From Bryobacteraceae bacterium (GTDB taxonomy: Bacteria; Acidobacteriota; Terriglobia; Bryobacterales; Bryobacteraceae): a stretch of DNA of 43,252 bases. Made by a program: the position numbers and the translations under genes. Positions 1 through 43,252 of the stretch are shown one piece after another. Position 1 is the stretch's first letter, and every line of letters begins with the position of its first letter. A model generated the notes under the pieces. It worked only from the letters and a program-made list of their open reading frames with translations. It did not search any database and had not been told where the DNA came from. The stretch spans positions 1 through 43,252 of the forward strand of contig JAIMAR010000006.1 of NCBI GenBank assembly GCA_023511855.1. The letters are read 5' to 3'.

Positions 1-264
1 CCTGCTCACCCCCGGCGGCCGGCTTCAGGGACCGGAGCTCACCCCCATCCGGTGAGGGCTGTGGCTGTTGGCGTCGGCGCTGTTGCCTAGGACCTGCGCC
101 GTCCGCAGTGCGGGCCCCCACGAGGGCGTCAGCCGCACCTTTCACTTTCAACATACAAGACAACAACAAGAGAAGAGGAAGGGGCGAGTCGCTAAGTGAT
201 TGAAAAGGGGAGGGAAAAAGTTTGGGGTAACGTTGTGACTGGGGGTGGGGAGGGCACAGGAAAA

Positions 265-305
265 ACAAACCACAGAGGACACGGAGGACACAGAGAAACA
301 CGGAG
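265..305. repeat. Short direct repeats of the GAGGACACRGAG type
   Basis: The unit GAGGACAC-GAG occurs twice in a row and is followed by ACAGAG and ACACGGAG variants. Motifs of this kind, read in translation as HRGHGGHRE or TEDTED peptides, are known as dispersed intergenic repeats in several bacterial phyla. It is not coding here. Confidence 0.5.
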
Positions 306-397
306 ATGGGAAAAGAGAGGGCGCGGAGACGCCCGGGGCAGCATCTACAGAGCGCAAGATTTCGCGGAACGGAGAGCGGTGGGTAAAGGGATCCCAA

Positions 398-458
398 GCC
401 GGCAGGAATACCGGCCGCGGGCTGGAAAGCCTGCCCCACAACGAGAGCCTGCCCCACA
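398..458 (+). repeat. Two-hairpin intergenic repeat, copy A (with extra half copy)
   Basis: Hairpin 1 is GCCGGCA/TACCGGC around the loop GGAA at 398-416. Hairpin 2 is GCGGGC/GCCTGC at 417-434, followed by CCCACA. The tail GCCTGCCCCACA is repeated at 447-458. It belongs to the same family as the copies at 1242, 4517, 11031 and 22390, all in the same orientation. The first hairpin carries the G-C version of the covarying pair and one C-A mismatch. Confidence 0.75.
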
Positions 459-491
459 GTGGGGGAAGAGAAAGGGCCGGTCGCCAACCAT

Positions 492-534
492 CGGCAGGAC
501 TGCCGGTGTGGCACGCAGCACTGCGTGCTCCACG
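492..534 (+). repeat. Tandem small hairpins ending in TCCACG
   Basis: Two perfect hairpins lie side by side. CGGCAG/CTGCCG with loop GA is at 492-505, and GCACGCAG/CTGCGTGC with loop CA is at 511-528. The second is followed by TCCACG, the tail shared with the hairpins at 550 and 10880. Confidence 0.65.
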
Positions 535-549
535 CGAACGGCCGGGGTG

Positions 550-573
550 GCAAGGCTGGCGGCTTGCTCCACG
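550..573 (+). repeat. GCAAG-type hairpin with TCCACG tail, copy 1
   Basis: The arms GCAAGGC and GGCTTGC flank the loop TGGC, followed by TCCACG. There is one mismatch in the stem. It matches the perfect copy at 10880-10903 apart from one base. Confidence 0.65.
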
Positions 574-592
574 AGGGGCAGCAGGGGGAGTG

Positions 593-621
593 TTGAATGA
601 TTTGGTATTTGCGCATAGACT
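593..621 (+). promoter_or_regulatory. Candidate promoter of the ArsR-like gene
   Basis: TTGAAT at 593-598 and TAGACT at 616-621 are separated by 17 nt. Only 9 nt separate the -10 hexamer from the ATG at 631, and no Shine-Dalgarno sequence is present, so the transcript may be leaderless. No clear ArsR operator dyad was found. Confidence 0.4.
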
Positions 622-630
622 TAATAGTAG

Positions 631-1191
631 ATGCGACACCGGCCTCAGGTAGAACGCCAGCTTAAGGCGCTGGCGGACGCCACGCGCTTGAGAATTCTCA
701 ACCTGCTGCGGCAGGGGGAGATCTGCGGCCGCGACTTGGGTTACGTGCTGCGGTTGTCTCAACCAAATATCGCGCAACACTTGGCCTACCTGAGGCACGC
801 GGGCGTTGTGCGAGGCCACAGAAAAGGGTCCCGGGTCTTTTACCGGCTTGCCGAACGGCCCGGGCGTGTGTTGAGCGGACTGCTGGAGAGTTTGCGGGCG
901 GCATTCGAGCGGGAGCAGGTATTTACGGCCGACACCAGGCGGTTGAAGAAGGCAGTTTTGGATGGCGTCTTTGCCCTTGGGGGGATTCCAAGAGCGGCCA
1001 AGACTAAGTCGCAAATTCCGGGATCGAACGCCGGCCAGGAACCGGGAACGTCCGAGTACGGAGGCGAACTCAGACTGCCTCGCTCCACGGGGGGAGGCGC
1101 CCGTTCGGTTTTGCTGCTGCGAGATAGGGAAGGGCTCCGGAGGAAACGCCTGGAGGTCGATCTCGCCTGCGGTTTGCCGGAGAGCTGCTGA
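631..1191 (+). CDS. ArsR-family winged-helix regulator with atypical sensor motif and tail
   Basis: Residues 1-75 form a typical ArsR/SmtB winged helix-turn-helix: LADATRLRIL, then the recognition helix region SQPNIAQHLAYLRHAG, then a wing ending in VFYRL. Classical arsenite sensors carry ELCVCDL in the helix before the recognition helix. Here it reads EICGRDL, so C32 is kept but the second Cys is Arg34, and arsenite sensing through this pair is doubtful. The family usually ends near 110 residues. The 75 or so residues after that look like translated non-coding DNA rich in Gly, Arg and Ser, so a lost stop or a frameshift is possible. There is no Shine-Dalgarno sequence; the start rests on homology and on the promoter just upstream. 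It probably represses a nearby operon, but the target is not known. Confidence 0.75.
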   Translation: MRHRPQVERQLKALADATRLRILNLLRQGEICGRDLGYVLRLSQPNIAQHLAYLRHAGVVRGHRKGSRVFYRLAERPGRVLSGLLESLRAAFEREQVFTADTRRLKKAVLDGVFALGGIPRAAKTKSQIPGSNAGQEPGTSEYGGELRLPRSTGGGARSVLLLRDREGLRRKRLEVDLACGLPESC

Positions 1192-1241
1192 GGTGGGGTT
1201 AACCGTGTGGGAGGAGAGAGCGGCGGGTTTTGGGGCACCGA

Positions 1242-1266
1242 GGCCGACAGGAATGTCTGCCCCACA
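1242..1266 (+). repeat. Two-hairpin repeat, copy B (collapsed)
   Basis: The left arm GGCCGACA, the loop GGAA and TGTC are directly joined to TGCCCCACA. The middle of the element, including most of hairpin 2, is missing. It lies between the ArsR-like gene and the B12/radical SAM gene. Confidence 0.6.
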
Positions 1267-1332
1267 AGGGGCGGCTGAGCTGCTTTCTGGAAAGAGTGCT
1301 ATGGACTAGAGGCCACGCGACCGAGGTGAGGT

Positions 1333-2826
1333 ATGGCGAGGCCCAGAAAGATCCGCTTCATTGAGCCCGGCAGCCGCCGGGGGCGGCCGTTCAATGCCTG
1401 GGTGAACCGAATGCCGCTGCTCGGGCCGCTGATTCTGGCCACGCTGCTCGACCGGCGGGGCTACGATGCGGCGGTGTACAACGAGAACGTATCGGGGCCG
1501 CTGGAGGAGAACCCGCCGGCGTATGATGACGTCTGTTCGGCCGATGTGGCGGGCATCAGCATCATGACGCCGACGGCGGCGCGGGGCTACGCGCTGGCCG
1601 ACCGCATCCGGCGCGACGCTCCGAACACTACCGTCGTATTCGGGGGCATTCACGCGACCTTTCTAAGCCTGGAGGCGCTTGCGCATGGCGACATTGTTGT
1701 GCGGGGCGAGGGGGAGAACATAGTCGAGCCGCTGGCGGCCGGAGAGATCCGAGGCGGGGTTGTGGACGGCCCGGCGGTGGAAGACCTGGATGCGCTGCCG
1801 GCGCCGGATTACCGGCTGATGAGGGATTTCGAGAAGCTGCTAAGCAGGTTTCCGGCGCGGAGCCTGTACCATTTGCCGGTACTGGCGTCACGCGGGTGCC
1901 CATACCGCTGCTGTTTTTGTTCGGTAAGCCGGATGTTCGGCCAGAGGGTGCGGCGCCGTTCGGTGGAGAAGGTTTACCAAGATCTACGGGGCTACGTAGA
2001 ACAGGGCTTCCGCGAGTTTTTCTTCTACGACGACAATTTCACATCGGACCGGGATTGGACCCGGGAGCTGATGTGGCGGATCCGGCCCATGGACGTGCGG
2101 ATCTGGGCGCAGACGAGGGTGGACTTTCCTTGGGTGGACGGCTCGCGGAGGCGGTTGGACCGGCGCCTGCTCGAGGCGATGCGCGAAGGCGGCGCCTCGA
2201 CGCTCTACGCCGGCTACGAGACGATCGATGAGGCCACCGCGGCGCAATGGCGGAAAGGCTATCGCGGGCCGGGCGGCTTGCGCGAGCGCCTGCTGGAAGA
2301 CACGCGGGTTCTGCACGAATACGGGTTCTGGATTCACGGGATGTTCGTCGTTGGTCCCGAACACACGGATGAGACCGTGGATCAGATCGTCGAGTTTTCG
2401 CGGCGGGCCCGGCTGGACAGCATGCAGACGAGCATCCTGACGCCGCTGCCTGGCACGCCGTTGTTCGAGCAAATGCGGCCTCATCTGATCTTCACGGACT
2501 TTCCGGAGGATTGGGATTTCTACGACGGGGTGCATTGCGTCTATGAAAACAGCCGCATGGGAGTGCGGCGGCTTCAGGAGGCCCTTCTGGAAGCCCACCG
2601 CCGGTTTTACCGCGGCTACGGCTGGAGTCTGAGGCGGATCCGGGACGTGCTGGGTGCGAAGGCTGCGCTCAGGGCGCGCTTGCAATGGACGTGGTCGACC
2701 GCGCAGACGGTCCGGAAAGCGCTGAGGGAGTGGGAGGAGGAGACCAGAGCGTTCCTGGAGCTTGTCCGCGCCAGACGGCCGGGTGCACTGGCGCCCCAGA
2801 CCGTCCCGCCGGAGCTCAGCGCTTGA
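1333..2826 (+). CDS. B12-binding-domain radical SAM protein
   Basis: This 497-residue protein has a Rossmann-like cobalamin-binding domain at about residues 20-150, including GGIHATFLSLEAL and a VRGEGE motif. A radical SAM domain follows, with the [4Fe-4S] ligands C189, C193 and C196 in GCPYRCCFCS. The order matches the large B12-dependent class, whose members methylate unactivated carbons or rearrange substrates. The substrate cannot be read from the sequence. The start at 1333 is supported by GAGGTGAGG just upstream. The stop is 31 nt before the next gene, also a radical SAM enzyme, so the two are probably co-transcribed. Residues after about 440 are helical and Arg-rich. Confidence 0.85.
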   Translation: MARPRKIRFIEPGSRRGRPFNAWVNRMPLLGPLILATLLDRRGYDAAVYNENVSGPLEENPPAYDDVCSADVAGISIMTPTAARGYALADRIRRDAPNTTVVFGGIHATFLSLEALAHGDIVVRGEGENIVEPLAAGEIRGGVVDGPAVEDLDALPAPDYRLMRDFEKLLSRFPARSLYHLPVLASRGCPYRCCFCSVSRMFGQRVRRRSVEKVYQDLRGYVEQGFREFFFYDDNFTSDRDWTRELMWRIRPMDVRIWAQTRVDFPWVDGSRRRLDRRLLEAMREGGASTLYAGYETIDEATAAQWRKGYRGPGGLRERLLEDTRVLHEYGFWIHGMFVVGPEHTDETVDQIVEFSRRARLDSMQTSILTPLPGTPLFEQMRPHLIFTDFPEDWDFYDGVHCVYENSRMGVRRLQEALLEAHRRFYRGYGWSLRRIRDVLGAKAALRARLQWTWSTAQTVRKALREWEEETRAFLELVRARRPGALAPQTVPPELSA

Positions 2827-2857
2827 ACATGCCCGGCGGGCAGGGGAGGTGAGCAGG

Positions 2858-4402
2858 ATGAGCACCAAAGGGATTGGATCGATGCAGTTATCGGAACGCT
2901 GGCACGACGCACTGCTGTGGGGTGCGGTGAAGGCGGCGGAATGGTCGCTCCGGTTCCCAACAGGGAGCCACTTCCTTGTGGAGCAGCTTCTGGAGCATCT
3001 GGACGGGGCGATCCGCAAGACCGAGCAGGATCCGGAGACGCGGACCCACTTGCTGGCCTTCGGCGGGCACCTGAAGGCCTTTCTGATGCGGGTGGTGAGG
3101 GAGAGGCCGGCGGCCGCGCGGGCCATCCTTCGTTTTCTAGGGACTTACATTCAGGATGTGTACCGCCGGACGCTTCGACAGGAGCAGGGCGTGCCGGCGC
3201 CCTCCACGGTGGTGATCGAACCGACCGATCGTTGCAATCTGCGCTGTCCGGGCTGTTATGCCAAGAGCAGCGCCGATGGCTGCGATTTGCCCTTCGAGCG
3301 GATGGTGGAGGTGGTAGAGCAGGTTATTGAGATGGGGGTGTCTTTGATCACTATCTCCGGAGGTGAACCCTTCTTGCGGGAGCGGTCGGAAGGCGCCATC
3401 AGCCGGCTGGCGGAGCGTTTTCCGAACCACGGTTTCCTGGTGTACACCAATGGGACGCTGATCGACGAGGAGGTTGCCGCGCGGCTGGGCCGGTTGGGGA
3501 ACGTGTTTCCGGCGATCAGCGTGGAAGGATTCGAGCATCAGACCGACGCCCGTCGGGGGCCGGGAATTGCGGCAAAGATCCGGGCGGCGCGGCAGTTGTT
3601 GGCCCGCCACGGCGTGATGGCGGGATTCAGCGCCACGGTGACGCGCGAGAACGCCGAAGCGATCGCCAGCGACGAATTCATCCAGCAGCGCATCGCCGAA
3701 GGGGACCTGTTCGGATGGTTTTTCCTGTTGCAGCCCATTGGGCGGTCACCGCGGCCGGACCTGATGGCCACGGCTGAGCAACGCGCGAGGCTGCGGGAGG
3801 CCATCTGGCGCTGGCGGCGGGCGGACTTGCCCCTATTTCTGGGCGATTTCTGGAACGACGGGCCGCTGGTGGGCGGCTGCATCGCCGGCGGCCGGTACTA
3901 CTTCCACATTTACGCCAACGGGGACATCAGTCCCTGTGTGTTCGCGCCAGTGGCGTGCGGGAACATTTTTGACATCATCGGGGGCCGGAGCGAATACGCC
4001 AGTCTAAAAGATTTCGTGCAGAGAAACCCGGTGTTCGCAGCCTATCGCGCCGAGCAAGCCAAGATTGCGGACCGGCGGCGGCCCTGCCTGCTGATCGACC
4101 ATCCGGAGGCGTTCCGGAGGATCGTGCAGGCGGCGACGTGCCGGCCGGCAAAGAACATGCCTGCCGGATACCTGGACGGCGAGATCGCGAAAGCCATCGA
4201 CCGTGCGGCGGCCGAATGGGGACGCGTGGCGGCAACGCTCCACGCGGCGGTGGCGGCGGAGACGGAGGCGCCTGGGGCAGGGCTGCCTCGCACGCGGTCC
4301 CCGAGGAGGCTTCCCCCGCGGATGGAACATTCCGGGGTGCGGCGCCGACGGGGCGCCAGCGGCTGGTTGCAAAAGTCCAGGCGCCTATTGCGCGCCAGTT
4401 AA
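2858..4402 (+). CDS. Radical SAM protein, SPASM-like architecture
   Basis: The start was placed at 2858 because GGAGGTGAG lies about 5-10 nt upstream; the frame is open further back but without a ribosome site. The product has 514 residues. A helical N-terminal region of about 110 residues precedes the radical SAM core with C126, C130 and C133 (CNLRCPGC) and SGGEPF. The C-terminal half has scattered cysteines (GGCIAGG, SPCVFAP, RPCL, ATCRP) that could bind auxiliary iron-sulfur clusters as in SPASM or twitch domains. The last 50 or so residues are low-complexity and basic. It follows the B12 radical SAM gene and probably acts in the same pathway, whose product is unknown. Confidence 0.8.
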   Translation: MSTKGIGSMQLSERWHDALLWGAVKAAEWSLRFPTGSHFLVEQLLEHLDGAIRKTEQDPETRTHLLAFGGHLKAFLMRVVRERPAAARAILRFLGTYIQDVYRRTLRQEQGVPAPSTVVIEPTDRCNLRCPGCYAKSSADGCDLPFERMVEVVEQVIEMGVSLITISGGEPFLRERSEGAISRLAERFPNHGFLVYTNGTLIDEEVAARLGRLGNVFPAISVEGFEHQTDARRGPGIAAKIRAARQLLARHGVMAGFSATVTRENAEAIASDEFIQQRIAEGDLFGWFFLLQPIGRSPRPDLMATAEQRARLREAIWRWRRADLPLFLGDFWNDGPLVGGCIAGGRYYFHIYANGDISPCVFAPVACGNIFDIIGGRSEYASLKDFVQRNPVFAAYRAEQAKIADRRRPCLLIDHPEAFRRIVQAATCRPAKNMPAGYLDGEIAKAIDRAAAEWGRVAATLHAAVAAETEAPGAGLPRTRSPRRLPPRMEHSGVRRRRGASGWLQKSRRLLRAS

Positions 4403-4480
4403 CGGTTGCTTCAGTTCAGCCACGGTGGGTACCCTGCCGGAGACGACGATCTTGCCGTCGACCACAGGACGGCGGGTGTC
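4385..4480 (-). pseudogene. Remnant of a small thioredoxin-like (redox-active disulfide) gene
   Basis: Reading leftwards from about 4480, the frame encodes PVVDGKIVVSGRVPTVAEL and then a short end before TAG at 4385-4387. This closely resembles the C-terminus of the small thioredoxin-fold proteins often found in arsenic operons with ArsR and ACR3, which normally end in a VVDGK-GRVPS-EEL pattern. The preceding cis-proline segment and the CxxC active site are absent; the frame upstream runs into the repeat element at 4517-4560. Only the last 25-30 codons survive. It overlaps the 3' end of the radical SAM gene on the other strand. Confidence 0.5.
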
Positions 4481-4516
4481 GTGCGGGCTCCGAGGGCGGC
4501 GGGTGAGGGTCGCCAA

Positions 4517-4560
4517 GGCCGGCACGAATGCCGGCCGCAGGCCTGGAGGTCTGCCCCACA
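4517..4560 (+). repeat. Two-hairpin repeat, copy C
   Basis: Hairpin 1 is GGCCGGCA/TGCCGGCC with loop CGAA, perfectly paired; it has G-C where copies B, D and E have A-T. Hairpin 2 is GCAGGCC/GGTCTGC, followed by CCCACA. It is preceded by GCCAA, as in copies D and E. Confidence 0.75.
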
Positions 4561-4588
4561 TGAGAATGCCTGCCACACAACAGGTGGC

Positions 4589-4948
4589 CTACGCCGCGGT
4601 CTGGCCGAAATCCAGTCCTAGCGGCTCGCTGATGGCGAGGTTGGTCTCTTGAATCAGGGCGCTGGCTTCGTCCCTGGCGGAAAGAAACTCCTGGACGACG
4701 GGGTGGTTCCGAATTTGAAGTTGGGTATCACGAATGTCCTGGAGGCTGTCGGACAGGTCGAGTCCGGCTTGCTGGGCCTGTTGGAAACGCTGGAGGGTTT
4801 CGAGCAGAGATTGGACTTGCGGATCCGTTTCAAATTGGCGCGCCGCCTCGCGGAAACGGCGGATGGCCGGGGTGGCCAACAAAGCTTCGATGAACTCGTC
4901 CGTGCGCTGCTGCACGCCGGCGAGGTCGTCAGGGTGGTTGTTTTCCAT
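4589..4948 (-). CDS. YlbF-family protein (second of a pair)
   Basis: This 119-residue, almost wholly helical acidic protein has the pattern of the YlbF/YmcA family: a long helix with LLATPAIRRFREAARQFETDP, a Gln-rich central helix and a C-terminal helix ending in LGLDFG. In Bacillus, YlbF, YmcA and YaaT form a complex that tunes RNase Y and development. Here the partners and role are not known. AGAGG lies upstream of the ATG. The upstream YlbF-like gene ends 12 nt before this one, so they form an operon. Confidence 0.75.
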   Translation of the reverse strand: MENNHPDDLAGVQQRTDEFIEALLATPAIRRFREAARQFETDPQVQSLLETLQRFQQAQQAGLDLSDSLQDIRDTQLQIRNHPVVQEFLSARDEASALIQETNLAISEPLGLDFGQTAA

Positions 4949-4960
4949 GCGGATGATCCT

Positions 4961-5362
4961 CTAACGGCCGGACGGCGAGCAAGCGGCGCCGTAGTCCAGG
5001 CCGATTTGTTGGGAGATTCTTGAGGCCGCTTGGCGCAGGAGAGCGATGAGGTCCTCCTGCGCGTGCAAGTAGCTGATGATGTTGGGCATGGCGGAGAGGC
5101 TCTGCCATTCCTGTTCGAGCTTCTCCAGCGCAGCCTGGTCCGCGGCGCCGAACATCGATTCCATGCTTAGTTCTTGGCGGTGAGACAGAAACTCATTCAA
5201 TTTGTGACGCGCCTCCGTGTCGGCTTGAAGCGCGTCATAGGCGGCTTCAAAACGCTTGAATTGGGCCGACTCCCCCAGGGCGCGGCCGAGAGCGCGCGCC
5301 GCTTCCATCGCGGCGGCGACTTCCGGGCCGCCCGTCAGGCCGTGCTCCATAGATGCCTCCAT
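4961..5362 (-). CDS. YlbF-family protein (first of a pair)
   Basis: This 133-residue helical protein is related to its downstream neighbour. Both have a first helix leading to a sequence around FKRFEAAYDALQADTEAR, a middle helix with many Gln and Glu, and a C-terminal helix ending in GLDYGAAC. The start at 5362 is well supported by AGGAGG about 9 nt upstream. Two unlike YlbF proteins side by side suggest a heteromeric complex, as with YlbF/YmcA, though no YaaT-like gene is present in the window. TAG is the stop. Confidence 0.75.
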   Translation of the reverse strand: MEASMEHGLTGGPEVAAAMEAARALGRALGESAQFKRFEAAYDALQADTEARHKLNEFLSHRQELSMESMFGAADQAALEKLEQEWQSLSAMPNIISYLHAQEDLIALLRQAASRISQQIGLDYGAACSPSGR

Positions 5363-5667
5363 TGCAAAATCCTCCTAGCAGGTGTTGTTCGGGAGCCGGC
5401 AGCGCCTCGGCCGATTGGCCGGTGAGACGGCTGAAGAGCGTCCCTTCCTGAACGATTCGATTGTCCAAATCCCGGCCAGCAATGTTCCCCAGCCTTCCTT
5501 GAGGCTACCACCTCCGGGCTGCGGAAGCTATGGGGCCACGGATCCGGCGTAGGCGCCCGGCCGCGGGCGGGAGCCGCTCGATCGCTGCGCCGCGCCAAAA
5601 GGCAGGACTGAGGCGATGGCGGAGAGAGCCAAGACCGGCGCAACGGGCCGCCGCTCGCGGAGCGAAT
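5363..5667. other. Intergenic region without a recognised gene
   Basis: This stretch lies between the ACR3 gene and the YlbF pair, all on the minus strand. Short frames exist but none has a recognisable domain or ribosome site. It must hold the promoter of the YlbF pair, though no good hexamer pair was found, and possibly a terminator for the ACR3 gene. Confidence 0.5.
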
Positions 5668-6780
5668 TCAAGCGCGCACGGCAGACGAGCTGTGGGAGTG
5701 AGGAGCCGGGAACCAGTGCCGGGTCCGATTACAAAACGCACAGACCGATAGCATGACAGGCACTTCGATGAGAACGCCGACCACGGTGGCCAGAGCGGCA
5801 CCGGAGCCCGGGCCGAACAAGGCGATGGCGGTGGCGACAGCCAGCTCGAAGAAATTGCTAGCGCCGATCAAGGCCCCCGGGGCGGCGACGGCGTATTCCA
5901 CCTTGAGAAGGCGCATCAGGCCGTAGGCAAGCGAAGAATTGAAGTAGACCTGGATCAGGATGGGCACGGCGATCAGAACTACGTGTAAGAACTTGCCGGT
6001 AATGTTGTCGGCCTGGAAGCCGAAGATCAACAGCAGCGTCACGAGCAAGGCGGTCATGCTGACCGGCGCAAAACGCGGCAGCAGTTGCTCCTCAAACCAG
6101 ACCTTGCCGTGCCGGCTGATGAACCAGCGGCGGAGCAGCACACCGGCGGTGAGAGGGATGACGATGAAAACGATCACGGAGTAGAGCAGGACCCGGAACG
6201 GAACTTCGAGGTTGGAGGCGCCGCTGACCAGAAACCGCACGATGGGAGCGAACAGGAACAGCATGATGAGATCGTTGACCGAAACCTGAACCAGCGTATA
6301 GGCGGGGTCGCCGTCGCTCAGGTAGCTCCAGACGAAGACCATGGCGGTACAGGGCGCCGCGGCCAGGATGATCGTGCCGGCGATGTATTGATCGGCGTCC
6401 GCCGGCGAGATCCACGCCGAAAAGACGAACCGGAAGAAGATCCAGGCAAACAGGGCCATGGAGAATGGCTTGACGAGCCAATTGACGAAGAGTGTGACGA
6501 AGAGTCCACGGGGGCGTTGGCCGACGCCGCGAATCGCTGCAAAGTCGACTTTCATCATCATGGGGATGATCATCAGCCAGATCAGGACCGCGATGGGGAC
6601 ATTGATCTGGCTCCCCGAGCCGAATTCCAACCGGCGCAGGCTATCGATGAGGGCGGGAAGCAGCTTGCCGAGGAGCACGCCGGCAATCATGCAGAGTGCG
6701 ACCCAAAGGCTGAGGTAGCGCTCGAACGGACCTAAAGTCTTCTTCGTAAGCTTGTCTTCCGACAGACCGGTTTGTTGCAT
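5668..6780 (-). CDS. acr3: ACR3-family arsenite efflux permease
   Basis: This integral membrane protein of 370 residues has about ten hydrophobic segments and matches the bile acid/arsenite permease (BASS) fold. The signature AAAPCTAMVFVWSYL contains the conserved membrane Cys (C144) needed for As(III) transport in ACR3 proteins. WLVKPFSMA and the late segment VLIEVPVMLS are also typical. It exports arsenite across the inner membrane using the proton gradient. The frame is open to 7014, but the start was set at 6780, where CGGAGG lies about 8 nt upstream. The usual ars neighbours are not adjacent: the ArsR-like gene is 5 kb away, no arsenate reductase is seen, and only a thioredoxin remnant remains at 4385. 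Confidence 0.9.
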   Translation of the reverse strand: MQQTGLSEDKLTKKTLGPFERYLSLWVALCMIAGVLLGKLLPALIDSLRRLEFGSGSQINVPIAVLIWLMIIPMMMKVDFAAIRGVGQRPRGLFVTLFVNWLVKPFSMALFAWIFFRFVFSAWISPADADQYIAGTIILAAAPCTAMVFVWSYLSDGDPAYTLVQVSVNDLIMLFLFAPIVRFLVSGASNLEVPFRVLLYSVIVFIVIPLTAGVLLRRWFISRHGKVWFEEQLLPRFAPVSMTALLVTLLLIFGFQADNITGKFLHVVLIAVPILIQVYFNSSLAYGLMRLLKVEYAVAAPGALIGASNFFELAVATAIALFGPGSGAALATVVGVLIEVPVMLSVCAFCNRTRHWFPAPHSHSSSAVRA

Positions 6781-7015
6781 GGTCTGAACCTCCGGGGATA
6801 AGGCAAGGCGCCGGGAGAGTCTCCGCCAAAAGCGGCGGGCCTTGCTCTGTAGGGCCGGCCCTGCGCCATGGCTGGGAAAACACCGGACGGCAGGACCGAC
6901 AAGATTCGATTGTAGCAGAAACATAGAAAGCCAAGGCCGGCGGCGCCGGATGGCACGGAAGGCCGCCCGGCGCCGCGGACGCCGGAGAAGCGCTGCGAGT
7001 CCAGGGGGCGGCACC

Positions 7016-8221
7016 TCACCAGGGACGACCGCTCGGGACCGAGATCACCTTTCCCGTGCCGCGCTCGGTGAGCAGGATGCGGCCGGATTCGACGCGCAAG
7101 CTGGAGACGCCCTGGAAGCCGAGTGGGATTTCCGTCAGGAAGAAGAGGTAGCGCTGGGTGAGGCGCTGGCGAGCACCGATCCAGCGGAAGACGGGCACGC
7201 CGAAGAGGCTGCCGCGGTTGACGGCATCCTGGAGACCGGAGGCGAACGGCGAATCGCCGATGCAGATGGCGCGGGCGACCACCTTTCCTTCCCAGGGGAT
7301 CTGTTTGGCGCGCATGTTCTCCTGCCAGTCCAGGACCCAGGGGTTGGACTGGCTCTCGTAGATGTACCCGAGCAAGACCGGGTATTCGGTGTTGTAGATG
7401 GTGAACCAGACTTTCGGGCCTGAGGTGTCGAGCAGCCAGGTTCCGGTCCGTCCAGAGAAGACGCGCTGATCGAGGGTTTCTCCCTCGGGCGTCTTCAGTA
7501 GGGGCCAGGACTCTTCGCGGAAGGAGCTGCCTTCCCGCACCGCGGTCTTGGCGACGGGCGCGTCGGCGAAGGTCTTGTTCAATTCCAGGAACGGCGGGCC
7601 GAAGGTGACGTGGCGCACCCACTGGAAGGGCCGGTCAAACTGCGCCTGGTTCTCGACGGACTCCTCCACATAGGCGACCGTTTCAGCGGCGGGCAGCGTG
7701 ATGGAACGAAGGACGCGGTACTGCGTTTTGGGGAGCTCGGCGGAGTAGACGAGGGTGACATCGCCGTCCTGGACCGTGACGCGTTCCCGTTTCCATTCGA
7801 CGGCGAGCGCCTCGCCGTGCTGGCCGAGGTCGAGGGCGAACTCGGCTTTGGAGCTGGGGCCGAAGTAGGGGAAGCAGAGGAAGTCGCCCATATAGCCGCT
7901 CATGAGGCGGCGCTGGACGTCGGTTCCGTAAAGGGCGCCGTGCTTGGCGACGTCATAGGTATGCGGGTCGATGGTTTGGTAGTGCGGGACGCGCATGGGG
8001 TTGACGCTCCTGCGCGGGTCGGGGGAGAGGAACCGGATTTCGCCGATGAAGCCGCCGCCGGGCAGGGTGGAGATGCGCATGTGGCCGTTTTGAAGGACGA
8101 AGGCGCGGCGTCCATGCAGCTTGTCTTCCTGAAAAGAAGCGGTTTGGGCGACAAGTAAAGATCCGGCGGCGGCCGTGAACAGCGCCAAGCCGAGACAGAG
8201 TGGGTTGCGTCGCAGGTTCAT
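7016..8221 (-). CDS. Secreted protein of unknown function, possible mutarotase-like fold
   Basis: The product of about 401 residues begins with a clear signal peptide: MNLRRNP, a hydrophobic core, and a likely cleavage near LLVAQ-TA. Mature residues FVLQNGHMRISTLPGGGFIGEIRF resemble the opening beta-strands of galactose-mutarotase-like (aldose epimerase) domains, and the whole chain is beta-rich with many Trp and Tyr. That link is weak, and no catalytic residues could be assigned. An in-frame ATG at 8239 would add six residues; the later start gives a better n-region. No Shine-Dalgarno sequence precedes either. It lies downstream of the two-component pair but is separated by about 70 nt. Confidence 0.65.
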   Translation of the reverse strand: MNLRRNPLCLGLALFTAAAGSLLVAQTASFQEDKLHGRRAFVLQNGHMRISTLPGGGFIGEIRFLSPDPRRSVNPMRVPHYQTIDPHTYDVAKHGALYGTDVQRRLMSGYMGDFLCFPYFGPSSKAEFALDLGQHGEALAVEWKRERVTVQDGDVTLVYSAELPKTQYRVLRSITLPAAETVAYVEESVENQAQFDRPFQWVRHVTFGPPFLELNKTFADAPVAKTAVREGSSFREESWPLLKTPEGETLDQRVFSGRTGTWLLDTSGPKVWFTIYNTEYPVLLGYIYESQSNPWVLDWQENMRAKQIPWEGKVVARAICIGDSPFASGLQDAVNRGSLFGVPVFRWIGARQRLTQRYLFFLTEIPLGFQGVSSLRVESGRILLTERGTGKVISVPSGRPW

Positions 8222-8292
8222 AGCAACAGAGACAAGCATACACCGGGCTTTCGGCGAAGGGGAGAACGAAGCGGAGGAAAGCGGCGCCGCCT

Positions 8293-8979
8293 CTATTCCG
8301 CGAACTTATAGCCCAGTCCGACCACGGTGAGGATCCACTGGGGTTTCTTGGGGTCGTCTTCGAGCTTCTGGCGCAGCCAGGCCACGTGGACATCGACCGT
8401 GCGCGTGGAGGGCGTTGCGCCGTAGCCCCAGACCTCGCGCAGCAGGCGCTCGCGGGAGAGCGTTTCACCGCGGTGTTCTAAGAAGTACCGCAGCAGTTGC
8501 CATTCCTTGGCGGAGAGCGGAACGGGGTGACCGGCGCGGGTGACTTCGGTGCGGCGGAGGTCAACCAGGACGGAGCCAAACTGCACCGTTTCCGACAGGT
8601 GGGCCGAGGGCTGGCCGGCGCGGCGGAGGAGAGCTTCGATTCTGGCCAGCAGCTCTGCCATTTCGAACGGTTTAGTCAGGTAGTCGTCGGCGCCGACTTT
8701 GAGGCCGACCACCTTGTCGACGGTCTGGCCCTTCGCGGTGAGCATCAGGATGGGCGTCGTGCAAGAGCGCTGGCGCAGATCCCGGCAGACATCGAGGCCG
8801 CTCTTGCGCGGGAGCATGATGTCCAGGATGATGAGATCGAAGGGCTTGCGGATGGCTTGCTCGAAGCCTTCCAGGCCGTCGCGGGCGATGGTGACCTGAT
8901 AACCTTCGCTGGTGAGCCGGTCTTGGAGGGTGATGGCCAAGCCGAGTTCATCTTCCACGATCAGGATGCGTTCGTTCAT
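8293..8979 (-). CDS. OmpR/PhoB-type response regulator
   Basis: Residues 1-120 form a receiver domain. D53 in LIILDIMLP is the phosphorylation site, E9-D10-E11 the acidic pocket, and the K of YLTKPF the conserved lysine. Residues 130-228 form a winged-helix DNA-binding domain (LSAKEWQLLRYFLEHRGETLSRERLL, then RTVDVHVAWLRQKL and a wing ending in VVGLGYKF). Its target genes cannot be read from the sequence. It starts 3 nt after the stop of the histidine kinase gene and is certainly co-expressed with it. Confidence 0.95.
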   Translation of the reverse strand: MNERILIVEDELGLAITLQDRLTSEGYQVTIARDGLEGFEQAIRKPFDLIILDIMLPRKSGLDVCRDLRQRSCTTPILMLTAKGQTVDKVVGLKVGADDYLTKPFEMAELLARIEALLRRAGQPSAHLSETVQFGSVLVDLRRTEVTRAGHPVPLSAKEWQLLRYFLEHRGETLSRERLLREVWGYGATPSTRTVDVHVAWLRQKLEDDPKKPQWILTVVGLGYKFAE

Positions 8980-8982
8980 GGT

Positions 8983-10731
8983 TTATGCGGTTCCTTGCGA
9001 GCTTGCCATTTGTTCGGGTTCGGCCATCGGCAGGTGGAGAGTAAAACGGGCGCCGCGACCGGGCCTGCTCCAAGCGGTGACCCGCCCGCCCATGCCTTCC
9101 ATCATGCGCCGGACCAGATAAAGACCCAGGCCGGCGCCTTTGACTTGGGCTTCCCGGGCGCTTTTGGAACGGTAGAAGGGCTCAAAGATGTGAGCCAGGT
9201 CGGAGTGAGAGAGGCCGGGGCCCCTGTCCTCGACGGAGATGGCGAGCTCACGCTGAGGCCCCTTGCTTGTGACGCCGGCGCGCACGGCGAGCCAGCCGCC
9301 GCTGGCGGCATACTTGACGGCGTTGCTAATGAGGTTCTCCAGACACTGGCTCAGGGCGTTGGCGTCCGCCAGGACCGGGGGGAGGGCGGCCGGCAAGTCC
9401 GTATCCACCTTCATGGAGGCCTGGCGCAGGGCGGGATCGGCATTTTGCAAAACGGATTCGATGATCTGCCGGGCCTGCACAGGTTGCAAATTGAAGCGGA
9501 TGCGGTCGGCTTGCTCGGCGGCGAACAGCAAGGCCTGCTCCACCATACGGGAGAGGCGGCGCCCTTCGGCGCGGATCAGATCGCCGTACTGGCGGGACCG
9601 CTCAGGGCCGGTGACAACTCCTTCGGCGAGGTTGTCGGCGGCGGCGCAGATGACCGACAGCGGGGAGCGCAGCTCGTGGGAGACACCGGCGACGAACTCC
9701 ATTTGCAAGGCCGCCAGGCGCTGGGTGCGGCGGGCGAGGACGAGGATGAGCGCGACGCTGGCGGCCAGCAGGGAAAGCAGACTGAAACTGACGGCGAGAT
9801 TGCGGCGGCGCAGCGCGCCGACCGCCGCCGCCAGCGAACCCGCGCGGTGCTGGACGGCCAGACGCCACTGGGTGTCTTTGCCGGAGGGCGTCAGCGCGGC
9901 GCCCACTGGCTCGTCCCAGCGGTCCTGCCGGGGATCCAAAAGGTCGGCTTCGGCGTCGGGGTTGGTTTGGGAGACCGGTTGGCGTGGATCGGACTCGTAC
10001 AGCACCTCGCCTGGGTTTCCCGCCGTCCGCACGGCGGCCAGAAAACTGGTTTCTCCCGGCGGGCCGAAATGGCGGGAGGCGAGCGTAGGTAAGAACTCGT
10101 TAGAGAGTCGCGGCCGGTCCAGTTCAAGAATCAGAAAGCCGATGTGATGGGTTTCAGCCGCCGGCGCCCGTTCTCCGGGGGAAACCCGGAAAAGAGCCTG
10201 CACCAGGGCGGGAGTAGGTTCGTGCAGAGTCCAGGGATGGCGATACGCCTCACGTTCGCTGATCCAGCTCAGCTCCCAGGACTGCTCGTTGAGGAGCTCG
10301 CGCAGGCGTTCCAGGCGGGGCGGCCAGGCGATCTCAACAAAGCGGAAGGTCTCACGGTCCATGAGCAGGAGGCGGGGCGTGCGCCCGTCGATCCGCCAGA
10401 CCAGCAAGTTGGCAAGCAGCCGGTAGTGAGGGTAGGAACTGACGAAATCTCCGTAGCGGCTGAGGAGGCTGTTTTCGATTTGGGCGGGAGGGGCCGCGGG
10501 GTCGGGCTGGAACGCCGCCGCGATGCGGTTCATTTCGCGGGCGAAGTCCTCCCGGAAGCGACGCACGGAGGCGGCTAGGGCATCCCGCATCCGTTCTTCG
10601 GCGCCCCGGCTGATCTCGCCGGTCCACTGATATTGGAGCACGGCGAGCAGGATGACGACGGTGCTCAAGCCGAGGACAGCGGCGATGGCGCCGGCAGTGT
10701 GCCGCTCGAACCGCATACCAACCACGAGCAT
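8983..10731 (-). CDS. Membrane sensor histidine kinase
   Basis: The kinase has 582 residues. A first membrane segment at about 12-32 (IAAVLGLSTVVILLAVLQY) and a second at about 310-330 enclose a periplasmic domain of roughly 275 residues that looks helical at its start and unlike PAS or Cache modules I recognise. The cytoplasmic part has the H-box GVSHELRSPLSV with H352, an N-box ENLISNAVKYA, a G1 motif EDRGPGLS, an F-box FEPFYRSK and a G2 motif GAGLGLYLV. It phosphorylates the regulator encoded 3 nt downstream. The signal is unknown. A second Met (residue 6) is a possible start; neither has a strong ribosome site. Confidence 0.93.
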   Translation of the reverse strand: MLVVGMRFERHTAGAIAAVLGLSTVVILLAVLQYQWTGEISRGAEERMRDALAASVRRFREDFAREMNRIAAAFQPDPAAPPAQIENSLLSRYGDFVSSYPHYRLLANLLVWRIDGRTPRLLLMDRETFRFVEIAWPPRLERLRELLNEQSWELSWISEREAYRHPWTLHEPTPALVQALFRVSPGERAPAAETHHIGFLILELDRPRLSNEFLPTLASRHFGPPGETSFLAAVRTAGNPGEVLYESDPRQPVSQTNPDAEADLLDPRQDRWDEPVGAALTPSGKDTQWRLAVQHRAGSLAAAVGALRRRNLAVSFSLLSLLAASVALILVLARRTQRLAALQMEFVAGVSHELRSPLSVICAAADNLAEGVVTGPERSRQYGDLIRAEGRRLSRMVEQALLFAAEQADRIRFNLQPVQARQIIESVLQNADPALRQASMKVDTDLPAALPPVLADANALSQCLENLISNAVKYAASGGWLAVRAGVTSKGPQRELAISVEDRGPGLSHSDLAHIFEPFYRSKSAREAQVKGAGLGLYLVRRMMEGMGGRVTAWSRPGRGARFTLHLPMAEPEQMASSQGTA

Positions 10732-10879
10732 GACACGGAAATCGGGGAGGGGACAATGGCGGGCCGGATGGTGTCATGAGAGGCGGACGCGTTCTGGCTC
10801 CCGCATGGCGAGAGGGGCAGTTCAGATGAGGGGCGCACGGCGGGGCATGAGAAAGGCGGAGTTGCCGGCCGCCAGCATG

Positions 10880-10903
10880 GCAAGCCTGGCGGCTTGCTCC
10901 ACG
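10880..10903 (+). repeat. GCAAG-type hairpin with TCCACG tail, copy 2
   Basis: The arms GCAAGCC and GGCTTGC pair perfectly over seven bases around the loop TGGC and are followed by TCCACG. It differs from the copy at 550-573 by one base, which restores a pair. Confidence 0.7.
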
Positions 10904-10954
10904 GGGGCGGGAGATTGTTCGAGAGGCACGGGGGAACATGGAGGTCGAAGGAGG

Positions 10955-10980
10955 AGGGGCGGACACGCCGGTCCGCCCCT
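10955..10980. repeat. Ten-base palindrome, GGGGCGGAC type
   Basis: AGGGGCGGAC and GTCCGCCCCT form a perfect 10-bp inverted repeat around six bases (ACGCCG). It is followed by ACAGGAGG and not by a T-run, so an intrinsic terminator is unlikely. Similar palindromes occur as dispersed repeats in other GC-rich genomes. Confidence 0.65.
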
Positions 10981-11030
10981 ACAGGAGGCACGATTGGGCG
11001 CAGAAGAAGGCGAAGGATGAAAAGCGCCAA

Positions 11031-11074
11031 GGCCGACAGGAATATCGGCCGCAGGCCTGGACGCTTGCCGCACA
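11031..11074 (+). repeat. Two-hairpin repeat, copy D
   Basis: Hairpin 1 is GGCCGACA/TATCGGCC with loop GGAA and one mismatch. Hairpin 2 is GCAGGC/GCTTGC with a G-T wobble, then CGCACA. It is preceded by AAGGATGA and GCCAA, a context shared with copy E, so the element may extend leftwards. Confidence 0.75.
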
Positions 11075-11170
11075 GGAGGACAGCTGCTCGGCGGGGAGCG
11101 GCGACGTGGGAAGATCCATGGCGGGCGGAGGGCGCGTTTTCAGGAGAGCGCAAGAGGCCGGCTGCCGCGG

Positions 11171-11176
11171 TACAAT
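11171..11176 (+). promoter_or_regulatory. -10-like hexamer of the M2-like gene
   Basis: TACAAT ends 9 nt before the ATG at 11186. No convincing -35 box is seen 16-18 nt upstream. With no Shine-Dalgarno sequence in the gap, a leaderless or nearly leaderless transcript is possible. Confidence 0.35.
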
Positions 11177-11185
11177 CGCCCTGAG

Positions 11186-12976
11186 ATGCAGCGGGCGAAG
11201 CTGGCGGGCTTGAGTGCGGCGTTGTGGCTGCTGGCTGGGTGTGGTCCGCCGGCGCCGCCGGTTCAAAGGACCGAGGTGCAGGAGTTCCTGCGGATGTATG
11301 ACGACCTTTACCGAGGTCTGAGTACGGCGGCAGCGGAGGCGCAATGGAAGGCCGCAACGGATCTGACCGGCGAACACTTGGGTGAAAAGATCGGCGCAGG
11401 GCGGGCGCTGGCCGTGTTTATGGGGAGCCGGCATGTGATCGAAAACAGCCGGCGCTTTCTGCGCGAGCGGGAAATGCTGACGGATCTGGAGTTCCGCCAG
11501 TTGGACAAGATCTTGCTGAATGCCGCCGAGTCGCCCGGCACGATTCCGGAGGTGGTTCGGGCGCGGATCGAGGCGGAGGCGAACTACGACCAGGCTTTGG
11601 ACTCGGCGGATTACTGTCTGGAGCGGCGCAACGGCCAGTGCCTGAAGCCGCTCGCGGCGGAGGAACTGGAGCAGAGGCTGCGGAGTTCCACCGATTTGGG
11701 CGAGCGGCGCCGCCTATGGGAAGCCGCTCAGCAGCCCGGCGCCGGGATGAGGGAGCAACTGGACCGGGTGCGCACTTTGCGGAACCGCGTGGCTGCCGAG
11801 CTGGGCTACTCGTCGTACTTTCATTTGCGGGTGGCCGATTACGGGATGAGCGTGGCGGAGATGATGCAGCTCATGGACCGGACGGTTGCGGAGCTGGAGC
11901 CGCTGTACCTCGCGTTGCACCGCTATGCGTCCCGGCGGCTTTCCGAACGCTATGGCCAGAGCGTGGGGGAGGAGATTCCGGTTCACTGGTTGGGAGACCG
12001 GTGGGGGCGGCAATGGTGGGGACTGAGCGAGGGGCCGAATCCGGACGCAGCGTTCAAGAACCGCTCGCCGCAGTGGGTGGTGGAGCAGGCGGCGCGTTTG
12101 TACACGTCGTTGGGTTGGCCCGGGTTGCCGCGAGGCTTCTGGGAACGTTCGGATCTCTACGCGCTGCCGTCCGGCTCGCCTCGGAAGAAGCACTCCGGGG
12201 CCTTTTGCCGGCCGATCGACCGGGATCAGGACATTCGCTGTCTGATGAACGTGACTGCCAGCCGGGAGTGGTTTCGGGCGAGTCACCGGGAACTGGCCGG
12301 CGCTTATTACCATTTGGCTTACTCGGATCCGCGGGTTCCGGCGGTGTTGCGCGAGGGGGCCAGCCGGGCGTTCCATTTGGCCGTGGGCGAGCTGTTCGGC
12401 GCCGCGGCGGGACAAGAGCCGTACTTGCGGCAGATTGGCCTGCTGCCGTCCGGATCGGAGGTGGGCCAGGGGCAGCGTCTTCTTCAGGAGGCGCTGGAGG
12501 GCGATGTGGTGGCGATGCCCTGGTACGCGGGAGTTCTCAGCCGGTTTGAGTACGAGCTGTATGAGCAGAAGCTTCCTGTCGAACGATTCAACCGGCGATG
12601 GTGGGAGCTGGCCGCCCGCTATCAGAGGATTAGGCCGCCGGCGGCTCGAGGCGGGGACCAATGCGACCCCTGCGGGCTGGCCGAGATGGCCGAGGCGCCG
12701 GCGCAGGCTTACGACTACGCCATCGCGCAGTTGATCAAGCATCAGCTCCACGACTACATCGCACGCAACCTGCTGAAGCAGAGTCCCTGGCAGTGCAACT
12801 ACTACGGGAGCCGGGAGGTGGGGCGGTGGTTGTGGGAGATCCTGAGCCAGGGGGCCATGCGAGACTGGCGGCAGTTGCTGCGGGAGAGGACAGGAGAGGA
12901 CCTGAGCAGCCGGGCGATGTTGGCGTATTATGAGCCGCTGCGGGCGTACCTAGCGCAGGCCGGGACTGGGCAGTGA
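11186..12976 (+). CDS. Lipoprotein homologous to peptidase M2 (ACE) lacking the zinc site
   Basis: The product has 596 residues. It begins with a lipoprotein signal ending in the lipobox LLAGC, so it is probably anchored in a membrane facing the periplasm. The rest follows the angiotensin-converting-enzyme fold throughout: ELEPLYLALHRYASRRL, IPVHWLGDRWGRQWW, LYTSLGWPGLPRGFW, then the helix that should carry the metal site, then FHLAVGELF, FNRRWWELAARYQ, and SRAMLAYYEPLRAYL at the end. Active M2 enzymes have HExxH followed about 24 residues later by a Glu (FHEA). Here the first motif is H367-RELAG with no second His at the right spacing, and the later motif is F396-H397-L398, with Leu for the zinc-binding Glu. 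At least two zinc ligands are lost, so it should not be a metallopeptidase. The frame is intact, which argues for a retained non-catalytic role such as binding peptides. Confidence 0.85.
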   Translation: MQRAKLAGLSAALWLLAGCGPPAPPVQRTEVQEFLRMYDDLYRGLSTAAAEAQWKAATDLTGEHLGEKIGAGRALAVFMGSRHVIENSRRFLREREMLTDLEFRQLDKILLNAAESPGTIPEVVRARIEAEANYDQALDSADYCLERRNGQCLKPLAAEELEQRLRSSTDLGERRRLWEAAQQPGAGMREQLDRVRTLRNRVAAELGYSSYFHLRVADYGMSVAEMMQLMDRTVAELEPLYLALHRYASRRLSERYGQSVGEEIPVHWLGDRWGRQWWGLSEGPNPDAAFKNRSPQWVVEQAARLYTSLGWPGLPRGFWERSDLYALPSGSPRKKHSGAFCRPIDRDQDIRCLMNVTASREWFRASHRELAGAYYHLAYSDPRVPAVLREGASRAFHLAVGELFGAAAGQEPYLRQIGLLPSGSEVGQGQRLLQEALEGDVVAMPWYAGVLSRFEYELYEQKLPVERFNRRWWELAARYQRIRPPAARGGDQCDPCGLAEMAEAPAQAYDYAIAQLIKHQLHDYIARNLLKQSPWQCNYYGSREVGRWLWEILSQGAMRDWRQLLRERTGEDLSSRAMLAYYEPLRAYLAQAGTGQ

Positions 12977-12978
12977 AG

Positions 12979-13641
12979 CTACTCCCATCCCGCTTTTCCG
13001 CGCAGGGGCACGAAACGGCAGAAAGTGACGGTGCGGATATAGACGCGGCCCTGCCGTTTGCTGTAGACGCGGAGTTCTTGCTCCCAGGACGGGCCGACGG
13101 GGATGACCAGAAGGCCGGGATCTTTCAACTGTTCGAGCAGCGCCGGGGGAACGTCGGAAGCGGCAGCGGCAACTGAGATGGCGTCGTAGGGGGCGGCTGG
13201 AGGCCAGCCGAGCGAGCCGTCGGCGCAGACCACCTGGACATTGGCGCCGCAGCCGGTGCGGTCCAGGTTCTCCCTGGCATAGGCGGCCAGCTCCGGCAGG
13301 ATCTCCACGGAAATGACCCGGGCCGCCAGTGCGCCCAGAACCGCGGCGTGGTAGCCGGAGCCGGCGCCGACTTCCAGCACGGTCTCCGTGCCCTGCAATT
13401 GCAGACACTCGGCCATCAGTGCCGTCATGTAGGGCTGAGAAATGGTTTGGCCGAAGCCGATGGGGACTGGCTCGTCGGCGTAGCTGAGGTGGCGGTGCTG
13501 AGGCGGGATGAACTCCTCGCGAGGGATGCGGCGCATGGCTTCCAAAACGCGAGGATTGCGGATGCCCCGGGCGTAGAGCTGGCGTTCCACCATTTCCAGC
13601 CGTTGCCGCTCCCAATCGGTGGTGGTTGAGTTCAGGCTCAT
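12979..13641 (-). CDS. pcm: Protein-L-isoaspartate O-methyltransferase
   Basis: This 220-residue enzyme repairs isoaspartyl residues in aged proteins by SAM-dependent methylation. It shows RIPREEFIPP near the N-terminus, the family-specific IGFGQTISQPYMTALM and the SAM-binding motif VLEVGAGSGYHAAVL, followed by VISVEI. The frame is open upstream to 13962. The start was set at 13641 because its ATG overlaps the tamB stop as ATGA, giving translational coupling at the end of the envelope operon. It ends with TAG, 2 nt from the convergent M2-like gene, leaving no room for a separate terminator. Confidence 0.92.
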   Translation of the reverse strand: MSLNSTTTDWERQRLEMVERQLYARGIRNPRVLEAMRRIPREEFIPPQHRHLSYADEPVPIGFGQTISQPYMTALMAECLQLQGTETVLEVGAGSGYHAAVLGALAARVISVEILPELAAYARENLDRTGCGANVQVVCADGSLGWPPAAPYDAISVAAAASDVPPALLEQLKDPGLLVIPVGPSWEQELRVYSKRQGRVYIRTVTFCRFVPLRGKAGWE

Positions 13642-16600
13642 CGGAATTGTCTGCGGAACTGGACCTCGAGGCTGAAGAGTCCGTTCTCGTCGCGGACCGC
13701 CAGCAGCGACCACTGGCGGCTCAGATTCCATTCCACGCGCACCAGTTGCTGCTGCTCCTGCGCCAGGTTGGTCACGTAGGTGAACGTGATGTCGCGAGAG
13801 ACTTGTTGTTCCAGGGTGATTTGCGCCTCCGGGACTCTGCTGAGCCCGGTGAGGTTGGGATCGATCTTGATGCGGCTGACTCCGAAGAAGCGCTGGAGCC
13901 GGCCGCCTTCCAGGGTTTCGAAAGCCGCGCCGATGAGGGTGCTGGCGCCGATCTGCTGCCAACTTTGGTCCGCCTGGGTCTGGCGGGCGAGAACCGCGGG
14001 GTCGGCAGAAGGGGTCCGGCCGACGGCCAGCAAGGCGATGATCTCATGGACTTGAAGCGGCGGGTCGGAGCGGTAAGTCACATTGAGTTTGTCGACGGGG
14101 CCGGAGAAGTTCATGGTCACCTCGATGCCGCGCACGCGGGTGTTCAGGTCCAGATCGAGAAGCGGCTCGACGCGGAAGGGGTTGGCGAAGGTGATATCGC
14201 CGCGGCTAATGCGGTAGCGGTTTCCGAGGAAATTGATTTCACCCTGATTGACCGAGATTCGGCCTAGCAGTACGGGTTTATAAGGCGTGCCCTGAATTCG
14301 CAGGTCGGCCTCGGCCTGGAGATTGCGCGCCAGCGAGTTCTCAAAGCGGGCGTTGGGCGCGGTGGTCACTGAAACGTCCAGCTGCATGCCGCTGAGCAGC
14401 TCGTTGGGAGAGGCCGGGGGCGCGAAGGGCTGGGCGGGACGGCCGAATACGGAGGCGAAATCCAGATTTGGAGAAATGCTGCTGCGGATGACCGAGGCTG
14501 AACCGGTCAGCAGGCTGCGCTGCGCGGTGCCGCGCAGTTCGAGCGTGGCGTCGAAGGTGGTGCTGATGCCCTCCGGATAGCGGACACGCACCTGGCGGGC
14601 TGAAGCCTTGATCTGATAAAAGGGACGTTCGGATGCGAAGCCGATGAAACCGCTGAGGGAGACGGCGCCGCCGCCGGTGCGCGCGGTGAGCCGCTCGATG
14701 GTGGCCCGGTCCCGGAACAAGAAGATTTCGCCGTTGGCGCCGTCGATGCCATTGGGGATGCCGCGCAGATAAACAGAAGCGTCCTTGAGGCGCAAGCGCC
14801 CGTAGAGATCAGGCTGGCGCAGCGGACCGCGCAAGGAGAGATCCACTTCGGACGCTCCGGAGGCGGTGATGTTGCGGTCAAAGTTGCGCAGGACCTCCAG
14901 GTTCACATTCCCAATCATCCGCAGGTCATACTGCGGGCCGCGCGAGGCGAAGATCAGGCGTCCCGAGGCCTCCAGGCTGCCGCCAGCTCCGGAGAAGCGT
15001 GCGCGCTCGATCGACGCTTGTTTCGGATTGACTGAGATGCGCACCGGCGCGGCCTAGGTCAGGCGCAAGCTGCCGTTCGGCTCGCCCGTCTGCGGCTGGA
15101 GAATCACCGTGGGCAGTTCCACCTCCGCTTTCCAGACCTCCGGTTTCAGGAGCCCGGTGGAGAAGAAGATTCTGCCGTCGGCGAAAAGTTCCAGCGGCAG
15201 CGGCTGGTCCGTTTTTGCGCCGCTCAGCCCGTAGAGGGTGGACAAGGCGATCTGCCCGAAGCGCAGCTCCCCTTCCGCAGGGTAATCACCATGCAAGCGC
15301 GCCCGGGCCCGTACATTCACCGGCGCGCCGGCGGCTTTGCCCGAGCCGGTGAGTTCGAGCAAGTCGCCCTGGGTCTCGAGGGTGAACTCGAGCTGTCCGG
15401 CAGGACGTCTTTCGATGGTGACGTTGCGCACCGATCCTGTGCCGTGCAGAAGGGTGAGCCGGAGTTGCTCGCCGGCCGCGGCTTCGCCCTCGAGCGTCAG
15501 GGCCGCGTCGCCGTCGACCGCCGCCTGAACGCCGGTGAAGCTGCGAAGTTGAGACAGCTTCCAATCCCGTGCGGCCATCTCGAAGCGCAGCGTGCCCTTT
15601 CGCCAGCTTTCCGGGTTCGACTCAAAGGAGAGCCGCCCCTGGAGACGGGCCTTTCCGGATTGGAGCTGGACCGGATCCAGGGACAAGGTGCGCCCGTCGA
15701 GCCGCAGGCTCACACGCGCGATCTGGATCTTCTGGCCGTAAGCTTCAGCTTTGTCCAGACTGGCTTGTCCGGAGAGACGGGGAGCGCCAAGCGTGCCTGC
15801 GAGTTGAAAATCACCATTCAGAAGGCCGCGCAGGTCGACCTTCCGGCCGGTCTCCGCCACCAGCTCGTCGACGGCGAGGCCGCGCAACCGGAATGAGCCG
15901 CGGATGGGGCTGTCCGCAGCCGCCTTCCATTCCGTGAGGCCGATCCGGCCGCTGCCCTCCAGGCGGGCGCCTTTGTAGAGGATGTTGAGCCCGCTGGTCT
16001 GAAGCGAGTCTCTTGTAGCTTCGACGGCGGCCTGGAGGCGATCGAAGGTGTGCCTCTCATAAGACAGGTTGGAGACGGCCAGCGAGCCGCGGATTCTGGG
16101 GTTGGCCAGGTCTCCGTAGACGGAGCCGTCGAAGCGGGCCGTGCCGCTTTGGAGCCGGACCGGCAAAGGAGATGGAAGCGCAGCGCCTGCCAGCATTGCT
16201 ACGGCGGCGATGTCAGCCAGGTCCGTGGTGGCCGCGCTCAGGCGAAGTTCATTTTGCGGAGTTCCGTCGAAGCGGAGTTTGGTGGCGGGCGACGCCAGCC
16301 AGGAATCGCGCAACTGCAAAGCCGCGGAATCCTGCTCGAAGGCAAAGGCAAGGAAGCCCTCGACGGGGCGCTCCGCGGCCGTAGCTCGGACATTGAGTTT
16401 GCCGGCAGCCTTGAGCCGGGCAGGTCCCTTCGGGGTAATTTCGCCCTGCACCTCGAGGGGGCCCGATAGAGAGCCCTGCCAGGAATCCGCCTGGATATTG
16501 CGAAGGCGGGCCAGCGCGGCCAGCGAGATGCCCTCCGCCTCTCCCGACCAGCGGAAATTCTTCCATTCGAGCAGACTCGCGGCGCCGCGCAATGTGCCGC

Positions 16601-17615
16601 CTAGGGCGGAGAGGCGAAGCGCGCTGAGCTCCAAGCGGTCCGGAGCCAACCGGAACTGGGCGGTGGCGTTGGACAAGGACGTTCGAATGCCTGAGGCCTG
16701 GACAGACAAGGACGGGGCCGAAGCGTTACCGCGAGCTGAGTAGTGGCTCCTGTCCTCCAGGGAGAATTGGCCCGTGAGGCGAACCTTCCCGGAGACCGCT
16801 ACGTCTTTTGCGGGGGGGAACCACTCCTGCGCATCCAAGTGGGCGTCGAAGGACGCTTGAATCCGCGGCGCCAGAAGGTTTTCAAGGACGGCCTCCGCCT
16901 CCAGGCTCGAGCCTTGGCTGACAAATCTGGCCGGCTGCAACCGCAGGCGACGCTGGTCGAGCGTCAAAGACAGGTCCGCGTCAAAGGCGGGAAGCGGGCG
17001 TCCCGCTGCCGCGAGGTGCAGCTTGCGAAAGGAGAGTTGGCCGGTGTAGTGCGGGTCTTGCGCATGATAAAAGAGCTGCGCGGCCAGATTCTCGCCCGAG
17101 AGTTCGACCGGCAGACGCCGCTCATTGATACGAATGAGCCCTTCGCGGATTTGGAAGTAACGGATGGCCAGGGCCAAGAACTGTTGGACCGGATCGCGGC
17201 GTTCCCGCTTGACCGCAGGCTCAGGGAGATTGGTGCTTCCGTCCGGGTAGACGGTGATGTTCAATTGCGGGCGGTGGAGAGTGACGCGGGTCAGGACGAT
17301 GTCCCGGCGAACAAAGGATAGTATGCGGAAATCGACGCCGATGGAATCGGCCGAGAACAGCGGCGGTTCTTTCGGGCTTTCCTTGCCGTGGAGGACAAAG
17401 CGGGAAACTTCCGCATGGAGTCGCCGAGGATCGAAGCGGAACTGCCCGATTTCCGTGCGGCCGCCGGTGGCGCGCTCGACTTCCTGTACGATGCGCCGGC
17501 GGACCATCTCGTGGAACCATGCGGAACGGAGCAACAGCAGCACAGCGGCGGCGGCAAGCAGCACAACCGCCGCCGCGAGGGCTGCGCCGAACCAGAACCG
17601 CTTCGCTTTGCTCAC
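13638..17615 (-). pseudogene. tamB: TamB-family protein split by one in-frame TAG
   Basis: Two parts in one frame make up a TamB protein of normal length (853 + 4 + 468 codons). The first part (17615-15054) starts with GTG overlapping the upstream stop as GTGA. It has a membrane anchor at residues 8-30 and long stretches of alternating beta-strand repeats. The second part (15053-13638) is the conserved C-terminal TamB domain (DUF490), ending in VQFRRQFR. Between them is TAG at 15054-15056. Across it the sequence reads GSLRLT-stop-AAPVRISV, which looks like one continuous strand. The only restart is a GTG at 15044 without a Shine-Dalgarno sequence. TamB bridges inner and outer membranes for lipid transport and barrel-protein assembly. 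It may be broken, read through, or a base error. Confidence 0.85.
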
Positions 17616-18259
17616 CGCAAGGTCTCGTCCTTAAACTCGATGCGCACCCGGTTGCCCGCTTCTTTCAGCCACTCTTCCACCAACAGGTCCGCCCGCTGTT
17701 GGCGCAACAGGCGCTCCAGGTCTTCCCGCACCTCGTCGAAAGAGGGCGCCGGGCCCTTGCCTCTATTCTGCCACTCCGGAAGAAACTGACGTAGATAGTA
17801 GTCGCGCACGTCGGACTCCACGATTTGGACCGCGGCGCCAAAGCGGAGATCGATGAAGCGCAGGACCGCCGCTTGTTCCAGCAAGTAACGCCGCAGATCT
17901 TCCTCTGTAAGGCCGTATTTGAGGAGGGCGTCTTCCAGCGAGGAAGATCCCTGGCTGCGGCTCTTCCTCAAGGATTCCAGAGCCGGCCTCACTTCCTCCG
18001 GATCTGGGTTGAGGTAGCGGCCCGCCTGCATTTCGGCGGCGATCAGAGCCCTCTCGATGAGACGTTTGGCGGCGGCCTTGCGGCTTTGGTCTGAGTAGTC
18101 CGGTTCGGACTGATTGAGGAATGAGGACAGGCGGATCTCCTTCACCAGGTCGCTTTCGGTGATGGCCCGGCGGCCGACGGTGACCACGATGCGGTCCAGA
18201 ACCGCGGGCAGGCAGGTGAGGGCGCAGGCGCATAAAAGAAACCACAGCCGGCCGCGCAT
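17612..18259 (-). CDS. SurA N-terminal-domain-like periplasmic protein without PPIase domain
   Basis: This 215-residue protein has a signal sequence (MRGRLWFLLCACALTCLPAVL). The rest resembles the chaperone part of SurA: DRIVVTVGRRAITESDLVKEIR near the start, a helical middle with LIERALIAAEMQ, and a C-terminal helix before VRIEF. No parvulin rotamase domain is present; the chain goes straight from the N-terminal to the C-terminal helices. It probably escorts unfolded outer-membrane proteins in the periplasm. The start was set at 18259, where ATG overlaps the TAA of the upstream barrel gene as TAATG. Its TGA overlaps the GTG of tamB. It sits exactly between the barrel and TamB genes. Confidence 0.75.
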   Translation of the reverse strand: MRGRLWFLLCACALTCLPAVLDRIVVTVGRRAITESDLVKEIRLSSFLNQSEPDYSDQSRKAAAKRLIERALIAAEMQAGRYLNPDPEEVRPALESLRKSRSQGSSSLEDALLKYGLTEEDLRRYLLEQAAVLRFIDLRFGAAVQIVESDVRDYYLRQFLPEWQNRGKGPAPSFDEVREDLERLLRQQRADLLVEEWLKEAGNRVRIEFKDETLR

Positions 18260-21213
18260 TAGAAGGTCTGCCCCAGGGAGAAATGGAACTGCAAACGGTT
18301 GATGCGCTGATCGGAGGGATTGCAGCGTCCTGCGAGCAGATCCTCGCGGGTGCCGCTGCAACCGTAGAAGCGGGGAGAGTTAGGGGAGAACGACAAGTCC
18401 AGGCGGACCGGCCCGACGGGGGTGCGGTAACGGAGGCCGAGCCCGACTGAGTGGACCATGTAATCGAAGTCGGTCTTGTTGCGCTGGCGCACGCGGAAGG
18501 ATACGTCGCGGACGCTGGAGTACACGTTGCCGGCGTCGTGGAACAGGACGCCGCGGATGTTTTGTCCGGCGATGGGGAAGCGCAGTTCGGTGTTGAAGGC
18601 AAGTAGGGCTTTGCCGCCCAGAGGGAAGCCGGTCTGCAAGTCGCGCGGGCCGGCCTGGTTTTCGGGAAAGGCCCGGTGGGAGCTAGCGCCGCCGGCGAAG
18701 AATCGCTCCGGCAAAGGGATATCCTGCGGGCTGGGGAGCTGGCCGGGACGGCGGCGCAAGGTGGTCATCAGTCCAAAGGAAGTATTGCGGGCCAGCACCA
18801 GGCGGCCGGTGAGCGGGTGGTAGGTGGAGTTGCGGGCCAGCAGGCGGCCGTAGTCGGTTTCGGAGACAAAGAGGCGGGAGGCCACGCCGAGGTCGAGGCT
18901 GTTGTAAGTGCCGCGGCTGGAATCGATCGGATCATCCCGGCGGTCGTCGACGTAGGAGGCCGAGAAGACTCCGACGCGCACCGGTTGAGACAGCAGCGGA
19001 ATGAGGTCCTTGCTGATGTTGAGGGTGTTCTGATCGACCGAGACGCGGCGGTAGGCGAAACGATAGAAGAAGGTCTTCGAGCGGGTCCAGCGGTGCGCGA
19101 TCTGAGTGGAGCCTTCCCAACGCCGGGCCGAGAAGGTGCGGACGTTCTTGGAAGTGTCGAACAATGCGTTCACGGTCAAGTCCAGATTTTGCCGGTTGCG
19201 GAACTGGGGCGCCAGGTAACTGAGCAGGACGCGTTGCTGCAAGGTGGACACACGGTTGCGGAGGCTGACGGTGTGCGCACGGCCGAGGAAGTTCAAACGG
19301 CTTAGATCAAAGGAGACGCGAGGACTGAAACCCGCTTGTCCGGCGGGGGCGGTGAGATCGGTGCGGCTGCCGCCGATGCGGGCGATTTCGGCGCCGACGC
19401 CGCCGGCTATGGAGTACTTGCGGGATTCTTCCATTTGGAAGTCGACGTATTTAGCCGGCTCTTCACCGTCCGGATTCTGGATGGCGGTTTCGACTTTGGC
19501 GAAGATACCCAGGTCGTAAAGACGGCGCTGGGTCTGGATCATTTGCGTGGGCGAAAGCGGGTCGCCGACATTGATACCCAGTCTTTGGTGGACCAATTGC
19601 GGGCGAGTAGCCTCCAGTCCTCCCAAGAGGACCTCGCGCACCACGCGGCTGGGGCCTTCCCGGACGGTGTACTGCAACTCCATGCGGGACGGCTCGGGGG
19701 AGGGCCGGTAGGCGTATTCGAACTGGGCCTCGGAATAGCCGCGGTCGTAGTAATAGGCCAGGATGTTATCGCGGTCGGCGGCGATATTGGCTTCGCTGAA
19801 GGGCTGGCCGGGGGCGGACTGGAGGATGCCGCGGATGGCGGCTTCATGCTGCGGGCTGATGCCTTGGAAATCGACGCGGGAGACCAGCCACTGCGGGCCT
19901 TCCTCAATGTGGAAGGTCAAGGCAGTTTGCCCGCGCTTGCCGCGGTAGTTCTCCTCCAGACGCGCCGTGACTTTGACCTCGCGGAAGCCGTTGGTGCGAT
20001 AGAGGCTCTGAATGGAGTTCAGATCCCGCTCCAGGATGTTGGCGCTGAACCGGCCGCGGCGGAGGTGAAGCGTGCCCGCCGGGGCAGCCAAGAGCCGTTC
20101 GCGCAGCGTCCGTTCGTCGAAGTAGCGGTTCCCGCGGATTTCAATGTGAACCAGCTTGTGACGTTCACCTCGCTCGACCTTGTAAGTGATGCGCATGCGT
20201 CCTGAGGCGTCTTGGGAAGACGCGTAGGTGACCCGGGCATCGAAGTAGCCCTCCGCTTGCAGGTATTCGGTGAGCTGGCGAGCGCCTTCTTCCAGCAACT
20301 CCCTGTCGACGGTCTGCTCCTCGAAGATAGGGATCAGCCGGCGCAGGCGGCCACGGCCGACTTTGGCGCCCTCCACCTCGATTACAACGGGCGGCCCCTG
20401 GGTGACGGTGAGATGGGGGATGGCGGTCCCGGTTGACGGATCGTAGTCCGTCCGGTCTAAGGAGACCCGAGCCATGAGGTAATCTCTCTTGCTGAAGGAG
20501 CGCAGGAGGCGCTGGATGCCGTTTTGAATTCGTTCTTCGGTGAGGCGGCGCCAGCCAAACCAGCCTTTCCATTTGGCAGCCTTTAGCAGGCGGCTGGGAG
20601 GGTCTTGAAACTGCCCTTCCCAAACCGGCGGGCCGAACCGGGCCCGCGGGCCGGGCTGAATCTGGAAGGTGATGCTGGCTTGCTGGGTGCGGTGGTCGTA
20701 GGAGACGCGAGGCTCGAAGGTGGGTTGAAAGAATCCGTTGTTGGCGAGGACCCGTTTTAGATTTGCGGCGGCCGCGTCCAAGTCTTCGGTGTAGAAGGGC
20801 GCGCCGAGCTTCAGACCGGTGGCGTTGACGAGCGGACCCTTGCCCGGGGGCTGAGGAGCGCCCACGACCGTCACCGGGCCGACGAACCAATTGCCTTTGG
20901 TGCGGATGCGGATGGCCAGTTGGCCGTTCACCTCGTCGGCTTCCACGGCGATGTCATTGTAGCGGCCGGTGGCGTAAAGGCGGTCGATGGTTTCGCGCAC
21001 GTCTTTCATTCGCAAGGGCTGGTTGCGGCGCAAGGGAAGGATGGCGTTTAACTCTGAGGCGGGCAAGGGTTGCAACGCCGGATCGAAGCTCACGCTGGCG
21101 ATGGTTCGGCCCTCGTAATCGCCGGCGCCCGCAAGCAATCCGGCACTGAAGCAGAGGAGGAGAGCCAGCGCCTTCTGAGTTCGCAAGGCAGTACAGCGCA
21201 CTTCCTGCATCAT
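18259..21213 (-). CDS. BamA/TamA-family outer membrane barrel protein
   Basis: This 984-residue protein has a signal peptide (hydrophobic core ALALLLCFSAGLLAGA). A series of POTRA-like domains covers about residues 30-620; the clearest are around 35-110, 355-435 and 440-525. A C-terminal Omp85 barrel follows from about 640 and ends in Phe (HFSLGQTF), the usual signal for barrel insertion. The loop-6 motif, normally V/I-RGF, reads SSHRAF with the key Arg kept. Omp85 proteins fold other barrels into the outer membrane. Its place as first gene before tamB favours a TamA-like role, but the many POTRA domains are more BamA-like, so the exact subtype is open. The start lies only 28 nt from the divergent thiF-like start, so the promoters must overlap. 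Confidence 0.9.
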   Translation of the reverse strand: MMQEVRCTALRTQKALALLLCFSAGLLAGAGDYEGRTIASVSFDPALQPLPASELNAILPLRRNQPLRMKDVRETIDRLYATGRYNDIAVEADEVNGQLAIRIRTKGNWFVGPVTVVGAPQPPGKGPLVNATGLKLGAPFYTEDLDAAAANLKRVLANNGFFQPTFEPRVSYDHRTQQASITFQIQPGPRARFGPPVWEGQFQDPPSRLLKAAKWKGWFGWRRLTEERIQNGIQRLLRSFSKRDYLMARVSLDRTDYDPSTGTAIPHLTVTQGPPVVIEVEGAKVGRGRLRRLIPIFEEQTVDRELLEEGARQLTEYLQAEGYFDARVTYASSQDASGRMRITYKVERGERHKLVHIEIRGNRYFDERTLRERLLAAPAGTLHLRRGRFSANILERDLNSIQSLYRTNGFREVKVTARLEENYRGKRGQTALTFHIEEGPQWLVSRVDFQGISPQHEAAIRGILQSAPGQPFSEANIAADRDNILAYYYDRGYSEAQFEYAYRPSPEPSRMELQYTVREGPSRVVREVLLGGLEATRPQLVHQRLGINVGDPLSPTQMIQTQRRLYDLGIFAKVETAIQNPDGEEPAKYVDFQMEESRKYSIAGGVGAEIARIGGSRTDLTAPAGQAGFSPRVSFDLSRLNFLGRAHTVSLRNRVSTLQQRVLLSYLAPQFRNRQNLDLTVNALFDTSKNVRTFSARRWEGSTQIAHRWTRSKTFFYRFAYRRVSVDQNTLNISKDLIPLLSQPVRVGVFSASYVDDRRDDPIDSSRGTYNSLDLGVASRLFVSETDYGRLLARNSTYHPLTGRLVLARNTSFGLMTTLRRRPGQLPSPQDIPLPERFFAGGASSHRAFPENQAGPRDLQTGFPLGGKALLAFNTELRFPIAGQNIRGVLFHDAGNVYSSVRDVSFRVRQRNKTDFDYMVHSVGLGLRYRTPVGPVRLDLSFSPNSPRFYGCSGTREDLLAGRCNPSDQRINRLQFHFSLGQTF

Positions 21214-21224
21214 ACTGCAACGGT

Positions 21225-21233
21225 TGCTACGAT
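21225..21233 (+). promoter_or_regulatory. Extended -10 of the thiF-like gene
   Basis: TGC followed by TACGAT forms an extended -10 element ending 8 nt before the ATG at 21242. No -35 box is clear. The element lies in the 28-nt gap between two divergent genes. Confidence 0.35.
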
Positions 21234-21241
21234 TGGATCGG

Positions 21242-22264
21242 ATGAGATCCCGCGACCGCCAGCGCTACAGCCGTCAGATCCTCGTCCGGGCCTTGGGGGA
21301 AGAGGGACAGCAGCGGCTTTTGGACTCCTCAGCGGTGATTGCGGGCTGCGGGGGGCTGGGCACGTTTCTCGCGGATGCGCTCTGCCGTGCGGGAGTAGGC
21401 CGCCTGGTGCTCATAGACCGGGACTACGTTGAGTTCAGCAATCTACAGCGCCAATGCTTATACCGGGAATCGGATGCAGAGGAGGGTTTGCCTAAGGCCG
21501 TGGCCGCCGCCCGGCGGCTGGCCGAGGTGAACTCGGACATCCAGATCCAGGCCGAGGTTGCGGATCTGACGGCGGACAACATTGGGCGGCTGCTTGGCGG
21601 CGCGGGGGTGGTGCTGGACGGCACAGACAACTTCGAGACCCGTTATTTGATGAATGACTTCTGCGTGAAGAACGGTATTCCTTGGGTGTACGGGGGTGCA
21701 GTGGCTACTTACGGGACGGTGATGACCGTGCTGCCGGGGGAAACCGCTTGTCTGAAATGCGTCTACCCGGCGGCGCCGTCCAACGGGAACGTGACCTGCG
21801 AGACGGTGGGCGTTCTGAACACGGTTCCGGCCGTGGTGGCGGCGTTGCAGGCGAGCGAAGCCATCAAAATACTGGCTGGAAAGCGAGAAGCGGTTTCACG
21901 GAGAATCACCTCGCTCGACGTTTGGAGCGGGCTGGTGCGCCAAATCAAGCAACCGGGACCGGACCCGGAGTGCGCCGCCTGTGGGCGACGGGAGTTCGTG
22001 CATCTTGACGCTGCCCGGCGCGCGCCCGTGACGCTGTGCGGGCGGAATGCGGTTCAAATTCACGAGGCTCCGCGGCAAGTGAATCTGGAAGAGACGGCCC
22101 GGCGTCTCCAACCGCTGGGCCAAGTCCGGGTGAATCCTTATGTGTTGAGGTTTTCGATTCCGCCGTATGAGATCACACTGTTCCCCGATGGCCGGGCGAT
22201 CATCAAAGGGACGATGGATACCGGTTTAGCGCGGAGTCTTTACGCGCGTTACATCGGGATGTGA
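21242..22264 (+). CDS. ThiF/MoeB-family adenylyltransferase (E1-like)
   Basis: This 340-residue enzyme adenylates the C-terminal glycine of a ubiquitin-fold sulfur carrier such as ThiS or MoaD. Features seen: RYSRQI at the N-terminus, the nucleotide-binding GCGGLG (35-40), DxxxVExSNLQRQ, the catalytic-cysteine position C186 in NVTCETVG, and zinc ligands C170, C173, C244 and C247. After the E1 core, a domain of about 85 residues (VTLCGRNAVQI to SLYARYIGM) matches the tail of Bacillus-type ThiF proteins, which favours a thiamine or cofactor role. No carrier gene is adjacent. ATG at 21242 was chosen over an in-frame TTG at 21224. A second E1-like enzyme is at 38742. Confidence 0.88.
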   Translation: MRSRDRQRYSRQILVRALGEEGQQRLLDSSAVIAGCGGLGTFLADALCRAGVGRLVLIDRDYVEFSNLQRQCLYRESDAEEGLPKAVAAARRLAEVNSDIQIQAEVADLTADNIGRLLGGAGVVLDGTDNFETRYLMNDFCVKNGIPWVYGGAVATYGTVMTVLPGETACLKCVYPAAPSNGNVTCETVGVLNTVPAVVAALQASEAIKILAGKREAVSRRITSLDVWSGLVRQIKQPGPDPECAACGRREFVHLDAARRAPVTLCGRNAVQIHEAPRQVNLEETARRLQPLGQVRVNPYVLRFSIPPYEITLFPDGRAIIKGTMDTGLARSLYARYIGM

Positions 22265-22389
22265 AGGCGAGGGAGAAGACTCTTGGGGCTTTGGAAGGTC
22301 AGTTGGGTGGAAGTGTAGGAGGACAGAGTAGCTCGTCGAGCGGGGCGGGCAAGAAAGGATGAAGAAAGGCGGCGGGTGAAGAGGGCCAA

Positions 22390-22433
22390 GGCCGACAGGA
22401 ATGTCGGCCGCAGGCGAGATTGCCTGCCCCACG
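22390..22433 (+). repeat. Two-hairpin repeat, copy E
   Basis: The most regular copy. Hairpin 1 is GGCCGACA/TGTCGGCC around GGAA and hairpin 2 is GCAGGC/GCCTGC around GAGATT, both perfectly paired, followed by CCCACG. It is preceded by AAAGGATGA and GCCAA, as in copy D. Confidence 0.8.
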
Positions 22434-22457
22434 GAGCCGTGCGGGGTTTTCTTTAGG

Positions 22458-22498
22458 AGGGCCCCCGAAGGCTTGTAGCGCTCAGGGGGCCCTTGCTT
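22458..22498 (+). terminator. Possible terminator hairpin
   Basis: AGGGCCCCC and GGGGGCCCT form a perfect 9-bp stem around 18 bases, followed by TGCTT. The T-run is poor and the hairpin is about 190 nt past the thiF-like stop, so this is only a candidate. Confidence 0.3.
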
Positions 22499-22666
22499 CA
22501 GGCCTGACTGTTGGTTCCGGCTTTTCGGACCCAATCCGTAATCGTGTTGACGGGGTTGCCGGAACGGCCGGGGCACTGGCCCCGCGCCTGTTTACTTTGT
22601 AAGATGCGGTTGCAGGGATTTGGGATGCGGCCATTGGCGCACCGGAGGGCAGGTGCAGCGGAGTTT

Positions 22667-23779
22667 TTACGTCATGGCGGCAACCGCGACGCTGCGGGGG
22701 TTGAGCCCCACCGGGATGGCGGTAAACAGAGGCGCGCCGCGGGTGCGGCGGGGCAGGATAGAGGCAAGGCGGATCACCGCCACACTCCCTGTGGCTTGGT
22801 CCAGGATCAAGGCATAACGGTCGTCCGGGGTAATCAGAATCGGACCCGGCTTCTGGCCTACCGGGGTGACCGCGACCACGCGCCGGGTTTCGACGTCGAG
22901 GATGGTGACGTCGCCGGAAGGGGGATTCGCGACGAAGAGGTATTCCGGGGAACGGGAAACGGCCATGGGGCCGGGCGCGCGTCCTGCCAAGACGGTTTCT
23001 GTGACTTCGGTCGAGTACGGGCTGACGATGACCACGGCGTCCATGCCTTCTCCAGTCACGAAGAGTTCTCCGCCGTCGTTCTTGAAGCAGAAGTGACGCG
23101 GACGGATCGCGACCGACAAAGAGGTGACACACTGTCGGGTTTCCGCACTGATCACGGCCAGCCGGCGCTCGGCCGGATTTGCGGTGAGCACCTGCCGCCC
23201 ATCGGGCCGGAAGCAGACGATCTCACAGCTCTGTCCAGCCGGGACCGGCGGATGCACACGGCTCTGTTGCAATTCGACAAGGCTGAGAAGTCCGGCGTCT
23301 CCGAAGGTGACGGCGGCGACAGCGCCATCCGGGCTGAGGTCAAAGTCGAAGGGCGGGGCCGGGAGGTTCAGCCTGGTCTTGATTCGGAAATCATCGAGCG
23401 AGATGGTCATGAGCTGGCGGGGTTCGGCGGCCAGCAGCCACAAGGTTCCGCGGCCGGGGGCAGACTTCATACGGAGCAGCCGCGCGCGTGTGGACAAGCG
23501 GCGTGTGATCTCGAGGCGGGAGGAGTCAACTTCGCAGACGAGGCCGGCTTCGGGCAGCAGAGCGTACACCGCCGGGCCTCCGCGCGGCGCAACCACCTCA
23601 GAGGGGGCAGCCGGGAGCGGAATTTGGCGGCGCAAGGCGAAGGCCAGCAGATCGACAACCGCCAAGGCGCGGCCTTCCCCGAGAGCGACGAAGGCGTAAC
23701 CGGGGTAACCTGGGCTGCGGCGGCGGCAGCCGGCCAACAGGGCCAGAGGCAGGGACAGGAACTGGCGGCGGAAAATCAC
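22667..23779 (-). CDS. Beta-propeller (YVTN-type) lipoprotein
   Basis: This protein of about 370 residues has a short signal ending in the lipobox ALLAGC (start GTG at 23779: MIFRRQFLSLPLALLAGC). It should be a lipoprotein. The rest is a chain of beta-propeller blades of about 40-45 residues with the typical turns FDLSPDGAVAAVTF, FRPDGRQVLTAN, SRSPEYLFVANPPSGDVTILD and ITPDDRYALILDQATGSVAVI. Such propellers bind ligands or proteins; the partner is unknown. The frame runs to a TTG at 23827, which would put 16 extra residues before the signal and is less likely. No ribosome site marks either start. It is divergent from mreB. Confidence 0.75.
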   Translation of the reverse strand: MIFRRQFLSLPLALLAGCRRRSPGYPGYAFVALGEGRALAVVDLLAFALRRQIPLPAAPSEVVAPRGGPAVYALLPEAGLVCEVDSSRLEITRRLSTRARLLRMKSAPGRGTLWLLAAEPRQLMTISLDDFRIKTRLNLPAPPFDFDLSPDGAVAAVTFGDAGLLSLVELQQSRVHPPVPAGQSCEIVCFRPDGRQVLTANPAERRLAVISAETRQCVTSLSVAIRPRHFCFKNDGGELFVTGEGMDAVVIVSPYSTEVTETVLAGRAPGPMAVSRSPEYLFVANPPSGDVTILDVETRRVVAVTPVGQKPGPILITPDDRYALILDQATGSVAVIRLASILPRRTRGAPLFTAIPVGLNPRSVAVAAMT

Positions 23780-23893
23780 CAGAAACTCATTGTATTGCAA
23801 CGAGAAACCAGCGGCGCAGTAGCGCAAGATCGCCGGCCTGTGCTAGCCTTTGATGGGATTCGGTCCTTGTCCGGGCATCCATAAGTTTCCAAA

Positions 23894-24919
23894 ATGAACC
23901 TTCGTTCTCTATTTAGTTTGTTTTCTTCGGATTTGGCCATTGACCTGGGTACCGCCAACACCCTGGTGTACGCCAAGGGCAAGGGGATCGTGGTCAATGA
24001 GCCGTCGATAGTGGCCATCAACAAGAATACCGGCGAGATTGAGGCTGTCGGCCATGACGCAAAGGAGATGGTTGGCCGAACGCCGGGCAACATTGTCGCC
24101 ATCCGTCCGATGAAGGACGGCGTCATCGCCGACTTCAAGGTCACTGAGCGGATGCTGGCTTACTTCATTCAGAAGGCTCATGGGAGGCGGGTGCTGGTGC
24201 ATCCGCGGATCGTCATCGGCGTGCCGAGCGAAATCACTCAGGTGGAAAAGCGCGCCGTGGTGGACTCCGCCTACCGAGCCAAAGCCAGCGAGGTGCACCT
24301 AGTCGAGCAGGCGATGGTGGCTGCGATTGGGGCGGGCTTGCCCATTACCGAGCCTTGCGGCAACATGATCGTGGACATCGGCGGCGGCACCACCGACGTT
24401 GCGGTCATTTCGCTGTCCGGCATCGTCTACTCGCGGTCGGTCCGAGTGGCCGGAAATGAGATGGACGAGGCGATCGTTCAGTACTTGAAACGGAAGTACA
24501 ATTTGCTGATCGGCGAGCGTACGGCGGAACAGATCAAGATGCAGATCGGCTCAGCTTTCCCTCTGGACAAGCCGATGACCATGGAGATCAAGGGCCGCAA
24601 CCTGATCCAGGGGGTTCCAAAGACCATCACCGTCGATGACAGTGAAATCCGTGAGGCGCTCTCGGAGTGCGTGGCGACGATTCTGAATGCGATCCGTGTG
24701 GCTTTGGAACGCACGCCTCCGGAGCTGAGCGCCGACATCAGCGACCGGGGCATCGTTCTGACCGGCGGCGGCGCTCTGTTGAAGAACCTGGACAAGCGGA
24801 TCCGGGAGGAAACCGGACTGCCGGTGTCGATTGCGGAAGATCCTCTGGCTTCGGTGGTTCTGGGCACGGGCAAGATGCTCACCGACTTCGACCTGCTACG
24901 CCGCATCTCGATCGACTGA
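23894..24919 (+). CDS. mreB: Rod-shape-determining actin MreB
   Basis: This 341-residue bacterial actin forms membrane-bound filaments that guide lateral cell-wall synthesis. The phosphate-binding DLGTANTLVY near the N-terminus, DIGGGTTDVAVISLSG in the middle and GIVLTGGGALLKNLDKRI near the C-terminus are all standard, as is the amphipathic start (MNLRSLFSLFSSDLAIDLG). It is the first gene of a shape/elongation operon with mreC, mreD, mrdA and rodA, so these should be made together. The presence of the set implies a rod-shaped cell. The promoter upstream is not obvious. Confidence 0.98.
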   Translation: MNLRSLFSLFSSDLAIDLGTANTLVYAKGKGIVVNEPSIVAINKNTGEIEAVGHDAKEMVGRTPGNIVAIRPMKDGVIADFKVTERMLAYFIQKAHGRRVLVHPRIVIGVPSEITQVEKRAVVDSAYRAKASEVHLVEQAMVAAIGAGLPITEPCGNMIVDIGGGTTDVAVISLSGIVYSRSVRVAGNEMDEAIVQYLKRKYNLLIGERTAEQIKMQIGSAFPLDKPMTMEIKGRNLIQGVPKTITVDDSEIREALSECVATILNAIRVALERTPPELSADISDRGIVLTGGGALLKNLDKRIREETGLPVSIAEDPLASVVLGTGKMLTDFDLLRRISID

Positions 24920-24938
24920 AGCTTCCGGCGGTGCGTTT

Positions 24939-26006
24939 ATGGAGTCTCTCCTCAACCGCTACCGCAGCCTCACCGTGTTGCTGGCGGTGTTGCTGGCGCA
25001 GCTTATACTGGTCGCTTACCAAGTGCGCACCGGCGGCGAGGTGCGGTTGCTACGCGTGTGGGCAGTGACTCTGACGGCGCCGCCTGGAAAGGCGATCGAA
25101 TCCGCCCGCTCGGCTGTGGCGGCGTGGTGGTCGGAGTATCTCTGGCTGGTGCATGCGCGGAGGGAGAACCGGCTCTTGCGGGAGGAAGTGGACCGGCTGA
25201 AGTTGGAGAACCGTTTCTTGAGGTCGGAATTGACCGCCTCCGAACGCGCCCAAGCTCTGGCTCAGTTCCGCGCCCGCACTCCTTCGCAGACCATCGCCGT
25301 CCGCGTGGTGGCGGCTGCCTCGGGCTTGAACGCCCGAGTAGTGTTTGTCGACCGCGGCGCCGACGCCGGGATTCGCACTGGGATGGCGGTCATCAACCCT
25401 GCCGGACTGGCGGGGAGAGTCACGGCGGTTTATCCGTCGGTTTCGCAAGTCATGCTGGTCACCGCGGAAGGCTTTTCGGCGGGCGTAATCTGCGGGCGCA
25501 GCCGGGTGCAGGGGATTCTGCGCGGATTGGGGCGGTCCGAGTGCGCGGTGACCCATGTTCACAGCGATGAAGATGTCAAACCCGGCGACTGGTTCTACAC
25601 GTCCGGTGAGGACCGCATTTTCCTCCGTGGGCTTCCGGCTGGAGAGGTGAAGTCCGTAGGAGGCAGCGGGGTGTTCAAGGAGATTCTGCTGAAGCCGGCG
25701 GCGCCGGCCGGCGGGCTGGAGGAGCTGCTTGTTGTCACGGCCCCAATCCACCAAGCACTGCCCGACGAGCAGCCCGTAGCGGGAAGCGCCCCGCTGCTGC
25801 CCGCTCCACAGCCGGCTGGGAACCCGGAGTGGCCCGCGTTGCGGGAACCCGGCACGGCGATGGGGACCGACGCGGACCGTATTCTCGAGCGGTACCGCCG
25901 CGAAGCGGCGCCGCGCGGCGCCGTCCACCTCGAGGGCGGCAGCGCCACACAGCGGGAAGCAGCCCCAGCGCCGCCAGCCGCGAGTCCGAACCCGGTCCGA
26001 CCATGA
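24939..26006 (+). CDS. mreC: Rod-shape-determining protein MreC
   Basis: This 355-residue bitopic protein has a membrane segment at about residues 10-28 (LTVLLAVLLAQLILVAYQV), a coiled coil at about 60-105 (ENRLLREEVDRLKLENRFLRSEL) and the paired beta-barrel domain after it, with VVAAASGLNARVVFVDRGADAGIRTGMAV. In the elongasome MreC activates PBP2. The tail from about 280 is Pro/Ala-rich and probably disordered, longer than in most MreC proteins. The start at 24939 lies 19 nt after mreB; the frame is open further back but that part overlaps mreB. Its stop overlaps mreD as ATGA. Confidence 0.93.
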   Translation: MESLLNRYRSLTVLLAVLLAQLILVAYQVRTGGEVRLLRVWAVTLTAPPGKAIESARSAVAAWWSEYLWLVHARRENRLLREEVDRLKLENRFLRSELTASERAQALAQFRARTPSQTIAVRVVAAASGLNARVVFVDRGADAGIRTGMAVINPAGLAGRVTAVYPSVSQVMLVTAEGFSAGVICGRSRVQGILRGLGRSECAVTHVHSDEDVKPGDWFYTSGEDRIFLRGLPAGEVKSVGGSGVFKEILLKPAAPAGGLEELLVVTAPIHQALPDEQPVAGSAPLLPAPQPAGNPEWPALREPGTAMGTDADRILERYRREAAPRGAVHLEGGSATQREAAPAPPAASPNPVRP

Positions 26007-26536
26007 GCGAGCCCTTCGATTCCGCTACTTTGTTTGCACGGCGCCGGCCGGCGCGGCGGAGGCTGCGTCCGTGGCTGACGGTGGCGATCCCGGTGGCGGC
26101 CATTTTATTCCAGATCTATGCCCCTTTGTTGGCGGGGCTGTTTTCTTACCTGGAACTGCCTCTGCTAGTGACCATATATTTGTGCATGAATCGCCGGAGC
26201 CCGGTGGCGGGTTTAATGATCGGAGCGGCGATCGGTCTGTTCCAGGATGCTCTCTCACACTGGCCGATCGGAGTCTTGGGCATGGTGAAGACCCTGGCGG
26301 GTTTTGCCGCCTCCTCGCTGGGCCTGCGGCTGGACACGGACAATCCGGTAGTGCGCTTTGGGCTGGGTTTCGTTTTTTTTGGAGGCCATCAGATTTTGTT
26401 GTGGGCGCTGCGCCGGGTCCTATTAAACGAGCCGGCGGCCTTGGCGCCCGGCGCGACGCTTGTTGCGGCCGTGGTGAACGGCGCTTTGGCGGCGCCGTTA
26501 TTTGGGCTATTGGATAAACTGAGGGAGAGCTCGTGA
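26003..26536 (+). CDS. mreD: Rod-shape-determining protein MreD
   Basis: This 177-residue membrane protein has an Arg-rich N-terminus and about five hydrophobic segments (LTVAIPVAAILFQIYAPLLAG, LPLLVTIYLCM, VAGLMIGAAIGLFQDAL and others). LMIGAAIGLFQDALSHWPIGVLGM is the conserved MreD pattern. It is an inner-membrane part of the elongasome. Its ATG overlaps the mreC stop, which decides the start; the frame itself extends back within mreC. It is followed 16 nt later by mrdA. Confidence 0.9.
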   Translation: MSEPFDSATLFARRRPARRRLRPWLTVAIPVAAILFQIYAPLLAGLFSYLELPLLVTIYLCMNRRSPVAGLMIGAAIGLFQDALSHWPIGVLGMVKTLAGFAASSLGLRLDTDNPVVRFGLGFVFFGGHQILLWALRRVLLNEPAALAPGATLVAAVVNGALAAPLFGLLDKLRESS

Positions 26537-26552
26537 AGCGCACGGTTGGCTC

Positions 26553-28442
26553 ATGAACCTGAATCTGCCACGCTGGAAGCGGGTCCGTTCGCGCTACGGA
26601 GTCGTTCGCCGTGACGACGTGCGATTCGCCGCGGGGCGCATCGTCGCCTTTCAGTACATTCTGGCGGGCGTTTTTCTGTTTCTGCTGTCCGGCTTCTGGG
26701 AGCTCCAGGTTCTGAACCCGGAGTTTTACAGCGAACGCGCGGAACGCAACCGCATCCGGTCGCTTCCCATTCCGGCGCCGCGAGGCCGCATTTTGGACCG
26801 CGAGGGCCGGGTGATCGTCGACAACCATTTCTCTTACAGTCTATTGCTGCCGCGGGAGAATCTGGAGGAAGAACGGTTGCGGGAGGTTGCGGAGGGGCTG
26901 GACCTGGACTACGACGATCTCCAACACCGATTGAGGCGATACTCTTCGCGTCCCCGTTACCAGCCGGTTCTACTGAAAGAACGGCTTAGTCCAAGCGAAC
27001 TGGCCTTCGTCGAGGCGCACCGAGGAGATCCGGGCTTTCCGGAGCTGGAACTGATCCCGTTCCAGCGCAGGCTGTATCCGCGGGACGGGCTGGCCGCCCA
27101 CGTGATCGGCTACGTGGGGGAAGTCAGTGAGCAGGAGCTCAACACCGCCGAATTCGCCCGTTACAATCCTGGAGATTTGGTCGGCAAGAGCGGCATCGAG
27201 CGCCAATACAACCGGCTGCTTGCCGGCCGCGACGGGCAACGCCAGGTGGTGGTGAATCACCGCGGGATCGAGCAACAGGTCATCGGCTTGAAGGAGGCGG
27301 CACCCGGGCAGACCATCCGGCTTACCATCGACCTGGACCTGCAAGCGGTAGCGGAGCTGGCGATGGAGGGCCAGCGCGGGGCAGTGGTGGCGCTCGACCC
27401 ACGCAACGGAGATGTTTTGGCGATGGTCAGCCGGCCGGCTTTCGACCCGAGCCAGTTCCTAGGGGGAATCCGTCCCGCTCATTGGAGAGAACTGAACACC
27501 AGCCCGGACAACCCGTTGCTCAACCGCGCGATTCAGGGCGAGTATGCGCCGGGCTCGACCTTCAAGCCGATTGTGGCTCTGGCGGGCCTGGAAAGCGGGG
27601 CCATCGACGGATCGGAGACCGAATACTGCGCGGGGGGCGCGAACTACTTTGGCCGCTATTTCCGGTGCCATCTGCGGGGCGGGCACGGCGTGGTGAATTT
27701 GGGAAAGGGCATTGCGCAATCGTGCGACGTATACTTCTACTCGCTGGGCAACCGGCTGGGCATCGACCGGATCGCCGAGTACGCCGAGCTGTGCGGCTTG
27801 GGCCGGAAGACCGGCATCGACCTTCCGAACGAGAGAGAGGGACTGGTGCCTTCGACCCGCTGGAAAATCCGCACGGTTCGAGAAAAGTGGTATGCGGGGG
27901 AGACGATCTCGGTGGCGATCGGCCAAGGTGCGCTCACGGTGACCCCGCTGCAACTTGCGTATGCCATCGGGGGGCTGGTGATGGGGGGAATCTGGCACAC
28001 GCCGCACTTGTTGGCCGAGCCGGCGGCGGGTCAGCGTCCCGAACCCCGCCGAGCCAGCCTCAATCCGGAAAACGTCGCAAAGGTGGTGGGCGGCATGTGC
28101 GCAGTGGTGGAAGATGGAACCGGGGCAAGAGCCCGCTTGCCCGGCGTCGAAGTCTGCGGCAAGACTGGGACGGCGCAATTGGCGTCGAACGAGGTCTTGA
28201 AGGGTACGGAACTGGGTAAGCAGCTCAAAGACAATGCCTGGTTCGTCGGTTTTGCTCCGCGGGAGGCTCCGGAAATTGTGGTGGTCGCCCTAGTGGAAGG
28301 AGGGGGGCATGGATCCACGGCGGCGGCGCCCGTGGCTCGAGAGGTCATTCGGGTCCACTTTGAAAAGAAGAAGCCCAGGCCGCCGGCACCGGCCCTGAGC
28401 GCCCATCTCGGTTCGGGCTCAGGGGAGAAGGAAGTTCCATGA
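26553..28442 (+). CDS. mrdA: Penicillin-binding protein 2 (elongation transpeptidase)
   Basis: This 629-residue class B PBP cross-links peptidoglycan during elongation. It has one membrane segment at about 29-48, a dimerisation (pedestal) domain starting around PAPRGRILDREGRVI, and a transpeptidase domain with the nucleophile S335 and K338 (STFK), the second motif S390-C391-D392 (SCD in place of SxN, as seen in other PBP2 proteins) and K537-T-G. The last 40 or so residues are Pro/Lys-rich. Its stop overlaps rodA as ATGA, tying it to its glycosyltransferase partner. Confidence 0.97.
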   Translation: MNLNLPRWKRVRSRYGVVRRDDVRFAAGRIVAFQYILAGVFLFLLSGFWELQVLNPEFYSERAERNRIRSLPIPAPRGRILDREGRVIVDNHFSYSLLLPRENLEEERLREVAEGLDLDYDDLQHRLRRYSSRPRYQPVLLKERLSPSELAFVEAHRGDPGFPELELIPFQRRLYPRDGLAAHVIGYVGEVSEQELNTAEFARYNPGDLVGKSGIERQYNRLLAGRDGQRQVVVNHRGIEQQVIGLKEAAPGQTIRLTIDLDLQAVAELAMEGQRGAVVALDPRNGDVLAMVSRPAFDPSQFLGGIRPAHWRELNTSPDNPLLNRAIQGEYAPGSTFKPIVALAGLESGAIDGSETEYCAGGANYFGRYFRCHLRGGHGVVNLGKGIAQSCDVYFYSLGNRLGIDRIAEYAELCGLGRKTGIDLPNEREGLVPSTRWKIRTVREKWYAGETISVAIGQGALTVTPLQLAYAIGGLVMGGIWHTPHLLAEPAAGQRPEPRRASLNPENVAKVVGGMCAVVEDGTGARARLPGVEVCGKTGTAQLASNEVLKGTELGKQLKDNAWFVGFAPREAPEIVVVALVEGGGHGSTAAAPVAREVIRVHFEKKKPRPPAPALSAHLGSGSGEKEVP

Positions 28443-29530
28443 CTGCGGAACGAAGCTGGAAGGAGTTGGACTGGCGACTGCTGCTTTTGGCTTTAAGCCT
28501 CAGCGGGTTAGGCATTGTGCAGATTTACAGCGCCACGCTGGGGACCCGCTGGTCGTCGGCATGGTGGAGGCAGGGGTTGTATTTGGCTGCGGGACTGCTG
28601 GTGATGTACGCCGTCTCCAAAGTCGACTACCATGCCTGGATGGAAAAGGCGCCGGTTTTGTACGTGCTGTGTCTAGTGCTCCTGGTTGGTGTGCTGGTTC
28701 TAGGACGACAGGTTTTCGGAGCGCGGCGTTGGATACCTTTGCCGGGCGGCTTCACGTTTCAAACTTCTGAATTCGCTAAAATGATTATCATCCTGTTGAT
28801 GGCCCGGTACCTTAGCGATCTTAAGACGGACCGGCCGGCGCTGGCGGACGCGTTTAAGCTGGCGGTGCTGGCAGCCATACCCATGCTGCTGGTTGCGAAG
28901 CAGCCGGACTTGGGCACGGCCATCACATTCGGGGTGATCGCCGGGGCAGGGTTGTTTTTTGCCGGCCTCCATTGGCGGCATTGGGCCGTGGCTCTGGCAC
29001 TGGTGGCAGTGCTGGCAGCGGCCAGTCCGCTCTATCTGAGCGATTATCAGAAGGCGCGGATTCAGGCTTTTCGCAATCCGGCCAGCGATCCGCTGGGTTC
29101 AGGTTATCAAGTGTTGCAGTCGATGATTGCGGTCGGCTCGGGCGGGATTTGGGGTAAGGGGGTCACTCACGGGACCCAGACCCAGTTGCGCTTTTTGCCG
29201 GTCCCACACACGGATTTTATTCTGGCGGCCTTCGCCGAGGAGCACTGGTTTGTCGGCGTCACGGCCGTGTTGGTTTTGTATTTCCTGCTTCTGATGCAGA
29301 TTGTGCAGGTGGCGCAAGCAGCGCCGGACCGCGCCGGCATGTATATCTGCATGGGAGTGGGCGCGTTGTTGTTGTTTCAAGTGTTTGTCAACGTCGGGAT
29401 GCTCGTCGGCCGGATGGTGGTGACGGGTCTCCCTTTGCCGCTGATGAGTTATGGCGGATCCAGCGTGCTTGCGACGTTCGCGATGCTCGGTCTGGTCAAC
29501 AATGTCCGCCTCCAGCGGTTTGTTCATTGA
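28439..29530 (+). CDS. rodA: Peptidoglycan glycosyltransferase RodA
   Basis: This 363-residue SEDS-family membrane protein has about ten hydrophobic segments. Family motifs visible are GARRWIPLPGGFTFQTSEFAK, KQPDLGTAITF, SGGIWGKGVTHGTQTQLRFLPVPHTDFI with AFAEE after it, and LPLPLMSYGGSSVLA near the end. It polymerises lipid II into glycan strands for side-wall growth together with PBP2, whose gene overlaps this one by 4 nt. It is the fifth gene of the mre operon. Confidence 0.97.
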   Translation: MTAERSWKELDWRLLLLALSLSGLGIVQIYSATLGTRWSSAWWRQGLYLAAGLLVMYAVSKVDYHAWMEKAPVLYVLCLVLLVGVLVLGRQVFGARRWIPLPGGFTFQTSEFAKMIIILLMARYLSDLKTDRPALADAFKLAVLAAIPMLLVAKQPDLGTAITFGVIAGAGLFFAGLHWRHWAVALALVAVLAAASPLYLSDYQKARIQAFRNPASDPLGSGYQVLQSMIAVGSGGIWGKGVTHGTQTQLRFLPVPHTDFILAAFAEEHWFVGVTAVLVLYFLLLMQIVQVAQAAPDRAGMYICMGVGALLLFQVFVNVGMLVGRMVVTGLPLPLMSYGGSSVLATFAMLGLVNNVRLQRFVH

Positions 29531-29802
29531 AGCGATCGAGCCGCGGCAATAGCGAGGAGTTCGAAGGCAGAAAAGATTTCACGTTTCAGAGGGCGCTTCA
29601 GGCCGGCGGAGTCAGGCCAGGAGCCAGGAATGACAGGCGGCGAAAGCCGCGCAGGCGGAGAGTATCCCGCCGCTGCAAATTGCGCCAGAGCGCTCTCGGT
29701 TCGCAGTCCCAGCCGGGCACCTGCATGATTAGCAGGCGCAGCCGAGCCCGCCTCGTTTCTCCCGCCACGCCGCCCGCCGTTCGCCTGAAACGAGGAGCTG
29801 GC
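29531..29802 (+). other. Long untranslated stretch before the RNase E/G gene
   Basis: The frame of the RNase gene is open through this region, but the sequence is Arg-rich and unlike any RNase. The ribosome site GAGGAG at 29792-29797 marks the real start. A perfect hairpin with a GAAA tetraloop (GCGGC/GCCGC) lies at 29637-29650, followed by another GC-rich inverted repeat. In other bacteria RNase E controls its own mRNA through a long 5' leader; that role here is inference. Confidence 0.4.
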
Positions 29803-32241
29803 ATGGCAACGAAGGAATTAGTGATCTCCTCCAACCGGCATGAAACAAAGGTGGCGGTACTGGAGGACGACCAGTTGGTCGAAATTTATTTCCAGAGGGC
29901 AAACGAGTACTCTCTGGCAGGTAGCATTCACAAGGGCCGTGTGACCCGTGTTCTGCCCGGCATGCAATCCGCTTTCGTCGACATCGGGCTGGAGCGGGAC
30001 GCCTTCCTCTATGTTTCGGACTTTTACGAAGAGCAAGAGGAATACGACAAGATGCCCCTGGCCCCGGAAGGCCGCGGACGGCGCGGCCAGCGGGAGATGC
30101 CGGCCCCAGCGCCGCGCGGGGTGGCCGCCCCAGCCCCGGCAGCCGAGCCGGCTGAAAGCGGCCGCGAGCGCCGGAGCCGCCGGAGCCGGAGGCGCAGGAG
30201 CCGCGGACGGGAATTCCCCGAGTCGAAGTATGTGTCGCCCGCTGCACCGGTAGAAGAGCCTGCCGAAGAGGCGGAACTGACGGTTCTTCCGGGGGAATCT
30301 CTGGCCAAATACCAAGGCACGGCGGGAGAAGCCTCCCAGGCTCCGGAGGGATGGGAGGGAAGCGGCTTGGAAGAGTCGCCGCAGAGTTCAGGTCCGGATC
30401 TGGCCGAGGAAGAGATTCGGCAATTGGAGGCACGAGCGGCGGCTTTCCTGTTTGAGCGCGAGAGGCCGGCGGTGGAAGAGGCGGAATCGGGACAGGAGCC
30501 GGACCACGAAGCCGCATTGCGGCAAATTGAGCCACAAACGGCGGAGGAGGCGGTGGCCGCTCATGCCGCGAATGAGACCCCCTCGCCGGAACCAGAGAGT
30601 GAACCTCCGGCTGAGGAGGCGGCCCGGGCGTTTGATGCGTTGTTCCGGGCGCAGCCTGCGCTGCCGCCGGCCAGTGAATCCGCCGAGGAAAAGACGCCGG
30701 AAATTGCCGTTTCGTTGGGAACGCCGGAGGAATTAACGGCCGGCGCAGAGCCATGTGAGGGAGAACTCGAGCCTGGTGCGGAAGCAATCGCTGGAGAGGA
30801 GTCACCAGCCGTTGGAGCGGAATCCCCGGCCCACGGGGAAGAGACGACGGCCGGCGCCGGGCCCGCTTCGGCGGCGGTCATCGAACCAACTCTCCGTCTG
30901 CCTCACCGCATCTCCCGGCGCCTGAGGCGCAAACTGCGGGGTCAACCCCAGGTAGAACTGCGGCCGGAGGCGCAGCGACCGGCGGCAGCCGCCCCCACGG
31001 AGACCGAAACCGTCACGGCAGCGGAAGCCGAGAAGCCCGCGCCTTCCATCACCGATCTGCTGAAGGAAGGCCAGGAGATCTTGGTTCAGATCGCCAAGGA
31101 GCCGCTGGGACAGAAGGGCGCGCGCATCACCTCGCACATCGCCCTGCCCGGCCGTTACGTGGTGTACATGCCCACGGTGGACCATCCCGGCGTCTCGCGC
31201 AAAATCGCCTCCGAAGAGGAGCGGGCGCGTTTGCGCCGGATCATCCAAACCCACCGCGCGGGGATGCCGGGCGGGTTTATCGTGCGGACTGCGGGCGAAG
31301 GCAAGTCGGAGGAAGAGATTGCCGCCGACATGAAGTACTTGTACAACCTGTGGCTGGAGATCCGCCAAAAGGCGGAGAAGCGGCCCGCGCCCGCGTTGAT
31401 TCACCACGATTTGGACATCGTGCAGCGCACTTTGCGCGACCAGTTGACCGATAACTACAAGGCCATTTGGGTGGACAGCGAAGAAGTTTACGAGAGCGTG
31501 CTGCGGTTTGTCGAGCGAGTGCATCCGACGATGGTGCCGCGGGTCAAGCTCTACACCCGCTCCACGCCGATCTTTGACGCCTTTAACATTACCGCTGAGT
31601 TGGAGAAGGCGTTGCGGCCGAAGGTCTGGCTCAAAAGCGGCGGTTACATCGTGGTGAACCAGACCGAAGCCCTGGTGGCCATCGACGTCAACACCGGAAA
31701 GTTCGTGGGTTCGTCCAACCGGCTGGAAGACACTATCGTCAAGACCAACCTGGAGGCGATCCGGGAGATTGTGCGGCAGATCCGGCTGCGGGATTTGGGC
31801 GGGATCATTGTGGTCGACTTCATCGATATGGAGGAGCGCAAGAACCGCCAGAAGGTGATGCAAGCGCTGGAGGAGGAGATGCGGCGGGACCGGGCTCCCT
31901 ACAAGATCCTCCAGTTCAACGATTTCGGCCTGGTGGCCATCACCCGCAAGCGGGTCAAGCAGAGCCTGGAGCGGACGCTGTGTTCTCCGTGTCCGTATTG
32001 TGAAGGCGCCGGCTACGTAAAGAGTGTTCAGACGGTGGTAGGCGAGATCCTGCAAGAGGCGCGCCGGATTGCACCCGCCGTAGAAGGGCCTAACGTGGTG
32101 CTGCGCGTGAATCCGGAAGTGGCCAAAGTCCTGAAAGCCACCGGCAATGATTACCTGGAGGAGCTGGAGGAGATCCTGCGCCGTCCCGTGCTGGTGACCG
32201 GGGATCCTCTGCTGCACCAGGAGAAGTGGGACATGGCATGA
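29803..32241 (+). CDS. rng: Ribonuclease E/G with a large insertion in the S1 domain
   Basis: This 812-residue endoribonuclease acts in RNA decay and rRNA processing. Residues 1-82 are the first part of the S1 RNA-binding domain (GSIHKGRVTRVLPGMQSAFVDIG). Residues 416 onward resume it (ITDLLKEGQEILVQIAKEP). Between them is an insertion of about 330 residues, rich in Glu, Pro and Ala, with two Arg-rich patches. Without it the length is that of RNase G. The catalytic metal site is present as D628, N630 and D672. The zinc-link is in C727-SP-C730-PY-C733. The core is complete, so it should be active. The start at 29803 follows GAGGAG. It comes after rodA; the E. coli rng gene also lies near mreBCD. 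Confidence 0.93.
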   Translation: MATKELVISSNRHETKVAVLEDDQLVEIYFQRANEYSLAGSIHKGRVTRVLPGMQSAFVDIGLERDAFLYVSDFYEEQEEYDKMPLAPEGRGRRGQREMPAPAPRGVAAPAPAAEPAESGRERRSRRSRRRRSRGREFPESKYVSPAAPVEEPAEEAELTVLPGESLAKYQGTAGEASQAPEGWEGSGLEESPQSSGPDLAEEEIRQLEARAAAFLFERERPAVEEAESGQEPDHEAALRQIEPQTAEEAVAAHAANETPSPEPESEPPAEEAARAFDALFRAQPALPPASESAEEKTPEIAVSLGTPEELTAGAEPCEGELEPGAEAIAGEESPAVGAESPAHGEETTAGAGPASAAVIEPTLRLPHRISRRLRRKLRGQPQVELRPEAQRPAAAAPTETETVTAAEAEKPAPSITDLLKEGQEILVQIAKEPLGQKGARITSHIALPGRYVVYMPTVDHPGVSRKIASEEERARLRRIIQTHRAGMPGGFIVRTAGEGKSEEEIAADMKYLYNLWLEIRQKAEKRPAPALIHHDLDIVQRTLRDQLTDNYKAIWVDSEEVYESVLRFVERVHPTMVPRVKLYTRSTPIFDAFNITAELEKALRPKVWLKSGGYIVVNQTEALVAIDVNTGKFVGSSNRLEDTIVKTNLEAIREIVRQIRLRDLGGIIVVDFIDMEERKNRQKVMQALEEEMRRDRAPYKILQFNDFGLVAITRKRVKQSLERTLCSPCPYCEGAGYVKSVQTVVGEILQEARRIAPAVEGPNVVLRVNPEVAKVLKATGNDYLEELEEILRRPVLVTGDPLLHQEKWDMA

Positions 32242-33125
32242 GGCTGGCTGGGCTGGCAGGCTGGGTGGTCGGGTGCGCTCTGCTGGCTGCTCCGGCAAGG
32301 GCGCAGTTGGCCTCCATCCGTGTTTACTCCGAATTGCAGCGCATCGATCCGTTTGGCCAGGTGATCAGCGCGGACCGGCCGCAGGATCCGGCGGTGCGTC
32401 CCCGCGAGATCCTTTCTCCCGCTGCGCCTCGCAACGCGCACAGCACGTTCCGCGCGGCCATCACGCTGCCTGCCGGGAGCGACTACACGCTGTACGTCGC
32501 CCAGAATCCCGACGACGTTTTCCAGGTCACTCTGTATCGGGAGATCTTCGTGCGGCAGGGCGGGGAGTGGATCCCCGATGCGGTAGAACCGGTGGCCCAG
32601 CCCGCTCGTGGGGTGCTGCCAGGGCCCTCCGCACCCGTCCCCGGGCAAACCACGATCACGTTTCTGGTGGATCTGTGGACGGCGGCCAGCCGTCCGGTGT
32701 CGCGGGCGCGGGTGGAACTTCAACTCTATACAGGCGGGGACTGGATCATCTATCCCATGGAGGTGCGAATCTCACCCGCCACGGTTCCCGCCTCGCCTCC
32801 CGTTGCCGGAAAGCTGCCCCCGCCCAGCGAACCGGCCGATGCGGCGGCGCGCGAGGCACTGAGAATTTATCTGTGCGGCTTGCCAAGCGAGGAGAAACCC
32901 GACATGACGTCCGGGCGCGGGCTGCTGCTGCGCAACGTCTGGCAGGACTTGGCATTGGCCAGGACGAGGGAGGCCAAGCCGGGGGAGAAGCTTCTGCCGG
33001 AGATCCTCCGGCTGGCCGGGGCCAAGGCGACGGGGGACTGGTGCGCCGCGCCGGTGTTCCCAGTCCGCCTTGGCCCGGAGTGGTATCTCCGGCTGCGGGA
33101 TATGTTGTACCGGACGTCGGAATGA
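32238..33125 (+). CDS. Secreted protein of unknown function, coupled to the RNase gene
   Basis: The product of 295 residues starts with a signal peptide (MRLAGLAGWVVGCALLAAPARAQ), probably cleaved after ARA. The mature part has a beta-rich first half (FRAAITLPAGSDYTLYVAQNPDD, FLVDLWTAASRPVSRARVELQLYTGGDW), a Pro-rich linker at about 180-205 and a helical C-terminal part with conserved-looking Cys residues (LCGLPSEE, DWCAAPVF). I do not recognise the family. ATG at 32238 overlaps the RNase stop as ATGA, so the two are translated together, although one product is cytoplasmic and the other exported. Confidence 0.7.
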   Translation: MRLAGLAGWVVGCALLAAPARAQLASIRVYSELQRIDPFGQVISADRPQDPAVRPREILSPAAPRNAHSTFRAAITLPAGSDYTLYVAQNPDDVFQVTLYREIFVRQGGEWIPDAVEPVAQPARGVLPGPSAPVPGQTTITFLVDLWTAASRPVSRARVELQLYTGGDWIIYPMEVRISPATVPASPPVAGKLPPPSEPADAAAREALRIYLCGLPSEEKPDMTSGRGLLLRNVWQDLALARTREAKPGEKLLPEILRLAGAKATGDWCAAPVFPVRLGPEWYLRLRDMLYRTSE

Positions 33126-33206
33126 CGCTCCACGGAGCTTCGGAGCGACGCAGGACCGCAAAGCGGCAGCATAAATGTAGGACAATAGCAGATCGGAACG
33201 CCTGAA

Positions 33207-34067
33207 ATGGCTTGGTTCACCAGACAGAAACCCGCCCGCGAGCCGGGCCCGCCCCCGGAAGAGCAACGCGTCCGCACCGAGGGGCTGTGGCTCAAGTGCG
33301 ACAGTTGCCGCCAGATCATCTGGCGCAAAGCGCTGGAGGAGAATCTCCAGGTCTGCCCCAAGTGCGAATTCCATTTTAAAGTGGATGCAGCCACGCGGCT
33401 GCGTCAGCTTTTCGACGACGGCGCCTGGCAAGAGTACGACCGGGAGCTGGCCTCGACCGACCCGCTGGGCTTCGTCGATCAGCGGCCGTACAAAGAACGC
33501 CTGGCGGCGATGAAGAAGGCGACGTCGCTCGAAGATGCGGTCATCTCCGCTTCGGGCAAGTTAAAAGGCCGGCCGGTCGGGATGTGCGCTTTGGAGCTGA
33601 AGTTCATCGGCGGCAGCATGGGCGCGGTTTTGGGAGAAAAGATCACGCGCATGATTGAGCGCTGCATGGCGCAGCGCTGGCCGCTCATTATCGTCTCGGC
33701 CTCCGGCGGGGCCCGCATGCAGGAAGGCGCGGTCAGCCTTATGCAAATGGCCAAGATCTCGGCGGCGCTGGCGCGCCTGGATGACAGCCGCGTCCCCTAC
33801 ATCAGCGTTCTGACCGATCCCACCACCGGCGGGGTCACGGCCAGCTTCGCCATGCTGGGCGATCTCAACATTGCGGAGCCGGGAGCGCTAATCGGTTTTG
33901 CCGGGCCGCGGGTCATCGAGCAGACCATCCGGCAGAAGCTGCCCGAGGGCTTCCAGCGCAGCGAGTTCCTCCTCAAGCACGGGTTTCTCGACGCGGTGGT
34001 GAAGCGCGCCGAGCTGCGCGATTACATCGCTAGCGCGCTCGACTTCTTCTGCGGTCCGGTGAAGTGA
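33207..34067 (+). CDS. accD: Acetyl-CoA carboxylase carboxyltransferase subunit beta
   Basis: This 286-residue subunit moves the carboxyl group from biotin to acetyl-CoA, the committed step of fatty-acid synthesis, in complex with AccA. The N-terminal zinc ribbon has C31, C34, C50 and C53. The crotonase-like domain has SASGGARMQEGAVSLMQMAKISAAL and PTTGGVTASFAMLGDLNIAEPGALIGFAGPRVIEQT, both diagnostic. No accA is in the window. Its TGA overlaps the GTG of the next gene (GTGA). Confidence 0.98.
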   Translation: MAWFTRQKPAREPGPPPEEQRVRTEGLWLKCDSCRQIIWRKALEENLQVCPKCEFHFKVDAATRLRQLFDDGAWQEYDRELASTDPLGFVDQRPYKERLAAMKKATSLEDAVISASGKLKGRPVGMCALELKFIGGSMGAVLGEKITRMIERCMAQRWPLIIVSASGGARMQEGAVSLMQMAKISAALARLDDSRVPYISVLTDPTTGGVTASFAMLGDLNIAEPGALIGFAGPRVIEQTIRQKLPEGFQRSEFLLKHGFLDAVVKRAELRDYIASALDFFCGPVK

Positions 34068-35986
34068 TCCAGCTCGTTGACGCCGGCAAACGTTTCGGCG
34101 AGAAGCTTCTTTTCGAACATGCCGACTGGCAGATCAACCCCGGCGACCGCATCGGCCTGGTCGGGGCCAACGGGAGCGGCAAGACCACCTTGCTGCGAAT
34201 CCTAGCCGGTGAAGAGACGCTGGATTACGGGGAGCTGAGCGTCACCAAGGGTATCCAGTGCGGCTACCTGCCTCAGTTTGGCTTGTCGTTGAGCGGGCGC
34301 ACCGTCTTGGCCGAATGCCTCTCCGTGTTCGAGGACTTGAAGAGCATGGAGAAGGAGCTCGAGTCTCTCACCCGCCGGATGGCTTCGCTGGACCCGCAGA
34401 GTGTAGAGTATGCCGCTGCCGCCGAGCGCTTCCACCGGCTGGAGCATGAGTTCCGCACCCGCGACGGCTACGCGATCGAGGCCCAGGCGGGGGCGGTGCT
34501 CAACGGACTCGGCTTCCGCAAGCAGGACTGGCTCCGGCGCACGGAAGAGTTCTCGGGCGGCTGGCAGATGCGGCTGGCGCTGGCGAAGCTGCTGCTGGCC
34601 CGCCCCAATCTGCTCCTGCTCGATGAGCCGACGAACCATCTGGACCTGGAAGCGCGCAACTGGCTCGAGGAATACCTGAGCGCCTACCCGTACGCCTTCG
34701 TGCTGGTGTCCCACGACCGGTATTTCCTAGACGTGACGGTTCAAAAGATCGTGGAGCTTTGGAACAAGCGGATGCATTTCTACGCGGGGAATTACTCCCG
34801 CTATTTGCAGCAGAAGGCCGAGCGGCGGGCGCAACTGGAAGCTGCTTACCGGAATCAGCAGGATCGCGTCCGCCAACTGGAAGCGTTCATCCAGCGCTTC
34901 CGCTACCAGGCTACCAAAGCCCGCCAGGTGCAGAGCCGCATTAAGGAGCTGGAGCGGATGGAGAAGATCGAGCTTCCGCCGAAGGAGGAGAGTACAATCC
35001 GGTTTTCCTTCCCCCAGCCCAAGCCGAGCGGCCGCGTGGTGGCGGAGCTGCGCGGAGCGAGCAAGTGGTACGGCGATCTGTGCGTGTTTGAGGATGTGAC
35101 CTTGCTCGTCGAGCGTGGCGACCGCGTCGCCCTGGTCGGACCGAACGGCGCCGGCAAGTCTACCTTAATCCGCATCCTGGCCGGCGTGGAGCCGCTTAGC
35201 TCGGGAGAGCTGCGGCTCGGGCACAACGTGGAGCTGGACTACTTCGCTCAGGATCAGTACCGCGAGCTGGACCCGACCGTACGGCTCATCGATGACCTGG
35301 CGGCGCTGGCGCCCCGCACCGCCCAGACCGAGCTGCGCAGCCTGCTGGGCTGTTTCCTGTTCAGCGAAAACGACGTCTTCAAGACCATCGGCGTGCTCAG
35401 CGGTGGAGAGCGGAACCGGTACGCCATCGCCCGCCTGCTGTTGAATCCGGCCAACTTCTTGCTGCTGGACGAACCCACCAACCACTTGGATCTGCGCGCT
35501 AAGGATGTGCTGCTCGAGGCCTTGCAGGACTACTCGGGCACGCTGGTCTTCGTTTCGCACGACCGGTACTTCATCGACCGCCTGGCGACCAAGGTCTTCG
35601 AGGTGGGCGAGCGCCAGGTGCGCGTTTATCCCGGCAATTACGAGGACTACCTGTGGCGCAAGTCCAATCAAGCGACTTTGGAGCAGCCCGCCGCCACAGG
35701 GATAGAGCCGGCGCCGGAGGCCGCGCCTGCGCAACCGGAACCCGAAGCGCGGAGGCGGCGGTTGAATCCTATCAAGGTGCGGCAGATGCAGGAGCGCCGC
35801 GCAGAGCTTGAGGAAGAGATCTCGCGGCTGGAAGCTCAAATCGCATCGGCCGAGCAGGAGCTGGCCGTATTTCGCAGCGCGGAACACACGCGACGGCTTA
35901 GCGCAGAGCTCGCCGAAATGCGCCAGTCGCTTGACCGACTCCTGGCCGAGTGGGAGGATCTCTCGCGGGCGCTCGAAGAATCGTAA
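34064..35986 (+). CDS. ABC-F family ATPase (Uup/YdiF-like)
   Basis: This 640-residue protein has two ABC ATPase domains and no membrane segment. The first has GANGSGKTT at 34-42, FSGGWQMR and LLLLDEPTNHLDL. The second has GPNGAGKST at 359-367, LSGGERNR and LLLDEPTNHLDL. Between them is the linker rich in Arg and Gln (QQKAERRAQLEAAYRNQQDR) that in ABC-F proteins reaches into the ribosomal E site. A Pro-rich stretch and a coiled coil (about 565-640) end the protein, as in Uup. It probably acts on ribosomes or on nucleic acid; a resistance role cannot be inferred. The GTG start is coupled to the accD stop. Confidence 0.92.
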   Translation: MIQLVDAGKRFGEKLLFEHADWQINPGDRIGLVGANGSGKTTLLRILAGEETLDYGELSVTKGIQCGYLPQFGLSLSGRTVLAECLSVFEDLKSMEKELESLTRRMASLDPQSVEYAAAAERFHRLEHEFRTRDGYAIEAQAGAVLNGLGFRKQDWLRRTEEFSGGWQMRLALAKLLLARPNLLLLDEPTNHLDLEARNWLEEYLSAYPYAFVLVSHDRYFLDVTVQKIVELWNKRMHFYAGNYSRYLQQKAERRAQLEAAYRNQQDRVRQLEAFIQRFRYQATKARQVQSRIKELERMEKIELPPKEESTIRFSFPQPKPSGRVVAELRGASKWYGDLCVFEDVTLLVERGDRVALVGPNGAGKSTLIRILAGVEPLSSGELRLGHNVELDYFAQDQYRELDPTVRLIDDLAALAPRTAQTELRSLLGCFLFSENDVFKTIGVLSGGERNRYAIARLLLNPANFLLLDEPTNHLDLRAKDVLLEALQDYSGTLVFVSHDRYFIDRLATKVFEVGERQVRVYPGNYEDYLWRKSNQATLEQPAATGIEPAPEAAPAQPEPEARRRRLNPIKVRQMQERRAELEEEISRLEAQIASAEQELAVFRSAEHTRRLSAELAEMRQSLDRLLAEWEDLSRALEES

Positions 35987-36014
35987 GGGAGGCGACGAGC
36001 GCGATCAGTCCGGC

Positions 36015-36257
36015 TCACGATGAGCGCGGTCCGGCTTCCGGGACCCTGCGTGTCCGGCTCAAGAGCTGCTGCGCGCGCTCCAGGGCCTTGGTCTCGGCCT
36101 CCTGGCGCGTTTGGCCGGTTGTGCGGGCCAGCCACGCGCCGGGAGATACGTTGTCGGCTCGGCAGTAGAACGTGTCTCCCAGCCGGTAGGAGCTGAGCCG
36201 TACGGGCCAGCCGGCGACTTCAAGCTGCCGTTCTTGGTAATCGCTTGGATTCATCAT
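36015..36257 (-). CDS. Small protein of unknown function
   Basis: This cytoplasmic protein of about 80 residues has a plausible globular core: YQERQLEVAGWPVRLSSYRLGDTFYCRADNVSPG, which looks like a short beta-sheet with a single Cys, then a helix (QTRQEAETKALERAQQLL). It probably starts at one of two adjacent ATG codons (36257 or 36254). It lies about 20 nt after the sulfurtransferase gene on the same strand, so it may belong to the sulfur-transfer locus. The link is by position only. Confidence 0.55.
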   Translation of the reverse strand: MMNPSDYQERQLEVAGWPVRLSSYRLGDTFYCRADNVSPGAWLARTTGQTRQEAETKALERAQQLLSRTRRVPEAGPRSS

Positions 36258-36277
36258 AGGAGTCACGTTGAGACGGC

Positions 36278-37129
36278 TTAAGCCGCCTTTCCTCTCTCCA
36301 CCGGGGCGCCGACCAAGTTGCCCCACTCGGTCCAGGAGCCGTCGTAGTTGGCCACGTTCGGGATGCCCAGCAGGTATTTCAGAACAAACCAGGTGTGGCT
36401 GGAACGCTCGCCGATCCGGCAGTAAGCAATGACGGGTTTGTCTGGAGTCACACCTTGCGCGGAATACAGCTTCTGGAGTTCATCATAGGTTTTGAATGTG
36501 CCGTCTTCATTGCAGGCGGTGGCCCAGGGGACGTTCCCCGCGCCGGGGATGTGGCCGCCGCGCTGGCACGTCTCCGGGAGTCCCGGAGGGGCCAAGATCT
36601 CGCCAGTGAACTCCTGAGGACTGCGCACGTCAATCAGCGCCGCCGCGCGGGTCCGCATCGCCTCCTGCACTTGAGGGAGGAATGCGCGGAGGGAGAGGTC
36701 CGGGTCCTTGGCCCGATAGGAAGTCCGTTCCGGCTTGGGCAGCTCCGTTGAAAGCGGGCGGCCCTCGGCGATCCATTTCTTGCGGCCGCCGTTCAGGATG
36801 CGCACGTCGGGGTGCCCGTAAATCTTCATTTGCCAAAAAGCCCAAGCGGCAAACCAGTTGTTGTTGTCCCCGTAGAGGATCACCGTTGTGTCGTTGCCGA
36901 TGCCGGAGGAGGCCATCAGCTCCTCAAACGCCTCCTTGGAGAGGATGTCGCGCCTCACGGTGTCGCAGAGCTGGGTGTTCCAAGACCAGCCTACAGCGCC
37001 TGGGACGTGTCCTTCCTGGTAGGCGGCCGTGTCCACATCCACCTCTGCGACTCGAAGCCCTGGATCGGCATAGTGGGCGGCAAGCCAGTCCGTGTCGACC
37101 AATACCTCGGGAAAGGCATACCCAGCCAT
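36278..37129 (-). CDS. Thiosulfate/3-mercaptopyruvate sulfurtransferase, CysA2-like
   Basis: This 283-residue protein has two rhodanese domains. The N-terminal one (LVDTDWLAAHYADPGLRVAEVD) lacks a catalytic Cys. The C-terminal one carries C237 in the loop CRIGERSSHTW, which with the following YDGSWTEWGNLVGAP is nearly the motif of mycobacterial CysA2/CysA3. It takes sulfur from thiosulfate (or mercaptopyruvate) and passes it as a persulfide. GGAGGG upstream of the ATG at 37129 fixes the start; the longer frame to 37216 has no ribosome site. It is divergent from the cysteine synthase gene, which suggests it supplies sulfur to that pathway. Confidence 0.9.
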   Translation of the reverse strand: MAGYAFPEVLVDTDWLAAHYADPGLRVAEVDVDTAAYQEGHVPGAVGWSWNTQLCDTVRRDILSKEAFEELMASSGIGNDTTVILYGDNNNWFAAWAFWQMKIYGHPDVRILNGGRKKWIAEGRPLSTELPKPERTSYRAKDPDLSLRAFLPQVQEAMRTRAAALIDVRSPQEFTGEILAPPGLPETCQRGGHIPGAGNVPWATACNEDGTFKTYDELQKLYSAQGVTPDKPVIAYCRIGERSSHTWFVLKYLLGIPNVANYDGSWTEWGNLVGAPVERGKAA

Positions 37130-37298
37130 AGAGTCCCTCCTGTTCAGATCGACGCCGGAGCAGACGGGGGAATCTGCCCCGGCACGTTCTTTGCTTCTTG
37201 ATTGTAAGGAATCCAACGTTAGGATGCAATCCCCACCAAACGAGAGGGACTTGCATATATATGTTGCCGGTCAATTTACGGATATCGAACTCTCAATC

Positions 37299-37327
37299 TT
37301 GACTATGGAAAAGTAGTTAGCTAGGAT
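37299..37327 (+). promoter_or_regulatory. Promoter of the cysM-like operon
   Basis: TTGACT at 37299-37304 and TAGGAT at 37322-37327 are 17 nt apart, a good sigma-70-type match. Transcription should start near 37334, giving a leader of about 20 nt before the ATG at 37354. The surrounding intergenic stretch (37217-37353) is much more AT-rich than the rest of the window. The divergent sulfurtransferase promoter must lie in the same gap. Confidence 0.6.
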
Positions 37328-37353
37328 GGGGGTATCGAGGTGGCCCGTTCGAG

Positions 37354-38316
37354 ATGATCTCCGCCATCGCCGTTCCGACTCCGCGCCCAAGCCGGCGGCG
37401 CGGGTCGTTGCTGGAACAGATCGGCAATACGCCCCTGGTGCAGCTGGAAAAGCTGACGACAGGACTGAAGGGCATCGAGATCTGGGCGAAGGCGGAGTTT
37501 TTGAACCCGGGAGGCTCAGTCAAGGACCGCCCGGCGCGCAACATCATCTTGACTGCGGAGCGCGAGGGCAGACTTCGGCCTGGCAAGGTGATCCTCGACG
37601 CCTCCAGCGGCAACACCGGGATCGCCTACGCCATGATCGCAGCGGCGCGGGGCTACCGGACGAAGATCTGCATCCCGGAGAACGCGTCGCTGGAGCGCAA
37701 GCGCACGCTGCGGGCCTACGGGGCGGAGCTGGTTTTCACGGACCCGGGCGCGGGCTCCGACGGGGCCATACAAGTCTGCCGTGAGATGTACCACCGCGAT
37801 CCGGAGGCGTATTTCTACGCCGACCAGTACAACAACCCGGCCAACTGGCTGGCGCATTACGAGACGACCGGGCCGGAGATCCTGCGCCAAACCCGCCGCC
37901 GGTTGACCCACTTCGTGGCCATCATGGGGACCAGCGGCACCTTCACCGGCGTAACCCGGCGGCTGAGGGAGGAGCTTGCCGAAGTGGTGTGCATTTCGGT
38001 CCAACCGGATGCGGGCTTTCACGGGATCGAAGGCGCAAGGCACATGCCCTCGGCGTTAGAACGGCCGGGCATTTACGATCCCGGGCTCGCCAGCCGCAAC
38101 GTCTTTGTCACGACCGAGGAGGCGCAGCAGATGGCCCGGCGGCTGGCGCGGGAGGAGGGCCTGCTGGTGGGCATTTCGGCCGGGGCGAACGCCGCCGCCT
38201 CGCTGCGCGTGGCCCAAGAGCTGGCCGCAGAGGGCCGGCGCGGACTCATTGTGACCATCCTGTGCGACGGTGGATCTAAGTATTTAAGCGAGAGTTTTTG
38301 GGATGATCCGGATTGA
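37354..38316 (+). CDS. cysM: PLP-dependent cysteine synthase, CysM-like
   Basis: This 320-residue fold-type II PLP enzyme replaces the activating group of O-acetyl- or O-phosphoserine with sulfide or a thiocarboxylate. It has IGNTPLVQL, the PLP lysine in NPGGSVKDRPA, the substrate loop SSGNTGIAYA, GTSGTFTGVTRRL for phosphate binding, and SAGANAAA. The next two genes encode a JAMM protease and a CysO-like carrier fused to its activating enzyme. That is the same set as the mycobacterial CysM-CysO-Mec pathway, so the sulfur donor is probably the carrier thiocarboxylate and not free sulfide. The stop overlaps the protease gene by 14 nt. Confidence 0.88.
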   Translation: MISAIAVPTPRPSRRRGSLLEQIGNTPLVQLEKLTTGLKGIEIWAKAEFLNPGGSVKDRPARNIILTAEREGRLRPGKVILDASSGNTGIAYAMIAAARGYRTKICIPENASLERKRTLRAYGAELVFTDPGAGSDGAIQVCREMYHRDPEAYFYADQYNNPANWLAHYETTGPEILRQTRRRLTHFVAIMGTSGTFTGVTRRLREELAEVVCISVQPDAGFHGIEGARHMPSALERPGIYDPGLASRNVFVTTEEAQQMARRLAREEGLLVGISAGANAAASLRVAQELAAEGRRGLIVTILCDGGSKYLSESFWDDPD

Positions 38317-38737
38317 CGAGGCCCCTTGGGAGGCAATGCTGGAGCACGCCTCGCGGGTTTACCCCAACGAATGCTGCGGGGCGATGCTCGGCCGGATGGA
38401 CGGCGCGGATGAAAAGGTCGTCACGCGCGTGGTCCCGTTGGAGAATGTATTTGGCGGGCCGCAGGCGGCGCGTTACGAGATCCGGCCGGAGGACTTGCTG
38501 GCGGCGGAGAAGGCCGCCCGCGCGGAGGGCTTAACGCTGATCGGCATCTACCACTCGCACCCGGATTGCGATGCGTATTTTTCGCAGACGGACCTGAAGC
38601 ACAGTTGCCCTTGGTACCTGTTCGTGGTTCTCTCCATCCGGGAGGGGCGGTTCGATCATGCCCGTTGCTACAAGCCGGATCCCGATCAGACCCGCGCAGA
38701 CCGCGAACCTATAATCAGTCCGAAAGGAGAATTCTAG
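38303..38737 (+). CDS. JAMM/MPN+ metalloprotease (Mec-like, peptidase M67)
   Basis: This 144-residue zinc metalloprotease has a complete JAMM site: E23, then H84-S-H86-P with ten residues to D97, and S94 in between (HSHPDCDAYFSQTD). In mycobacteria the related Mec removes cysteine from the C-terminus of the carrier CysO, freeing newly made cysteine. Here it lies between the cysteine synthase and the carrier fusion. It could release cysteine in the same way, and it could also cut the fusion after its Gly-Gly; the second role is inference. The start overlaps the upstream gene by 14 nt, so it is translationally coupled. Confidence 0.9.
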   Translation: MIRIDEAPWEAMLEHASRVYPNECCGAMLGRMDGADEKVVTRVVPLENVFGGPQAARYEIRPEDLLAAEKAARAEGLTLIGIYHSHPDCDAYFSQTDLKHSCPWYLFVVLSIREGRFDHARCYKPDPDQTRADREPIISPKGEF

Positions 38738-38741
38738 ATTT

Positions 38742-40190
<1,449 letters not shown>

Positions 40191-40275
40191 AACACGCCAG
40201 AAGCATCCGCGGCGAGCAGTTGTTGGCCCACATCTGCTTGGGGGGAGGCCGAATCACACCCAGCGGGTCCGCTGA

Positions 40276-40842
40276 CTATCGCAGCTTCAGGCTTATGGTC
40301 ATGCCGTCGCCTTTTTCCATGGAGGCGCGCACGAGGACGGTTTCGTAGTCCGGGCTGCTTCGGAGGTAGCGCAAGAAGTCGCGCATTTCGGAGGCGTGGA
40401 CGATCACGTTGTCCGCTACCACTAGTGCAGCCGGCTTGAGCTTGGGTTCGGCGGCCCTCAGGTAGCGCAGGTAGTCGCGCTTAACGGCATCCAGGAATAG
40501 GAAGTCGAACTGGCCGCGCAAGCGCGGGATCAGCTCCAGGGCGTCGCCGCACAGAACGGTCACGGTCTTTTCCAAGTCAGCCTTGCGGATATTGGACTGG
40601 GCGGCAGCGGCGCGTTTGGGGTCGATCTCCAGGCTATAGAGGCGCCCGCCGGTGCGCTCGAAGGCGATGCCCATGTGGATGGCGCCATAGCCGGCGAACA
40701 CGCCCACCTCGATGCCGCGCCGGGCGCGGGCGGTCTGAATCAGGATGCGCAGCAGCATGGCGTCGCCGGGCGTGGTGCTCATGGGTGTCCGGCGGATTCG
40801 CTTGAGCAGCGATTCGCGCGATTGCAATAAGCGGTCCGTCAT
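40276..40842 (-). CDS. Class I SAM-dependent O-methyltransferase
   Basis: This 188-residue protein resembles the small caffeoyl-CoA/catechol-type O-methyltransferases: RGIEVGVFAGYGAIHMGIAF for SAM, YSLEIDPKRAAAAQSNIRKA, and FDFLFLDAVKRDYLRYLRAAEPKLKPAALVVADNV with the metal-site Asp residues. Substrates in this family are diphenols or similar small molecules; which one is used here cannot be told. It lies between the sulfur locus and the xylanase gene, on the opposite strand to both, and looks monocistronic. Confidence 0.85.
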   Translation of the reverse strand: MTDRLLQSRESLLKRIRRTPMSTTPGDAMLLRILIQTARARRGIEVGVFAGYGAIHMGIAFERTGGRLYSLEIDPKRAAAAQSNIRKADLEKTVTVLCGDALELIPRLRGQFDFLFLDAVKRDYLRYLRAAEPKLKPAALVVADNVIVHASEMRDFLRYLRSSPDYETVLVRASMEKGDGMTISLKLR

Positions 40843-40913
40843 TCAGTTGTTCCCCGTTCTCCACAGTCTATCAATCTCGCGTCCTGTGCCCCCGCTCGAG
40901 ACGCGGGCCGCCG

Positions 40914-40922
40914 TGCTAGATT
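40914..40922 (+). promoter_or_regulatory. Extended -10 of the GH10 gene
   Basis: TGC followed by TAGATT forms an extended -10 element ending 9 nt before the ATG at 40932. No Shine-Dalgarno sequence lies in the gap, so the transcript may be leaderless. Confidence 0.4.
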
Positions 40923-40931
40923 GGTACCGGC

Positions 40932-42173
40932 ATGAGAATCCTTGTTTTTTCCGTTTGCGTTCTGTTGAGCATCGCCGCCGGGCAGACGGCGGCGGATGAT
41001 CTGGATTCCGCCATTCTCAAGAACCGCACCGGCGTACTGGTGATCCGCACCACGCCCGGCGCCAAGGTGAGCGTGGAGCAGTTGCGGCATGAGTTCTGGT
41101 TCGGGGCCACGCTGCCCAACGGCGTTTTCAGCGGCCGCGGCAAGCCCGAGGACGCAGCCCGTTTCAAGGAGGTTTTTCCGTCACTGTTCAATGCCGCCGT
41201 CGTGGAGAATGCGCTGAAGTGGCATCAGATCGAGCCGGAGCGCGGCCGCATCGACTTCACCACTCTTGACAACGCCCTGGCCTGGGCGGACCAGCAAGGA
41301 ATCCCGGTCCGCGGACATTGCATCTACTGGGGCATTCCCAACCGCGTGATGGACTGGCTGAAGGCGCTGGATGATCCACAACTCCGGCTGGCTCTGATGC
41401 AACACGGGCGGATGATCGGCGCGCGTTACCGCGGGCGCTTCGCCGAGTACGACCTCAACAACGAGATGATCCACGGCAACTACTACGAGCAGCGCCTCGG
41501 AGCGGGGATCACCAAAGAAATGGCCATGTGGGTAAAGGAAGGTGATCCCGAGGCCAAGCTTTTCCTCAATGACTACGATATCCTGACCGGCAACCGCCTG
41601 GCGGATTATGTGAAGCATATCCGCGCTCTGCTCGACATGGGCGTACCCATCGCGGGGATCGGCGTGCAGGGCCACTTGCATGGGGACGACTTCGATGAGG
41701 CGGCGCTCCGCAAGGCTCTGGATGAACTCGCGCAGTTCAATCTGCCTATCCGGATTACCGAGTTTAATTTCCCCGGCCAGCGCTCCAAGTATTACGCTCG
41801 GCCGGAGAACCGCAAGCTGGCGCTGACGGCAGAGGAAGAGCGCGCCAAGGCGGAGGCGATCCGGCAGTACTACCGCATCTGCTTCGCGCATCCTGCCGTG
41901 ACAGGCATCCTGATGTGGGGCTTTTGGGAAGGAGCAAACTGGATCCCGCAGTCCTCCCTGTTCAAGCGCGACTGGACGGCTACGCCGGCCGCCGAGGCTT
42001 ACAAAGACCTCGTGTTTAAGCAATGGTGGACACGGTGGAACGGCACGGCGGGCGCTGACGGGCTGGCCGTGGTGCGCGCCTTCTATGGCCGGCACCGGGT
42101 AACGGTAAACGACAAACAGATTGTCATAGATTTGAAGAGGCCGGAAGGGTCGAAAGTGGTGGATTTGCCTTGA
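40932..42173 (+). CDS. GH10 endo-1,4-beta-xylanase-like enzyme, secreted
   Basis: This 413-residue protein has a signal peptide (MRILVFSVCVLLSIAAGQTAA). The mature part is a GH10 barrel: WHQIEPERGRIDFTTLDNALAWADQQGIPVRGHCIYWG, the acid/base E178 in DLNNEMIHG, FLNDYDIL, GIGVQGHL, the nucleophile E277 in RITEFNF, and GILMWGFWEGANW near the end. GH10 enzymes cut xylan by a retaining mechanism. The motif HCIYWG differs from the common HTLVWH, so the specificity may not be plain xylan. A short beta-rich tail follows the barrel. The stop overlaps the TTG start of the next gene. Confidence 0.92.
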   Translation: MRILVFSVCVLLSIAAGQTAADDLDSAILKNRTGVLVIRTTPGAKVSVEQLRHEFWFGATLPNGVFSGRGKPEDAARFKEVFPSLFNAAVVENALKWHQIEPERGRIDFTTLDNALAWADQQGIPVRGHCIYWGIPNRVMDWLKALDDPQLRLALMQHGRMIGARYRGRFAEYDLNNEMIHGNYYEQRLGAGITKEMAMWVKEGDPEAKLFLNDYDILTGNRLADYVKHIRALLDMGVPIAGIGVQGHLHGDDFDEAALRKALDELAQFNLPIRITEFNFPGQRSKYYARPENRKLALTAEEERAKAEAIRQYYRICFAHPAVTGILMWGFWEGANWIPQSSLFKRDWTATPAAEAYKDLVFKQWWTRWNGTAGADGLAVVRAFYGRHRVTVNDKQIVIDLKRPEGSKVVDLP

Positions 42174-43252
42174 GGGCTTTTCTCAGACCGGAAGCTGCGG
42201 TCCTCGCCGCGGCTTGGCTGGCGGCGGCCGGTGGACTAGCCTGGGCGCAGCCAGAGCTGGGGCCGGAGGAGGTTGTCGCACGCACGCGTCCGTACTTGCC
42301 CCGCGCGCCCTACGTTTTCCGCACCGAGGCCCGCTTGGTGGAAGTGGGGGTGGTGGTCCGCGACCGCCGCAACCAAGTGGTGAGCGGGCTGGACCGCCAC
42401 GATTTTGAGATCCGCGAAGGCGGCAAACGCCGGGAGATCAAGGCCTTTTCCGTCTTGACGTTTGTTCCAGCCCGCGCGGAGGCCGCCAGCCAGAAGGGGC
42501 AATCGGCGGCGGTGCTTCCCCGCGGCCGGTTCGTGGGGTTGCTGTTCGACGATCTGAATTCGGATTTGGCCGAATTCCGCAACTCCCAGCTCGCCGCAGA
42601 ACGCTTCATCAGGGAGGGGATGGCAGCGGGGGACCAGGTGGCCATCTTCACAACAACCCAAGCCCAACTGGCGCCCTTTACCGCGGATCCGGAGCGGCTC
42701 CTGGCCGTCATCGGATCTCTGAAACTGCGTAAGCGAAGCTTCGACCGGGGCGCCTGCCCTGAGATCTCCCCCTATGAGTCCTACCTTTTGGCCAACAACA
42801 TGGACCGGACCTTGCTGGAAATCAAAGTCGAGGAGACTCGCCGATGTTTGAACTTGCCGCCGAGCGCCCCTGGGGGGAGGGGCGGTTCGCCTCCCAGTCC
42901 GCTGTCCACTGACCCCGTAGTGCGCTCTGTGTTATCTCAAGCCCATTCGACGTGGCAACAGATCCGCTGGACTGCTCAGAACACCTTGGACACCATCCGC
43001 AACGTGGTAGAGTACATGGCGGGGCTGCCGGGGACGCGAATGCTGCTGCTGGCCAGCGGCGGCTTTCTGGCGGGAACCCTGGAGCACGAGCAGGAAAGGA
43101 TCGTGAGCCGGGCGCTGCGCGGCGGCGTGGTGATCAACGCCCTGGACGCCAAAGGGCTTTTTGCGGGCGGGCCGGTGGAGATGCCCCGGGGAGGAGACGC
43201 GCGGTCGATCGCCTACGCGCAGACAATGGGAACCCGCCCGTTGCATGCCTCC
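42170..43252 (+). CDS. VWFA-related acidobacterial-type protein, partial at the window edge
   Basis: The frame is open for 361 codons to the end of the window. It starts with TTG at 42170, overlapping the xylanase stop as TTGA. A signal segment (VLAAAWLAAAGGLAWAQ) precedes LVEVGVVVRDRRNQVVSGLDRHDFEIREGGKRREIKAFSV, the typical opening of the VWFA-related family described in Acidobacteriota. GLLFDDLNS stands where the metal-site DxSxS of true VWFA domains would be. MLLLASGGFLAGTLEHEQ and INALDAKGLF continue the fold. The role is unknown; the protein is exported. Coupling to the xylanase suggests joint expression. Confidence 0.85.
   Translation, partial: MRAFLRPEAAVLAAAWLAAAGGLAWAQPELGPEEVVARTRPYLPRAPYVFRTEARLVEVGVVVRDRRNQVVSGLDRHDFEIREGGKRREIKAFSVLTFVPARAEAASQKGQSAAVLPRGRFVGLLFDDLNSDLAEFRNSQLAAERFIREGMAAGDQVAIFTTTQAQLAPFTADPERLLAVIGSLKLRKRSFDRGACPEISPYESYLLANNMDRTLLEIKVEETRRCLNLPPSAPGGRGGSPPSPLSTDPVVRSVLSQAHSTWQQIRWTAQNTLDTIRNVVEYMAGLPGTRMLLLASGGFLAGTLEHEQERIVSRALRGGVVINALDAKGLFAGGPVEMPRGGDARSIAYAQTMGTRPLHAS

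Follow-up and report, generated by a model that had tools for sequence, protein, structure and literature searches.

A Probable Non-Catalytic Peptidase M2 (ACE-Fold) Lipoprotein in Two Genera of Bryobacteraceae

Introduction

Members of peptidase family M2 that lack essential active-site residues have been described in animals, namely ACN-1 of C. elegans, which has an essential developmental role, and ANCE-2, -3, -4 and -5 of Drosophila (PMC1325048). Another animal M2 pseudoenzyme, ACE3, keeps the His ligands (HQMGH) and has lost the Glu (PMC1925091). Loss of the zinc site with retention of the fold is also seen in M16 alpha-MPP, M41 FtsHi and M13 Gone early, which have binding or partner roles, and the 2024 review of inactive metallopeptidases that describes them has no M2 member in its tables (PMC11266112). 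Xanthomonas XcACE, a canonical bacterial ACE homologue, is catalytic as it is cited in PMC3354321. We found no bacterial ACE pseudoenzyme in the open-access literature searched, which is weak evidence of absence.

Here we describe an M2 gene from a Bryobacteraceae bacterium, located in a 43,252-nt stretch of DNA (contig JAIMAR010000006.1), which we refer to as the window. An earlier sequence-only reading of this DNA had likened its product to the non-catalytic ACE relatives of animals, including ACN-1, in agreement with PMC1325048, and had known of no bacterial case, which the open-access literature did not contradict. The window protein resembles ACN-1 and the ANCE proteins in being an M2 family member without the essential active-site residues, but those are animal proteins and not lipoproteins, whereas it is a bacterial lipoprotein. 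It shows the reverse of ACE3, keeping the Glu and losing the His ligands, and the inactivation in the window gene is independent of that in the animal M2 pseudoenzymes. It has the M2 fold in common with XcACE, and the loss of the zinc site from a retained fold in common with alpha-MPP, FtsHi and Gone early, although these belong to families other than M2.

Results

The Window Gene Encodes an ACE-Like Lipoprotein

The gene (L041 in our survey) is an intact open reading frame of 596 codons (Table 1). A Pfam profile search with its product matched PF01401 (Peptidase_M2) with 248 bits and an E value of 2e-73, spanning residues 28-592 of the protein and 4-571 of the 581 profile positions, and phmmer matched PDB chains of ACE and ACE2; the NCBIfam search gave no match. 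We built an AlphaFold2 model with the window protein and eight relatives as input; its mean pLDDT was 85.7 and its pTM 0.87, and in Foldseek it matched human tACE and ACE2 at TM scores up to 0.87. Both the helix that bears HExxH in ACE (residues 360-379) and the one that bears the third ligand (394-408) are retained in the model. The protein thus belongs to family M2 by full-length homology and by fold. Its N-terminus has the signal peptide and the lipobox Cys of a bacterial lipoprotein (MQRAKLAGLSAALWLLAGC). These data bear out the sequence-only reading as to an M2 fold recognizable from end to end, an intact frame and a lipobox, here LAGC at residues 16-19. The product is predicted to be a membrane-anchored periplasmic lipoprotein, descended from a subfamily of catalytic M2 lipoproteins resembling dipeptidyl carboxypeptidases.

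Table 1. Features of the M2 locus and its neighbors, in window coordinates.
Feature	Position	Strand	Basis
TACAAT, -10-like box 9 nt before the ATG (putative leaderless-type promoter)	11171..11176	+	conservation in orthologues
Peptidase-M2 (ACE-fold) lipoprotein, 596 aa, predicted non-catalytic	11186..12976	+	ORF, PF01401, AF2, Foldseek
Lipobox LAGC, residues 16-19, predicted lipidated Cys19	11231..11242	+	sequence; comparable lipoboxes in L050 and many catalytic orthologues
R275 at the ACE Gln281 site (carboxylate anchor); same Arg in sister L050	12008..12010	+	alignment
H336-P343, NTHASAWH segment changed to HSGAFCRP; ACE His353 lost (G338)	12191..12214	+	alignment
H367-G372, HHELGH changed to HRELAG; R368 and G372 for the zinc histidines, E369 kept	12284..12301	+	alignment
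FHLA (F396-A399), L398 for the third zinc ligand Glu411	12371..12382	+	alignment
Residues 496-511, Lys511/His513/Tyr520 changed to L498/E500/A508; Tyr523 kept as Y511	12671..12718	+	alignment
pcm-like protein-L-isoaspartate O-methyltransferase, convergent neighbor; 5' end uncertain	12979..13962	-	PF01135, 207 bits
tamB-like region (TamB + DUF748/AsmA-like), broken by in-frame TAG at 15054-15056	13638..17615	-	domain matches, relatives
Omp85 with POTRA domains (TamA/BamA type)	18259..21213	-	domains; syntenic in relatives

The Zinc Ligands and Most Substrate Anchors Are Replaced

Zinc ligands, catalytic Glu and substrate anchors are given here in tACE numbering, with the roles that we take to be established for ACE. 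In the subfamily alignment, which is ungapped at the motif, WFETSHHELGHVYY of the subfamily corresponds to WFRASHRELAGAYY in the window protein. All three zinc ligands are replaced (H383 by R368, H387 by G372 and E411 by L398), and the catalytic Glu is retained (E384 as E369). The substrate anchors Q281, H353, K511, H513 and Y520 are replaced by R275, G338, L498, E500 and A508, respectively, and only Y523 is retained, as Y511; the substrate positions accordingly read R, G, L, E, A, Y, as compared with QHKHYY in catalytic relatives. The window protein therefore has neither HExxH with a downstream Glu nor the substrate anchors expected of an active zinc peptidase.

The sequence-only reading had noted the absence of HExxH and the change of FHEA to FHLA, and the alignment, with HRELAG in place of HHELGH, agrees on both. 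Its estimate that at least two ligands were missing was right as to the loss but too low in number. It had offered two alignments, one keeping the catalytic Glu after a one-residue insertion and the other placing Arg368 at the Glu; the retained Glu stands, whereas the insertion is ruled out by the ungapped alignment, and Arg368 corresponds to His383. The loss of the five substrate anchors lay beyond what it had reported. With these replacements a canonical zinc site cannot form and the ACE-like hold on the peptide C-terminus is gone, and the window protein is almost certainly without zinc-peptidase activity.

Loss of HExxH Is Confined to Two Genes among the Loci Searched

The window gene falls in an M2 subfamily (subfamily 2) distinct from canonical M2, which we found in a minority of genomes of the same family and also outside it, both in other families of the phylum and in MAGs of KSB1 and Planctomycetota. 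The 75 related loci that were scored at the key positions, from across the phylum and beyond, include a few cases of the same gene fetched twice. The zinc and catalytic positions read His-Glu-His-Glu in 74 of these loci, as compared with REGL in the window gene, and all of the 74 except the stop-ridden L063 also have Gln-His-Lys-His-Tyr-Tyr at the substrate positions. The sole exception is L050, from a genome of another genus of the same family (G025), which has the motif HQELGQ, Gln-Glu-Gln-Glu at the ligand positions and Arg-Leu-Glu-Ala-Tyr-His at the substrate positions. Loss of HExxH thus appears to be rare, being confined to two genes among the loci searched.

Catalytic lipoproteins of subfamily 2 (e.g., L042, L043 and L048, and those of the KSB1 and Planctomycetota MAGs) are direct orthologues of the window gene, about 40-61% identical to it, with a single M2 domain as in the window gene and in many cases a lipobox; unlike it, they have HEHE and QHKHYY intact, and in the relatives checked they occupy other genomic positions. 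In addition, the window genome (G000) carries a canonical M2 (G000:C1; 779 bits), unlinked to the window gene and with about 30% identity to it; this canonical copy shares the M2 fold but has HHELGH intact and is predicted to be catalytic. The genome of L050 likewise holds a canonical M2. A plasmid search returned distant M2s only. A horizontal origin from a distant group is unsupported, since the nearest relatives are same-family orthologues. One subfamily-2 locus, L039 (CAMBIK010000054.1), lies in a record titled as a Klebsiella pneumoniae MAG, a label that probably reflects an error of binning or contamination.

The Two Degraded Copies Share an Ancestor

The window gene and L050 formed one clade with a support of 100/100, and the support was 98/96 after removal of the active-site columns. 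Fourteen residues are private to the pair among the members compared, as against 1-2 for the other pairs tested. Both genes have lost the two His ligands, His353, Lys511 and His513, and both share Q281R. Because these losses and Q281R are common to the pair, they suggest that the active site was crippled before the two genera split, and the differing replacement residues (R/Q, G/Q, L/E) would fit later drift. The frame of L050 is intact and its protein is inactive by sequence as well, so that the inactivated state is found in two species of a clade supported at 98-100%. The pseudoenzyme is best read as being at least as old as the genus split.

It could be argued that the two copies lost their sites independently and were grouped by long-branch attraction only. 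Both terminal branches are indeed long (0.95 and 0.70), and the two copies have mostly different replacement residues. However, the support without active-site columns, the private residues, a gene order unique to the two (see below) and a pairing of the host genomes, albeit a weak one (84/75), in the RpoB tree all run against this explanation, which we regard as very unlikely. The sequence-only reading had allowed that orthologues with intact HExxH might expose the window copy as a recent mutant. Such orthologues are indeed the rule, but the conclusion does not follow, since L050 is degraded too: a recent mutant or a sequencing error is ruled out by an independent genome, of another genus, with the same degraded state and position.

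The Gene Adjoins a tamA-tamB-pcm Cluster Only in the Two Genomes

Gene order provides independent evidence that the two genes are sisters. In G000 and G025, an Omp85-DUF748-tamB-pcm cluster ends in a pcm-like gene that converges with the M2 gene, and the order M2-pcm-tamB-DUF748-Omp85 was found only in these two among the genomes checked. In five relatives with an M2 that is catalytic by sequence, the cluster is conserved but lacks an adjacent M2, the M2 gene being located at another site. The simplest reading would be that, on the stem leading to the two, the gene was relocated, or was duplicated and then lost from its original site.

The tamB-like gene is uninterrupted in nine relatives (about 1340-1540 codons), and the window copy is split by its single in-frame TAG at 15054-15056 on the minus strand, which may be either a genuine nonsense codon or a fault of the assembly. 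The minus strand at 5668-10731, upstream of the M2 gene, carries genes for a two-component kinase and regulator, then for a DUF4432-like protein whose match is below the Pfam cut-off, and for an SBF-family transporter; this gene set was not found beside L050.

The Window Gene Is Very Probably Kept by Selection

To locate the changes, we used the 128 positions that are invariant in catalytic relatives, 36 of them in active-site segments, which we chose from knowledge of tACE, and 92 elsewhere. The window gene is changed at 16/36 active-site positions and at 12/92 of the others (Fisher p = 2.6e-4), and L050 at 13/36 and 8/92, respectively (p = 4e-4), as compared with 0-2 changes at the active-site positions of any one catalytic relative. 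When the two pseudoenzymes are compared with each other and set against catalytic members, degradation is greatest at 325-354 and 475-504, the regions of the HASAW strand and the KTH loop, and region 205-234 is kept at 80%. At codon positions 1 and 2, the pseudoenzyme branches are about 2-3 times longer than those of the sister enzymes, and constraint on both pseudoenzymes is therefore relaxed. The rate at these positions is nevertheless far below that at position 3. The codon-model omega was 0.014-0.033 in alternative fits, values that are bounds only, as synonymous sites are saturated; pairwise YN00 estimates and rates at third positions reach saturation too and likewise serve as bounds. The frame of the window gene has stayed open through hundreds of substitutions, whereas in a neutral simulation the probability of no stop was about 0.001 after 300 substitutions. 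An intact frame under purifying selection is thus seen in two genera, with omega well below 1 and changes clustered at the active site, for the period before the most recent branch.

An alternative is that the gene is decaying: catalysis would be redundant beside the canonical M2, the active site would have been lost first, and slow decay would have left the frame intact so far. The faster evolution of both copies and the presence in each genome of a canonical, apparently active M2 are compatible with this, and an orthologue in G009 (L063; G009:C81:16657-18297) has several internal stops, from which it follows that the gene can be lost. That copy, however, keeps HHELGH, FHEA and KTHI intact; it appears to be an ordinary decaying copy, with a pattern opposite to that of the window gene. 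In addition, both genera have retained the frame and a promoter-like box, omega lies far below 1, and invariant positions outside the active site are largely kept (80/92 in the window gene and 84/92 in L050). We consider decay unlikely, and the window gene appears very probably to be kept by selection. The proposal of the sequence-only reading, a kept pseudoenzyme, remains the best one, given a sister that is degraded at the same sites, with an intact frame, in the same position and joined to it at 100/100.

The box in question, TACAAT, lies shortly ahead of the likely start codon in most orthologues from the same family, commonly as TACAAT-N6-GTG, and in both pseudoenzymes too. It is as would be expected of a leaderless-type promoter, here predicted, that travelled with the gene, and its conservation across the family suggests that this M2 subfamily may be transcribed without a leader.

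Discussion

Overall, the window gene probably encodes a retained non-catalytic M2 lipoprotein, that is, a pseudoenzyme. The ancestor of the two genera would have carried a relocated M2 copy with a crippled active site, and the present protein would be non-hydrolytic and membrane-anchored and would act by binding. Since the anchors for the C-terminal carboxylate were lost along with the zinc site, a scaffold or partner-binding role, through its surfaces or a remodelled cleft, would be expected rather than a peptide trap of the ACE mode. This role is argued by elimination, and we favor it by a narrow measure.

Two other roles were weighed. The protein might have remained an enzyme by means of a substitute metal site, or of another chemistry, built on Glu369 and new His or Cys residues: the catalytic Glu is kept in both copies, and H336, C341 and H376 have arisen close to the former site. 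The sister L050, however, does not share these residues (S336, T341 and C376), although it also lacks both His ligands, and the substrate anchors are lost, so that there is little to commend this explanation. Somewhat less improbable, though still poorly favored, is that the protein acts as an inactive subunit beside the canonical M2 of the cell, to regulate or stabilize it, in the manner of the inactive alpha subunit of the mitochondrial processing peptidase. Pairs of an inactive and an active metallopeptidase occur in M16 (PMC11266112), and both pseudoenzyme genomes have a canonical M2 (HHELGH was read in the window genome); yet the two kinds of copy share only about 30% identity and are unlinked, and subfamily members that bear the active site coexist with the canonical enzyme as well (G055 and G033).

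As to its partners, adjacency in two genomes is only suggestive of a functional link between the window protein, as a putative binding protein, and TamA/TamB or Pcm. The more specific proposal, that an ACE-type peptidase became an envelope lipoprotein without catalysis and took on a dedicated function tied to the TamA/TamB outer-membrane assembly module and the protein-repair methyltransferase Pcm, is speculative, and we hold it to be doubtful.

Because the window protein is M2 by homology and fold and yet lacks the defining catalytic features, it should best be filed as a non-peptidase homologue of M2. In the open-access literature searched, bacterial M2 proteins are otherwise described as peptidases, and ACE pseudoenzymes have so far been reported only among animals, namely mammals, worms and flies; the window protein is probably a bacterial one. 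A note of caution follows for annotation, as a Pfam-based label would call it a peptidase. This two-genus bacterial lineage would represent an independent replicate of ACE pseudoenzyme evolution, in which the fold, the membrane anchor and the frame are kept, and catalytic orthologues in sister genera allow the pseudoenzymes to be compared with them directly.
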